A stretch of 64,000 nt of DNA from positions 62,001 to 126,000 of the forward strand of contig CAMVPB010000002.1 in NCBI GenBank assembly GCA_947169285.1, in the 5' to 3' direction. This document shows positions 1 to 64,000 of this stretch, in pieces; within the stretch, counting starts at the first letter, position 1; each line of letters opens with the position of its first letter. Made by a program: the position numbers and the translations under genes. The notes under the pieces are model-generated. The model was given only the letters and a program-made list of their open reading frames with translations, did not search any database and had not been told where the DNA came from. The DNA comes from an uncultured bacterium. Lineage in GTDB: Bacteria > Bacillota_I > Bacilli_A > RF39 > UBA660.

Positions 1-2
1 CA

Positions 3-1256
3 CCAAAATCCATTTCAGATAAATTCAGAGCATTAATATTTGATAGTTATTTTGATTCATACAAAGGAATAGTTACTTTAATTAGAGTAGTTGATGGAAG
101 TATCTCTGTCGGAGATAAAATAAAAATGATGTCTAATAACAAAGTTTATGAAGTATTAGAACTTGGCAAACATACCCCTAAAGAAAAATCTCTTAAAAAA
201 TTATCTGCTGGTGAAGTTGGATATTTATCTGGAAGTATTAAAAGTATTGAAGATGTTAGAGTGGGGGATACTATTTGCAAGAGTGGGGAAGAAGTAGAGA
301 TATTACCCGGTTATAAAGAAATGAAACCAATGGTATATTCTGGTCTTTATCCAATTGATTCATCAAAATATAATAATTTAAAAGAAGCTTTACAAAAATT
401 AAAACTTAATGATTCATCACTTGTATTTGAACCAGAAACATCAACAGCTTTAGGTTTTGGATTTAGATGTGGTTTCTTGGGTCTTCTTCATATGGAAATA
501 ATAGAAGAGAGAATCGAAAGAGAATTTAACATTGATTTAATCGCAACTTCTCCTTCAGTTATTTATGAAGTAGAACTTACTGATAAAAGTATTATATATG
601 TAGATAGCCCTAGTAAAATGCCAGAGCCTATTAGAATAAGTTCTATTAAAGAGCCTTTTGTACTCGCTAATATATTTGTTCCTTCAGAATATGTGGGTTC
701 AGTAATGGAACTATGTCAAGATAAAAGAGGAATTTATAAATCAATTGATTATATAGATCAAAAAAGAGTAAATGTTACTTATGAAATACCACTTTCTGAG
801 ATTGTATATGATTTCTTTGATAAACTTAAAAGCTATACAAAAGGTTATGCGTCATTAGATTATGATTTTATAGGTAATAAAGAAAGTAAACTTGTAAAAA
901 TGGACATTCTTCTTAATGGAGATATAATAGATGCATTAAGTATTATAGTTCATAAAGACTTTGCTTATAAAAGAGGTAAAATAATAGTAGAAAATCTTAA
1001 AAAGATAATTCCTAGACAAATGTTTAGTGTTCCAATACAGGCAGCAATAGGTTCTAAAATAATAGCTAGAGAAGACATACCAGCAATGAAAAAGAATGTC
1101 TTAGCTAAATGTTATGGTGGAGATGTATCACGTAAAAGGAAACTATTGGAAAAGCAAAAAGAAGGTAAAAAGAGAATGAAACAAATCGGTAGTGTATCAA
1201 TACCACAAGAAGCATTCTTATCAATTTTAAGTATGGACGAAGAAGAAAAAAAATAA
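3..1256 (+). CDS. lepA: Elongation factor 4 (LepA), 5'-truncated by window edge
   Basis: Open frame continues upstream of the listed ATG to the window edge ([32 protein letters not shown]...); [25 protein letters not shown] and C-terminal [26 protein letters not shown] are LepA signatures. Confidence 0.97.
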
Positions 1257-1285
1257 TTTTTCTTCTTTTTTTTATCTTCTATCAC

Positions 1286-1314
1286 TTGAAATAATGAAGA
1301 ATTTAATGTATCAT
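1286..1314 (+). promoter_or_regulatory. Putative sigma-A type promoter TTGAAA-N17-TATCAT of the LRR surface gene
   Basis: TTGAAA at 1286-1291, 17-nt spacer, TATCAT at 1309-1314; same hexamers and spacing precede the DGR target gene. Confidence 0.6.
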
Positions 1315-1340
1315 TATTTGTAGAATAGTGAGGTTTTGTT

Positions 1341-2942
1341 ATGGAACAAAATGAATTAAGTAAATCAAATAAAATAAAGATAATAATAGTAACTACATTA
1401 ATATTTTTAGTAGCAATAAGTGGAATATCATATGCATATTTTACAATACAAGTAGTAGGTAATGATACTGCTTCCTCAATGAGACTAACAACCGCAAATT
1501 TAAGTTTAGTCTACAATGATGTACAAATAATATCAGATGAATACATAACACCAGGGTGGAGTGATACTAAAACACTAACAGTAACAAACAATGGTAATCA
1601 AGCAGTAGATTATATAATAAAATTTAGAGAACTACAAAATACAATAATAAATGGAGAATTAGTAATGTCTGCAACATGTGCAGCATCAACTGGTACTTGT
1701 GATAATTTACCAGAGAGAGCAATACACTCAGCAAGTACACAAATAACAAATGCATATATGTATGGGCCAATAAGTATACCAGTAGGAGTAACGCATACTT
1801 ATACAGTAACAGTTACATTTAAAGAGACAGGATCAAACCAAAACTATAATCAAAATAAATCATTCATAGGAACACTTAACATAGGAGATGGAACTCCAAC
1901 AAGAGAAGATTTATTTGAATATACAGTATCAAACGATCAAGTAACAATAACTGATTTTAAAGGATTGACAGTAACATATGACATAGATACCGAACAATGT
2001 GAATCACAATTTCAAGAAGATTTCCCTTGGACTGCGGAAGAAGTACACAATTTTTGCTTTGGTACAGGTGATGATCCCAAATACGGGCTTACTTTAGAAC
2101 AATGGCTTAAAGGTAAAGTTGCAGATATACCATCTGATGAATGGCAAGATTATGGAGTAACAAATATTAATTTAAGTTATCCAGACCCAACTGATATAAT
2201 AATACCTTCAACAATTAACGGAAAATCAGTTACAACAATAGAGAATTATGCATTTTCTTATAATCAATTAACCTCAGTAGTGATCCCAAATAGTGTTACA
2301 TCAATAGGTAGTCAAGCATTTTATAATAATCAACTAACCTCAGTAGTGATCCCAAATAGTGTCACATCAATAGGTAGTCAAGCATTTTCTAGTAATCAAT
2401 TAACCTCAGTAGTGATCCCAAATAGTGTTACATCAATAGGTAGTCAAGCATTTTATAATAATCAACTAACCTCAGTAGTGATTCCAAATAGTGTCACAAC
2501 AATAGGTTATGGTGCATTTTCTAGTAATCAATTAACCTCAGTAGTGATCCCAAATAGTGTCACAACAATAGGTTATGGTGCATTTTCTTATAATCAATTA
2601 ACCTCAGTAGTGATTCCAAATAGTGTCACATCAATAGATGATGATGCATTTTCTTATAATCAATTAACCTCAGTGGTAATCCCAAATAGTGTTACATCAA
2701 TAGATGATGATGCATTTTCTGATAATCAATTAACCTCAGTGGTGATCCCAAATAGTGTTACATCAATAGGTATTCAAGCATTTTATAGTAATCAACTAAC
2801 CTCAGTAATAATAAAAGGTAAGTCATCATCAAGTGATTTTGATGTATATGAAAGTAGAATATGGGGATGGGCAAGTGGTGTAACATGTGTTAAAAATAAT
2901 ACAAGTAATGTAACTAATGGATGTATTAAATGGGGAGCATAA
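1341..2942 (+). CDS. Surface protein: SipW-dependent-like signal/N-terminal module plus BspA-type leucine-rich repeats
   Basis: N-terminal hydrophobic segment followed by YAYFTIQVVGNDTASS (SipW-cognate signal-like); repeated NQLTSVVIPNSVTSIGxxAF units typical of LRR_5/BspA-like proteins. Confidence 0.85.
   Translation: MEQNELSKSNKIKIIIVTTLIFLVAISGISYAYFTIQVVGNDTASSMRLTTANLSLVYNDVQIISDEYITPGWSDTKTLTVTNNGNQAVDYIIKFRELQNTIINGELVMSATCAASTGTCDNLPERAIHSASTQITNAYMYGPISIPVGVTHTYTVTVTFKETGSNQNYNQNKSFIGTLNIGDGTPTREDLFEYTVSNDQVTITDFKGLTVTYDIDTEQCESQFQEDFPWTAEEVHNFCFGTGDDPKYGLTLEQWLKGKVADIPSDEWQDYGVTNINLSYPDPTDIIIPSTINGKSVTTIENYAFSYNQLTSVVIPNSVTSIGSQAFYNNQLTSVVIPNSVTSIGSQAFSSNQLTSVVIPNSVTSIGSQAFYNNQLTSVVIPNSVTTIGYGAFSSNQLTSVVIPNSVTTIGYGAFSYNQLTSVVIPNSVTSIDDDAFSYNQLTSVVIPNSVTSIDDDAFSDNQLTSVVIPNSVTSIGIQAFYSNQLTSVIIKGKSSSSDFDVYESRIWGWASGVTCVKNNTSNVTNGCIKWGA
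2262..2789 (+). repeat. 66-bp tandem repeat array (8 full 22-aa LRR units plus a partial ninth)
   Basis: Units beginning aatcaa(t/c)taacctcagt(a/g)gt... recur every 66 bp with near-identical DNA. Confidence 0.9.
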
Positions 2943-2944
2943 TT

Positions 2945-2967
2945 AAAGCCGATTATTTGGCTTTTTT
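2945..2967 (+). terminator. Intrinsic terminator after LRR surface gene
   Basis: aaagcc-gattattt-ggctttttt hairpin with T-run. Confidence 0.6.
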
Positions 2968-3011
2968 CTTATGTTGAAGTAAATAATTATATTTGATATA
3001 ATCTATTTAAG

Positions 3012-4109
3012 ATGGTGGGTAATATGAGAAGTGTGTATATACATATTCCTTTTTGTAAAAGTATTTGTTCTTACTGCGATTTTTGTAAGATGATTTATAG
3101 TGAGTCTTGGGCTGATACTTATTTAGATGAATTATCTGTTGAAATTGATAATTATTATGAAAATGATGAAGTTGGTACTATATATATTGGAGGAGGTACT
3201 CCATCATCATTAAATAATAGTCAATTAATTAAACTATTTGATATTATTAAATCTAAGTTTAATTTAAATCATTTAAAAGAGTTTACTTTTGAAATGAATG
3301 TAAATGATATAAATAATGAATTATGCAATATTTTAAAAAGTAATGGTATTAATAGAGTAAGTGTTGGAGTAGAAAGTTTTGATGAATTTAATTTGAAATT
3401 TTTAAATAGAAAACATAATAAAAAAGAAATAATTAATAACATTAAATTATTAAAGAGTTATGGGTTTAATATTAATGTTGATTTAATATATGCTCTTCCA
3501 ACTGAATCTTTTAGTACTTTTAAAAGTGATTTAAATCAAATAATTAAGTTAGATGTTAATCATATAAGTACATATTCTTTGATTATTGAAGAAAATACTA
3601 TGCTATATAAAAACAATATTAAGAGTATTGATGAAGAGTTAGATTATAAGATGTATGACTATGTATGTAAGAAATTAAAATCTAAAGGATATAATCATTA
3701 TGAAGTAAGCAATTTTTCTAAAGATGGTTATGAATCTATCCATAATTTAACTTATTGGAATAATAATGAATATTATGGTTTTGGTCTGGGTGCTTCAGGA
3801 TATATAAATGGTGTTAGATATGATAATACTAGAAGTTTAAATAAGTATATTAATCATGAGTATAGATTAAATGAGTTTATTGTATCTAAAAAAGAGGATA
3901 TGGAAAATGAGTTAATATTAGGGCTTCGTAAATTATCTGGTATTAATGTTTATAGTTTTTATGAAAAATTTAATGAAAATATTCAGGATGTTTTTAATAT
4001 AAAAGATGTTGTTAAAAAGGGCCTAATTAAATTGGATGGTAATTTTTTGAAAATACCTGAAGATAAAATTTATATTATGAATGAAATAATAAATAATATT
4101 ATAAAATAA
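3012..4109 (+). CDS. hemW: HemW-like radical SAM protein (coproporphyrinogen III oxidase-like); start may be 3024
   Basis: SVYIHIPFCKSICSYCDFCK (CxxxCxxC), YIGGGTPSSL, RVSVGVESF; synteny lepA-hemW. Confidence 0.92.
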   Translation: MVGNMRSVYIHIPFCKSICSYCDFCKMIYSESWADTYLDELSVEIDNYYENDEVGTIYIGGGTPSSLNNSQLIKLFDIIKSKFNLNHLKEFTFEMNVNDINNELCNILKSNGINRVSVGVESFDEFNLKFLNRKHNKKEIINNIKLLKSYGFNINVDLIYALPTESFSTFKSDLNQIIKLDVNHISTYSLIIEENTMLYKNNIKSIDEELDYKMYDYVCKKLKSKGYNHYEVSNFSKDGYESIHNLTYWNNNEYYGFGLGASGYINGVRYDNTRSLNKYINHEYRLNEFIVSKKEDMENELILGLRKLSGINVYSFYEKFNENIQDVFNIKDVVKKGLIKLDGNFLKIPEDKIYIMNEIINNIIK

Positions 4110-4111
4110 AA

Positions 4112-4139
4112 AACCTATTAAAAAATAGGTTATTTTTTT
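4112..4139 (+). terminator. Intrinsic terminator
   Basis: aacctatt-aaaa-aataggtt followed by T-run. Confidence 0.65.
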
Positions 4140-4140
4140 A

Positions 4141-4231
4141 TGGCGGAGTAGGAGAGATTTGAACTCTCGCACCAGTTTCCCGGTCTACACCCTTAGCAGG
4201 GGCGCCTCTTCAGCCACTTGAGTACTACTCC
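4141..4231 (-). tRNA. tRNA-Ser (GCU), CCA encoded
   Basis: Reverse complement GGAGTAGTACTCAAGTGGCTGAAGAGGCGCCCCTGCTAAGGG...GAGAGTTCAAATCTCTCCTACTCCGCCA; acceptor GGAGTAG/CTACTCC, anticodon loop CTGCTAA, long variable arm. Confidence 0.95.
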
Positions 4232-4327
4232 GTAACTACTTAAATATAATACACTATTTTTCTTTTTATGTCAATTTATAATATTTACAAAAACTATTAT
4301 TTATTATAAAATTATATTGGTGATAAT

Positions 4328-4765
4328 ATGAAAAAAGGTTTTACTTTAATTGAGCTATTAGCAGTCATTATTTTAATTGGTGTATTAATGGTATTTTTAG
4401 TACCAAATGCATTAGAAACTTTTGGTTCTAACAAAAATCAGCTTACTAGAATTCAAAAAGATCAAATAAAAGAATCGGTAGATTTATATCTTAATGATTA
4501 TTGTATTAACCCTATATCTGATTGTTATCAATGCCCTTTTGAAACAGAATATAATGAATTAGAAGATAAAATTGTTATTAAATACAATCAATCTAACTCA
4601 ATTTCTTTAAATGAATTAGTGGAGTTTGAGAATGCTTGTAATGAGAAAACAAGTTATATAGATAAATCAATAATAAGTAATTGTGATAAGACAAAATCTA
4701 TAAAATTTACTTCTAATGGTGAAATAGATCTTTCTGAAATAACTTGTAATTTTGACAGAAAGTAA
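4328..4765 (+). CDS. Type IV pilin-like / pseudopilin with prepilin N-terminal motif
   Basis: MKKGFTLIELLAVIILIGVLMVFLVP prepilin cleavage/methylation motif. Confidence 0.88.
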   Translation: MKKGFTLIELLAVIILIGVLMVFLVPNALETFGSNKNQLTRIQKDQIKESVDLYLNDYCINPISDCYQCPFETEYNELEDKIVIKYNQSNSISLNELVEFENACNEKTSYIDKSIISNCDKTKSIKFTSNGEIDLSEITCNFDRK

Positions 4766-4792
4766 TACAATATAGAAAAAAAGGAGTTTATT

Positions 4793-5194
4793 ATGAAATA
4801 TACTAGGAGTGAATTAAGAGAAAAAATAATGATTATTTTATATCAAATAGATTTCTATAAAAGAGGTAAAATGAATTATAATATTGATGATGTTATAAAA
4901 GAAAACCTTGATATAGATAATGAATTTGTAAAATCTATTGTATATGGTGTCATTGAAAAAGAAAAAGAATTAATTGATTTAATTGAAAATTATCTAAATG
5001 ATTGGAGCTTTAAAAGATTAGGATATACTGATCAAGCAATTCTAAAATTAAGTGCGTATGAATTATTATATACAGATACTCCTAAAGTTGTATCTATCAA
5101 TGAAGGAATAGAACTTGCTAAAAAATATAGTGATGAAAAGGTTGTTCCAATGATTAATGCTGTTTTAGATAGAATTCTTAATGAGGAAAAATAA
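4793..5194 (+). CDS. nusB: Transcription antitermination factor NusB
   Basis: [33 protein letters not shown]-like NusB C-terminal signature; upstream of xseAB. Confidence 0.93.
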   Translation: [133 protein letters not shown]

Positions 5195-6441
5195 TGGATT
5201 ATAAAAGTATAACTGAAATAAATGAACTTGTTAAAAGTATACTTGAAAGTGAACCGTTATTAAGTGATATATATGTTAAAGGTGAAATAAGTAATATTAA
5301 ATATCATTCAAGAGGTCACTTATATTTTTCTCTAAAAGATGAAAATAGTAAAATAAATGCAGTTTTTTTTAATGTAAATAACAAATTGTTATTTGATCCA
5401 AAAGATGGAGATAGTGTACTTATTAGAGGAAGAATAAATGTATACCCAGTAAGTGGTTCTTATCAAATAGTTGTTAATGAAATGAAACAAGATGGTATAG
5501 GAAACTTATATGTACTATTTGAAGAATTAAAAAGAAAACTTGCTGCTGAAGGATTATTTGATAAAGAGCATAAAAAGAAAATACCTAGATTTCCAGAAAA
5601 AATTGGCGTTATAACTGCTAAGGAAGGAGCTGCTGTAAGAGATATAATTACTACAATTAATAGAAGATATCCTTTATGTCAAATATATTTATTTCCTACT
5701 CTTGTACAAGGTGAAGGGGCTAAAGAAAATATAGTTAAAATGATTCGAAAAGCCAACGAAACTGACATGGACGTTTTGATAGTTGGTAGGGGAGGTGGCT
5801 CCATTGAAGATTTATGGGCTTTTAATGAAGAAATAGTAGCAAGAGAGATATATAATAGTAGAATACCAATAATAAGTGCTGTAGGGCATGAAATTGATTA
5901 TACAATAGCTGATTTTGTAGCTGATCTTAGAGCTCCAACTCCAACTGCGGCTGCTGAGTTAGCTGTTAAAGATAAAGAAGATATTGAAAATTACTTATCT
6001 GATGCTGTTACTAGAATGAATAAATGTTTAATTAGTAAAATTAATTATTATAATGAAAAAATTAATAAATATAAAACAAATTATATTATAAATAATCCAA
6101 TTAAAATGTTTGATGCTAAAATTAATTCGTTAAATTTAATTAAAGAAAAAATAATTAGAATTAGTAAGATATTTGATAGTAAAAATGCTGAATTAAAACT
6201 ATTAAACGAAAGATTAAAACAATCATTTATAAATAATTTAACTAAGAATAAAAATATACTAGAACAAACAAAATTAAAACTTAATTTATTAAATCCAACT
6301 AATATATTGGATAAAGGATATAGTATAGTAAAAAAAGGTAATAAAATTATTAAGAATAAAAAGGATTTAAATATTGGTGATAATATAAATATTATTATTT
6401 GTAATGGAGAATTATTATCTGAAGTGAAAGGAATTAATTAA
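5194..6441 (+). CDS. xseA: Exodeoxyribonuclease VII large subunit
   Basis: N-terminal OB-fold (VKGEISNIKYHSRGHLYFSLKD), GVITAKEGAAVRDI, GRGGGSIEDLWAFNEE, SAVGHEIDYTIADFVADLRAPTPTAAAE. Confidence 0.97.
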   Translation: MDYKSITEINELVKSILESEPLLSDIYVKGEISNIKYHSRGHLYFSLKDENSKINAVFFNVNNKLLFDPKDGDSVLIRGRINVYPVSGSYQIVVNEMKQDGIGNLYVLFEELKRKLAAEGLFDKEHKKKIPRFPEKIGVITAKEGAAVRDIITTINRRYPLCQIYLFPTLVQGEGAKENIVKMIRKANETDMDVLIVGRGGGSIEDLWAFNEEIVAREIYNSRIPIISAVGHEIDYTIADFVADLRAPTPTAAAELAVKDKEDIENYLSDAVTRMNKCLISKINYYNEKINKYKTNYIINNPIKMFDAKINSLNLIKEKIIRISKIFDSKNAELKLLNERLKQSFINNLTKNKNILEQTKLKLNLLNPTNILDKGYSIVKKGNKIIKNKKDLNIGDNINIIICNGELLSEVKGIN

Positions 6442-6442
6442 T

Positions 6443-6658
6443 ATGAAAAATGAAACTTTTGAAAGTGCTTTGTTAAAACTGGAATCAATTATTAAAGAAT
6501 TAGAAAATGGTGAAATTGATTTAGATAAATCAATTGATAAATACGAAGAAGCTACTAAATTATTAAATTTTTGCGATAAAAAATTAAAAAGTGCTACAGA
6601 AACAGTTAATAAAGTTTTAAATGATTCGGGAGAATTTGTTGATTTAAAAATAGAATAG
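6443..6658 (+). CDS. xseB: Exodeoxyribonuclease VII small subunit
   Basis: ESALLKLESIIKELENGEIDLDKSIDKYEEATKLLNFCDKKL; directly after xseA. Confidence 0.93.
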   Translation: MKNETFESALLKLESIIKELENGEIDLDKSIDKYEEATKLLNFCDKKLKSATETVNKVLNDSGEFVDLKIE

Positions 6659-6724
6659 GAATAAATTACCAATTCAATTATTGGTAATTTTATTTTTTAA
6701 TTTTAGTAAATAATATAATTAGAG

Positions 6725-7708
6725 GTGAAGTATGTGAAAAAATTAATTACTACTTTTTTAATTATGTTAATCTTTCCTATAAATTTATTTGCATACTCTG
6801 AAAAAATAATACCAGGTGGAGAAAATATAGGGATAACAATTGAAACAAATGGCTTGATTGTTATTGGCTTTTATAAAGTAAATGGTGAATTTATTGGCAA
6901 AGAAACACTTAAAGTAGGAGATGCAATTATAGAAATTGATGGAAAAGAAATAAAATCTATTAAAGATATGACAGATATAATTAATAATGGTGTAAAAGAT
7001 GATAAAGTAAACATTACTATACTTAGAAATAATAAACGTATAAATACTTATTTGCCTCTAATAAGAATTGATAATGTATATAAGACTGGATTATATGTAA
7101 AAGAAAGTGTAACGGGAATTGGGACACTTACTTACATTGATCCATTAACAAAAGTATATGGCTCGTTGGGACATGAAATAATTCTTAGTAGTACGAATAA
7201 AGGAGTTGAAGTTAAAACCGGTTTAATTTATGAGAGTTTTGTTAATAGTATAGATAGAAGTTCTTCAGGGAAAGTAGGAAGTAAAAATGCATCTATAAGG
7301 TATAATAATAAACTCGGAACAATTATTAAAAATACTCCAGTAGGTTTATTTGGTAAATTTGTAAGTAATCTTCCTATTAAAGATACAATGCAAGTTGCTA
7401 AATTTGACAATATAGAATTAGGAGAAGCTTACATTTATACTAATATTGAAGGAGAAGAAACTAAAACATATAGAATTAATATAACAAATATAAATAAATC
7501 TAAAATAAAAACATCAAAATCAATAAGTTTTAAAATTGAAGATGAGGAGTTAATGAATAAAACAGGTGGAATAGTTCAAGGGATGAGTGGAAGTCCTATT
7601 ATTCAAAATAATAAAATAATTGGAGCTGTTACTCATGTGGTGGTTTCTTCTCCAATTGAAGGATATGGTGTATTTATTAGAACTATGTTAGAAGAAGGAG
7701 AAAAATAA
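6725..7708 (+). CDS. spoIVB: SpoIVB-like peptidase (PDZ plus S55 domain); GTG start, possibly 6734
   Basis: PDZ-like VGDAIIEIDGKEIKSIKDM, YGSLGHEI (His), GGIVQGMSGSPIIQNNKIIGAVTHVVVSSPIEGYGVFI (Ser active-site region). Confidence 0.87.
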   Translation: MKYVKKLITTFLIMLIFPINLFAYSEKIIPGGENIGITIETNGLIVIGFYKVNGEFIGKETLKVGDAIIEIDGKEIKSIKDMTDIINNGVKDDKVNITILRNNKRINTYLPLIRIDNVYKTGLYVKESVTGIGTLTYIDPLTKVYGSLGHEIILSSTNKGVEVKTGLIYESFVNSIDRSSSGKVGSKNASIRYNNKLGTIIKNTPVGLFGKFVSNLPIKDTMQVAKFDNIELGEAYIYTNIEGEETKTYRINITNINKSKIKTSKSISFKIEDEELMNKTGGIVQGMSGSPIIQNNKIIGAVTHVVVSSPIEGYGVFIRTMLEEGEK

Positions 7709-7758
7709 TTATCTCCTTTTTGTTTATTTATGATAAAATTGTTGTGGGAGAATAAATT

Positions 7759-8595
7759 ATGATAATAAATGGTAAAGAAGTAGCTTTAAGAATATCAAAT
7801 AAAATAAAAAAAGAAATTAAATCATTAAATGAAAAATTAACCTTATGTGTTATTGAAATTGGTGAAAATGAAGCAAGTAAAATTTATATTAATCAAAAAG
7901 AAAAGAAATGTAATGAGTTGGGTATTAATTTTAAATTGATTAAGTTTAATGAAAATGAATTAGAAAGTAATATTGAAAAAGAGATAATTAATCTTAATAG
8001 AGATTCTAATATAACTGGTATTATTATACAACTACCTGTATCTAATAAATATAATATAAATAAATTAATAAATTTAATTGATCCTAATAAAGATGTAGAT
8101 GGCTTGACTGATGAAAATAAAATAAAATTATTAAATGAAGAAAAAGGTTTAATTCCGTGTACTCCATTAGGAATTATAGAACTTTTAAAGGTATATAATA
8201 TTAAAGTAAAAGGAAAAAGCATATCAATTATAGGTAGAAGTGATTTAGTGTCTAAGCCACTTTTTCATATGCTTTTAAATATGGATGCTACTGTTACAAT
8301 GTGCCATTCTAAAACAAAGAATTTAAAAAGTTTTACTAAAAATGCTGATATTTTAATAAGTGCAACAGGAAAACCTCATATAATAAAAAAAGATATGGTG
8401 AAAGATAATTCCATTATAATTGATGTAGGTATTAGCAGAGTAAATAATATATTATATGGTGATGTTGATTTTAATAATGTTAAAGATAAAGTAAAATATA
8501 TAACGCCAGTTCCTGGTGGGGTAGGCCCTATGACAATTATAATGCTTATGAAAAATGTTTTAGAAGCCTATAAGAAACAAAAAAATAGTAAATGA
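7759..8595 (+). CDS. folD: Methylenetetrahydrofolate dehydrogenase/cyclohydrolase
   Basis: GIIIQLPVS, DVDGLT, SIIGRSDLVSKPLFHMLL, YITPVPGGVGPMTIIML. Confidence 0.96.
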   Translation: MIINGKEVALRISNKIKKEIKSLNEKLTLCVIEIGENEASKIYINQKEKKCNELGINFKLIKFNENELESNIEKEIINLNRDSNITGIIIQLPVSNKYNINKLINLIDPNKDVDGLTDENKIKLLNEEKGLIPCTPLGIIELLKVYNIKVKGKSISIIGRSDLVSKPLFHMLLNMDATVTMCHSKTKNLKSFTKNADILISATGKPHIIKKDMVKDNSIIIDVGISRVNNILYGDVDFNNVKDKVKYITPVPGGVGPMTIIMLMKNVLEAYKKQKNSK

Positions 8596-8607
8596 TTACT
8601 ATTTTTT

Positions 8608-8715
8608 TTATGAAAATATAAATGCTATAACTCCTGAGAACAAACTTAATACCATTACTATAAGTAGTATCCAAAGAGCTATTTTTTTTATTCTTTCTCT
8701 AGTTTTCTTTTTCAT
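8608..8715 (-). CDS. Small single-TM protein (35 aa), not in supplied ORF track
   Basis: MKKKTRERIKKIALWILLIVMVLSLFSGVIAFIFS*: basic N-terminus plus one TM helix; reminiscent of DUF4044-type small proteins (family not verified). Confidence 0.6.
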   Translation of the reverse strand: MKKKTRERIKKIALWILLIVMVLSLFSGVIAFIFS

Positions 8716-8770
8716 AAATACCTCGTAAAATATTATATCATATTTTAAAAAATATCAAATATAATTAAGT

Positions 8771-9358
8771 ATGAAAAAATTTAAAAATAAGAAAATATTG
8801 TTATCTTTTATTATATTATTTTTAATTGGACTAGCTTTTGGATTAATATTTAATTTTTATATAAGTGGTATTGATAGAACACTTATAAAAAAAGAAATGA
8901 CAGAGTATTTTTTAATTATTAAAAATAATTTATCTTATAGTAAAGGATTAATAAAAAGTTTTAAAACTAATATGCTATATATTACTTTAATTTGGGCTAT
9001 AGGAATTATACCATTTTTATTTTTAGTAAATTATTTTATAGTCTTTTATAAAGGATTCTTAATAGGATTTTCAGTATCTTCAATTATAATGATATATAAA
9101 TTAAAAGGATTACTAGTTTCATTAATATTTTTATTTCCTCATGAATTTATTAACATATTTATATTTATTACTTTATCTGTTTCCTCAATAAAATTCTCAA
9201 AAAAAATATATAATAAAATAAAAAGTAATAATGTTGTTAATCTTAAGAAAGAATATATAGATTATGTAAAAATTTATATATTATTTATTGTTATCTCTAT
9301 AGTAAGTAGTTTATTAGAAATATTTTTTAATTCACTTTTAATAAGACTTGTGATATAA
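8771..9358 (+). CDS. SpoIIM-like integral membrane protein
   Basis: Multi-TM, KTNMLYITLIWAIGIIPFLFLVNYFIVFYKGFLIGFSVSSII...GLLVSLIFLFPHEFI fits the SpoIIM family pattern. Confidence 0.7.
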   Translation: MKKFKNKKILLSFIILFLIGLAFGLIFNFYISGIDRTLIKKEMTEYFLIIKNNLSYSKGLIKSFKTNMLYITLIWAIGIIPFLFLVNYFIVFYKGFLIGFSVSSIIMIYKLKGLLVSLIFLFPHEFINIFIFITLSVSSIKFSKKIYNKIKSNNVVNLKKEYIDYVKIYILFIVISIVSSLLEIFFNSLLIRLVI

Positions 9359-9384
9359 TTAAGCGCGGAAAGGAGTAGATAGTT

Positions 9385-10473
9385 ATGAAAGTAGTAGTTG
9401 GTATGAGCGGTGGGGTAGATAGTGCTGTTTCAGCTTATTTACTTCAAAAGGAAGATTATGAAGTAATAGGACTTTTCATGAAAAACTGGGATTCTAATAT
9501 AAATAACGACCCTGAAGGAATAACTGATGGTATATGTCCTCAAGAGCAAGATTATATAGATGCTAAAAAAGTGTGTGATGAATTATCAATACCACTATAT
9601 AGAGTAGATTTTATTAAAGAATATTGGGATAACGTATTTAAATACTTCTTAAATGAGTTAGAGAAGGGTAGAACACCAAATCCAGATATTATGTGTAATA
9701 AATATATAAAATTTGATGTATTTATTAATGAAGCAAGAAAACTTGGAGCGGATAAAATTGCAACTGGACATTATGCAATTATAAAAGATGGTAAAATTTA
9801 TAAAGGAATTGATTCTAACAAAGATCAAACATATTTTTTATCACAAGTAACTAAAGAACAATTTAAAGATATTTTATTTCCAGTAGGCACTTATACTAAA
9901 GAGCAAGTTAGAAAGATAGCGCATGATGCAAATTTACCAGTTTCAGATAAAAAAGATTCAACAGGTATATGTTTCATAGGAGAAAGAAATTATCAAAAAT
10001 TTGTATCTAATTATTTAAAAGGTAAGGATGGAGATATTAAAGATATTGATACTTTAGAAGTAATTGGACGTCATCATGGACTTATGAATTATACAATTGG
10101 TCAAAGAAGAAATGTTGGAATTTCTGGAGATGAAAAAAGACATTATGTATGTGGTAAAGATGTAAAAAATAACATATTATATGTTGCCTTTGGTGATGAT
10201 AATAAATATTTAATGTCAAATGAGGCAGTAATTGAAAACTTGAATTTTATAAGTGATTTAAGACCAACAGAGGCCACTTGTAAATTTAGATATAGATCTC
10301 ATGATGTAAATATTAAAATTGAATATAAAGATAATGAATTAATAGTTAAATATAGTGGTGAAAAAGCTGTTACTCCTGGACAAGCATGTGTCATATATTA
10401 TAATGATGAAATGATAATAGGTGGCATTATTAAAGAGGTTAGAAATGATGGTAAAAAGCTATGGTATTTATAA
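9385..10473 (+). CDS. mnmA: tRNA-specific 2-thiouridylase MnmA
   Basis: VVVGMSGGVDSAVSAYLLQ, GRTPNPDIMCNKYIKFD, KDSTGICFIGERN. Confidence 0.97.
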   Translation: MKVVVGMSGGVDSAVSAYLLQKEDYEVIGLFMKNWDSNINNDPEGITDGICPQEQDYIDAKKVCDELSIPLYRVDFIKEYWDNVFKYFLNELEKGRTPNPDIMCNKYIKFDVFINEARKLGADKIATGHYAIIKDGKIYKGIDSNKDQTYFLSQVTKEQFKDILFPVGTYTKEQVRKIAHDANLPVSDKKDSTGICFIGERNYQKFVSNYLKGKDGDIKDIDTLEVIGRHHGLMNYTIGQRRNVGISGDEKRHYVCGKDVKNNILYVAFGDDNKYLMSNEAVIENLNFISDLRPTEATCKFRYRSHDVNIKIEYKDNELIVKYSGEKAVTPGQACVIYYNDEMIIGGIIKEVRNDGKKLWYL

Positions 10474-10559
10474 AAAAATAAAAATTTTATAAAAAAGTGT
10501 AGCTTTTTCCTCATTTTGTGATAAAATATGTAAGGTTTTAAAGAAAGGAGGGAAGCTCT

Positions 10560-10790
10560 ATGGAATTTCAAAACATTGATGAACTTAAAGAATATATTCA
10601 CAAAAGAGCGATAAAAAGAACAAAAATTAAATTAAGATTAGCTAGACATAAGAAATTAGACACATCAAATGAAACTTTAAATGATATTTATAAAGCTTCA
10701 TTAAAAGAAATAAAGCAAGAGATCTTAGAAGGATTTAAAAATGGCGAAATAACTGTTTTAAATCAAAAAATAAGAAAAAGAATTAAATAG
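10560..10790 (+). CDS. Hypothetical small basic protein (76 aa)
   Basis: ORF with AAAGGAGGG ribosome-binding site immediately upstream. Confidence 0.65.
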   Translation: MEFQNIDELKEYIHKRAIKRTKIKLRLARHKKLDTSNETLNDIYKASLKEIKQEILEGFKNGEITVLNQKIRKRIK

Positions 10791-10800
10791 TTATATTTTT

Positions 10801-10856
10801 AAAAAGCAAAAATAAATATTTAAGTAAATTATTAAGTAAGTATTTTTGCTTTTTTA
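10801..10856 (+). terminator. Intrinsic terminator
   Basis: aaaaagcaaaaata...tatttttgcttttttat extended hairpin with T-run. Confidence 0.6.
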
Positions 10857-10927
10857 TTTGATTTTTACTTGACATTTATTATGTAAACATTATACAATTA
10901 ATTTATAAGAGAGTAGGAGGAATAAGC

Positions 10928-11704
10928 ATGACTTATTTAAATGAATTATTACAAGAAGTTGGTATTTCTAAAGTAAAATTAGCAAAATACTTAGGCGTTT
11001 CAAGACAAATGATATATAATTATTTGGAACTTGAAAATTTAAACAAATGGCCAAAAGAAAAGAAAATTTTATTGTTTAAACTATTTGATATTGAAAATGG
11101 TGATGAGGAAACATTAAAAAAGATTAAAGTTAATGCTGATTATTTAGAACAAATAGAAACAAGACTTTACCAAAATATTAAAGAAGAAGATAATACAGAG
11201 CAATATTTTGATTTAAAAGGGTTATCAAAAGAAGAAAAAGATCTATTGAATGATATAATATTCTTAGTAAGAGAAAAATTTTCTGATGAAAAAAAAGGAA
11301 GAGACACTTACTATACTTTTCTTTATTTATACCATGCATTACAATCTATGGATAATGTTCCAGAAATTAAATATATTTTGGCATATTTTTCAAAGAAAAA
11401 TGGGTTTACAGATCCGATGGAATTCAAATTAGATGAAACTAAACAATTTATATTAGAAAGTATTATATTTACAGCATTTAATTTATATAATGATGGGGGA
11501 GCTACTAAGAGTAAACTAGTTGAATCACATAATAGATTTGTTCAAGAAATTAACACCGAAAAGGAAGAAGCATTAACAAGAACGCAACAATTAAATACAT
11601 TAAAACTTCAAGCATTAAAAGAATTAGGATACACAGATATTACTAAAGAAAATGCTACAGAAGTATTTACTAAAATAGCAGAAATTCAATCAAGAAGACC
11701 ATAA
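10928..11704 (+). CDS. HTH (Xre/Cro-type) DNA-binding protein with uncharacterised C-terminal region
   Basis: LLQEVGISKVKLAKYLGVSRQMIYNYLELENLNKWP helix-turn-helix; strong RBS. Confidence 0.75.
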   Translation: MTYLNELLQEVGISKVKLAKYLGVSRQMIYNYLELENLNKWPKEKKILLFKLFDIENGDEETLKKIKVNADYLEQIETRLYQNIKEEDNTEQYFDLKGLSKEEKDLLNDIIFLVREKFSDEKKGRDTYYTFLYLYHALQSMDNVPEIKYILAYFSKKNGFTDPMEFKLDETKQFILESIIFTAFNLYNDGGATKSKLVESHNRFVQEINTEKEEALTRTQQLNTLKLQALKELGYTDITKENATEVFTKIAEIQSRRP

Positions 11705-11761
11705 TAAAGTCTTCTTTTCTTTTTTATATAACATTTCGTATAATATATATTATGTTAACTT

Positions 11762-12520
11762 CTATAATATAAAATGATTTACAATAACTAAAATATTACC
11801 TATTATTAATCCTAATATGATATACCTTTCTTTTTTATACTTTAATACTTCTGGTAATAATTCATTGATTGATAATGTTATCATTATTCCAGCTACTAAT
11901 AATAATACTATAGCAAGTGATAAATCAGTTATATAATTTTTAAACAATAAATAAGTTAATAATGCTCCTATTGGTTCAGCAATACCCGATATCAAAGAGT
12001 ACACTACTCCCCTTTTTTTAGAACCTGTAGAGTAGTATATAGGAACAGATATAGATATTCCTTCTGGAATATTGTGCATCATAATTGCAATTCCTAAACT
12101 TATACCAAGAGTTAAGTCTTTATATGATGACATAAATGTTGCAATTCCTTCTGGAAAATTATGTAATAATAGGGCAATCATACTAAGTATCCCTACCCTA
12201 TATAAATTATTACTTGATGTAGTAGATTTGTCATACTTTTTTATGAAATTATTTATTATATTTACTGACAATACACCTATTAAAAATATAATTACCGCTA
12301 AAATAGTTCCTTTTAATATTCCGAAAAATCTAATAAATTGAAATGAAGAATCAGGTATTAATTCAATAATAGAAATACTTATCATAACACTAAGAGAAAA
12401 GCTCAAACAAAGTGTAATAAACTCCTCTACTCTTTTAATTCTTAAATATACAATTAAACCACCTAAAACGGTAGAAAAACCTGCAATTGTAGAGATTAAT
12501 AAGGGTAATATAATATTCAT
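11762..12520 (-). CDS. zupT: ZIP-family divalent metal transporter
   Basis: ALLLHNFPEGIATFMSS and AIMMHNIPEGISISVPIYYSTGS: ZIP TM4/TM5 HNxPEG motifs. Confidence 0.92.
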   Translation of the reverse strand: MNIILPLLISTIAGFSTVLGGLIVYLRIKRVEEFITLCLSFSLSVMISISIIELIPDSSFQFIRFFGILKGTILAVIIFLIGVLSVNIINNFIKKYDKSTTSSNNLYRVGILSMIALLLHNFPEGIATFMSSYKDLTLGISLGIAIMMHNIPEGISISVPIYYSTGSKKRGVVYSLISGIAEPIGALLTYLLFKNYITDLSLAIVLLLVAGIMITLSINELLPEVLKYKKERYIILGLIIGNILVIVNHFIL

Positions 12521-12653
12521 AATATATTATATAAAAATGATAAGTTAATATTACAATTATTACCATTTAAACCAATTATTGGTATATTATTTTAAGTAAA
12601 AGATACATTTATAATATTCTTTTGGAAATAATAAAAATAGGTGGTGATTAAAG

Positions 12654-12779
12654 ATGGCTAATAGAACTAATTCAAGAACAAGTTCTAGAAACAACTCTAG
12701 AAGAAGTAATTCTAGAAGTAATAAAAGAGCAAATAAGAAACAACAAGAATCTAGAAATTGCAACAATAGCAGAAAATAA
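12654..12779 (+). CDS. Asn/Ser/Arg-rich small protein (41 aa), not in supplied ORF track
   Basis: MANRTNSRTSSRNNSRRSNSRSNKRANKKQQESRNCNNSRK*; preceded by GGTGGTGATTAAAG; followed by hairpin/T-run. Confidence 0.6.
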   Translation: MANRTNSRTSSRNNSRRSNSRSNKRANKKQQESRNCNNSRK

Positions 12780-12804
12780 TTAACCATAAAAAAAGAAGAT
12801 GAAT

Positions 12805-13971
12805 TTATTCTTCTTTTTTAATTTCATTCATAAAAGATTCACCATAATGTAAAGGATTATTAATTCCGAAATTATCTAATATTGTTGCACCTATATCAGC
12901 AAAACTATTTCTATCCCCTATTCTTCTAGAATTAATAATTGATGGGCTAAATATTATTAAAGGAGTATTTTCTCTTGTGTGATCGGTTCCTTTAAATGTG
13001 GGATCATTACCATGGTCAGAAGTAAATATTGCTAAATCATCTGATTTAAGGTTTTTTAAAAATATTGGTAAATAATAATTAAATTCTTCTAATGCTTTTA
13101 AATAATTCTCTTTATCTCTTCTATGACCATATTTTGAATCAAAGTCATTTAAATTAGTAAAACATAGTCCACTAAAATTACCTTTTGAGAAATCAATAAG
13201 TTTCATTAATCCATCTAAATTATTTTTAGTTTTAATTGAATTAGTAACACCTTTATTATTAAATAAATCAGATATTTTACCAATTGCAATTGTCTTATAT
13301 TCATTACAAGATAATAAATCTAGTACATTAAGTGGTGGATCTACTGTATAATCATGTCTATTTGCTGTTCTTGTATATATACCATTTTCATATACATAAG
13401 GTCTTGCAATAACTCTACCAATATTATAAGGACTAATAGATGCAATATCTTTAACAGTCTTACATATTCTATATAATTCATCAAGTGGTATTACTTTTTC
13501 ATCAGCAGCGATTTGTAAAACAGAATCTGCTGAAGTATATACTATTAAAGCCCCTGTTTCTCTTTGCATTTGACCTAATTCTTTAATTATTTCAGTACCA
13601 GATGCTACAGTATTCCCAATAACATCTCTTCCTGATATTTCTTTTATTTTAGAAATTAATTCTAAAGGAAATCCATTAGGATAAGTTTTAAAAGGTTCAT
13701 CTAAAACAATTCCCATCATTTCATAATGACCATTTAATGAGTCTTTTTCTAAATTTTTTGGTTTTAATTTTGAATATATTGAATATTTAGTGTCATTTTC
13801 TTTACCTATTAAATTTAAAAAGCCTAATTTTTCCATTATATTTAAATTATAATTGACATTATCAGTTACATGTTTTAATGTGTTTGCTCCAGAATCTCCA
13901 AATTTATCAGCATCTTCTGCAGAACCAACTCCAAATCCATCTAATACTATTAAAAATATTCTTTTAAACAT
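12805..13971 (-). CDS. deoB: Phosphopentomutase
   Basis: LIVLDGFGVGSAEDADKFGDSGANTLKH, FTSDHGNDPTFKGTDHTRE, adjacent to xerD. Confidence 0.96.
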   Translation of the reverse strand: MFKRIFLIVLDGFGVGSAEDADKFGDSGANTLKHVTDNVNYNLNIMEKLGFLNLIGKENDTKYSIYSKLKPKNLEKDSLNGHYEMMGIVLDEPFKTYPNGFPLELISKIKEISGRDVIGNTVASGTEIIKELGQMQRETGALIVYTSADSVLQIAADEKVIPLDELYRICKTVKDIASISPYNIGRVIARPYVYENGIYTRTANRHDYTVDPPLNVLDLLSCNEYKTIAIGKISDLFNNKGVTNSIKTKNNLDGLMKLIDFSKGNFSGLCFTNLNDFDSKYGHRRDKENYLKALEEFNYYLPIFLKNLKSDDLAIFTSDHGNDPTFKGTDHTRENTPLIIFSPSIINSRRIGDRNSFADIGATILDNFGINNPLHYGESFMNEIKKEE

Positions 13972-13973
13972 AT

Positions 13974-14867
13974 TTATTCCTCCTTATTTGCTCTTACCAT
14001 ATTTTCAAAATAACTTTTCTTAACAAAATCATTTGATAAATGAGTATATATTTCAGTAGTTGTTATATTTTCATGACCTAATAATAATTGAACGCTTCTT
14101 ATATCCGCGCCATTCTCTATCATATGAGTTGCAAAGCTATGCCTTAATATATGTGGTGAAACATCTTTTTTGATATTTTTTTTTAATGCTTCTTTTTTAA
14201 TAATTTTTAAAAAAGCTACTCTACTCAATTTTTCTCCATGATTATTTAAAAATAAATAATTATTAATCTTTTTATTTTTAGGAAAAAATGAATTTCTATA
14301 TTCTTCAATATATATTTTTAAATACTTAAGTGCTATATCACTTATAGGTAATATTCTTTCCTTAGCGCCCTTCCCTTTTATTAAAACTTTACAATTATAA
14401 AAATCAATATATCCTACTTCTAATGATAATATTTCACTTACTCTAGTACCAGTAGCGTACATGAGTTCAAACATTGCTTTATTTCTATAATCAAATTTAT
14501 CACTTAAATTAATATTTAATAATTTATCTACTTCTTCAACTGTCAAATATTTTGGTAATCTTTTACTACTTTTTCTTGAAGAAAAATATTCCATTGGATT
14601 TTTATCTATATAATTCTTTCTAAATAGAAATTTATAAAACTCATTTAAAACAGTTATTTCATGATTTATAGAAGAATTTGAATGAGTATTATTTAAATGA
14701 GATAAATGCTTTTCAATATCTTTATCAGTTATCTTTGATAAATCCTTGTTTATAAATCTTTTAAATAAATTCAAAGAATTAGTATAACTTTCTATTGTGT
14801 TGTCACTTAGCTTTTTAGTAAGAGTTATATAAGTTATATATTCATTTATCATCTTATCCATATACAT
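13974..14867 (-). CDS. xerD: Tyrosine recombinase XerD-like
   Basis: ATGTRVSEIL, SPHILRHSFATHMIENGADIRSVQLLLGHENITTTEIYTHL; synteny with deoB. Confidence 0.93.
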   Translation of the reverse strand: MYMDKMINEYITYITLTKKLSDNTIESYTNSLNLFKRFINKDLSKITDKDIEKHLSHLNNTHSNSSINHEITVLNEFYKFLFRKNYIDKNPMEYFSSRKSSKRLPKYLTVEEVDKLLNINLSDKFDYRNKAMFELMYATGTRVSEILSLEVGYIDFYNCKVLIKGKGAKERILPISDIALKYLKIYIEEYRNSFFPKNKKINNYLFLNNHGEKLSRVAFLKIIKKEALKKNIKKDVSPHILRHSFATHMIENGADIRSVQLLLGHENITTTEIYTHLSNDFVKKSYFENMVRANKEE

Positions 14868-14963
14868 ATTATCTCACAAATTTAATTATATAACAATTGT
14901 AATCTTAACATTTACATATTTTAATAATATGTTATAATATATAAGCACATCGAGGAGAAGTTT

Positions 14964-15332
14964 ATGGAAACAAATGATTTATATGTAGCTGTTATGTATG
15001 CTAAAAATAAAAATATAAAAAAAATAATTCGTATGTTTTTAGTTACTCCAATTAAAGAGTACAGCATATTTTCATCCAAATCTATTATTAAAGGATTTAA
15101 AGAGGTTATCACAAATATTACTTTAATTAAAGGGTTTAATAATAAAGATATAAATAACAAGAATATCGAATGGGAAATTTTAAATGGCAAAGTAACAAAT
15201 TTAATACCCGAAAAAGAGATTTTAAAGTATATAAATATTGATAAAACTGAAATGAGTAGATTGTTAGCTGAATCTTTTGAAGAAGCAAATAAATTATTGA
15301 TAAATAATAAAATAAAAATAAAGACCAAATAA
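14964..15332 (+). CDS. Hypothetical protein (122 aa)
   Basis: ORF preceded by GAGGAGAAG RBS and followed by terminator-like sequence. Confidence 0.55.
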   Translation: METNDLYVAVMYAKNKNIKKIIRMFLVTPIKEYSIFSSKSIIKGFKEVITNITLIKGFNNKDINNKNIEWEILNGKVTNLIPEKEILKYINIDKTEMSRLLAESFEEANKLLINNKIKIKTK

Positions 15333-15339
15333 TGGTCTT

Positions 15340-15603
15340 TTATTCTTTTACTCTTCTGTGTTCAATACCTAAAGATTCTAGTTTTTTATTGTAATCATAT
15401 ATGATCTTTGCCCAAAATTTTGGCTCAGATGCACAACTTATTTCTGGGTTCTTATCAATAGAATAAAGAACACTAGTATCTGATATATATCTAATTGCTT
15501 CTGTTACGCTTAAATCATAATCTTCTACCAAAATACAAGCTATATCACAAATCATATTTAATTTTAAATAAGCATAATTATCTTTTATTTTATTACCTCG
15601 CAA
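15340..15603 (-). CDS. Hypothetical protein (87 aa)
   Basis: ORF only; no family recognised confidently. Confidence 0.5.
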   Translation of the reverse strand: MRGNKIKDNYAYLKLNMICDIACILVEDYDLSVTEAIRYISDTSVLYSIDKNPEISCASEPKFWAKIIYDYNKKLESLGIEHRRVKE

Positions 15604-15671
15604 TAAGTATTCTATTATATTTATAATTTAAAGCCAAACAATTATGTGTTAAAATATTTATAGGAGTAATT

Positions 15672-16877
15672 ATGGAATTATTACAAAATAAATTAAGGCC
15701 TAATAAAATTAAAGATGTTGTTGGTCAAACACATTTAATTGGTGAAAATAAGATACTTTCTAATTTAGTTAAAAATAAAAAAATTTTTAATATGATTTTA
15801 TATGGTAAAAGCGGTATTGGTAAAACAACTATAGCACTTGCCCTTATAAATGAACTTGGAATGAATTATAGAATATTAAATGCTACAATTAATTCAAAAA
15901 AAGATTTTGATATTGTTTTTGAAGAAGCAAAAATGTATGATGGATTAATACTTGTAATAGATGAGATACATAGAATGAATAAAGATAAACAAGACTTGCT
16001 TCTATCTTATTTAGAAAGTGGAATCATTACATTAATAGGACTTACTTCGTCTAATCCATATCATTCAATAAATCCCGCTATTAGAAGTAGATGTCAAATA
16101 TTAGAACTTAAACCTATTTCTAATGAAAATATAATAAAAGCTATTAAAAGTATTAAAAAAGTATTGCCTGATTTAAAATTAGATAAAAAAACAATTGAAT
16201 ATATTGCATCTCTTTCAAATGGTGATTTAAGATATGCTTATAACCTAGTAGAATTTTGTTATTATAGTTTTGGTCCCTCTTTTAATGTGAAAAATATAGA
16301 AGAAATAATTACAAAATCAAATTTAAAAAGTGATAAAAACGAAGATGAATATTACAATACTATAAGTGCTTTTCAAAAAAGTATAAGAGGATCAGATGTT
16401 AATGCTTCACTACATTATCTTGCTAGATTAATTGAAGCGGGAGACTATGATATTATATATAGAAGAATGCTTGCCATTTGTTATGAAGATATAGGACTTG
16501 CAAATCCATCAATGGGACCAAAAGTAATTGCTGCTATTGAAGCTTCTGAAAGAATTGGCTATCCAGAGTTAATTTTACCGCTTTCTAATGCTGTTATAGA
16601 TATGGCACTATCTCCTAAAAGTAATTCAGCATATCTTGCAATACATGGTGCAATAAATAGATTAAATGAAGGAAATATTGATCCAGTGCCAAATAATATA
16701 TCATCACATCCAATTAATTATATATACCCACACGATTATCCACCATATTATTATGTAAAACAACAATATTTACCTAAAAATATAGAAAATGATATATACT
16801 ACAAGCCAAAGAATAATAAATATGAAATTGAATTAAATAAATATAATCAAATTAGAAAAGATAGTACAAAAAAATAA
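15672..16877 (+). CDS. rarA: Replication-associated recombination AAA ATPase RarA/MgsA
   Basis: LRPNKIKDVVGQTHLIG, YGKSGIGKTTIALAL, LVIDEIHRMNK, ARLIEAGDYDIIYRRMLAICYEDIGLANP. Confidence 0.94.
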   Translation: MELLQNKLRPNKIKDVVGQTHLIGENKILSNLVKNKKIFNMILYGKSGIGKTTIALALINELGMNYRILNATINSKKDFDIVFEEAKMYDGLILVIDEIHRMNKDKQDLLLSYLESGIITLIGLTSSNPYHSINPAIRSRCQILELKPISNENIIKAIKSIKKVLPDLKLDKKTIEYIASLSNGDLRYAYNLVEFCYYSFGPSFNVKNIEEIITKSNLKSDKNEDEYYNTISAFQKSIRGSDVNASLHYLARLIEAGDYDIIYRRMLAICYEDIGLANPSMGPKVIAAIEASERIGYPELILPLSNAVIDMALSPKSNSAYLAIHGAINRLNEGNIDPVPNNISSHPINYIYPHDYPPYYYVKQQYLPKNIENDIYYKPKNNKYEIELNKYNQIRKDSTKK

Positions 16878-16892
16878 AAGATAGAATTTCTT

Positions 16893-17564
16893 TTATTTTT
16901 TTATTACGTCATTAATTATATAATTAGTTATTAATAGTCCAGCAACTGCTGGTACATAACAAATAGAACCTAGTCCTTCTTTATTTTTTACTGTTTCAGT
17001 AGATGTTATTACATGTATTTTTTTCATTTCTGATTCAGTAAATTCTTTTCTTATTTTTTTTGCAAGAGGATCATATGATGTTTTATTTAATGTTGTTATA
17101 CTTAATTTTCCAGCATCTAATTTATTGGCAGTTCCCATAGATGAAACTAATTTTATTTTTCTATTTAAACATTCTTTCATTAATAATATTTTAACTTTTA
17201 CAGTATCACAAGCATCAACTATATAATCATAATTATCCATAAATAATAAATACATATTATTTTCATTTATGAAAGTATTTATTATATTTACATTAGCTTT
17301 TTTATTAATTAATTTTATTCTTTTTTTAAATTCTCTTGTTTTATATTTATTTAAGTTTTTAGAAGTAGATATTATTTGTCTATTTAAATTACTTGATTTT
17401 ATTAAATCTCCATCAACTAATGTTATATTTTCTACTCCACACCTTATTAAAGACTCAACAGTATATCCCCCTACTCCGCCAAGGCCTAAAACAAGTATTT
17501 TTAATTGTTTAATTTTACTTATATTATCTTGTCCAATAAGTAATTTTAATCTATCTAAATTCAT
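16893..17564 (-). CDS. tcdA: ThiF/TcdA-like E1 superfamily protein (tRNA threonylcarbamoyladenosine dehydratase)
   Basis: VLGLGGVGGYTVESLIRCGVENITLVDGDLIKSSNLNRQI; next to rarA. Confidence 0.88.
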   Translation of the reverse strand: MNLDRLKLLIGQDNISKIKQLKILVLGLGGVGGYTVESLIRCGVENITLVDGDLIKSSNLNRQIISTSKNLNKYKTREFKKRIKLINKKANVNIINTFINENNMYLLFMDNYDYIVDACDTVKVKILLMKECLNRKIKLVSSMGTANKLDAGKLSITTLNKTSYDPLAKKIRKEFTESEMKKIHVITSTETVKNKEGLGSICYVPAVAGLLITNYIINDVIKK

Positions 17565-17576
17565 AAATTTCCTTTC

Positions 17577-17752
17577 AAAAAAAAGCCCAAGGATACGAAT
17601 GCTAACAATAATAAAACTCGGATTCCGAGGTGGACATCACATAACTACTTTTAGGATCCCAAAATATATGGTATTCAACACCAGCAGTTAATTAGATTTC
17701 CAATCATTTATTATGTTGGTTTATTTGTGGTCAGCTATCATTATTCTTAGGT
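17577..17752 (-). ncRNA. Candidate 6S RNA (SsrS-like)
   Basis: About 176-nt intergenic unit on minus strand with extended -10 (TGCTATAAT) upstream and GGGC-TTTTTTTT end; complementary ends (CCUAAG...AUA / UAUCCUUGG; GCUGA/UUAGC), apical stem UAACUGCU/AGUAGUUA, small hairpin CUCGG-AAU-CCGAG in 3' arm; position next to tcdA/rarA as for B. subtilis 6S-1 near yrvM/yrvN. Confidence 0.55.
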
Positions 17753-17758
17753 AACCTT

Positions 17759-17789
17759 ATTATAGCATAATTTTATATTATATGTCCAA
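17759..17789 (-). promoter_or_regulatory. Putative promoter of the ncRNA (extended -10)
   Basis: Minus strand TTGGAC(A)...TGCTATAAT, 18-19 nt spacer. Confidence 0.55.
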
Positions 17790-18575
17790 TCCTTTTTTAA
17801 GCCTTAATACTTTATCATCATCATTATCATAATAAGTAGATGCAATTCTATCTTTATTTATATATATACCATTTACTATGGCATTTATTATTTCCATTTT
17901 ATTACCATCAATTCCTTTAATTAATGATTTATCATAATCTATATGAAGATTATCTAAATCAAACATAATCTCTGCTATATAATTTTTATCTTTATAATCC
18001 ATATCTATTTTTAATAGTATATTATATAATTTATTATATATACTACCTTCATAATCACTCATTATTGAATAATGTTGATTACTAAACATAATATTACTTT
18101 TTGAAAGATTAAAACAATCCATAAAATGTAAATATTTTTCAATGAAATCAAAATACTTTTCTGCAAATGATTTATCTAAATTAATTTCAGTATTTTTTAA
18201 ATAGTACTGATGATCATCGGTAGATATATATGATTTAATGCCATCGTTGTTTTTAACAATATTTAAATAGCAAAAGTCATTATCTACTATATTTGGTTCA
18301 TAAATTAACAATGTCGTTTCTTTTTCAGAACCATATTCAGAATAATCCCAATATTGAAATGACTTTCCTAAATTGAATTTAGGAAGTTTTTTGTAATCAT
18401 TTGAAAAAGATTTATACATTTTTCCAAAAGAATACAAAAAGTTGTTTAAAGAAACACTATCGTTAAAATTCGGATGTTCAAGAGGTGTGTTTTGATATCT
18501 TAAAACATATGAATTTCTAAGTGAAAGTGTTGAAAAAAGATTTAAATAATCAATACATTCTTTTAAATTATCCAT
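17778..18575 (-). CDS. Hypothetical protein (265 aa)
   Basis: Long ORF upstream of the ncRNA; no recognised motif. Confidence 0.65.
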   Translation of the reverse strand: MDNLKECIDYLNLFSTLSLRNSYVLRYQNTPLEHPNFNDSVSLNNFLYSFGKMYKSFSNDYKKLPKFNLGKSFQYWDYSEYGSEKETTLLIYEPNIVDNDFCYLNIVKNNDGIKSYISTDDHQYYLKNTEINLDKSFAEKYFDFIEKYLHFMDCFNLSKSNIMFSNQHYSIMSDYEGSIYNKLYNILLKIDMDYKDKNYIAEIMFDLDNLHIDYDKSLIKGIDGNKMEIINAIVNGIYINKDRIASTYYDNDDDKVLRLKKGLDI

Positions 18576-18591
18576 AAACCCCCATTAAAGA

Positions 18592-19959
18592 TTAATATTC
18601 GCAGTTATTTGGTGTTCTAGGATATGGTATTACATCTCTAATATTGTCTACACCAGTTAAATATATAAGAAGTCTTTCAAATCCCATTCCAAAACCAGAA
18701 TGTACACATCCACCATATTTTCTTAAATTTAAATACCAATCCATAGTTGAATAATCCATACCAAGTTCATTCATTCTATTGACTAACTTATCATAATTTT
18801 CTTCTCTTTGAGAACCGCCGCATAATTCACCAGCACCAGGTACCTCTAAATCTACAGCAGCAACTGTTTCTCCATCTTCGTTTTGCTTCATATAAAACGC
18901 TTTAATATCTTTTGGCCAATTTTTAATAAATACTGGGCCATTAAAATATTCAGTAATATACTTTTCATGCTCTTTAGCAATATCCTCTCCATATTCAGGA
19001 GTAAATTCCCATTTAACATCAGCATTTTTTAATATAGTTATAACATCTTTATGATCTATTCTAGTAAACTTACTATTTACAAGTTTAGTTAACTTTTCAA
19101 TTAATCCTTTTTCAACAAATTTATCAAAGAATTCCATTTCTTTTGGACAATTATCAAGTACATATTTAACTACTGTTTTAAGCATATCTTCCATAATATC
19201 CATATCTTGTTCTAAGTCACAAAATGCAATTTCTGGTTCAATCATCCAAAATTCAGAAGCATGCGTTTTAGTATTAGAATTTTCAGCTCTAAAAGTTGGA
19301 CCAAATGTATATATTTTCTTATATGCAAGAGCAAATGTTTCTCCTTCAAGTTGGCCTGTAACAGCAAGACCTACCTTCTTCCCATAAAAATCTTTTGAAT
19401 AATCAACCTCACCTTTTATTTTATCTAAAGGTAAAGTTGTTACTTGAAACATTTGACCAGCACCTTCACCATCATTAGCTGTGATAATTGGTGTGTGTGC
19501 ATATACATACCCATTTTCTTGAAAATATTTATGAATTGCATAAGCAGCAACACTTCTAACTCTAAAGACCGCTTGAAATAAATTTGTTCTTGGTCTTAAA
19601 TATGCAATATCTCTTAAAAACTCTCTTGTTGGTCTTCCTTTTGCTTGTAAAGGATAATCACTTGGACAATCACCTAATAAAATTACTTTATTTGCCTTTA
19701 ATTCATAATCTTGAGAACCACTTGATTCAACAAAAGTTCCAGTTACTTCTATTGCAGATCCCAAAGCATATTTAGATACTTCATTAAAATTAGATAGTTT
19801 ATTATCGTAAACTATTTGTAAATGTTCTTGAGTTGTTCCATCAGAAAAATCTAAAAAGCCAAATTCTTTTTGATCTCTATTACTTCTAATCCATCCTTCA
19901 ACTGTTATTTCTTTATTTAAATGTTTTTTAGCATCTTTAAATAATTTTATTAAATCCAT
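18592..19959 (-). CDS. asnS: Asparaginyl-tRNA synthetase
   Basis: VEGWIRSNRDQKEFGFLDFSDG, FGPTFRAENSNTKTHASEFWMIEPE, GFGMGFERLLIYLTG, IPYPRTPNNCEY. Confidence 0.96.
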   Translation of the reverse strand: MDLIKLFKDAKKHLNKEITVEGWIRSNRDQKEFGFLDFSDGTTQEHLQIVYDNKLSNFNEVSKYALGSAIEVTGTFVESSGSQDYELKANKVILLGDCPSDYPLQAKGRPTREFLRDIAYLRPRTNLFQAVFRVRSVAAYAIHKYFQENGYVYAHTPIITANDGEGAGQMFQVTTLPLDKIKGEVDYSKDFYGKKVGLAVTGQLEGETFALAYKKIYTFGPTFRAENSNTKTHASEFWMIEPEIAFCDLEQDMDIMEDMLKTVVKYVLDNCPKEMEFFDKFVEKGLIEKLTKLVNSKFTRIDHKDVITILKNADVKWEFTPEYGEDIAKEHEKYITEYFNGPVFIKNWPKDIKAFYMKQNEDGETVAAVDLEVPGAGELCGGSQREENYDKLVNRMNELGMDYSTMDWYLNLRKYGGCVHSGFGMGFERLLIYLTGVDNIRDVIPYPRTPNNCEY

Positions 19960-19967
19960 AAATCCTC

Positions 19968-21215
19968 CTATATCATTGATAAATATTCAATCAATTCATC
20001 AAATTCTACTTTTTTATTTTCTTTAGTTAAATTATCTTTAACAGTAACATAATTTCCTTTAGCTTCATCCTCACCAATTATTAATATATAATCGGGATTT
20101 AAATCATCTACTAATTTAAATTGAGCTTTCATTGATTTATTTAAATAATCTGTTTCAGTAATAAATCCACTATTTCTAAGCATATCAACTATTTCGTATG
20201 CATATTTGTCTTGTCCTAAATTCATTACATATATGTCTACTTTATTATCAATAGGTTTTACATTTGCTTCATTTAATAATAAAACTAATCTCTCTACTCC
20301 AATTGAAAATCCAATTGCAGGTATATTAATCTTTCCAAGTTCATTAACTAAATTATCATATCTTCCACCACCACACACAACAGATGCATTACCAAGGTTG
20401 GAATCTTTATATACTATTTCAAATACAGTATCTGTATAATAATCAAGTCCTCTTACTAATGAGGTATTTTCTTCAAATGGTACTTCTAATACATTTAAAG
20501 CAGTTTTTAATATATCAAAATATTCTTTACTTTCTTCTGATAAATAATTTAATGTTTTAGGAGCGTTTTTAAGTATTTCATTATCTTTGTCTACCTTGCA
20601 ATCAAGTATTCTAAGAACATTAGTATTAAATCTATTTTTGCAATCTTCACATAAATTATCTAGCTTTGGTTTAAAATACTCTCTTAAAGCATTTTTATAT
20701 GCTTCTCTTGAAGAATTATCTCCCAAACTATTAATTTGTACCACCAAATCTTTAAGCCCTAAATCAGTAAGCATTTTATATGCTATAGAAATTACTTCAG
20801 CATCAAAGTATGGATTTTTAATACCAAATGCTTCTACTCCGAATTGAGTAAATTCTCTATATCTTCCGCTTTGAGGTCTCTCATATCTAAAAGCAGATCC
20901 ATAATAATAAAATTTATTTGTTTCTTTTGAATATAATTTATTCTCTAAAAACATTCTAACAACACCAGCAGTAAATTCTGGTCTTAAAGTCATACTTCTA
21001 TCACTTTTATCTAAGAAATCATACATTTCTTTATTTACAATATCACTAGATTCTCCTACTCCTCTTTTATAAAGTTCACTTGTTTCAAATGTAGGAATTT
21101 TAACATAATTATAATTATACATGTTTAAAAAAGAAGACATATAACTTAATACATATTCATAAGTTTTACCTTCTAACCCATATAAATCTAATGTACCTTT
21201 TGGTTTTTGTATCAT
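19968..21215 (-). CDS. hisS: Histidyl-tRNA synthetase
   Basis: KPKGTLDLYGLEGKTYEYV, FRYERPQSGRYREFTQFGVEAFG, VRGLDYYTDTVFEIV. Confidence 0.96.
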   Translation of the reverse strand: MIQKPKGTLDLYGLEGKTYEYVLSYMSSFLNMYNYNYVKIPTFETSELYKRGVGESSDIVNKEMYDFLDKSDRSMTLRPEFTAGVVRMFLENKLYSKETNKFYYYGSAFRYERPQSGRYREFTQFGVEAFGIKNPYFDAEVISIAYKMLTDLGLKDLVVQINSLGDNSSREAYKNALREYFKPKLDNLCEDCKNRFNTNVLRILDCKVDKDNEILKNAPKTLNYLSEESKEYFDILKTALNVLEVPFEENTSLVRGLDYYTDTVFEIVYKDSNLGNASVVCGGGRYDNLVNELGKINIPAIGFSIGVERLVLLLNEANVKPIDNKVDIYVMNLGQDKYAYEIVDMLRNSGFITETDYLNKSMKAQFKLVDDLNPDYILIIGEDEAKGNYVTVKDNLTKENKKVEFDELIEYLSMI

Positions 21216-21329
21216 ATTATCACTTCCAAACTAAATATATTATATTATTATTAGTTAAAATAGTCAATTTTAATTGTTTTAAAAGAAGAACTATGTTACA
21301 ATATAAAGTCATTAAGGAGAGCGGGTAAT

Positions 21330-22118
21330 ATGCAATATATAATTATCTATATTTTAACTGTAATAGGAAGTATAATTGGAGAAGTATTGGTAAGTTTTAA
21401 ATTGATAAAAGATACCGCAGATGCTGGTTATTTATTAGATAATGATAAATTAGGTGAATTAACTAAAAAAATAAAAGAAAGTACAGGCAATAATAACAAA
21501 CTATTGAAATTTATTCCTATAATAAATTTATTATGTATGTTAAAAATGTTAATTGATTATAATAATTCAAGAGAAACAATAATAACTCAATTTAGTATTA
21601 TGGGTGTATTGAAAGAAATGACAGAAGAAGAAAAAAAAGAATATAATAAAAGACCATCTGCTTTAAAAGCATTAAGAATAGATTTGGAAAGAGATTTAAA
21701 ATTGAATTTGAATACTACTTCAACTTTAGAACTTGAAAATGGTAAGATTTGGTATGAGAAATCAGAAAAAGATTACAATATTTTAAAAGCAACTGGATCT
21801 GCAGAAAATTTATCAAGATTTACTCAAGTAAATTTGATTGAAAATCACATTAAAAAATTAAAAGCAGAAGGTTTAAAAGTGTACGGAAATGCAGATACAT
21901 TTTTAAAAATTATAGATGAATGCGATAATTATAATCAATTGGAACAAAAAATTAAATCAGCAAAAAAACTTTCTAAGATAAAAACTTTACAAGAAAGTGA
22001 AATTAAAACAGATATTAACTCAAATTTAAAAAAAATAAATGAGTATAATGATGAATTTAAAGAACAAATAAATCAGGAATCAAAAACATTAGTTAAAAAA
22101 CTAGATCAACATCTATAA
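21330..22118 (+). CDS. Hypothetical protein with N-terminal hydrophobic segments (262 aa)
   Basis: ORF with RBS; TM then coiled-coil-like C-terminus. Confidence 0.6.
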   Translation: MQYIIIYILTVIGSIIGEVLVSFKLIKDTADAGYLLDNDKLGELTKKIKESTGNNNKLLKFIPIINLLCMLKMLIDYNNSRETIITQFSIMGVLKEMTEEEKKEYNKRPSALKALRIDLERDLKLNLNTTSTLELENGKIWYEKSEKDYNILKATGSAENLSRFTQVNLIENHIKKLKAEGLKVYGNADTFLKIIDECDNYNQLEQKIKSAKKLSKIKTLQESEIKTDINSNLKKINEYNDEFKEQINQESKTLVKKLDQHL

Positions 22119-22137
22119 AGAATCTTATTTATCAGAT

Positions 22138-22167
22138 GAAAAAACAGGTATTATTACCTGTTTTTTC
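22138..22167. terminator. Bidirectional intrinsic terminator
   Basis: gaaaaaacaggta-ttat-tacctgttttttc, 13-bp perfect stem. Confidence 0.75.
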
Positions 22168-22621
22168 TAACTAAACTATATACTCTTTCCAAACCTTCAG
22201 CAACTTTTTCTTCTTCAAATTCATGAGTTTCAAGGTATTTATAATATTCTTTTTCTAATCTTTTTAATTCTTCTTTTTCATAAGCTAAGTACATTTTATA
22301 ATCTCTCTTTACTTTGTCAGAATTTAAAACTTTTTTATACTCTCTTTCAATTACGTTGAATAAATCTTCCGGTTTAATATTTTTAACGTTTTTCTTATGT
22401 TGATATGGTGTATAATAGCAAGTTTCAACATCTAATATATATTGAAGTTGTCCATCAGATAATCCTTTTTTTAATCTATTAAAACATTCATCTATTACAT
22501 AAATTCTGTAATAATTATTTTTTAATAGATTTAAGTCAACATTTTCATAATCGTTATTTGGTATTTTAATACTGTAATCTCTCATAATTTTTCCTTCCTT
22601 TTGCAAATTATAATAGCACAA
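22154..22621 (-). CDS. Hypothetical protein; start probably 22585 (MRDYSIKIPNN)
   Basis: ORF; RBS AAAGGAAGGAAAA precedes the internal ATG. Confidence 0.6.
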   Translation of the reverse strand: MCYYNLQKEGKIMRDYSIKIPNNDYENVDLNLLKNNYYRIYVIDECFNRLKKGLSDGQLQYILDVETCYYTPYQHKKNVKNIKPEDLFNVIEREYKKVLNSDKVKRDYKMYLAYEKEELKRLEKEYYKYLETHEFEEEKVAEGLERVYSLVRKNR

Positions 22622-22673
22622 TAATTATTTATATTCAATATTATAAAATCAAAAAATATTCATATATTTAAAT

Positions 22674-23984
22674 ATGATTAATAAAATAAAAAATAATAAA
22701 TTTATAAAATCCACATTAATATTATTATTAGGTGGTTTTTTATCTAAATTTTTAGGTTTTATATTAAAAATAATAATAACTAGACAAATAGGAACAACTG
22801 GAATAGGAATATATAGTTTACTTGGCCCATCTATGGCAATATTCAATACGCTTGCTATATTTTCATATCCCACTGCAATTAGCTCTTTAATTGCTAAAAG
22901 AAATAAAAGTACTAAGAAAATAATGTTTTCTATTATACCAGTGGCAACTTTAATTAATATAGGATTGATTTTATTAATAATATTAATTGCTCCAATACTT
23001 TCAAAGTATTTATTAAAAGAACCAATTCTTTATTATCCTATTATTTGTATAGGATTAACTCTTCCTTTTATAGGCCTTTCTTCAATAATAAAATCATATT
23101 ATTGGGGGCATCAAAATATGGGACCCTATATTCTTTCAAATATAGTAGAACAAATAGTTAGAATAATTCTTTTAGTTATATTTGTTCCTAAACTAATAAA
23201 AATAGGGTTAGCTATTACAATATCGGTTATTATACTGGTAAATGTTATAAGTGAAACATCTTCTATAATTGTAATGCTTTTATTTTTACCAAAAGGTATA
23301 AAAATTAAAAAAGAAGATATTAGAATTGATAAAGAAAGCATAAATAATGTTATGAATATAAGCATACCATCTACAAGTAGTAAAATAATTGGATCTTTAT
23401 TCTATTTCTTAGAACCAATAATAATTACAAATATATTATCATTTGTTGGATATACTAAAGAATTCATTATCAATGAATATGGTATTATTAATGGATATGC
23501 AATGTCTTTATTGCTTCTTCCTAGTTTTTTCACTCAATCTATGTCTACATCTTTAATACCAGAATTATCAAAATACTATTCATTAAAAGATTATAAAAAA
23601 TGTATTAAAAGAATAAAACAAATAGTTTCTATTTCTTTAAGTATTGGAGTATTATCCACTTTAGTAATTTATATATTTCCAGATAAATTATTGAATTTAT
23701 TATTTCATACTACAGAAGGAATAAATTATATAAAAATTATTGCTCCTTTCATCTTACTTTATTTTATAGAGATTCCATTAAATAATTCATTACAAGCTTT
23801 AGGAAAAGCAAAAACAGTTATGAAAATAACTGTTTTTGGAGAATTAATAAGAACCATTAGTTTAATAGTATTTTCCTTCTTAAAAATTGGAATGTATTCA
23901 TTAATAATATCAATAATACTAAATTTAATATCTTCAACTACTCTTTATTACAAAGAAACCAAAAAATTATTTAAATTAAATTAG
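22674..23984 (+). CDS. SpoVB-like polysaccharide/lipid flippase (MATE/MOP superfamily)
   Basis: LLLGGFLSKFLGFILKIIITRQIGTTGIGIYSLLGP ... 12-14 TM pattern. Confidence 0.88.
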   Translation: MINKIKNNKFIKSTLILLLGGFLSKFLGFILKIIITRQIGTTGIGIYSLLGPSMAIFNTLAIFSYPTAISSLIAKRNKSTKKIMFSIIPVATLINIGLILLIILIAPILSKYLLKEPILYYPIICIGLTLPFIGLSSIIKSYYWGHQNMGPYILSNIVEQIVRIILLVIFVPKLIKIGLAITISVIILVNVISETSSIIVMLLFLPKGIKIKKEDIRIDKESINNVMNISIPSTSSKIIGSLFYFLEPIIITNILSFVGYTKEFIINEYGIINGYAMSLLLLPSFFTQSMSTSLIPELSKYYSLKDYKKCIKRIKQIVSISLSIGVLSTLVIYIFPDKLLNLLFHTTEGINYIKIIAPFILLYFIEIPLNNSLQALGKAKTVMKITVFGELIRTISLIVFSFLKIGMYSLIISIILNLISSTTLYYKETKKLFKLN

Positions 23985-24618
23985 ATTTTTTAATTATATA
24001 AGTGTCATTATCTTTATAAAAAGCATAAAATACATTTTTTTGATCTACATTTTTTTTATTTAAAATATCTTTTACCCATTTTTCATCTTTTTTTAGATAT
24101 TTTAAAGTATCTTTTTGTATAATGCCATCAAGAATTAAAGGAAGTGGATTTGAAGACTTAAGTTTTAAAAAATTATATTTAAATATAGATAATCTTCCAT
24201 CACTTTCAAGTATTGCATATTCAATATCTTCAATATTCTTAATTCCTTTAGTTCTAAGTTCTAAAAGTAAATCATCTAATGTATATCTTTCTTTTACCAT
24301 TTCACTAAAATTTATTTTACCTTGGGATATTATTAAAGAAGGTTTACCTTCCAATATATTTCTAAATTTGTTTGATTTCAAAGAGAGATATGAAAAGAAC
24401 ATTTCTAATATAACCAATATTGCAACTGGTATTATAGTTAAAAACATAGAATCTTGTCTGTTTTCAATACTCATAGCTACCAATTCAGACATTATTATAC
24501 TAATAACTAAGTCTTGTATACTTAGTTGTCCTATTTCCCTTTTACCCATTAATCTAAATACTAAAATAATAAAAAGATAAAAGAAACCTGTTCTATATAT
24601 TACAACTAAAAATTCCAT
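23971..24618 (-). CDS. DUF421 / YetF-like membrane protein
   Basis: FRLMGKREIGQLSIQDLVISIIMSELVAMSIE; GKPSLIISQGKINFSEM. Confidence 0.85.
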   Translation of the reverse strand: MEFLVVIYRTGFFYLFIILVFRLMGKREIGQLSIQDLVISIIMSELVAMSIENRQDSMFLTIIPVAILVILEMFFSYLSLKSNKFRNILEGKPSLIISQGKINFSEMVKERYTLDDLLLELRTKGIKNIEDIEYAILESDGRLSIFKYNFLKLKSSNPLPLILDGIIQKDTLKYLKKDEKWVKDILNKKNVDQKNVFYAFYKDNDTYIIKKSNLI

Positions 24619-24690
24619 AATATCACCTAGTATATTATGGATAAGTTATATTTTTTTTAAACAAGAATAAATATTAAATAGGGAGGTTTT

Positions 24691-25056
24691 ATGGAGAAAA
24701 TCAAAAGATATATTAAACCAATAATTTATTTTTATGTAACCTTACTTTCTTATTTAATTGTTATCACAATATTAAATTATTTTAATGTGATAAGCTATAA
24801 ATCAGTATCACTAATAAGTTTCATAGTTATAATATTACTATTTATGATGGTTGGTTTTATGGCAGCTTTAAAAAGCAACAAAAAAGGATATATAAATGGG
24901 CTTATTATTGGAGGATTTAATATAGTTTTATTTTTATTCTTAGCGTTTATACTTGGAACACATCCAAAATTAAATATTTTAATATATTTTTTAATACTGT
25001 TATTGTCTTCTACAATTGGGGGAATGTTTGGGATTAATTATAAAAATAAAGAGTAA
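24691..25056 (+). CDS. TIGR04086/YrzE-like small membrane protein
   Basis: Four-TM 121-aa protein, GFMAALKSNKKGYINGLIIGG. Confidence 0.6.
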   Translation: MEKIKRYIKPIIYFYVTLLSYLIVITILNYFNVISYKSVSLISFIVIILLFMMVGFMAALKSNKKGYINGLIIGGFNIVLFLFLAFILGTHPKLNILIYFLILLLSSTIGGMFGINYKNKE

Positions 25057-25064
25057 AAAACTCT

Positions 25065-26207
25065 TTATTTTATATTGCTTTTAAATTTTTTTTCTAATTT
25101 TTTAATTGGCCTAGATTTATCTTTAAGAATGTCACTTATTGACAAATCATTATGTATATTATATATAATTTGAGCTATTTCTTGTGAACAATCACATATA
25201 TGAAGCCATTCTTCTTTTTTGTATTCATTTGGCATATATGTTAAATTTGTAGTATATACTCCATCAAGAATCTTATTATTATAAAGTTTTTTAAATTCAT
25301 GAATTCCACGAGTAAACAATGCAAAGGTAACTATTACATAGATATGTTCTATTCCTCTATCATGAAGTTCATTAATTACATCCAACATACTTCCCCCACT
25401 AGATATCATGTCATCTGTTACAATTGCAGTTTTACCTTTTAAATTATTGTTTCCACAATAATCATGTGCTATTACTGGGTATTTTCCATTAACTAAATGG
25501 TTATAATCTCTTTGTTTTATAAAGCTTCCAGCTTCTCTATTTATAAATTCAGAATTAAATGAATTTAAATATACATTTCTTCTTCCGGTTGCACCTGTAT
25601 CAGGAGCAACAAACACTAAATTTTCAAGTTGTTCTTTAGGCGTGTTTTCTATAAAATCATCAAGTATTGTGTTAGTAGCATAAAAATTATTAAATTCCAT
25701 ATATTGTATTGCGTGTTCAACACCTTGATCATGTGCATCAAATGTTATAAAACTTTTGATTTTAGCTAAATTATCAAGTTCTCTCAAATTAGCACCACAA
25801 GCTAAATTTTCCCTTGTATTTCTCCTGTGTTGACGCCCAGCAAATAAAAGTGGCATGATTATATTAATGTTTTCGGCATGACAATTACTAGCTCCAATAC
25901 CATCTTTTAATTGCATCATTAAATCATTTGGACTAGTATGATTTATAAACCCTCTCATTGTATATTCAATACTATAATTTCCTATATCAGTAAGTAAGAA
26001 TAAATCTTTTCCTCTAACTGTTGAATTAATTTCAACTTTTAAATGACCATCATCAAAAAAATTTTCTTTAATTGGAACAATAAAAGTATATTTATTGTTA
26101 TCATAACCATATAAATTTAGTAGATGTTCATCAACCTTTTGGCCCAATTCTAATGCGCTTTTAAAAACTATTAATCTAAGTTTTTCTTTTTCTAATTCAT
26201 TTTTCAT
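25065..26207 (-). CDS. Divergent ribose-phosphate pyrophosphokinase-like phosphoribosyltransferase-fold protein
   Basis: FAGRQHRRNTRENLACGANL, ITFDAHDQG, KGKTAIVTDDMISSGGSMLDVINEL (PRPP loop). Confidence 0.8.
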   Translation of the reverse strand: MKNELEKEKLRLIVFKSALELGQKVDEHLLNLYGYDNNKYTFIVPIKENFFDDGHLKVEINSTVRGKDLFLLTDIGNYSIEYTMRGFINHTSPNDLMMQLKDGIGASNCHAENINIIMPLLFAGRQHRRNTRENLACGANLRELDNLAKIKSFITFDAHDQGVEHAIQYMEFNNFYATNTILDDFIENTPKEQLENLVFVAPDTGATGRRNVYLNSFNSEFINREAGSFIKQRDYNHLVNGKYPVIAHDYCGNNNLKGKTAIVTDDMISSGGSMLDVINELHDRGIEHIYVIVTFALFTRGIHEFKKLYNNKILDGVYTTNLTYMPNEYKKEEWLHICDCSQEIAQIIYNIHNDLSISDILKDKSRPIKKLEKKFKSNIK

Positions 26208-26262
26208 ATTTACCTCTTAATTTCATTATACATAATATAATATAAAATAAAAAGCCATATAA

Positions 26263-26637
26263 TTAATATACAGTTTTTTTTAGAATATACTTGTCTTTTT
26301 CAATTGAAAAATTATAATTTTTATTTTCTTTGTTACTATTTTCTATATAAGAACATTTTTTAAAAAATGATAGTGACGTAAAAAAAGTAGTGAAAACAAG
26401 CACAAATATTATAGCTTTAATTTTTGCTATTTTTTTGATTTCTAATTCTTTAATTTTAATTTTTTCATCAATTATTGATAAATCTTTTAAATATATTGCT
26501 TCTTGCTTTAACTCATCGCTTGTTTCTTTCCCTTGAATTGACCATCTTAAAGAATACAATTTGTTATTTAATTTTTTCTTTTCCTCTTGTAGAGTTTTTA
26601 GATCACTAATAATTGCAAGTTTTTCAAAACTAAACAT
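26263..26637 (-). CDS. Hypothetical coiled-coil plus single-TM protein
   Basis: N-terminal charged coiled coil, TM segment IAKIKAIIFVLVFTTFFTSLSFF. Confidence 0.55.
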   Translation of the reverse strand: MFSFEKLAIISDLKTLQEEKKKLNNKLYSLRWSIQGKETSDELKQEAIYLKDLSIIDEKIKIKELEIKKIAKIKAIIFVLVFTTFFTSLSFFKKCSYIENSNKENKNYNFSIEKDKYILKKTVY

Positions 26638-26668
26638 TTTTATTTTCTCCTTTACTAATATAACTAAA

Positions 26669-26839
26669 TTAATTATTATTAATTTTTTTCAAAATTTTAG
26701 ATTCTATTTTTTTAATGTATGGGTAATAATTTTCATCACTAAAAGCTATTTCTAATTCTTTTTGCCTTAAATCATGGTTTTCAAGTTCTTCTTTTGACAT
26801 TTTATTTTCTTTTCCCTTGTATTCTTTTTTACCTTTCAT
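26669..26839 (-). CDS. Small charged protein (56 aa), not in supplied ORF track
   Basis: MKGKKEYKGKENKMSKEELENHDLRQKELEIAFSDENYYPYIKKIESKILKKINNN*; RBS GAGGTAAAT. Confidence 0.5.
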   Translation of the reverse strand: MKGKKEYKGKENKMSKEELENHDLRQKELEIAFSDENYYPYIKKIESKILKKINNN

Positions 26840-26899
26840 ATTTACCTCTTAACTAACAAGATAATTTTATCATTTTATTAAACAAAAAGATAGAAAAAT

Positions 26900-27073
26900 C
26901 TATCTTTTTAGTGTTTTAGTTTTAACAGATGATTCAATATTATCAGAATATGATTTAGAATCCTCTTCATTTTTTTCTATTGTTTCTTTAATACCCATAC
27001 CAATCATAAAAGATGTTCCTAAAATACCTACTGCTATAAGTATAGATATTAATACTTTTTCTGCTTTTCCCAT
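26900..27073 (-). CDS. Small single-TM protein (57 aa), not in supplied ORF track
   Basis: MGKAEKVLISILIAVGILGTSFMIGMGIKETIEKNEEDSKSYSDNIESSVKTKTLKR*; RBS AGAAAGGAATTTATA. Confidence 0.55.
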   Translation of the reverse strand: MGKAEKVLISILIAVGILGTSFMIGMGIKETIEKNEEDSKSYSDNIESSVKTKTLKR

Positions 27074-27124
27074 TATAAATTCCTTTCTAATTACTAAATA
27101 TTATAATACTTTTTTAAAAATAAG

Positions 27125-29138
<2,014 letters not shown>

Positions 29139-29140
29139 AG

Positions 29141-30019
29141 TTACCTCCTATAAATAGATAAAAAATCTATTATTTTTTTATCTAGTTCAATAACTTTTGG
29201 TTTATTTTTATTAAATTTAATAATCAATAAATCATTATCTAAGCTATTCTTTATTTTTCCAATGTTATTTTCTTCAAATACATCACTCATTATATTTATC
29301 ATTTTTTCTGTTTCATTAGATATTTTTGTTTTTTTCTTTTTCTTAAAAAATAATGCTTCAATTATACCGTTCATTACTTTTTCTAATTGTTTAGTAGTAA
29401 GACCAACTTTTACATTTCTTACTTCAACTATTTTTTTATTTAAATAATTAACTGCTACATATTTACTTCCAACATTTTTTTGAAATTCAAGATATTCTCC
29501 AAAATCAAATTTATTTACTAATTGTTTATATACATTCTCATCAAATAAATTTGAATTTTCATCTAAAAACAATAATAATCTTTTATGAGATTCATTTAAA
29601 TCTTCTACATCATATTGATTAAAATTCATATGAAGTCCGCAATTATGTTCTTTATCAAATAGAAGCGAACCATCACTAAATTTAATTATTTGCATTAATG
29701 TTGTATATATTTTTTTTATTTCACTAATAGGTAATGGATCTAACACAATTTCAAAAGAATAATTTCCAATTATTGTTCCATCATGAGTGAAATATCCATT
29801 ATCTCCAACTAAAGATATTATTTTCTTTAATAGATTTCTTATAAATGTATATCTTTCTCTTTCATAATTAACAGATATTTCAATTTCTAGACCAATATAA
29901 TCATATTTAACTCTTTTTTTAATTCTGTCTATTCCATAACAAGGTTTGACATCCAATAATTCATCATATCTTTTTATAAAATCAATTTCTTCAATCATTT
30001 TTTTCCTCCCTTTCATCAA
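29141..30019 (-). CDS. Putative amidoligase (Amidoligase_2 / COOH-NH2 ligase superfamily-like)
   Basis: [44 protein letters not shown]: GxExE ... SxEIV ... CGxHxx pattern. Confidence 0.65.
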
Positions 30020-31685
30020 TTATTTCTTTTAATGCATTAATTGTCTTGTTAAATTTAATTGGCATACATTTTAAATTTCTATAGTTTCTATTTATTTCAA
30101 GTTGAATAGCATTTACATTCTCACATTTATCACTAATATAGCTACTTATTCTTCTTTCACTTTTAGCAGCAAATTTATTATCTATTAAAATTTCTTTTTT
30201 ATAATATTTATTAAAAGAATTTTTAATTAATTCAATAAATTTCTTACTAGAATTTTTATAACTGTTACATCCTATTTCTAAAGAATAATCATTATTTTTA
30301 TCAAGGCCATGTATATCTATTAAATATTTAATATTATTTTCTTTAATATATTTTGATAATTCTTTTTTATATTCTGAATCATTATCATAATTAGGATCAT
30401 TCTTACTATCTTTATAAGTATAAATTACATGAGAGTTTGTAAGTATTCCTAATATTTTAGCAATTTTACTCGTATTATTTTCATTCACTTTAATTTTATT
30501 ATTTCTAAAGTGTTTATATGCATGTGGTGCTGATAATATTATATTATTATTTCCTTTATCTATTTTGAAATAATCATAAGTTTTATAATTTTCTTTATTA
30601 TTTTTATAATTTTTTAAAATATTTTTATATACTCCTTTTATGTTAGCGTTATTAATAAACATTGCATCTCCGAATGAGAAAAATTTATACTTTTCTTTGA
30701 CTGCTTCTTTATATGCATTCATTATATTTTTTCTGCCAGCTAAAGCACATACTAGCATTATAAGAGTACTTTTTGGTAAGTGAAAATTTGTTATTAAGGC
30801 ATCTATTGCTTTAAAATGATAACCCGGGTATATAAATATATTTGTTTCTTCTTTTGTTTCTTTAAACTTTTTATATTTTGTAAAATTACTTTCTAATGTT
30901 CTTAAAGATGTTGTTCCTACACTTATAATTCTTTTACCTAATTTTTTAGCTTCATTTAGTTTTTTAGCAGTATATTCATCTATTTCATAGTATTCACTAT
31001 GCATATCATGGCTTCTTATATCATCTTCAGATACAGGCCTAAAAGTTCCAAGGCCAACATGAAGAGTAACATATAAAATTTCTACTCCTTTTTCTTTTAA
31101 TTTTAAAAGTAATTCTTTTGTAAAATGAAGCCCTGCAGTTGGAGCAGCAGCACTTCCTAATACACTAGCATACACTGTTTGATATCTATTATTATCTTTT
31201 AAAGTCTTGTGTATATAAGGTGGTAAAGGCATTGCTCCAATACGTTCTAATATTTCTATAAATACCCCTTTATAATTAAATTTAATATGAGTTATACCAT
31301 CTTTTAAAATATCTATTACTTCCCCACTTAATTCATCACTATAATTAATTATGGTACCTTTTTTTAATCTTTTTTGAGGAGATGTTAAACATTGCCAAAG
31401 ATCATTATCAATTTCTTTTAATAAAAGAGTTTCAATTTTAGCACCCGTTTCACTTTTAACTCCAAATATTCTAGAGGGTAAAACTTTAGTGTTATTGAGT
31501 ACTAAAACATCATTAGAATTTAAATAATTAACTATGTCATCAAATCTTTTATGTTCAATATTACCAGTTATTCTATCAAGCACTAAAAGCCTAGAATGAC
31601 TTCTTTCTTTTATAGGTGTTTGAGCTATCAACTCTTCTGGTAAATAATAATCATAGTAATCAGTTGAATACTTATTCTTTTCCAT
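29991..31685 (-). CDS. queA: QueA (S-adenosylmethionine:tRNA ribosyltransferase-isomerase) fused to C-terminal N-formylglutamate amidohydrolase-like domain
   Basis: [58 protein letters not shown] end of QueA; then about 220 extra aa with [44 protein letters not shown]. Confidence 0.9.
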
Positions 31686-31826
31686 AATTATCCCCTCTTT
31701 AAAATGTCTTTTATATTATACATTATTTTTATTAAAAGTCCATAGTTTTATTATATATTTTAAATTAAAATATAAATTATTAATTTATATTATTTACACC
31801 ATTTTAACAAAAATAAAAAAAGAGTT

Positions 31827-32132
31827 TTATAGCTCTTTTAAAATATTTTCAATTTGTTCCTTTGAGTGAAAACCCACAAACTCATTTACTTTTACACCAT
31901 CTTTAAAAAATATCAAAGTTGGTATACTCATAATTCTATATTTTTCAGATAAATCTCCATGTTCATCTACATTCACTTTTATAACATTAACATTATCTAA
32001 ACTCTCAAGTACTGGCCCCATCATTTTACAAGGCCCACACCATTCTGCATAAAAGTCAACTAATGTTATTCCTTCTTTTACTAATTCATCAAAACTGTCA
32101 CCTTTTTCAAATAATTTCATATTATCCTCCAT
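31827..32132 (-). CDS. trxA: Thioredoxin
   Basis: LVDFYAEWCGPCKMMGPVLE, MSIPTLIFFKDG. Confidence 0.95.
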   Translation of the reverse strand: MEDNMKLFEKGDSFDELVKEGITLVDFYAEWCGPCKMMGPVLESLDNVNVIKVNVDEHGDLSEKYRIMSIPTLIFFKDGVKVNEFVGFHSKEQIENILKEL

Positions 32133-32820
32133 ATTTTTCTATTAATGAATCTAATCCATTAAATTTTAATTTATTTCTTTCTCTTAATATTTTTAATGAT
32201 TTAACATCTACTACTTTATATTTTAAGAATTTTTCTATTGATTTATACTCAAAATCTTTATCTAAATAATTATCTTTCATATTATATAAATCTTCAACTA
32301 CAATTACATAACCTTTTATTTTGTCAGCTAAAATAGGCGTATTATTAAGCATTACATTACTTAATTTTGAATCATTTATACCTGTTATTCTCATAAATGG
32401 TTGTGAGAAGAAAAATAATAATATAAATGTTATAACATACATTTCGATAACTCCAAGAACACCACCAATAATTTTAGAAACTATACCTAAAATTATTGTA
32501 GCCTTAAATATTTTTTCGATAATTCCACTTATCCCAACTATTATTTTTAATAAAAGCATTAATAATGACATTGTTATTAAAAATGATATTGACTCATAAA
32601 AAATTATATTTATTACTGAAACTGTTCCAAAATATTTAAAATCTATAAATGGAAATCTACTAAAGCAAAAATTTGCAACATAACCTTTTAATAAATAAGA
32701 AAGTATTAATACAAATATAAACCCAACAAGAGTTACAGTTTGTTTAATCATTCCCCTTCTAAATCCTATTAAAAAGCCTATTATAAATAATACTATAATA
32801 ACCGCATCAATTATATTCAT
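32122..32820 (-). CDS. CvpA family membrane protein
   Basis: NIIDAVIIVLFIIGFLIGFRRGMIKQTVTLVGF. Confidence 0.85.
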   Translation of the reverse strand: MNIIDAVIIVLFIIGFLIGFRRGMIKQTVTLVGFIFVLILSYLLKGYVANFCFSRFPFIDFKYFGTVSVINIIFYESISFLITMSLLMLLLKIIVGISGIIEKIFKATIILGIVSKIIGGVLGVIEMYVITFILLFFFSQPFMRITGINDSKLSNVMLNNTPILADKIKGYVIVVEDLYNMKDNYLDKDFEYKSIEKFLKYKVVDVKSLKILRERNKLKFNGLDSLIEKYGG

Positions 32821-32873
32821 AAATACCTCTATTAATAATTATATACTAATTTTAATGAAATTAAAAGAAATAT

Positions 32874-33842
32874 ATGATAAAATTAATAAGAGGTGACATT
32901 ATGAATATTGTATTTAAAGTAAGTGACAATGTAAAAGAAAAAATGATTGAGTATTATCAAGATTTAAAGAAAGAAAAAACACCTCCTTATGCAATCTTTC
33001 AAGCACAAGAAGCTGACACTATTATTACACTTTATGAATCTGGTAAAGTTATGTTTCAGGGAGTGTCTGCTGATATAGATGCTAATATGTGGAAAGATCA
33101 AGAAAGTTTCTTGAATAATAGAAATATTGATCTAGAAATTAAAGAAAAAGAAGATAAAGAAAATAAAAAAATAGATAAGAGTTACTATTACTATGACGCA
33201 ATTGGTTCAGATGAAGTTGGTACAGGTGATTACTTTGGCCCAATAGTTGTTACTTCTACTCTTGTTACTAAAGAAACAAGAAAACTTTTAGAAGATTTAA
33301 AAATAAATGATTCTAAAAAAATGACAGATGATAAAATTAAAAGATGTGCTCCTATTTTAATGAAAAATATTCCTTATGAAACAAGAATACTTTACAATAA
33401 TGAGTTTAATGAATGGACAAATAAAAAACATTACAATATGAATAAAATAAAAGCTATATTACATAATGAAGTATTATATAAATTATCTAAAAAACAAGAA
33501 GGTAATTATCACAAAATAATAGTTGACCAATTTACTTCACCTAAAAGTTATTTTAGTTATTTAAAACAAGAAAATATTACTGATAAGGTTACTAAAATAA
33601 CATTTTTAATTAAAGGAGAACAAGCGCATTTATCAGTTGCAGCAGCTTCTGTTATAAGTAGATATATTTTCTTAGAAGAAATGAATAAATTATCTAAAAA
33701 ATATGGTATAGAATTATCAAAAGGTGCTTCAGATTTAGTAAATATTCAAGGTAAAGAATTAGTTAAAAAATATGGCGAAAACACATTATATAGTATTTCA
33801 AAAATAAACTTTAAAAACACTCAAAAAATCCTAAATAATTAG
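32874..33842 (+). CDS. rnhC: Ribonuclease HIII; likely start 32901
   Basis: YYYDAIGSDEVGTGDYFGPIVVTS, AHLSVAAASVISRYIFLEEM. Confidence 0.94.
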   Translation: MIKLIRGDIMNIVFKVSDNVKEKMIEYYQDLKKEKTPPYAIFQAQEADTIITLYESGKVMFQGVSADIDANMWKDQESFLNNRNIDLEIKEKEDKENKKIDKSYYYYDAIGSDEVGTGDYFGPIVVTSTLVTKETRKLLEDLKINDSKKMTDDKIKRCAPILMKNIPYETRILYNNEFNEWTNKKHYNMNKIKAILHNEVLYKLSKKQEGNYHKIIVDQFTSPKSYFSYLKQENITDKVTKITFLIKGEQAHLSVAAASVISRYIFLEEMNKLSKKYGIELSKGASDLVNIQGKELVKKYGENTLYSISKINFKNTQKILNN

Positions 33843-33848
33843 GATTTT

Positions 33849-34148
33849 TTATTTGAATAAATCCGAATGACTACCAATCCTTAATGCAATTAAAACTAAC
33901 TTGTCTTCAATTATATTATAAATAAAAAGCCAATCAGGTTCAATATGACATTCATTACATCCCGAATATTTACCAGATAGTATATGGTTTTTATATTTTA
34001 AATCTAATGTTTCACCAGAAGAAAGTTTTTCAATTATATCATATAGTTTTTTTATATTTTTACCTTGACTTTTTGCTTTTTTTAAATCTTTTTTAAACTT
34101 GGATGTATAATTTATTTTATACTTCATCATCATTTTCCAAACTATCAA
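33849..34148 (-). CDS. YafQ/RelE-type toxin of a type II toxin-antitoxin pair
   Basis: YTSKFKKDLKKAKSQGKNIKKLYDIIEKLSSGE...LSGKYSGCNECHIEPDWLFIYNIIEDKLVLIALRIGSHSDLF. Confidence 0.92.
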   Translation of the reverse strand: MIVWKMMMKYKINYTSKFKKDLKKAKSQGKNIKKLYDIIEKLSSGETLDLKYKNHILSGKYSGCNECHIEPDWLFIYNIIEDKLVLIALRIGSHSDLFK

Positions 34149-34407
34149 TAAAATCTTTCATAGAAGTATATCCTTCTTCTGACTCAGCTATCATAAATCC
34201 TTCTCTTATAGCTTCTTTTGTTTCATCATTATAATCATCATAAGTAAGTTCAAAAGGCAATTTCTTTTCTAAACACACCTTTTTTAAAAACATGTTTATA
34301 CCAACACTCATATTAATACCAAAACTATCTAGTATTTTTTTAGATTCATTATATACATTACTATTTACTCTAACACATACTATTTTATCCTTCATTTTTA
34401 TCACCAT
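34117..34407 (-). CDS. RelB/DinJ-type antitoxin
   Basis: VCVRVNSNVYNESKKILDSFGINMSVGINMFLKKVCLEKKLPFEL; overlaps the toxin start by 32 nt. Confidence 0.9.
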   Translation of the reverse strand: MVIKMKDKIVCVRVNSNVYNESKKILDSFGINMSVGINMFLKKVCLEKKLPFELTYDDYNDETKEAIREGFMIAESEEGYTSMKDFIDSLENDDEV

Positions 34408-34466
34408 TTAAATTGTAATACAAAGTAATACAAGTGTCAATAAAAATAGATATCTTTTTTTGATAT

Positions 34467-37001
34467 CTATTTTATTTCTTCTCTTTTTCCTTTTATTTCA
34501 TATAATAAATTTAAGGCTTCAATCGGTGTTACTTCATTTGGATTAATACCATCAATAAAATCATATAAAGGATTTTCTTTTTTTTCTATTAATTCAAGTT
34601 CAACTTGTTTAATTACTTTCTTTCTCTTTTGATGCCCTTCATAATTATGTAATAATTCATCTGCTCTTTCAATTACTTTATCAGGAAGATTCGCAAGCTT
34701 AGCGACATTTATACCATAACTTTTATCAACAGCACCATTTTTTACTTTATGTAAAAATCTAACGTTACCATTTTCTTCATATATCGATACATGAACATTT
34801 TTAATACCATCAAAAGTATCAGCCATTTTAGTAAGTTCATGATAATGAGTTGAAAATAATGTCTTACATTTAATATTGGTTTCAATATACTCAATTATTG
34901 AACCAGCAAGGCTCATTCCATCATATGTTGAAGTACCTCTTCCTAATTCATCAAATAATATCAAACTATTTTTGGTAGCATTTTTAAGTGCAGTAGCACT
35001 TTCTTTCATTTCTACCATAAAAGTGGATTCTCCACCCACTAAATCATCTGATGCTCCTATTCTTGTAAATATCTTATCAATTATAGGAAGATTTGCTTTT
35101 TTAACAGGCACAAATGAACCAATCTGATTAAGTATTATTATAATAGCTAACTCTCTCATATAAGTTGATTTACCACTCATATTAGGTCCGGTAATAAGTA
35201 GTATATTAGTCTTTTCATCCATTAAAACATCATTAGGTGTATATTCTTCTTTAATAACGCTTTCAACTACTGGATGTCTACCATCTTCTATATCAATAAT
35301 TCCATTTTCATTAATACTAGGCTTTACAAAATTATTTTCTTCAGCTACAGTCGCATAAGACTGCATAACATCATAAAAAGCAACTTTAGAGGATACAACT
35401 TGTAGTTCATGAATATATTTTTTTATTTCTTCTTTAATTTCATTAAATATTTCATATTCTAAATTATTAAGTCTTTCTTCAGCATTTAATATTAAATCTT
35501 CCTTTTCTTTTAAAAGCGGACTTACATACCTTTCAGAATTAGTAGTTGTTTGCTTTCTTTCATATTTAAAATCTTCCGGTATATTCTTAACTTGACCTTT
35601 ACTAATTTCAATATAATAACCAAATACTTTGTTATACCCAACTTTTAAAGTAGATATTCCAGTTCTCTCTCTTTCATCACTTTCAAATTTAGATATAAAG
35701 TCTTTACCATTTTTTCTAATATTTCTAAGTTCATCAACTTCACTATTATATCCATCTTTAATTAAATTACCTTCTTTTAATAAAATTGGTGCATTTTCAT
35801 TAATAGATTTATCTAATAATGTAACAAGTTCAGGAAAAGTACCAATTTCTTCTAAATTTAATTCTTTAAGAATTAAATTAATATCAGGAAGTACACTTAA
35901 ACTCTTTTTAAGCTGTAATAAATCTCTAGCATTAACGTTGTTACACACTATTTTACCAGTTAATCTTTCTAAGTCATATATCTCATACAAGTATGTTTTA
36001 AGTTCACTCTTATATAAAAATTCTTTAATCAATAATTCAACAATATTTTGTCTTTTAATAATTTCATCTTTATTAAGTAGTGGAGATATTATATAACTTT
36101 TTAAAAGTCTACTTCCCATTGCTGTTTTAGTTTTATCTAAAAACCAAAGTAAACTGTTTACTCTATCTTTTCCCCTAATTGTTTCAACTAATTCAAGATT
36201 TCTTACAGTTTCAATACCAAGTTCCATAAATAACTTAGTATCAACTATTTCCAAATTTTGAAAATGATTTAATTCTTTCTTTTGATTATTAATTAAATAA
36301 GATAAGACTATTTTAGTATTATCTATTAATTTAGAATCATTTATATTATTAAAAATATTATTATAATTAGTATCTATTATATTATCTAATATAGATATAA
36401 ATACATTATAATTAAATTTAAGTTCATATAATATATCCTTATCAAAAGAAGAATTAACAACAACTTCTTTAATATTTAAATTATTGATATAGCTAATTAA
36501 TTTATTCTTGTCATGTGATAAATAGCAAGCATAAACTTTACCACTTAAAAGATCTGCATATGAAAATATATAATTTAAATAATTATCTGTTATACTTGCA
36601 ATAAAGTTAAAATCATGTTCATTTAACGCTTCAGTATTAGTTAAAGTTCCTTTACTTACTACTTCAATAACCTCTCTTTTAACAATCCCTTTAGCAGTTT
36701 TAGGATCTTCTACTTGCTCACAAATCGCAACCTTATACCCTTTATCAACTAATTTTTGAATATAAATATTAGATGCATGATGAGGCACTCCACACATTGG
36801 TACTCTTTCTTCAAGCCCAGCATTCTTACCAGTTAAAGTAAGCTCTAATTCATGAGAGGCTATTTCAGCATCTTCAAAAAACAATTCATAAAAGTCACCT
36901 AATCTATAAAAAAGTAATGTATCTTCATATTCGCTTTTAGTTTTAAGATACTCCTTCATCATCGGACTAACAGAATCTATATTTACTTCATTTCTTTTCA
37001 T
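34467..37001 (-). CDS. mutS: DNA mismatch repair protein MutS
   Basis: SPMMKEYLKTKSEYEDTLLFYRLGDFYELFFEDA, LLITGPNMSGKSTYMRE, LFDELGRGTSTYDGMSLA. Confidence 0.97.
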   Translation of the reverse strand: MKRNEVNIDSVSPMMKEYLKTKSEYEDTLLFYRLGDFYELFFEDAEIASHELELTLTGKNAGLEERVPMCGVPHHASNIYIQKLVDKGYKVAICEQVEDPKTAKGIVKREVIEVVSKGTLTNTEALNEHDFNFIASITDNYLNYIFSYADLLSGKVYACYLSHDKNKLISYINNLNIKEVVVNSSFDKDILYELKFNYNVFISILDNIIDTNYNNIFNNINDSKLIDNTKIVLSYLINNQKKELNHFQNLEIVDTKLFMELGIETVRNLELVETIRGKDRVNSLLWFLDKTKTAMGSRLLKSYIISPLLNKDEIIKRQNIVELLIKEFLYKSELKTYLYEIYDLERLTGKIVCNNVNARDLLQLKKSLSVLPDINLILKELNLEEIGTFPELVTLLDKSINENAPILLKEGNLIKDGYNSEVDELRNIRKNGKDFISKFESDERERTGISTLKVGYNKVFGYYIEISKGQVKNIPEDFKYERKQTTTNSERYVSPLLKEKEDLILNAEERLNNLEYEIFNEIKEEIKKYIHELQVVSSKVAFYDVMQSYATVAEENNFVKPSINENGIIDIEDGRHPVVESVIKEEYTPNDVLMDEKTNILLITGPNMSGKSTYMRELAIIIILNQIGSFVPVKKANLPIIDKIFTRIGASDDLVGGESTFMVEMKESATALKNATKNSLILFDELGRGTSTYDGMSLAGSIIEYIETNIKCKTLFSTHYHELTKMADTFDGIKNVHVSIYEENGNVRFLHKVKNGAVDKSYGINVAKLANLPDKVIERADELLHNYEGHQKRKKVIKQVELELIEKKENPLYDFIDGINPNEVTPIEALNLLYEIKGKREEIK

Positions 37002-37077
37002 AATAACCCTCTAAAATTATTATACAATAAAAAAATATTCTTTAAAAGAAAAAGTGTTTTGACAAGAGCGTTCACCA

Positions 37078-37455
37078 ATGAGCCTAAAAAACATGAGAAG
37101 ATTTTTTCAATTGGCAAAAAGACAGACAGTGTCTGTCCAATCAAAATGCTCTTGGAGTCATTTTTGCGAATTGCTTAAGTTTGATGATACTGATAAGATT
37201 GGTTATTATATTAACATCGCTTCTAAACAAAATTTATCAGTCAGAAAACTTAGAGAAAAAATCAAATCAAATGAATATGAAAAATTAAGTGATGCTACTA
37301 AAAGCAAAATAATAAATAAAGAAAAAATTTCTATTAAAAATGATTTACTTAATCCAATTATAATTAATACTAATAATAAAAATATAGATACATTTAATGA
37401 AAAAAATATTAATTTTATAATAGCAATTATAGGAATCGAGGCAAAATATAAATGA
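37078..37455 (+). pseudogene. N-terminal fragment of a DUF1016/YhcG-like PDDEXK nuclease protein
   Basis: SLKNMRRFFQLA...CSWSHFCELLKFDDTDKIGYYINIASKQNLSVRKLREKIKSNEYEKLSDATK matches the DUF1016 N-terminal pattern, but the nuclease half is absent. Confidence 0.65.
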
Positions 37456-37467
37456 TGAATAGGAAAA

Positions 37468-37526
37468 TAGACTAATCATACACAATTTATTGACTTTTGT
37501 GAATAATTAGTCTAATATTGTTTTTT
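37468..37526 (+). terminator. Hairpin followed by T-run
   Basis: tagactaat...attagtcta (9-bp stem, 37468-37514) with inner cacaa/ttgtg, then ttgtttttt. Confidence 0.5.
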
Positions 37527-37585
37527 GAATCTTTGAAAACTATTACTGTGTAATATTCTAATATAATAGCATAAATCGGTACTTA

Positions 37586-37650
37586 GAAAACTTTGGGATT
37601 TTTAAGTTTTCAAAATCTTCAAAAGTTCATACATCTCTGTATGAACTTTT
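37586..37650. other. Two consecutive perfect inverted repeats
   Basis: gaaaactt...aagttttc (37586-37611) and aaaagttcataca-tctc-tgtatgaactttt (37621-37650, 13-bp stem). Confidence 0.6.
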
Positions 37651-37754
37651 TATATGATTATTAATAGAATTGATTAAATGTAATAGATATAAAATATTAA
37701 GGCTATTTGTAAGGCAAATTGAACTGAAACCAATATACCATTATTATATACAAT

Positions 37755-39014
37755 TTAAATAATTATATATTTAATATTATTAATATTAAGGTAATTAAAT
37801 ATTCTAATACTATTTTTAATACTTAACTTAATAGTATTATTTTTTATTATTAAAGTATCATTTCCATATATTATATATTTATTTTTTATTTTCATAAAAA
37901 TAATACTATCAAGATTAATTGATTTATAATATTTATATTTTTCTTCCAAATTCATTTTAAAGCACTTATTAAACTTTATAATTTTACCTAAATATCCATA
38001 ATAACTACCAAATGAAAGATAATATTTAAGTAAATCATATTTTTTTAAGTTAGCTAATTTTCTATTAATTTTTTTAATTGTTTTTTTATTATAATAAATT
38101 TTAAATTTATTATTTACTACTTTATATTTGTATCCCAAAAAAGAAATACCATTACTCAAATTAGTAATAGTACTTTTGGGATTTACTCTTAAATTTAGTT
38201 CACTTATTTTAACACTTAAGATTTTAAAAGCCTTCTTTAAGTCCTCTTTATTAGTATCAAGAATAATAAAATCATCCATATATCTAATATAATATTTAAA
38301 TCCTAGTACCTCTTTAATATAGTGATCAATATTATTAAGATAATAGATTGCTAAGAATTGAGAAGTCATTGCTCCTATACTAAGACCAACACCCTCATTA
38401 TAATAAGGAATATCAGTTTTAAATTTCTTATTTAAAACTGATATTCTTTCATTAATATATGGTTTATTTGTTTCATTAATTATTATTTTAATTAAATCAA
38501 TAACATATCCATCTTTTATATCGCACTCTAGCATTTTAATTAATATATTATGATTTATATTATAAAAATATTTACTTATATCCACTTTTAAACAAAATAT
38601 CTCTTTATTAGGCTCTTTAATCCTAATTTCATTAATATAGTTTTCTATCAATTTATATGCATAAGCACTACCTTTTCCTTTTCTAGTCGCAACATTGCTA
38701 TCTATTAATTTATTATCTAAATAAGGTATTAAATAATATTTAACAACAAAATGATTAACTATTTTATCAAAAACAGTTTGACTCATTACAAGTCTTGCTT
38801 TAGGTTCAAATATTAGAAATAATTTATATGGTAATGGTCTATAAGATTTATTTAATAAACTATTATAAATATTAAATATATTTGTACCTAAATTTAAATT
38901 AAATCTAAAAATAGCATTTCTATTTTTACAAGTCTTTTTTACTACACTCCACACATTATAAATATTATTAAAAGACAAATGCTTAAAATAAATGTTATCT
39001 ATTTTCTTTTTCAT
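37755..39014 (-). CDS. DGR-type reverse transcriptase (ORF opens at 39035; likely start 39014)
   Basis: ADISKYFYNINHNIL-like palm (VDISKYFYNINHNILI), DGR-type GLSIGAMTSQFLAIYYLNNIDHYIKE, catalytic YIRYMDDFIIL, NLSNGISFLGYKYK. Confidence 0.95.
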   Translation of the reverse strand: MKKKIDNIYFKHLSFNNIYNVWSVVKKTCKNRNAIFRFNLNLGTNIFNIYNSLLNKSYRPLPYKLFLIFEPKARLVMSQTVFDKIVNHFVVKYYLIPYLDNKLIDSNVATRKGKGSAYAYKLIENYINEIRIKEPNKEIFCLKVDISKYFYNINHNILIKMLECDIKDGYVIDLIKIIINETNKPYINERISVLNKKFKTDIPYYNEGVGLSIGAMTSQFLAIYYLNNIDHYIKEVLGFKYYIRYMDDFIILDTNKEDLKKAFKILSVKISELNLRVNPKSTITNLSNGISFLGYKYKVVNNKFKIYYNKKTIKKINRKLANLKKYDLLKYYLSFGSYYGYLGKIIKFNKCFKMNLEEKYKYYKSINLDSIIFMKIKNKYIIYGNDTLIIKNNTIKLSIKNSIRIFNYLNINNIKYIII

Positions 39015-39357
39015 TATATTTATTTTTCCAAGCATAAGTCATATTTTTAATATTAGTTAAAAAAAACATAGAATTTTCTAAGTATTTCCTTCTTTTAGGT
39101 AATAATTCATATAAATTATTAGTAATAACATCAATCATAGAAATAGTTACAATCATTTCATTAATGTATTTTAATCTAATATTTCCTTTATTATATTGTG
39201 CTTCTAATAAATATCTAATTAAATTATAACATTCATCCATTAAATGAATTCTTAAATCTCTATGGACTGCAGGTATTTCATTAGAAACATACTTTCTAAT
39301 ATATTTTTCATACTTTACTACTTCATTATAAAGATTAAAATCACTACTCTGATGCAT
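38995..39357 (-). CDS. avd: Avd-like four-helix-bundle accessory variability determinant (likely start 39357)
   Basis: MHQSSDFNLYNEVVKYEKYIRKYVSNEIPAVHRDLRIHLMDECYNLIRYLLEAQYN...; AAGGAG RBS upstream of 39357; between TR and RT. Confidence 0.85.
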   Translation of the reverse strand: MHQSSDFNLYNEVVKYEKYIRKYVSNEIPAVHRDLRIHLMDECYNLIRYLLEAQYNKGNIRLKYINEMIVTISMIDVITNNLYELLPKRRKYLENSMFFLTNIKNMTYAWKNKYNEKENR

Positions 39358-39478
39358 AGAACTCCTTAAAAAAAATAGTAATTTGCTACCACTCATTCAT
39401 AAACAAATGATAGCCTACACTATTTGTTTATTTTGAACTAAATAGTCCATAGAACTATACCTGTTTCACAATAGAAAA

Positions 39479-39518
39479 GCTAAACTTCACCATAACAAAA
39501 AAATATTATAAGTTTAGC
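39479..39518 (-). other. Inverted repeat in the spacer between TR and avd
   Basis: gctaaactt (39479-39487) / aagtttagc (39510-39518), 9-bp perfect stem just 3' of TR on minus strand. Confidence 0.65.
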
Positions 39519-39534
39519 AAATAAATTTGGAAAA

Positions 39535-39649
39535 TACGGGACGCGCACCGTTAGCATTATTGACATTGTTGTTACTGATACTGCCACTAGTGTTCACGTT
39601 ACGACCATTAGCATTGTTGTTGTTAAAATAGTTAGGAGAAACAAGCCAA
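39535..39649 (-). repeat. DGR template repeat (TR)
   Basis: 115-nt copy of the target gene's 3' segment. Minus strand reads TGG CTT GTT TCT CCT AAC TAT TTT AAC AAC AAC AAT GCT AAT GGT CGT AAC...; rich in AAC/AAT codons. Confidence 0.95.
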
Positions 39650-39725
39650 ACCAAGAATAAGCCTATCCACGTTTTATATGGTATAATCCTAAGTTAAACA
39701 TTTAGTCTAACCCAAATTTAGATTT

Positions 39726-39756
39726 ACACAAATTCATCAATCAGATGAATTTGTGT
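39726..39756. other. Perfect 13-bp hairpin between TR and target gene
   Basis: acacaaattcatc-aatca-gatgaatttgtgt. Confidence 0.7.
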
Positions 39757-39769
39757 ATTTGGTATTTTT

Positions 39770-39794
39770 ATATTAAAACCCTTCGGTTTAATAT
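39770..39794. other. Hairpin (10 bp with one bulge)
   Basis: atattaaaacc-cttc-ggtttaatat. Confidence 0.6.
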
Positions 39795-39821
39795 CATATT
39801 TTTTATTATCATTTTCTTCTC

Positions 39822-39845
39822 TCGCCTGAAAGGGTTTTCAGGCGA
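39822..39845. other. GC-rich perfect 10-bp hairpin with 4-nt loop downstream of target gene stop
   Basis: tcgcctgaaa-gggt-tttcaggcga; no T-run on the minus-strand side. Confidence 0.7.
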
Positions 39846-39881
39846 ATATACAAGAGTAAAGAGTGGCGCCTATAAACAACT

Positions 39882-41900
39882 CTATTCTATTACATATGGA
39901 TTAGATAAAGATCCATCACCTGTTATAGGCCTGTTAGATGGCGCCAGTGAAACTACGGGACGCGCACCGGCAGCAGTATTGACACTGTTGCCACTGACCC
40001 TGCCACTAGTGTACACGAAACGACCAGCAGCATTGCTGAAGTAAAAAGAGTAAGGAGAAACAAGCCAATTATTTTGACCAGTTTTTCTTATATTATTATT
40101 GTTTATAAGATTCATTTCTGGAACCGTAGCTAATCCTATTGGATATTTAATCTGTGCATTTGCATTCGAAACACTAAATTTATCTATGTTATTTGTACAT
40201 CCTAATGTTGTTACTGTACCATAATTGTTAAATTGTAAAGCTGTTGATTTAGAGCCATTTTTTGACCATCCACCTAAATTGCTTATACTTCTATCATTAC
40301 AATATACTGCATCTTGGTCTATATAATCTTCTGCATCTGTTCCGTATATATTATTATAATACCAATTTTCTAAATATGATTTTATTGCTGAATCATGTGT
40401 ATTTGTACTATTTGTTAGCATTTTACTTATTGCATCTTCTATTTTATCTCCACCTGTTAGTTCAATATAGTAATTATTATAGTAATAATATCTTACTTTA
40501 CCATCTGTACATGTTGAGGAAGTTGTATTACATGTATAATGATGGGTATCATTATACTCTGTTCCAGTTTCTCTCAATTCATAATTACTTTCATTCCAAT
40601 ATACATCATTTCCCATTATTGAATCACTTGCTGGAGCTGAGCTTCCTACATATTCATATGCAGTAAATCCATATTTATATCCTGCATATGCTGGGGATAG
40701 ATAATTTACATTAAATGAAGATGTTCCTATTTGGGCATGCTGGGTATCACCTATTGTGTAGCTTGTATACCACGCATTATTAGCAGTTGTTCTATGTGGA
40801 GTATTCACATAATATAGTGTTGTACATGTTGAAGGAGTATTACCATTTTTACATGTATATTTCCCTAATATATATTCTTTATCACTACTATTACTCCAAT
40901 TTTTTACTACTGGATTTACTAATGTAAACTCTCCAGTAGTTGTATTATATGTAAATGTATCTGAATACATATAGTTGCCTATCATAGAGCCTGATGCACC
41001 ATTCGTTCCTATTATTCCTTTATGATTATAATCAGTACCAACATCTTGTCTTAAGCAATTACCACTTCCATCTGGGTCTCCATTATATATTAATTTTATT
41101 CCACCTGTATCTGTTGTTCTAAGTATTTGCCAGCAAAATCCTGCAAATTTAACATTTATTTTATTATTTAATAATTCATTTGCTTGAGTTGCATCATTTG
41201 CAGTACTTGTTTTTATATAATAAACTGTTTTTCTTGCTGTCTCTCCATATGTATCATTTGTGTCATTTCCTGAATAAGTAGAAGCATATGTACCAGCTGT
41301 TGCTAAGTTTTTTACAACTTTATAAAGTGGATGTTCATCTGCTCCTTCTGATATGTTTAATGTTCCTCTAAATGATTTTCCTTGATTATAGTTTTGATTA
41401 GAATATGTTTCTATAAATGATACTGTTACTGTATATGTATGTGTTTCTCCTGGAGCTATTTCTATATTACTTTTAACACGTATATTACTTGAAACTGTTG
41501 TTCTTGTTGGTATTGGTTTATTAATTGTTGGACATGTACTTCCTGATTTATTTGATGAACATGTTGCGGATAATACTAATTCATCATTTATTACTCCATT
41601 TAATAAATCTCTCCATATGATATTATAGTATACTGTTTTATTACCATTATTATATACTGTTAATGTTTTAGAACTACTTGTCCATCCTGGCGTTATTGCT
41701 TGATCTGATAATATTTGTACATCTGTATACACCAAACTCATATTAGCTGTTGTTAAATTTATAGAAGAGGCAGTATCATTACCAGTTATTTGTATACTAA
41801 AATAAGCATAAGTTAATCCACTTACGGCTACAAATATTAATATTGCAGTTAATACTATTATTTTTATTCTATTACTCTTATTAAGGTTGTTTTGTTCCAT
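39882..41900 (-). CDS. DGR target: SipW-dependent-like surface protein with C-terminal DUF6273-like variable domain (672 aa)
   Basis: N-terminus MEQNNLNKSNRIKIIVLTAILIFVAVSGLTYAYFSIQITGNDTASS parallels the 1341 gene; C-terminus NWLVSPYSFYFSNAAGRFVYTSGRVSGNSVNTAAGARPVVSLAPS is encoded by the VR. Confidence 0.92.
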   Translation of the reverse strand: MEQNNLNKSNRIKIIVLTAILIFVAVSGLTYAYFSIQITGNDTASSINLTTANMSLVYTDVQILSDQAITPGWTSSSKTLTVYNNGNKTVYYNIIWRDLLNGVINDELVLSATCSSNKSGSTCPTINKPIPTRTTVSSNIRVKSNIEIAPGETHTYTVTVSFIETYSNQNYNQGKSFRGTLNISEGADEHPLYKVVKNLATAGTYASTYSGNDTNDTYGETARKTVYYIKTSTANDATQANELLNNKINVKFAGFCWQILRTTDTGGIKLIYNGDPDGSGNCLRQDVGTDYNHKGIIGTNGASGSMIGNYMYSDTFTYNTTTGEFTLVNPVVKNWSNSSDKEYILGKYTCKNGNTPSTCTTLYYVNTPHRTTANNAWYTSYTIGDTQHAQIGTSSFNVNYLSPAYAGYKYGFTAYEYVGSSAPASDSIMGNDVYWNESNYELRETGTEYNDTHHYTCNTTSSTCTDGKVRYYYYNNYYIELTGGDKIEDAISKMLTNSTNTHDSAIKSYLENWYYNNIYGTDAEDYIDQDAVYCNDRSISNLGGWSKNGSKSTALQFNNYGTVTTLGCTNNIDKFSVSNANAQIKYPIGLATVPEMNLINNNNIRKTGQNNWLVSPYSFYFSNAAGRFVYTSGRVSGNSVNTAAGARPVVSLAPSNRPITGDGSLSNPYVIE
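39954..40068 (-). repeat. DGR variable repeat (VR) at 3' end of target CDS
   Basis: 115-nt gap-free alignment to TR (offset 419 nt), 19 mismatches, 18 at template adenines. Confidence 0.95.
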
Positions 41901-41927
41901 AACAAAGCCTCTCTATTCTATAAAATA

Positions 41928-41956
41928 ATGATACAATAAATCTCTATAAGTTTCAA
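41928..41956 (-). promoter_or_regulatory. Putative promoter of DGR target gene, TTGAAA-N17-TATCAT
   Basis: tttcaa 41951-41956 and atgata 41928-41933 on + strand; identical hexamers and spacing to promoter at 1286-1314. Confidence 0.6.
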
Positions 41957-41997
41957 GTATAAATAAAAATTTTTTCAAAACAAATTATTAATTCAAA

Positions 41998-42444
41998 TTA
42001 TAAATTATCACTATCTATCATTATTGTAACTGGTCCATCATTTAATATTGATACTTTCATATCACTTCCAAATATACCGGTTTCTACTTTTATATTATTT
42101 TCTCTTAATTTATTATTAAAATAATCATATAATTTAGAAGCTTCATTAAATGATAAAGCATTAATAAATGATGGTCTATTGCCTGATGATAAATCTGCAT
42201 ATAAAGTAAATTGTGAGATACTTAATATTTCCCCATTTACATCTATTATACTTTTATTCATTTTGCCATTTTCATCTTCAAATATTCTAAGGTTTACTAT
42301 CTTTTTTATTACTTTATCAATTATAGTTGTATTATCATTACGAGTAAAACCAACTAATAATACATATCCATAATTAATACTTCCATTAATTTTATCATTA
42401 ATAGTTACACTACTATTTTTACTTCTTTGAATTAATACTCTCAT
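41998..42444 (-). CDS. dtd: D-aminoacyl-tRNA deacylase
   Basis: MRVLIQRSKNSSVTI, LSISQFTLYADLSSGNRPSF, TGIFGSDMKVSILNDGPVTIMID. Confidence 0.95.
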   Translation of the reverse strand: MRVLIQRSKNSSVTINDKINGSINYGYVLLVGFTRNDNTTIIDKVIKKIVNLRIFEDENGKMNKSIIDVNGEILSISQFTLYADLSSGNRPSFINALSFNEASKLYDYFNNKLRENNIKVETGIFGSDMKVSILNDGPVTIMIDSDNL

Positions 42445-44570
42445 TAATTAAACACTCTTTCCACTTTTAATACATAATTTATATTTTTTAAATCTTCTAT
42501 AAATTTATTTAAATCTTCTATATTATTAACTCTTATACTTATTTCATAGTAATATGAATCTGTTTTATTATTTAAATTAAATGATTCAATAAATACGTTG
42601 TCTTTACTTGCAATATTAATTAAATCCGTTAAATTTTCTTCATTTGAAATTATATAAATATTCAATATTACTTTATATTTATTAGTCTGTCTATCATTCC
42701 ATTTAACATCCACTACTCTTTCAGTAATATTTGATATATTAGGACAGTTCTTAGAATGAATTTTAATACCATTTCCTTTAGTAACATAACCTATTATATC
42801 TTCACCATACACTGGATTACAGCAAGATGCAAAAGATGATTTTATATCAGGATATCCTTCTATTAAAACATCATTATTTGATTTTATTTCATTATATGGT
42901 TTAAGTTCAACTTCTTTTTTAGGGAGTAATTTATTAATTATAGTACTTGGTAATATTTTAAGAATATAAACGTTAAAATATAATTCATCAATACTATCTA
43001 ATTTTAAGTCATTTAATAATTTATTAATATTTTCTTCTGTAAATAATTCATCAAAGTTTAGATTTCTTTTATTTATTTCTTCTTCTAACATCTCTTTACC
43101 AAGTAAAATATTTTTATCTCTTTCTTTTTTATAGAAATATGATCTTATTCTACTTTTAGCTTGATCTGTTTTAACAAATTTTAACCAGTTTTTATTAGGA
43201 GAACTACCCTTTTTAGTATTAAGTTCAATTATATCTCCATCTTCAATAATATAATCTAATTTTACCATTTTATTATTAGCAAGAGCTCCTACTGTAGTGT
43301 TACCTACTTCAGAGTGAATTTTATATGCAAAATCTATTGGAGTTGAACCATAAGGAAGTTCTATTACATCTCCTTTAGGAGTAAAGGCATATATTTCTTT
43401 TGCTTTTAATTCAGAATTTATATTCTTAAAGAAATCCATATTATTATCTATATCTTTTGATTCAATTAATGTTCTAAAAGTTTCAAGTCTTTCTTCAAGA
43501 GTAGTTTTTACTTTACCATTTGTTTTTTCTTTATAAGACCAATGAGAAGCAACACCTGATTCAGCAATTTCATGCATTTCATATGTTCTTACTTGTACTT
43601 CATATTTTCTATTATTCACGCCAAAAACAGTAGTATGTAAACTTTGATACATATTACCTTTAGGATTAGCAATATAATCTTTAAATCTTTTAGGTATTGG
43701 TTTAAATTTAGAATGAATTAATCCAATTACTAAGTAGCATTCTTCTATTTTATTTACTATTACTCTAAGACCTAATAAATCATATATATCTTCCCATTTT
43801 TTTCCATTATGAAGTTTATTATATATTCCTCTTACTGACTTAACTCTACTAGATATTTCAAATTTAATATTGTGAGATTCTAATAATTCTATTAATTCTT
43901 CTTTCATAGAATTCAAATCATTTTCTAACTCTTCTTTGCTAGCATTTATTTTATTTAAAATATCCTGATATTCTTCAGGATGAGAAAATTTAAGACATAA
44001 ATCTTCTAATTCTGCCATTATCTTTTTAACACCCAATCTATGCGCGATAGGTATTAATATATTCATAGTTTCATCTATTATTTCTTTTTGATGAGCATCT
44101 TCTTTTATATATATTGTTTTCATGTTATGAAGACGATCAGCAAATTTAATAAATAGTGCTTTAGGATTTTCAGCAAGACCAACTGTAATTCTTCTATATC
44201 TTTCAACATTATTTTCTTTTTTAAACGTCCTTTTTAAATGACTTATTTTTGAGATACACTCTAAAATAATTGCAGTTTCTTCCCCAAATTTTTTTTCTAT
44301 TTCTTCATATGTTCTTTTGCCTAAAGTAATTGCTTCATGTATTAAAGCAGAACCAATAGTAACAGGATCCATTTTTAAATCTGCAAGTGTATATGCAACG
44401 GCAATAGGGTGAAAAATATAATCTTCACCCGTTTCTCTTTTCATATCTTTAAAAATATCTTTTGCTTCTTCATAATACTTATCAATAAGCATTATGTCTT
44501 CTTTATCCATATAAATTTTTAATTTTTTGATTAAATCTTCATATGTGATAATTTCAACCGTATTATTCAT
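42444..44570 (-). CDS. rel: Bifunctional (p)ppGpp synthetase/hydrolase Rel
   Basis: HPIAVAYTLADLKMDPVTIGSALIHEA, FADRLHNMKT, YQSLHTTVFG, TPKGDVIELPYGSTPIDFAYKIHSEVG (TGS), ACT-like C-terminus. Confidence 0.96.
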   Translation of the reverse strand: MNNTVEIITYEDLIKKLKIYMDKEDIMLIDKYYEEAKDIFKDMKRETGEDYIFHPIAVAYTLADLKMDPVTIGSALIHEAITLGKRTYEEIEKKFGEETAIILECISKISHLKRTFKKENNVERYRRITVGLAENPKALFIKFADRLHNMKTIYIKEDAHQKEIIDETMNILIPIAHRLGVKKIMAELEDLCLKFSHPEEYQDILNKINASKEELENDLNSMKEELIELLESHNIKFEISSRVKSVRGIYNKLHNGKKWEDIYDLLGLRVIVNKIEECYLVIGLIHSKFKPIPKRFKDYIANPKGNMYQSLHTTVFGVNNRKYEVQVRTYEMHEIAESGVASHWSYKEKTNGKVKTTLEERLETFRTLIESKDIDNNMDFFKNINSELKAKEIYAFTPKGDVIELPYGSTPIDFAYKIHSEVGNTTVGALANNKMVKLDYIIEDGDIIELNTKKGSSPNKNWLKFVKTDQAKSRIRSYFYKKERDKNILLGKEMLEEEINKRNLNFDELFTEENINKLLNDLKLDSIDELYFNVYILKILPSTIINKLLPKKEVELKPYNEIKSNNDVLIEGYPDIKSSFASCCNPVYGEDIIGYVTKGNGIKIHSKNCPNISNITERVVDVKWNDRQTNKYKVILNIYIISNEENLTDLINIASKDNVFIESFNLNNKTDSYYYEISIRVNNIEDLNKFIEDLKNINYVLKVERVFN

Positions 44571-44578
44571 AATACTCC

Positions 44579-46777
44579 TTAGGAATTAATTCCTTTTATA
44601 GACATCTCATCTAGTTCTTTTTTAATTGGTTTTTTAGGTTTCTTTAAATTCTTTATTTCTAATAATCTCCATAAATTAGGCGCAAATATTAGTGATGAAA
44701 TTGTTCCACCTATAAGACCTATTAATATAGCTATATTAAAAGTAAATATTTCATTAACGCCTAATATTAACAATGATAATACTGCAATTATTGTTGTAAT
44801 TGATGTCATTATATTTCTTACTAATATATTATTTAAGCTTTTATTTACTATATCAGATAATTCTTCTTTAGATTTAAATGTTTTTATATTATCTCTAATT
44901 CTATCAAATATAACAATAGTATCATTTATTGAATAACCTATTATTGTTAAAATAGATGCTATTACTATAAAATTAAATTGTAATCTTAATATAATGAATC
45001 CAACTATTATTAATACTACATCATGTATTAAAGCCACTAAACCAGAAATACCAAATGTAAAACTAAATCTAATAGCAATGTATATAATAATTGCTAAGAA
45101 TGCTATTAATAAACTATATATTGCATTTTTAGTTAAATTTTTAACTACCATTGTACTTATTTCATTTATTGAAACATCTACACCCATATCAGTATATTTA
45201 TTTAGTATTTCTTCTTTATCTTTTTCGGATATAATTTGATTTAATTTGATATACCCTTCTTTAGAAGTTCCTACATAATAATTGTATTCATCTATATCAT
45301 AGTCTTTAACATACTCTGTTAATTCTTTTAAATCAAAATCTTTTTCACTTACAAGTGTTATATTAGTTCCACCAGAAAAATCTACTCCAAAATTTATTCC
45401 TTTTACAAAATAAAATACAATTCCTGTAACTAAAATAACTATAAATGTAACTAATAAATATCTAGAATATTTTACAAAATCAAATTTTCTTTCTTTATTC
45501 TTTTTACCAAATAATAAATTAAATTTCTCATCAAATACTCGAGTGTTAACTAAATACTTAATTAATAATCTATTGATTATAACCATGGATATAATAGTTA
45601 CTACTATTGATATAATTAACATAGTTGCAAATCCTTTAATAGAACTTTGACCAAATATATAAAGAATAACTGCAATTATTAACGTTGTTACATTTGCATC
45701 TATTATTGCAGATAAACTACTTTTAGAGCCTTTTTCAAAAGCTTCTTTTAAATTATTTTTATATTGATCTTTAACTCTTTCAATTAAGATAATAGATGAA
45801 TCAACTGCCATACCAATACCAAGTATTAAAGCAGCTATTCCAGGAAGAGTTAATACTCCACCAAGTAAATTAAATATTACAAAAGTTAAAAGCGAATATA
45901 TTGTAAGTGAAATTGATGTTATAATACCACTTACTCCATATTTAATTATTAATAGCAAAAATATTAAACCAAGTGTAATTAAACCTGCTATACCACATTT
46001 TTCTATTGTTTTAGCTCCAAAAGAAGCAGAAACAGAATGCGGTGTAGAGTCTTCTACTAATTTTGTTGGAAGACTACCAGAATTAATTAATTCTGCAAGT
46101 CTTGTTACTTTTTCTTTTGTAAAGTTTCCTTCTATAATAACACTAGAACTGTTTAATCCTTCATTTACATAGGCTGCTGATAAACATTTTTTATCTTCAT
46201 CTGTCCCACAAGTAGAAGAAGAATTCTTAAAACTATCTTTTTCTTCATCAAAATCTAACCATATTACCATACGATTATCGCTACTTTTAGATAAATTATT
46301 AGTCACTTTATAAAATGCGGCAGTATCTTTTATATCAAGTTTAACGACCGGTCTTAAAGTTTGACTATTAGTATCTACACTTGCTCCTCCAGAACCTAAT
46401 ATATCAGATGACATTAATAAATTATCAGAAGTATCTCTAAAAGATAAAAGTCCAATTGTACTTATTATTTCCTTAGCTTCTTTTTCTTCTGTTACACCAG
46501 GAAGTTGTATTCTAAGAGTATCTCTTCCTTCAAATGTAATAACCGGTTCACTTACCCCTAAAGTATCTATTCTATTTACTATTGCTTTATATGTATTATT
46601 TAGATCGTTCTCGGTTAATTCACCATTTCCAGATAAAGGTTTAACTTTATAAAGAATTTCAAATCCCCCTTGTAAATCTAAACCAAAATTAATATTTTTT
46701 AATGTTGGTATAAAAAGAACAACAGTTAAAGCTAATATTATTACATATAAAATTATTAATTTGGTTAATTTTTTCAT
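44579..46777 (-). CDS. secDF: Fused SecDF protein-export membrane protein
   Basis: NFGLDLQGGFEILYKV, GIGMAVDSSIILIERVKDQ, GINFGVDFSGGTNITL, YSINDTIVIFDRIRDN. Confidence 0.95.
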   Translation of the reverse strand: MKKLTKLIILYVIILALTVVLFIPTLKNINFGLDLQGGFEILYKVKPLSGNGELTENDLNNTYKAIVNRIDTLGVSEPVITFEGRDTLRIQLPGVTEEKEAKEIISTIGLLSFRDTSDNLLMSSDILGSGGASVDTNSQTLRPVVKLDIKDTAAFYKVTNNLSKSSDNRMVIWLDFDEEKDSFKNSSSTCGTDEDKKCLSAAYVNEGLNSSSVIIEGNFTKEKVTRLAELINSGSLPTKLVEDSTPHSVSASFGAKTIEKCGIAGLITLGLIFLLLIIKYGVSGIITSISLTIYSLLTFVIFNLLGGVLTLPGIAALILGIGMAVDSSIILIERVKDQYKNNLKEAFEKGSKSSLSAIIDANVTTLIIAVILYIFGQSSIKGFATMLIISIVVTIISMVIINRLLIKYLVNTRVFDEKFNLLFGKKNKERKFDFVKYSRYLLVTFIVILVTGIVFYFVKGINFGVDFSGGTNITLVSEKDFDLKELTEYVKDYDIDEYNYYVGTSKEGYIKLNQIISEKDKEEILNKYTDMGVDVSINEISTMVVKNLTKNAIYSLLIAFLAIIIYIAIRFSFTFGISGLVALIHDVVLIIVGFIILRLQFNFIVIASILTIIGYSINDTIVIFDRIRDNIKTFKSKEELSDIVNKSLNNILVRNIMTSITTIIAVLSLLILGVNEIFTFNIAILIGLIGGTISSLIFAPNLWRLLEIKNLKKPKKPIKKELDEMSIKGINS

Positions 46778-47058
46778 AATAAATTATTATCCTCCTCATT
46801 TATATTTCTTTCAGTGTTTTTTAAAATATTCATTACATAATTAGTTATTAAATTTTTATCTAAATAAAGTATATCATTTGTAAGTTCATAAATTGATAAA
46901 TTATCTTTATTTGACCAAGCAGACTCTAACAAATAATTAAAAATATCCTCTTCCTTGATATAATCCAAACCAAGTCTTTTAAGTTCAAGAACTTTTGAAT
47001 ATAATGCTGGTTTTAATCTTTTATATAAATCATCAATTGTTTTAAAACCATTATTCAT
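46774..47058 (-). CDS. ComN/YrzD-like post-transcriptional regulator family protein
   Basis: LYKRLKPALYSKVLELKRLGLDYIKEEDIFNYLLESAW...; adjacent to secDF as in Bacillus. Confidence 0.7.
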   Translation of the reverse strand: MNNGFKTIDDLYKRLKPALYSKVLELKRLGLDYIKEEDIFNYLLESAWSNKDNLSIYELTNDILYLDKNLITNYVMNILKNTERNINEEDNNLL

Positions 47059-47061
47059 AAA

Positions 47062-48753
47062 CTATCCTCTTACATTTTCTTTAATTTTTTCGATTGCATC
47101 TTTTATAGGCATTTCTAATACTTCATTACTATTTCTATTTTTATATTCAACTATACCATCTTTTATTTTATTACCTATAACTATTCTAATTGGAAGGCCA
47201 ATTAAATCCATATCATTAAACTTAACACCTGGTCTTTCATCTCTATCATCAAGCAATGTATCTATACCTATTGAATTAAGTTTATTATATAAATCATTTG
47301 CATACTTTAATAATTCTTCATCTTTAGAGTTGATTAAAACTATTCCAGCTTTATAAGGGGCTACTTCCATCGGCCAAATAATTCCTTTATCATCGTGATG
47401 TTCTTCAACAATGGCAGCCATACATCTTCCAAGACCAATTCCATAACAACCCATAAAAACTGGATTTAATTCATTGTGTTCATCTGAGTATTTAAGATTT
47501 AATGCTTCGCTATATTTTGTCCCAAGCTTAAATAAATTGCCTATTTCAATACCATTTTCAAATGATAATTTTTCACCACATATTGGACATTTAGCACCAT
47601 CTGAAACGAATGTAATATCCTCAAACATATCTACTTTGTAATCTTTAAGATTTACATTTTTAATATGGTAATCTTTTTTATTAGCACCAGTAATACCATT
47701 TTTAATATATTTTATTTTTTTATCTGCAATTACTTTTATTTTAGAGTCAATTGGACCTATAAAACCTTTTATAAAGCCTAAAGAAATAATTTCTTCATCA
47801 TTAGCAAGTTCTAAAGTATTGCATTTTAATACTCTTTTTAATTTTGTTTCATTCACTTCATCATTTCCAAGAGTTAAAACCATGTAAAACTTATCATTTG
47901 CTTTATATATTAAACTCTTAATAAACTTATTTTTGTCTTCGCTCATATAATTAGATATTTCTTCAATGGTTTTCATATTAGGCGTATAAACTTTTTCAAT
48001 ATTTTTTTCTTTCTCATTAGACATTGTATAATCTTCTTTTGAATAAGCAATATCTATATTTGATGTATAAGAACATTTTGTACAAAAAACAAGTTTATCT
48101 TCACCCGCTTTATTTATTGCTTGAAATTCTTCTGATAAAAGTCCACCCATTGCACCTGAATCAGACTCTACTACCAAGTATTTAATTTTCATTCTATCAA
48201 AAATATTTTTATAAGCATCATACATATCTTTATAGCTTAAATCCAATCCAAGTTCATCCGCATCAAAAGAATAAGCATCTTTCATTAAAAACTCTCTTAC
48301 TCTTAAAAGCCCGTATCTTGGTCTTGGTTCATCTCTAAATTTATCCCCAATTTGATATAAATTAAAATGCAAATCTTTATAACTTTTAACATGATAAGAA
48401 GCAGCCATAGTAAATAATTCTTCATGAGTTGGTCCTAAGCAGTAATCTTTTCCAAATCTATCTTTAAATGAAAACATATCGCTTCCAAATTTTTCTCTCC
48501 TACCCGTTGTCTTATAAACTTCTTCTTGAATTAAAGAAGGCATCAACAATTCTTGAGCACCTTTCTTATTCATTTCTTCTCTTATTATCTTTTTAATATT
48601 TTCTAAAACTTTATATCCAAGAGGTAAAAACATATAAACCCCAGAAGAAGTTCTTTTAATCATTCCGCTTCTAACTAAAAAATTGCCACTAATAGAATCT
48701 TCATCTTTAATGTTTTCTTTAATTGTATAAAAATAACTATTCTTAAGTTTCAT
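47062..48753 (-). CDS. proS: Prolyl-tRNA synthetase
   Basis: LVRSGMIKRTSSGVYMFLPLGYKVLENI, GPTHEELFT, FRDEPRPRYGLLRVREFLMKDAYSFD, GCYGIGLGRCMAAIVE. Confidence 0.97.
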   Translation of the reverse strand: MKLKNSYFYTIKENIKDEDSISGNFLVRSGMIKRTSSGVYMFLPLGYKVLENIKKIIREEMNKKGAQELLMPSLIQEEVYKTTGRREKFGSDMFSFKDRFGKDYCLGPTHEELFTMAASYHVKSYKDLHFNLYQIGDKFRDEPRPRYGLLRVREFLMKDAYSFDADELGLDLSYKDMYDAYKNIFDRMKIKYLVVESDSGAMGGLLSEEFQAINKAGEDKLVFCTKCSYTSNIDIAYSKEDYTMSNEKEKNIEKVYTPNMKTIEEISNYMSEDKNKFIKSLIYKANDKFYMVLTLGNDEVNETKLKRVLKCNTLELANDEEIISLGFIKGFIGPIDSKIKVIADKKIKYIKNGITGANKKDYHIKNVNLKDYKVDMFEDITFVSDGAKCPICGEKLSFENGIEIGNLFKLGTKYSEALNLKYSDEHNELNPVFMGCYGIGLGRCMAAIVEEHHDDKGIIWPMEVAPYKAGIVLINSKDEELLKYANDLYNKLNSIGIDTLLDDRDERPGVKFNDMDLIGLPIRIVIGNKIKDGIVEYKNRNSNEVLEMPIKDAIEKIKENVRG

Positions 48754-48762
48754 TTTTCCTCC

Positions 48763-49257
48763 TTAATCTATACACTGAGACTCATTCATTTGTGCAGTTA
48801 CTTGATAATTAGTATTGCCATGATAATTATAACTACTTGTATAATTTTCTAAGTCTATATTACTAAATATATTTTCATATCTTATACAGACAGTTTTAGG
48901 ATTAAATGATGTATTGTAACTATTAGGTTGTCCTGGTATTAATAATAATGAGGGTGTATCATCATTATCACCAGAAATGTATCCTAATTGCATTAAACTA
49001 TCTACTGTAATTACATATCCTTTTTTGCCATCAGCACAAATTTTATAATGACTATCAGATGTATTATTTAAATCATTAAGATGTTCTTTACCATATTCAA
49101 TAGCTGAAGTTACAATATATTTTTCTTTTTGAATACACATGTTTTTGTTAGAATTTTTTAAAAATTTTGCAATTGAAATAGTAGCAAATGTAACAATAAT
49201 TCCTAAAAGAATGATTACTGCTAATAATTCAATCAATGAAAAACCTTTCTTTCTCAT
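48763..49257 (-). CDS. Type IV pilin-like / pseudopilin
   Basis: MRKKGFSLIELLAVIILLGIIVTFATISIAKF. Confidence 0.88.
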   Translation of the reverse strand: MRKKGFSLIELLAVIILLGIIVTFATISIAKFLKNSNKNMCIQKEKYIVTSAIEYGKEHLNDLNNTSDSHYKICADGKKGYVITVDSLMQLGYISGDNDDTPSLLLIPGQPNSYNTSFNPKTVCIRYENIFSNIDLENYTSSYNYHGNTNYQVTAQMNESQCID

Positions 49258-49362
49258 AAATATCCTTCTTTCTATTAAATTATATCAAATAAAATAAAAA
49301 AACAAAATAGATTGAAATTAAAAAATAATTATTGTATAATTAATTTTAGAATAAAAGGGAGA

Positions 49363-50667
49363 ATGAATATGAAAGAATTTGACTTTGAAAGCATGCCTAT
49401 TGTTGAAATAGTTAATGAAATCATAATGGATGCAGTTAACAAAAATGCTTCAGATATTCATTTTGACCCTACTAAAGAAAATTTACGTTTAAGAATTAGA
49501 ATAGATGGTGAACTTAGTGATTATGGTGTTATTGATAAAAAATATCAAAAAAATATCATAAGTCGTATTAAAATGATAGCCGGAATGAACATCATGGAAA
49601 CTCGTCTTCCACAAGATGGTGCTATTAAAAATAAAATTGGTGAAAAAGCATTAGATCTTCGTGTTTCTTCCCTACCTACAAACAATGGAGAAAAAGTTGT
49701 TGTTCGTATACTTGATTACTCTCAAAGTTTAAAAGGCCTTGAAACTTTAGGATTTAGTCAAAAAAGTTTAGATAAAATATATAAAATGATAACTGTACCA
49801 AACGGAATTATTTTAGTTACTGGTGCTACTGGTACTGGTAAATCTACAACTGTTTACTCTATTTTACAAAAACTAAATACCGAAAATGTTAATATTATTA
49901 CTGTCGAAGACCCAATAGAAATGGATATTAAAGGTATTAACCAAGTACAAGTTATGTCTGAAATTGGTCTTACTTTTGATAATGTTTTAAGAAGTATATT
50001 AAGACAAGACCCTAATATAATAATGATTGGTGAAATAAGAGACTCTGAAACTGCTAGAATGGCTGTAAGAGCATCTATCACAGGTCACTTAGTATTATCA
50101 ACAATACATACTAATAACTCTTTAAATACAATTGAAAGACTTACAGATATGGAAATTGAAAGATACTTACTTGGTAGTGCCTTAACTGGTATTATTTCTC
50201 AAAGACTTGCAAGAAAAATATGTCCTAAATGTGCAATTAAAAAACCTACTACCGATTATGAAAAAAATGTATTTAAACAAGTTTTAGGCGTTGAAGTAAA
50301 TGAAATGTATCATCCTAATCCTGATGGATGCCCAGAGTGTTCTCATGGATATAGAGGTCGTGTCGCAATTCTTGAGGTTTTAAGAATATCAGAGGAAATA
50401 AAAGATGCTATTGTAAATGCATTACCAAAAACAGAACTTAGAAAGCTTGTATATAATGGAGATGTTATTACTCTATTACAAGACGGTTTAGAAAAGGTTA
50501 TTGAAGGTGTAACATCTTTTGAAGAAATATTAAAGATTATTGATTTAGAAAACGACTTAACAAGTTATAAAGATTTTAATTTAAAAACAAATATGGATGT
50601 CAGTATAGTTAAAAGTGAAGAAAATAATAAGACAGAAAATATTCCACCAATAGAATTTTTAGGATAA
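49363..50667 (+). CDS. PilB/GspE-family secretion/pilus assembly ATPase (start 49363 or 49369)
   Basis: LVTGATGTGKSTTVYSIL, TVEDPIEMDIKGINQVQV, EIRDSETARMAVRASITGHLVLSTIHTN, CPKCAIKKP...CPECSHGYRGR. Confidence 0.93.
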   Translation: MNMKEFDFESMPIVEIVNEIIMDAVNKNASDIHFDPTKENLRLRIRIDGELSDYGVIDKKYQKNIISRIKMIAGMNIMETRLPQDGAIKNKIGEKALDLRVSSLPTNNGEKVVVRILDYSQSLKGLETLGFSQKSLDKIYKMITVPNGIILVTGATGTGKSTTVYSILQKLNTENVNIITVEDPIEMDIKGINQVQVMSEIGLTFDNVLRSILRQDPNIIMIGEIRDSETARMAVRASITGHLVLSTIHTNNSLNTIERLTDMEIERYLLGSALTGIISQRLARKICPKCAIKKPTTDYEKNVFKQVLGVEVNEMYHPNPDGCPECSHGYRGRVAILEVLRISEEIKDAIVNALPKTELRKLVYNGDVITLLQDGLEKVIEGVTSFEEILKIIDLENDLTSYKDFNLKTNMDVSIVKSEENNKTENIPPIEFLG

Positions 50668-50687
50668 AAAAAGAAATTAGAACTAAA

Positions 50688-51119
50688 CTAATTTCTTTTT
50701 AAATTTTTCATTTTCGATTTAACTAATTCATTATTAATAGTTTCATAATCAAAATTATTTGATTCAAATCTTTTAACATAATCTCTATATCTGTCTACTT
50801 CATTCATATTAAACCATTTAAACATATGCAAAATATCATTTTCATTCTTTTCTTCATAATAATTTTTAATTAAATCATAACCTTCTTTTAAGCAATCAAT
50901 TCGTTTATCTAAAAAAATGTATACTTCTTTTTGATTAAGATGATAAAAATATTTAGGATACTTTTTAAAATCTATACCGGTTATGATCTCTTTATAAAGA
51001 TTATTAGATTCCTTAATAACTATTATTTTTTCATCATAAATTTCTAATTTTTTTGTGCCACACATAGTATCAACTATTTTGCATACTTTTGCTGTATATA
51101 TTTCTTTATTGTCTTCCAT
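50688..51119 (-). CDS. Hypothetical protein (143 aa)
   Basis: ORF between PilB-like gene and tig. Confidence 0.6.
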   Translation of the reverse strand: MEDNKEIYTAKVCKIVDTMCGTKKLEIYDEKIIVIKESNNLYKEIITGIDFKKYPKYFYHLNQKEVYIFLDKRIDCLKEGYDLIKNYYEEKNENDILHMFKWFNMNEVDRYRDYVKRFESNNFDYETINNELVKSKMKNLKRN

Positions 51120-51120
51120 G

Positions 51121-52380
51121 TTATTCTTCTTTCTTAATTCCAGTTATTACTTCTAAAGCTTTCTTCATTCTCATATCGTATTCTATCGCTTCTTCACTAC
51201 CGACATTTTTAATTAACTCTTCTTTAGTAATACCATATTTTTCAATCATTTTAACTATTTCTTTAGAAAGTTCTTCTTTTGTAACTTTGATGCCTTCTTT
51301 TTCTGCAACCGCATCAACTACTAATCTATAACTTACTCTTTTTTTAGCTTCTGGTTTCATTTGTTCAATTAAATTTTCTTTTGAAGATTTAGTAATTGTT
51401 AGATATTGATTAATGTCCATGCCTTGCATAGATAATCTTTCAGAAAATTCATGGTATATTCTTTCTGCTTCATCATTTATTATTTCTTCATCAATTTCAT
51501 ATTTAGCATTTTCCATAACTTTATCTAAACACTCAAGAATATATTCTTCTTCTACTTGTCTTTCTTTATTAATTTTAAGATTATTCTTAATCTCGTTTTC
51601 TAAAGTCTCTTTTGTATTTATACCTTCCATACCTAAATCTTTGAAGAAATCATCATTTAATTCAGGAATTATTCTTTCTTTAACATCATTAATTTTTACT
51701 TTAAATACTACTTTTTGGCCTTTTAAACTATCTACGTGATAATTCTCTGGGAATGTAAGTTCTAAATCTTTTGTATCACCTTTTTTAAGACCAACTAATC
51801 CTTCTTCAAATCCAGGAATAAAAGTATGGCTTCCAATAGTTAAAGAATGATTTTCACCTTTGCCACCTTCAAAAGCAACACCATCTTTAAATCCCTCAAA
51901 ATCTATAATAGCAATATTACCTTCTTTTATTTTTGAATCAGTTGATTTAAGTTCAGCAAATTGTTCTTTTAAATGTTCTATTTCATGATTAATTTCTTCT
52001 TTTGTGACTTTTACATCTTTTTTATTAATCTTTAAATCACCATTTTTATATTTCCCTAATTTAACTTCTGGTATACTTATAATAGTAAATTCAACTTCTA
52101 TTGACTTTTCATCTATTGATTTTAAATTTACTTGTGGTGTACAAGCTGGTTTTAAAGTTTCTGGATCTTCTAATAATTTATCAAGCATTACAGGAAGAGC
52201 TTCATCTATTGCATGATCATACAAATGAGCTACTCCAAATTTTTTAATATAAATTTCTTTTGGAACTTGACCTTTTCTAAATCCATCAACATTAACCTCT
52301 TTAGATACATGTTTAAAGGCATGATCTAAAATATTTTCCCATTCTTTTCCCTCTAATTTAACATTATAATTTTTTTTCAT
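51121..52380 (-). CDS. tig: Trigger factor
   Basis: VDGFRKGQVPKEIYIKKFG, IDFEGFKDGVAFEGGKGENHSLTIGSHTFIPGFEEGLVG. Confidence 0.96.
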   Translation of the reverse strand: MKKNYNVKLEGKEWENILDHAFKHVSKEVNVDGFRKGQVPKEIYIKKFGVAHLYDHAIDEALPVMLDKLLEDPETLKPACTPQVNLKSIDEKSIEVEFTIISIPEVKLGKYKNGDLKINKKDVKVTKEEINHEIEHLKEQFAELKSTDSKIKEGNIAIIDFEGFKDGVAFEGGKGENHSLTIGSHTFIPGFEEGLVGLKKGDTKDLELTFPENYHVDSLKGQKVVFKVKINDVKERIIPELNDDFFKDLGMEGINTKETLENEIKNNLKINKERQVEEEYILECLDKVMENAKYEIDEEIINDEAERIYHEFSERLSMQGMDINQYLTITKSSKENLIEQMKPEAKKRVSYRLVVDAVAEKEGIKVTKEELSKEIVKMIEKYGITKEELIKNVGSEEAIEYDMRMKKALEVITGIKKEE

Positions 52381-52427
52381 ATATTTCTCCTTCTTTTTTG
52401 CATATCATATTATAAACCTTTTTTTTA

Positions 52428-53597
52428 TTATTTTCCAGTTATTTTAGATATTTCTAACTTTTTTTTAGTCATATTGTTTTCAATTGCAATTCTTTGAACC
52501 ACAAATAAACTTATTATACTTGTCAAAGTAAATGATCCACCATAACTAAGAAGTGGTAATGGAACACCAGTAAGTGGCATTAACGCAAGTACCCCCATAA
52601 AGTTAATTATTATGTGCATTAAAAAAATCATGGCTACTCCATAACAGATTATGGAATTCCTAAGATTATAACATTCTTTAGATATTTTTATTATTCTAAA
52701 TATTATATATCCATAACCAATAAGAATCACTAGGCCAGCTATCACACCTAACTCTTCTACTAAAATGGTAAATATAAAGTCAGTGTGGGCTTCTGGTAAA
52801 TATAAATACTTTTGAGTGGATTTACCTATTCCCATTCCAAACAACCCGCCATTATGTATTGCAATAAAGCCATTACAAACTTGATAACCGGTATCTTTTG
52901 TATATCTGCTACAGGGTGCTCTAAACTCAAATCTACTTTTTTGTCTTTCTGTTAAAATTGATGAAGAAAAAATTAAAAATAAAGCTATTATAACTATACC
53001 AGCACCAGCTCCAAGTTTAAGTATTGAAACTAAATTATTTTTTTTCATAGGAATAGCAATAAAAGTTAAAAATATTATCCCGGCTATTATTATTGCAGTT
53101 CCCAAATCAGGTTGAGCTGCAACTAGCAAAAATACTACTCCACATATTGTTAAAAATAACCAAATCTTATTTTGATTAGTACCTTCTTTAACGTAACTAT
53201 CAAAAAATATTCCCATATATATAATTAATATTAGTTTAGCAAATTCACTAGGCTGAAAAGAAAAAGCCCCTATTTTAAACCAACTTTTTGCACTATTTAC
53301 AATAGTACCATAAAATAATAAGCATGCAAGAACAGCCAATAAACAAATTAATAATATTTTTACTATTCCTTTATACCTATTTATATCAATTTTTATAATT
53401 ATTAAAAACCCTAGTAAAAAGGAAATAACAACAAATAATAATTGTCTTAAGAAAAAATAATAAGGTCCAACATTATATCTTACAACAGCAGCAACTGAAG
53501 ATGCTGATAATACTAAAAGAATACCTATGCTGCAAAACAAAAGCATCATAAGTAAAAGTGGCTTATCCATATACTTTAAAAATTTATGTTTTTTCAT
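52428..53597 (-). CDS. FtsW/RodA/SpoVE (SEDS) family glycosyltransferase
   Basis: FQPSEFAKLILIIYMG, AAQPDLGTAIIIAGI, AHTDFIFTILVEELG, PLTGVPLPLLSYGGSF. Confidence 0.94.
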   Translation of the reverse strand: MKKHKFLKYMDKPLLLMMLLFCSIGILLVLSASSVAAVVRYNVGPYYFFLRQLLFVVISFLLGFLIIIKIDINRYKGIVKILLICLLAVLACLLFYGTIVNSAKSWFKIGAFSFQPSEFAKLILIIYMGIFFDSYVKEGTNQNKIWLFLTICGVVFLLVAAQPDLGTAIIIAGIIFLTFIAIPMKKNNLVSILKLGAGAGIVIIALFLIFSSSILTERQKSRFEFRAPCSRYTKDTGYQVCNGFIAIHNGGLFGMGIGKSTQKYLYLPEAHTDFIFTILVEELGVIAGLVILIGYGYIIFRIIKISKECYNLRNSIICYGVAMIFLMHIIINFMGVLALMPLTGVPLPLLSYGGSFTLTSIISLFVVQRIAIENNMTKKKLEISKITGK

Positions 53598-53718
53598 TTT
53601 CTACCTCATTTATTATTTTATCATAATAATATAAAATATTTAATATATTTAGGTAAAAAGTATGTCAAATTTACTTCATTTGTCATATAAAATTATAGGT
53701 AGTAAAAGGAGGTAACTT

Positions 53719-53910
53719 ATGAATTATTATGGATACACAAGTGGATATGGTGTAAATCCATACGCTTACTCTTACGGAGGATGTTATAATGCAATGCCAT
53801 ATTATGGTGGTGGTTACGGATTCGGTTACGGAGCTGCTATCATATTAGTACTATTTATACTTCTTGTAGTTGTTTTCGGAGCCGGATTTTTAAATGGCAA
53901 TGAAAGATAA
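53719..53910 (+). CDS. Small Gly/Tyr-rich YjcZ-like membrane protein
   Basis: MNYYGYTSGYGVNPYAYSYGG...GFGYGAAIILVLFILLVVVFGAGFL; AGGAGGT RBS. Confidence 0.75.
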   Translation: MNYYGYTSGYGVNPYAYSYGGCYNAMPYYGGGYGFGYGAAIILVLFILLVVVFGAGFLNGNER

Positions 53911-53997
53911 AAAAGAAAGATAACTTCTTTCTTTTTTTATTGAAACTTGAAAAAGTGAATCTTTTTTGGTAAAATACTTGCCGAAAGAAGGGGTACT

Positions 53998-54534
53998 ATG
54001 TTAAAACAATCTCAAATTCTTGATGAAAAAAATAAAATATTAAGAAAAATTAGTAACAAAGTTTCTTTTCCATTAGATGAAGAAACTAAAAAATTAATTA
54101 ATGATATGATTAAATACTTAAGACTCAGTCAAGATGAAGAATATGCAGAAAAAAACAACATTAGAGCTGGAATGGGTCTTGCTTTTCCTCAACTTGGAAT
54201 ATTAAAAAGAATATTTGTTATTTCATATAAAAATGATGATGGCACATTTGAAGAGCATATAGTTATTAATCCGGAGATTATATCCAACTCAGAAGAAAAG
54301 ATATATGTTGAAGAAGGAGAAGGATGTTTATCTGTAAATAGAGCTGTTGATGGAATTGTTCCTAGATATGCAAGAGTTACAGTTGAATACAATGATATTG
54401 ATGGCAATAAAATTTCTATTAGAGTAAGAGAAGAAATGTCTGTTGCCTTTCAACACGAAATTGACCATTTAAATGGAATATTATTTGTTGATAAAATTGA
54501 CAATTCTAATAAAGATAATATGAGAGCAATATAG
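53998..54534 (+). CDS. def: Peptide deformylase
   Basis: GMGLAFPQLGILKRI, EGEGCLSVN, FQHEIDHLNGILFVDKI. Confidence 0.95.
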   Translation: MLKQSQILDEKNKILRKISNKVSFPLDEETKKLINDMIKYLRLSQDEEYAEKNNIRAGMGLAFPQLGILKRIFVISYKNDDGTFEEHIVINPEIISNSEEKIYVEEGEGCLSVNRAVDGIVPRYARVTVEYNDIDGNKISIRVREEMSVAFQHEIDHLNGILFVDKIDNSNKDNMRAI

Positions 54535-54592
54535 TTCTCTTTTTTTGTTGAAATATTCTTATTAATGTATTATAATTATTATAGGTGAAAAT

Positions 54593-54685
54593 ATGAAAGC
54601 AAGAGAAATTGTTAGATTAACATTATGGAGCTTACTTTTTATATGCTTTTTAGTTTTGGGATTGATCGGATTAATTATGAAATAA
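54593..54685 (+). CDS. Small single-TM protein (30 aa), not in supplied ORF track
   Basis: MKAREIVRLTLWSLLFICFLVLGLIGLIMK*; AGGTGAAAAT upstream. Confidence 0.5.
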   Translation: MKAREIVRLTLWSLLFICFLVLGLIGLIMK

Positions 54686-54731
54686 AAAAAATAAAGTATA
54701 CTTTATTTTTTTTTACAAAAATCAGAAAACA

Positions 54732-57668
54732 CTAAATGTTTTCTAATTTAACACTAACTAATTTACTTACTCCAGATTCTTGCATAGTTATTCCATACAA
54801 TAAATCTAAATATTCCATAGTTTTCTTTTTATGAGTAATTATTAATAATTGAGTTTTACCTCTATAATTTGATAAGTATTCTCCAAATTTTTCTGCATTT
54901 ACTTCATCTAAAGCGGATTCAACTTCATCTAATATTACAAAAGGTACTTTCTTTAAATTCATTATTGAGAACAATAAACTAATTGCAGTCAACGTTTTCT
55001 CACCACCAGAAAGTAAAGATAACGGTTTTAGATTCTTTCCAGGAGGTATTGCTATTATATCAATACCTGTTTCTAATATATCATCAGGATTAGTTAATTT
55101 AAGACTGGCTTCCCCTCCACCAAATAAATCTCTAAACACTTTTGAAAATTCAATATTTATTCTATTAAATGAAGAAACAAATTTATCTTTCATAACATTA
55201 TCCATATCAGTTATTATGCTCAATAAATCTTTCTCACTATTTAATAAATCTTCTCTTTGAGAATTTAAAAAAGTATATCTTTTACTAACTCTTTCATATT
55301 CTTCAATACTATCAAGATTTACATTTCCTATTGACTTAATTGTTTTCTTTAAAGTAGAAACCAGTTTTCTTGCTTCTAATTCATCCATGTCTAATGAATA
55401 TTTACTTTTTGCGCCTTCGTAACTTAAAGAGTATTCTTCATTTAAATGATTTAATAAATTATCTAAAGACATATTTAGTTTAACAATTTCAATATCTAAT
55501 TCATTAATTCTATTTTGAGATGTTAAATATAATGAATTTTGTTTTTTATTCTCATTTTCAATATCATTTAATTTATCACTTAAATCACGTTTTTTAGATG
55601 TCTCAAATTCTATTTTTTGTTTTAAATCATTGCATTCCTTTTCTTCTTCATAATAATTTTCCATTATTTTTTCAATAGTTTTATCTTTATCAGCTTTATC
55701 ATTTAAATCTTTTATTTCGTTAGTTATTTTAAATAGATTTTCTTTTAATTCTCCTAACAATTGCTCTTTGGAATCAATTAATTCTTTATATTTTGCAACT
55801 TCAATATTTATATTTAATATCTTTTCTTCTAATACCTTTTTATTATATTCAATATCATTTATTTCATTTTGAGCATAATTGATTTTATTAGAAATATCAT
55901 CTAATAAAATTTTTGATTTTTCTAATTCATTCTTGTCATTTATGTATGAATTATTATATTTAAAACTTCCTCCACTTAAAGAACCACCAACATGCAATAA
56001 GTCTCCTAATAAAGTAACTACTCTGTATCTATGATTTATTTTCTTACTTATTTTTATTGCATTATCGATATTATCAGCAACTATTATATTTCCAAGTTGA
56101 TTCTTAATAACATTATAATACTTTTTATCAAAATCAATTAAATCACTTAATACACCTAAATATCCATCAGATGATTTACAAATATTTAAAACTTCTGGTT
56201 CAACACTTTTAGGCTTGATTATATTAAGTGGAAAAAAAGTTGCTCTACCTTTATTATTGATTTTTAAATATTCAATTGCTTTTTTAGCAGATTCTTCATC
56301 ATCAACAATAACAAAATTAAAAGAACTTCCTAAAGCAATATCAAGTGCAACTAAATATTCTTCTTTTGCATCAACAACATTCCCTATTACATCACAAATA
56401 CCATTTAATGCTGGATTATCTAAAACCACCTTTACTGCATATGGTAATTTAGACATATTTTCGATATTAGAGTTTAATAATTCTATTTTAGAAGAAATTT
56501 CTAACTCTTTTCTTTTTAAATTGTTAAATTCAATACTCTTTAAAGTTAATTTCTTATTTTCATTTTCTAATGATTCACTATGTTTTTTTAATTCATTATA
56601 TTTTTCTTTTCCTAATTCTTTATTTGTTTCTATTTCCTTTTCAACAAAAGATATTTCGTTTGATAATTTTAATTCTTCATCTTTAATATAAATTAATCTA
56701 TTTTTGATTTCATCACTATTTTTATCATATTTACTTCTTTCAATTGCCAATTCTTTTTTTGATAATAAATCAGATAATGTCTCTTTACTATTTAAATATC
56801 TATCTCTTAAATTTGAAATTAATTCTTCTGATTTTATATTTTCTAATTTTAATTTTTCTATTTCTGCAGTATTTTTAGAAGTGTTTTTAGATGCTTCAGT
56901 TAATTCTAAAGTAAGTTTATCTTTATCAGATTTTTTTATTTTTAATGTTTCATTAAATTTTGTTATATCTTTTACCATTAAAGCAATATCAACATTTTCT
57001 AACTTTTCTTTATTTTCTTTATAAATAATAGCTTTCTTACTTGCTAACTCTAATGGTTCAATTTGAGTTTTTAATTCATCAATTATCATATTGACTCTAT
57101 CTATATTTTCATGCGTTTTAGATAATTTTCGCAATGTTTCTTCTTTTCTCTTTTTATATTTTAAAACACCAGCAGCTTCCTCAAATATTATCCTTCTTTC
57201 TTCGGGTCTATCAGATAGTATTTCTTCTATTTTATTTTGAGGAATAATATTAAATGATTCTTTTGAAGAAAAAGAATCTACAAGTAAATCATTTATATCT
57301 TTTAATCTACATTTTTCATTATTTAAATAATACTCATTCTCACCGCTTCTTGATACTACTCTTTTAATAGTTATTTCATTATAATCACTTTGTAAACTAT
57401 TATCACTGTTATCAAATGTTATTGAAACAGAAGCAGTATTAGATGGATTTCTACTTTTAGATCCACTAAAAATAACATCACTCATCCCAGATGATGCTCT
57501 TAAAGTTTTAACTGATTGTTCGCCTAATACCCATTTTATTGCATCGACAATATTACTTTTACCAGATCCATTTGGACCAACTATTCCAGTAAAATTGCTG
57601 TCAAGATTAATTGTAACTTTATCTGCAAAAGACTTAAATGAATTTAATTTTATTTCTTTTATATACAT
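54732..57668 (-). CDS. smc: Chromosome partition protein SMC
   Basis: YIKEIKLNSFKSFADKV, GPNGSGKSNIVDAIKWVLGEQS, LSLLSGGEKTLTAISLLF, FVILDEVESALDEVN; long coiled coils and hinge. Confidence 0.97.
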   Translation of the reverse strand: MYIKEIKLNSFKSFADKVTINLDSNFTGIVGPNGSGKSNIVDAIKWVLGEQSVKTLRASSGMSDVIFSGSKSRNPSNTASVSITFDNSDNSLQSDYNEITIKRVVSRSGENEYYLNNEKCRLKDINDLLVDSFSSKESFNIIPQNKIEEILSDRPEERRIIFEEAAGVLKYKKRKEETLRKLSKTHENIDRVNMIIDELKTQIEPLELASKKAIIYKENKEKLENVDIALMVKDITKFNETLKIKKSDKDKLTLELTEASKNTSKNTAEIEKLKLENIKSEELISNLRDRYLNSKETLSDLLSKKELAIERSKYDKNSDEIKNRLIYIKDEELKLSNEISFVEKEIETNKELGKEKYNELKKHSESLENENKKLTLKSIEFNNLKRKELEISSKIELLNSNIENMSKLPYAVKVVLDNPALNGICDVIGNVVDAKEEYLVALDIALGSSFNFVIVDDEESAKKAIEYLKINNKGRATFFPLNIIKPKSVEPEVLNICKSSDGYLGVLSDLIDFDKKYYNVIKNQLGNIIVADNIDNAIKISKKINHRYRVVTLLGDLLHVGGSLSGGSFKYNNSYINDKNELEKSKILLDDISNKINYAQNEINDIEYNKKVLEEKILNINIEVAKYKELIDSKEQLLGELKENLFKITNEIKDLNDKADKDKTIEKIMENYYEEEKECNDLKQKIEFETSKKRDLSDKLNDIENENKKQNSLYLTSQNRINELDIEIVKLNMSLDNLLNHLNEEYSLSYEGAKSKYSLDMDELEARKLVSTLKKTIKSIGNVNLDSIEEYERVSKRYTFLNSQREDLLNSEKDLLSIITDMDNVMKDKFVSSFNRINIEFSKVFRDLFGGGEASLKLTNPDDILETGIDIIAIPPGKNLKPLSLLSGGEKTLTAISLLFSIMNLKKVPFVILDEVESALDEVNAEKFGEYLSNYRGKTQLLIITHKKKTMEYLDLLYGITMQESGVSKLVSVKLENI

Positions 57669-57676
57669 ATTAATAC

Positions 57677-58321
57677 CTACTTTGCTTGTTTAGAAAAAGC
57701 ATCTTTAGCAGCGTTTTGTTCTGCTTCTTTTTTACTACCACCAACACCTATACCATATACAATTCCTCCAATTGAAACTGTCACTTTAAATACTTTGGCA
57801 TGAGCTGGACCGCTTTCATCAACAACTTTATATTTTAAAGATTTTTTTTCAGTTTGAACTTGCTCTTGAAGCATTGATTTATAATCTTTTAAAAAGTCTG
57901 CTTCTGTTTCTATGTATGGAACAATTAATTTATTAAATAATTCTCTTACTTTATTTAGTCCTTGTTCTAAAAATATAACCCCAATTACAGCTTCAAAAAC
58001 ATCAGCTATAACAGTTTTATTTGCTTCTTTTATTCCATTACCAAGTTTAATATAACTACCTAAGTTAATCTTACTTGCATACTCATATAAAGCATTTTCA
58101 CAAACATATAAACTTCTAAGTTTACTCATTTCTCCTTCGGGCAAATGAGTTTTTCTATAAAAATAGTCACTCGATACAAGTTCAAGTACTGCATCACCTA
58201 AAAATTCTAATCTTTCATAAGATTCAACATCATTTTCATTAGCATATGAAGTATGCGTTAAAGCTTTATTAATTAAACTTTCTCCTTCAAATTCAATTCC
58301 ATAATCTTTTAATAATTCCAT
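57677..58321 (-). CDS. rnc: Ribonuclease III
   Basis: ERLEFLGDAVLELVSSDYFY, VFEAVIGVIFLEQG, C-terminal dsRBD. Confidence 0.96.
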   Translation of the reverse strand: MELLKDYGIEFEGESLINKALTHTSYANENDVESYERLEFLGDAVLELVSSDYFYRKTHLPEGEMSKLRSLYVCENALYEYASKINLGSYIKLGNGIKEANKTVIADVFEAVIGVIFLEQGLNKVRELFNKLIVPYIETEADFLKDYKSMLQEQVQTEKKSLKYKVVDESGPAHAKVFKVTVSIGGIVYGIGVGGSKKEAEQNAAKDAFSKQAK

Positions 58322-58447
58322 AAGTCACCTCTTTTAGACTTGATATAAATATTATAACAAAAATATCTATAGCATTCTAGTGGTATATTTACATAAATAT
58401 ATTATTTATACTACAATAATTATAAATTTTATTGTATAATTAGTAAT

Positions 58448-58669
58448 ATGAAAAAGTTAATTATTGATTTTATACATTTTTATAGGAAACTTCCACTATC
58501 ATCCCATATGAAATGTAGATATACACCAACCTGTTCTGAATATATGGAAACATCTATTAATAGATTCGGAGTTTTAAAAGGATTGTGGCTAGGTATTAAA
58601 CGTATAATTAGATGTAACCCATTTGGAAGTTATGGATACGATCCAGTACCATTGAAGGAGGAAAAATGA
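58448..58669 (+). CDS. yidD: YidD membrane protein insertion efficiency factor
   Basis: CRYTPTCSEYMETSINRFGVLKGLWLGIKRIIRCNPFGSYGYDPVP. Confidence 0.95.
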   Translation: MKKLIIDFIHFYRKLPLSSHMKCRYTPTCSEYMETSINRFGVLKGLWLGIKRIIRCNPFGSYGYDPVPLKEEK

Positions 58670-59529
58670 AAAAAATTAAATTTATAATATTAATGTGCTG
58701 CTGTGTTTTATTAAGTGCTTGCTTAAATAATGATAATTTTAATGATGAATATATTTATGCAACTATTTATCCAATCGAATATGCAACTGAAATGATTTAT
58801 GGTGAAAATATTAAAGTTAGTAGTATTTATCCAGATGGATCTAATTATAAAGATTTTAAACTAACTGACAAATTATTAAACAATTATTCTAGAAGCACTA
58901 AATTTGTTTATAACGGACTTAGTCAAGAGGGATTAATTGCAAGAGACTTATTAAATAAAAATAATAACATTGAAATTGTTGATGCTATGAAAGGCATGAA
59001 TTATAACAAAAGAGTTGAGGAATTATGGTTAGATCCTTCAAACTTTTTAATGATTTGTAGAAATATTAAAAGCACATTAATTGATTATGAAGATAGCACT
59101 AGTATGAAAACAAGCATTGAAAAAAATTATCAAAAATTAAAAGAAAATATTTCAATAATTGATGTTGATATATATAATCTAAGTAAAAATGGGAATTATA
59201 AAACCATATTAGTTACTACAAACGCTTTTAATTATTTATCAAAATATGAAATTACAGTTTTATCTATTGACCCAAATAATGAATCATTAGATAAAGCTTT
59301 ATCAGAAGCAAAAAGATTAATTTCAAAAGGAGAAATAAAATATATTTATTCATTAAAGGGAGAAGAATTAACTGAATCAATTAATAATTTTATAAATGAT
59401 AATAAATTAAATAAAATTGAAATAAATCCATTTACAACTATTACATCAGAGCAAAGAACAAATGGTTCATCATATATAAGTTTGATGAATGAAATGATTG
59501 ATGAATTTAAAAAAGAACTATTTAAATAG
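58666..59529 (+). CDS. ZnuA-like substrate-binding lipoprotein lacking canonical metal ligands
   Basis: Lipobox LLSAC; ATIYPIEYATEMIYGENIKVSSIYPDGS, ELWLDPSNFLMICRNI, TNAFNYLSKYEI parallel the ZnuA/TroA fold. Confidence 0.75.
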   Translation: MKKIKFIILMCCCVLLSACLNNDNFNDEYIYATIYPIEYATEMIYGENIKVSSIYPDGSNYKDFKLTDKLLNNYSRSTKFVYNGLSQEGLIARDLLNKNNNIEIVDAMKGMNYNKRVEELWLDPSNFLMICRNIKSTLIDYEDSTSMKTSIEKNYQKLKENISIIDVDIYNLSKNGNYKTILVTTNAFNYLSKYEITVLSIDPNNESLDKALSEAKRLISKGEIKYIYSLKGEELTESINNFINDNKLNKIEINPFTTITSEQRTNGSSYISLMNEMIDEFKKELFK

Positions 59530-59544
59530 CTCTTTTTTGTTTAA

Positions 59545-60552
59545 CTAAAATAATTCTAAATTTTTTTCTAATTTAAAATATTTATATGTTTTTTCTGTAA
59601 CTTGTCTGCCGCGAGAAGTTCTTTTAACATAACCCTCTTGAAGTAAAAACGGTTCAATAACATCTTCAATTGTTGTAACTTCTTCGCCAATAGTTGAGGC
59701 GATACTTTCAATACCAACTGGGCCACCATTAAACTTTTCTATAATTGATTTTAAGTACTCAATGTCTGTTTGATCAAGTCCTATCGAATCTACTGATAAT
59801 CTATCAAGAGATTTTTTACATATCTCTTTTGTTATTATTCCCTCACCTTCTACAAGTGCAAAATCTGCAATTCTTTTTAATAATCTATTAGCAACTCTTG
59901 GTGTTTTTCTACTTCTTTTTGCAATTTCCAATGCTGCATTTGGTTCAATTTTTAAATTTAAAACTTTAGCAGTTCTCTGCACTATTTTAGTAAGCTCTTC
60001 TTCAGTGTAATAATTAAGTTTACAAACTATACCAAACCTATCCCTTAATGGTGAAGATAAATCTCCTGCTCTTGTTGTTGCTCCAACTAACGTAAATGGT
60101 GGCAAATCTATATTAATACTTCTTGTTCCACCATCACTACCCACAATAATATCTAATTTAAAATCCTCCATTGCGCTATAAAGAATTTCTTCAATATACT
60201 TAGGAATTCTATGTATCTCATCAATAAATAATACATCATTTGGTTCAAGAGTAGAAAGTATAGCAGCTAAGTCCCCACTTTTTTCTATTGTTGGTCCACT
60301 TGCTGTTTTAATATTAGTTCCAAGTTCATTTGCAATTATGTGAGCAAGTGTCGTTTTACCTAATCCGGGAGGACCATATAAAAGCACATGATCTAATACT
60401 TGTTCTCTCATCTTTGCTGCTTTAACAAATACCATCATATTATTTTTAACTTCTTCTTGACCAATATACTCATCAAATGTTATAGGTCTAATAGTTTTTT
60501 CATAATTATCTATTGGTAATTCTTTAGAAGTTATTATTCGTTCATTTTCCAT
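59545..60552 (-). CDS. ruvB: Holliday junction helicase RuvB
   Basis: [58 protein letters not shown]. Confidence 0.97.
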
Positions 60553-61168
60553 ACACTTTCCTCCTTACTAATTTTAAATCTTCGTGCATTACATCCTCTA
60601 AAAAATGTTTTTCACAAAGAGGTATATATTCAACATTATTATTACTTCCGTCAATTACTACTTCTTTACCTTTTGATACAAATTCACCATTTACTTTTCG
60701 CCCTACGTATCTTGCCATATTTTCTTTTTTACATAAAGGGCACAATGTTTTGAGTTCATTTATCTCATCAGCATCAGTAAACAGTGCCTCACTCCCTTCA
60801 AACAATTCGCCTTTAAAGTTTAATCTTAATGCATAACATATAACGGGTATATCTGTTGAAGCAGTAATAAGTCTTAATTCCTTAACTTGCTTTTTATTTA
60901 AAAATTGTGCCTCATCTACAAATATACAAGTAATATCATTTAGTTTATTAGATAGAATGTCAATAATACTCTCCTCTTCTCCAATTAAATAATCCACTTT
61001 CCTTTTAAGACCAGCTCTAGTTGATATATAATCCTCCGCTTTTGTGTCTTTTGATGGTTTCATAACAATTGTATTAAATCCATTTTCTATATAATTATAA
61101 TCTGTTCTTATAAGATCTAAACTTTTACCAGAATTCATGGTTGCATAATATAAAACTAATTTACCCAT
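60542..61168 (-). CDS. tdk: Thymidine kinase
   Basis: [53 protein letters not shown]. Confidence 0.94.
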
Positions 61169-61170
61169 AT

Positions 61171-61719
61171 TTACCTCAATAACAACTTTAATGCTTCTTT
61201 TACTTGTAATTCAATTGGATTATCTTTATTCACTTGTTTAATTACATTATTTATATCATTTGATTTATAACCCAAACTTAAAAGAACCTCATATAATTCA
61301 TCTTCAGTATTAACATATTCTTCTTTTGATTCAACTTTGCCTTTTAAATCTAATATTATTTGTTTAGCAACTTTTTCACCTATTTTAGGGAATTTTTTTA
61401 AATATAATATATTTTCTCTATTAATAGCATCTTTTATACCATCAACTGAACCTGTTGCTAAAATAGGAAGAGCAAGTTTTGGACCTAATCCTTTAACATT
61501 TATTAGTTTCAAAAACAATTCTCTTTCTTCTTTATTTTTAAAACCATATAATGTATTTTCATCTTCTCTTACATGATTATATAAATATATTTTATCTTCT
61601 TTACCTTCTTCAAAAACATATGGATTTGGAGTAAAAATTTTAAATCCTATATTATTAATATCAATTACAACATAAGATGATTCAATACTTTCTATTCTTC
61701 CATACAAATAATCAAACAT
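61171..61719 (-). CDS. ruvA: Holliday junction DNA helicase subunit RuvA
   Basis: MFDYLYGRIESIESSYVVIDINNIGFKIF, LIN VKGLGPKLALPIL, FPKIGEKVAKQIILDLKGK. Confidence 0.95.
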   Translation of the reverse strand: MFDYLYGRIESIESSYVVIDINNIGFKIFTPNPYVFEEGKEDKIYLYNHVREDENTLYGFKNKEERELFLKLINVKGLGPKLALPILATGSVDGIKDAINRENILYLKKFPKIGEKVAKQIILDLKGKVESKEEYVNTEDELYEVLLSLGYKSNDINNVIKQVNKDNPIELQVKEALKLLLR

Positions 61720-61792
61720 AACATATCCTCCAATTTAATTATATAACATATACCAAAATAACACAAACATTTTTTTGTGTTATTTTTTGGTT

Positions 61793-64000
61793 TTAAAATA
61801 ATGATAATTGAGAACTTTCTGGAAGTCCATCTAATATCCCCATTTCTTTCATTTTTTCAATTAATGTTGATGATACCTTGCCCCTATTTTGTAAATCTTC
61901 AATACTTACAAAAGGTGATTTTTCTCTTTCTGAAACTATTAAATTTGCAACTGTATCACCTAATCCATCAATAGTAGAAAATGGAGGATATAAATTATTT
62001 TCATCTCTTACAATAAAGTTAGTACTTCCACTCTTATTTAAATCTATTGGTAAAAAATTTATATTACGAGCAGAAGCTTCTAAAGCTATTTTTAAAGTTT
62101 CTAAAACAGACATTTCTTTATTGGTTGCATCATATCCTTTATTGTTAATTTCATTTATTTTAGTTTTTATTTTATCATATCCACCAATCATTGCATCAAT
62201 ATCATAATCAGTTATTCTCGATGTAAAATATGTTGCATAATAAAGTGCTGGCATATGGACTTTAAACCAAGCGATTCTAAATGCACTAATAACATATGCT
62301 GCAGCATGAGCTTTTGGAAACATATATTTTATCTTTCCACATGAATTTATAAACCAATCTTCTATCCCGGCATTTTTCATTGTTTCGATATGAGATGCCC
62401 AAGTCTCAGGATCTTTTGATGCTTTACCCTTACGAACAAATTCCATTATTTTAAATGCTTTAATTGGTTCAACTCCATGATACATAAGATATACCATTAT
62501 ATCATCACGACATCCAATTACTTCTTTAAAAGGTACAACTTTATTTCTAATCAATTCTTGAGCATTGCCAAGCCATACATCGGTTCCATGTGATAAACCT
62601 GATATTTTAATTAATTCTGAGAATGTTTTTGGTTTTGTATCAACAAGCATACCAATTGTGAAATTAGTACCAAATTCCGGAACACCTAATGTACCTGTTT
62701 CACACATAATTTGTTCTTTAGTAACACCCAATGCTTCAGGAGACAAGAAAATTGACATAGTTTTTTTGTCATCGAGAGGTACTTTTGTAACATCCATTCC
62801 AGATAAGTCTTGTAAATATCTTAATTGTGTTGGGTCAGAATGACCTAATATATCAAGTTTTAATACATCTTGATCAATTGCATGATAATCAAAGTGTGTT
62901 GTTCTCCAAGAAGATGTTGGATCATCCGCAGGATATTGAAAAGGAGTAAAATCAAATACTTCCATATATTTTGGTATTACAACTATTCCACCCGGATGTT
63001 GACCAGTTGTTCTTTTTATACCTGTACATCCTATTGCAAGCCTTTCAATTTCTGCTTTTCTTTTAAATATTCCTTTTTCTTCTAAATATCCTTTTACAAA
63101 GCCAAATGCGGTTTTTTCAGCAACTGTTCCAATTGTACCAGCTCTGTAAACATTATCTTCACCAAATAATACTTTTGTATATTCGTGAGCATCGGCTTGG
63201 TTTAAATCCGAAAAATTAAGATCTATATCTGGAACTTTATCTGCATTAAATCCCAAGAAAGTTGCAAAAGGCATATCTTGTCCATCCTTATATAAATTTT
63301 CACCACAAATTGGACATTTTTTATCAGGTAAATCAAATCCAGAAGAATAAGTTTTACCTAAAGATTCACCATTATCAGCAGTAAATATACTGTGCTTACA
63401 ATTTAGACATCTGTAGTGAGCAGGAAGTGGATTAACTTCAGTTATACCCATTAGAGTTGCAACAAAAGATGAACCAACAGATCCTCTTGAACCAACTAAA
63501 TATCCAGAATCGTTTGAATGCTTAACAAGCTTTTGAGCTATTAAGTAAATAACATCAAATCCTCCACCTATTATTCCACCAATACTCTTTTTAGTAAGTT
63601 TATCTAATTCTTCTTCATTTAATTCTTTATTATCTTCTTTTAATTTGTTTTTAACAACTTCTTTAACAGAATCAAAACCTTTTAATATCGTATTATGAAG
63701 TACATTTAAATCATTAAAATATTTTATAATTGAATCTCCATATAATTCTTTTGCAATTCTCTCTTCAATATTATCTGGCAATTTTTCTCCATACAAAGAA
63801 GAAGCTTTTTCATATACCATATTTGTAACTTCATTAACAGAATTATCAATTTTAGGTGAAAAAGGAACACCACCAGTTTCTATAATAACTTCAATTATTT
63901 CACACATATCAAATATTTTATTAGTATTTTTAATAACTAATTCATATTTTTCTTCTTCTGTTAAGAATGAGAATTCATTCATCATCTCTTCAGTTGTTCT
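61793..64000 (-). CDS. polC: DNA polymerase III PolC, C-terminal part (truncated by window edge)
   Basis: GYLVGSRGSVGSSFVATLMGITEVNPLPAHYRC, DMPFATFLGFNADKVPDIDLNFS, TTGQHPGGIVVIP, FPKAHAAAYVISAFRIAWFK; open frame continues past 63985. Confidence 0.97.
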   Translation of the reverse strand, partial: RTTEEMMNEFSFLTEEEKYELVIKNTNKIFDMCEIIEVIIETGGVPFSPKIDNSVNEVTNMVYEKASSLYGEKLPDNIEERIAKELYGDSIIKYFNDLNVLHNTILKGFDSVKEVVKNKLKEDNKELNEEELDKLTKKSIGGIIGGGFDVIYLIAQKLVKHSNDSGYLVGSRGSVGSSFVATLMGITEVNPLPAHYRCLNCKHSIFTADNGESLGKTYSSGFDLPDKKCPICGENLYKDGQDMPFATFLGFNADKVPDIDLNFSDLNQADAHEYTKVLFGEDNVYRAGTIGTVAEKTAFGFVKGYLEEKGIFKRKAEIERLAIGCTGIKRTTGQHPGGIVVIPKYMEVFDFTPFQYPADDPTSSWRTTHFDYHAIDQDVLKLDILGHSDPTQLRYLQDLSGMDVTKVPLDDKKTMSIFLSPEALGVTKEQIMCETGTLGVPEFGTNFTIGMLVDTKPKTFSELIKISGLSHGTDVWLGNAQELIRNKVVPFKEVIGCRDDIMVYLMYHGVEPIKAFKIMEFVRKGKASKDPETWASHIETMKNAGIEDWFINSCGKIKYMFPKAHAAAYVISAFRIAWFKVHMPALYYATYFTSRITDYDIDAMIGGYDKIKTKINEINNKGYDATNKEMSVLETLKIALEASARNINFLPIDLNKSGSTNFIVRDENNLYPPFSTIDGLGDTVANLIVSEREKSPFVSIEDLQNRGKVSSTLIEKMKEMGILDGLPESSQLSLF

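Follow-up and report, generated by a model that had tools for sequence, protein, structure and literature searches.

The window analyzed here is a stretch of 64,000 nt from an uncultured bacterium (contig CAMVPB010000002.1 of assembly GCA_947169285.1, positions 62,001-126,000 of the forward strand), the GTDB lineage of which is Bacteria; Bacillota_I; Bacilli_A; RF39; UBA660. The assembly comprises 0.98 Mb in 16 contigs and represents a small, AT-rich genome. On the minus strand of the window, a target gene with a VR at its 3' end is followed by a TR, an Avd-like open reading frame (ORF) and a reverse transcriptase (RT) gene. This arrangement had been proposed in a sequence-only reading of the same DNA, and the coordinates were confirmed in the sequence. 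Judged by its sequence, this is a complete, apparently intact cassette of a diversity-generating retroelement (DGR), which is genuine and belongs to a kind of system already known. Several features that the earlier reading did not contain emerged when related loci were compared, i.e., a hairpin 3' of the VR, a structured RNA 3' of the TR, an extension of the RT, a base difference at the homing end, and a site without DGR in a sister species.

Genomic Setting

The cassette is flanked by dtd, relA, and secDF on one side and by mutS and rnhC on the other side, and these flanks identify the element as chromosomal and not as part of a prophage. In a sister species (G144), dtd, mutS, and their outer neighbors are found at 85-86% nucleotide identity with synteny kept. 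Between dtd and mutS, however, that genome carries another surface-protein gene, encoding 842 aa, and no DGR, and the search of the family genomes for RT relatives gave no match in it. Since the same dtd-mutS site is thus occupied by a different surface-protein gene without a DGR, the cassette and its target have probably been gained, lost or exchanged here as one block. A search of the whole assembly revealed no second RT, and the TR, when used as query against the genome, matched one VR only.

Some other genes in this region deserve mention. A 125-aa ORF between the RT gene and mutS (37078-37455, plus strand) resembles by eye a part of proteins of ~315-323 aa encoded in the same genome (L015, L019) and probably represents a truncated gene next to the cassette. 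A pair of small ORFs adjoining mutS (33849-34407, minus strand) has the look of a toxin-antitoxin module (YafQ/RelE-like plus partner), named so by appearance only. In the sister species, mutS is frameshifted into ORFs of 695 and 167 aa (L127, 6544-9115), which may be an artefact of the assembly or a genuine mutation.

TR, VR, and the Adenine Pattern

The VR (39954-40068, minus strand) is located at the 3' end of the coding sequence of the target gene, and the noncoding TR (39535-39649, minus strand) lies near the RT gene. As claimed before, the gapless alignment of the two spans 115 nt and contains 19 mismatches, which was confirmed to the base, at an offset of 419. The claim that 18 of these mismatches are at TR adenines, of which there are 35, also held, and all three substitutes are found (seven A>T, seven A>G, and four A>C). 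The only mismatch not confined to TR adenines is a T>G change. The probability of at least 18 of 19 mismatches at adenines is 1.5e-10 (hypergeometric). Adenine-specific mutagenic homing is the hallmark of DGRs. The TR adenines are located at codon positions 1 or 2 of the VR frame, except for the last one (39535, codon position 3), and the adenine pairs at positions 1 and 2 form 14 AAY codons. Since any substitution of these adenines turns AAY into NNY, which is never a stop codon, mutation cannot create stops.

RT relatives were detected in 90 of the 193 sampled genomes of the family (E <= 1e-10), a number that counts RT matches, with TR and VR checked for part of them. A repeat finder retrieved TR/VR pairs in many of the related loci, and the order target with VR, TR, Avd, and RT is kept in most of those inspected. 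TR adenines account for 518 of the 537 mismatches over 33 related pairs, a pooled count that is descriptive since the repeat finder selects for adenine bias. Some loci have more than one candidate VR per TR (L082, L088, L105), and another one (L073) is a multi-target locus, in which one DGR is surrounded by three target-like proteins (2516-3520, 3587-4609, and 8361-9362) that resemble each other and vary at their C-termini. A search of the available literature for DGRs in Tenericutes or RF39 yielded nothing relevant.

Reverse Transcriptase and Avd

The RT gene (37755-39014, minus strand) had been described with a YMDD motif and the DGR-type motif IGAMTSQ. Both are present, the latter reading SIGAMTSQ, in an ORF without frameshift. 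Whereas the extent of the ORF, open from the ATG at 39035 (426 aa), is as described, the ATG at 39014 is the more probable start. SIGAMTSQ is a variant of the usual PIGNxTSQ, thus of the IGxxxSQ type, and is common to the closest RT relatives. The protein matches RVT_1 in a Pfam scan, and its best match in the PDB is the Bordetella DGR RT (8ub7, 1e-21), as compared to 4.5e-10 for a group II RT. In a tree of 34 rows containing group II RTs and DGR-type RTs, it falls within the DGR clade, including phage RTs, and the group II intron RTs split off at 100/100; the phylogeny that had been suggested as a check is therefore in agreement with the earlier assignment.

The RT is 426 aa long, vs. about 490-519 aa in most close relatives. 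In all nine long RTs scanned, the C-terminus is a MutS domain I (PF01624) above the Pfam cut-off, and the extension of the relatives matches MutS by hhalign (77%, E 2e-5). In the window, no Pfam match to PF01624 was found at the RT C-terminus, and the comparison with the relatives indicates that the extension (37758-37973, minus strand) is a degenerate, truncated MutS_I-like domain. Missing from it are ~8 residues in one block, the motif of the FY(K/R) type, and the helical part at the C-terminus; what is left at the motif is shortened and degenerate and reads NKYIIY. In MutS, an F-x-E motif contacts mismatches, and the real MutS of this genome keeps it (GDFYELF). At this position, the RTs of the relatives mostly have F-x-K/R, and also F-x-Y/I. 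A connection between the mutS gene next to the cassette (34467-37001) and the MutS_I domain of the relatives was considered as well and was rejected as coincidence, because no mutS is present in the flanks of the relatives (at most about 6 kb) and because mutS of the sister species, which has no DGR at this site, is located near dtd-relA.

The Avd-like ORF (38995-39357, minus strand) encodes a protein of 120 aa. The ORF itself was recognized correctly before, but not its start at 39396; the ATG at 39357, preceded by an AAGGAG site, is the most likely one. The NCBIfam Avd model matches the protein with an E-value of 0.03, far below the cut-off of the model, and the Avd profile gave no match in the PDB by sequence alone. 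A family profile of the ORF, however, matches a set of four Avd-type proteins (BPP-1, Lagaffe, Magia, and Halomonas) in hhalign at 96% and an E-value of 1.4e-9. AF2 confidently predicts a four-helix bundle (pLDDT 92), which superposes on the Avd chains of 4DWL and 8UB7 with a TM of ~0.8. Since the Foldseek E-values are weak (0.01-0.1) and S23-type related proteins match the predicted fold equally well, the identification of this accessory protein as Avd is based on its place in the cassette and on the profile match, in combination with the predicted fold.

Cis-Acting Elements

The TR/VR homology extends a few bases past the ends noted earlier. The putative IMH (39949-39969, minus strand) consists of the invariant sequence GGTGCGCGTCCCGTA common with the TR, followed by a G (39953) where the TR has a T (39534), and then by a shared TTTC. 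The homing end is GTTTC in the VR and (A/T)TTTC in the TR not only in the window but also in six closely related loci (L028, L032, L033, L035, L057, L058); this difference is absent in L063. The fixed difference suggests an IMH/IMH* distinction.

Past the stop codon of the target gene, ~105 nt 3' of the VR, a hairpin or cruciform TCGCCTGAAA-ACCC-TTTCAGGCGA is present (39822-39845, minus strand) with a stem of 10 bp and a loop of 4 nt. Most related loci have comparable hairpins, located ~80-127 nt beyond the VR. In 25 of 35 loci, the hairpin was better than in shuffled sequences (p <= 0.05), with a few of these 25 being located elsewhere, and the median stem was 10, vs. 4-5 in the upstream control. 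In nearly all of nine loci compared, the loop block AAAACCCTTT is kept and the stems vary on both sides.

Directly 3' of the TR, a conserved structured RNA is encoded (39431-39526, minus strand). It forms a long hairpin, in which 10 of 15 pairs have changes on both sides, a value that was reached in none of 500 shuffles and is far above slid controls. When ten loci were used to train a covariance model, it gave matches adjoining the TR outside the training set as well (e.g., L036, L065, L063, L064, and L069; E 0.0003 to 0.1). A match with an E-value of 0.11 in a locus without DGR (L128) is probably due to chance, and the weaker matches of the model therefore rest on their position. A further hairpin in the spacer, GCTATCA...TGGTAGC (39385-39414, minus strand), has a stem that covaries in L028, L057, and L058 by inspection. 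Between the target gene and the TR, there is a 14-bp inverted repeat (39725-39757), which is terminator-like on the plus strand, and, upstream of the TR, a 5' leader motif GGGTTAGACTAAATGTTTAACTTAGGATTATAC (39681-39713, minus strand), which by eye, unscored, is similar in close relatives. A search of Rfam revealed no relevant family.

Target Protein

The target gene (39882-41900, minus strand) encodes a protein of 672 aa. Its N-terminus comprises a transmembrane (TM) segment and a camelysin/TasA-like region just below the Pfam cut-off, and this N-terminal anchor is common to many paralogs in the genome. Among these paralogs (L017, L018 and others), the same anchor is combined with C-terminal domains of several kinds, leucine-rich-type repeats being one of them. 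The VR-bearing C-terminal domain is DUF6273-like, with a score of 17.9 bits at a cut-off of 23.5; the match is stronger in the targets of relatives (18 of 26 members, best 6.5e-10). DUF6273 is a reported target domain of DGRs (PMC10743442, PMC11792537) and was modeled as a C-type lectin fold (PMC10743442). By analogy, a C-type lectin fold and a ligand-binding function may be assumed for the variable domain of the target. The AF2 model of the target is poor (pLDDT 47), and a Foldseek search with this model returned only meaningless matches; comparison by hhalign with a small set of known DGR targets revealed no profile similarity. Relatives of the target without a DGR, in the same genome (L011) and in the sister species (L126), share 68-72% nucleotide identity with it before the VR and 45-50% inside the VR.

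Proposed Mechanism and Alternative Explanations

By analogy with studied DGRs, the TR and its 3' spacer would be transcribed into a structured RNA that is bound by RT and Avd. The RT would copy the TR into cDNA with misincorporation opposite adenines, and the cDNA would replace the VR in the terminal part of the surface-protein gene. The 3' IMH block common to TR and VR, as well as the hairpin downstream of the VR, would guide this step. With its fixed base difference at this end, the TR may itself be spared as a target. The outcome would be up to 14 randomized AAY codons in the DUF6273-like domain, exposed outside on a membrane-anchored protein, with altered ligand binding. Taken as a whole, a chromosomal DGR, probably operating by such homing, accounts for the locus with high confidence.

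The anatomy could also be that of a recently decayed DGR, which is intact in appearance but has lost homing through loss of the MutS_I-like module of the RT or because the TR is not transcribed. The shortened RT, from which most of the extension is gone, and the single T>G mismatch would fit such decay. On the other hand, the core, the motifs, and the reading frame of the RT are intact, and TR and VR are nearly identical outside the adenines. Moreover, in RT branches without any extension (314-384 aa), the TR/VR pairs show the A-only pattern cleanly, so such a domain is not generally required, and a related locus with a shortened RT of 459 aa (L062) has 21 of 22 mismatches at adenines. Decay thus appears unlikely, and the DGR is probably functional. 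Present or recent activity in the species, already inferred in the sequence-only reading, is likely because of the intact RT, the clean A-only pattern, and the conserved cis-elements.

That the RT belongs to a group II intron, a retron or a defence system, with the repeats being an unrelated duplication or a product of gene conversion, is hardly conceivable. Generic profiles (group II, Drt, and Cas1-RT) do match the protein, but below their cut-offs, whereas the best PDB match is a DGR RT and an Avd is encoded next to it. This reading is refuted by the tree, which places the RT outside the group II RTs at 100/100, and by the adenine pattern, given its chance probability of 1.5e-10; Rfam finds no group II intron RNA either. 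Only slightly less improbable is that the cassette is part of a prophage and the target a phage receptor-binding protein. Many gut DGRs, notably those with DUF6273 targets, are indeed phage-borne (PMC10743442, PMC11792537), but the flanking genes dtd, relA, secDF, mutS, and rnhC, the synteny with the sister species, and the many paralogs of the target with the same anchor all argue against it.

A more far-reaching proposal, which we consider rather doubtful, is that the DGRs of these small-genome Bacilli employ a variant retrohoming machinery, consisting of an RT, a separate Avd, a fused and altered MutS domain I, and a far-placed hairpin with a different loop. In such a machinery, the MutS domain I with its mismatch-contacting Glu replaced may handle the heteroduplex of mutated cDNA and VR; if so, the window would represent a natural loss-of-module case. 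The fusion of RT and MutS_I, with its natural loss variants, could reveal the role of a domain of the mismatch-binding type in an error-making retroelement. Apart from this proposal, the chromosomal DGR is of interest because a host with a genome of ~1 Mb encodes and keeps such a mutator of a surface protein, which is of a kind common in its family, and the related loci supply two strongly covarying elements, the RNA and the hairpin, for functional testing.

Comparison With Known Systems

The element resembles the DGR of phage BPP-1 in the adenine-specific TR/VR difference, the Avd-type four-helix protein, the RT motifs, the VR at the 3' end of the target gene, the shared 3' block, and a hairpin 3' of the VR with a 4-nt loop and a free stem sequence. 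Efficient homing of the Bordetella phage DGR depends on a hairpin of this sort (PMC3240598). The hairpins of phage DGRs have stems of 7-10 bp, GRNA loops, and a spacing of 4-34 bp from the VR (PMC3240598), whereas the hairpin in the window differs from this consensus in its ACCC loop and its distance of ~105 nt. Other differences are the gene order, which is mtd-avd-TR-brt in BPP-1 and target-TR-Avd-RT in the window, the target, which is a chromosomal surface protein, and the C-terminal extension of the RT.

The accessory MSL was reportedly defined in an NAR survey in 2018. The association of a MutS domain I with DGRs, as seen in the relatives, is not new, since MSL (MutS-like, PF01624) is named as a DGR accessory, with reference to earlier work, in PMC10053308. 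Unlike MSL, the domain of the relatives is fused to the C-terminus of the RT alongside a separate Avd, has F-x-E mostly replaced by F-x-K/R, and is degenerate in the window.

In DUF6273 targets of Faecalibacterium phages and other gut phages, the VR is likewise located at the C-terminal end of the domain (PMC10743442, PMC11792537). In contrast to these, the domain in the window, with its own match below the Pfam cut-off, is part of a bacterial membrane-anchored protein. The searched text of Roux et al. (2021; PMC8144416) contains no mention of the lineage of the window, but the cellular DGRs with membrane-anchored targets described there are likewise host-encoded, and their targets are likewise anchored by a signal or TM segment and equipped with a C-terminal VR.
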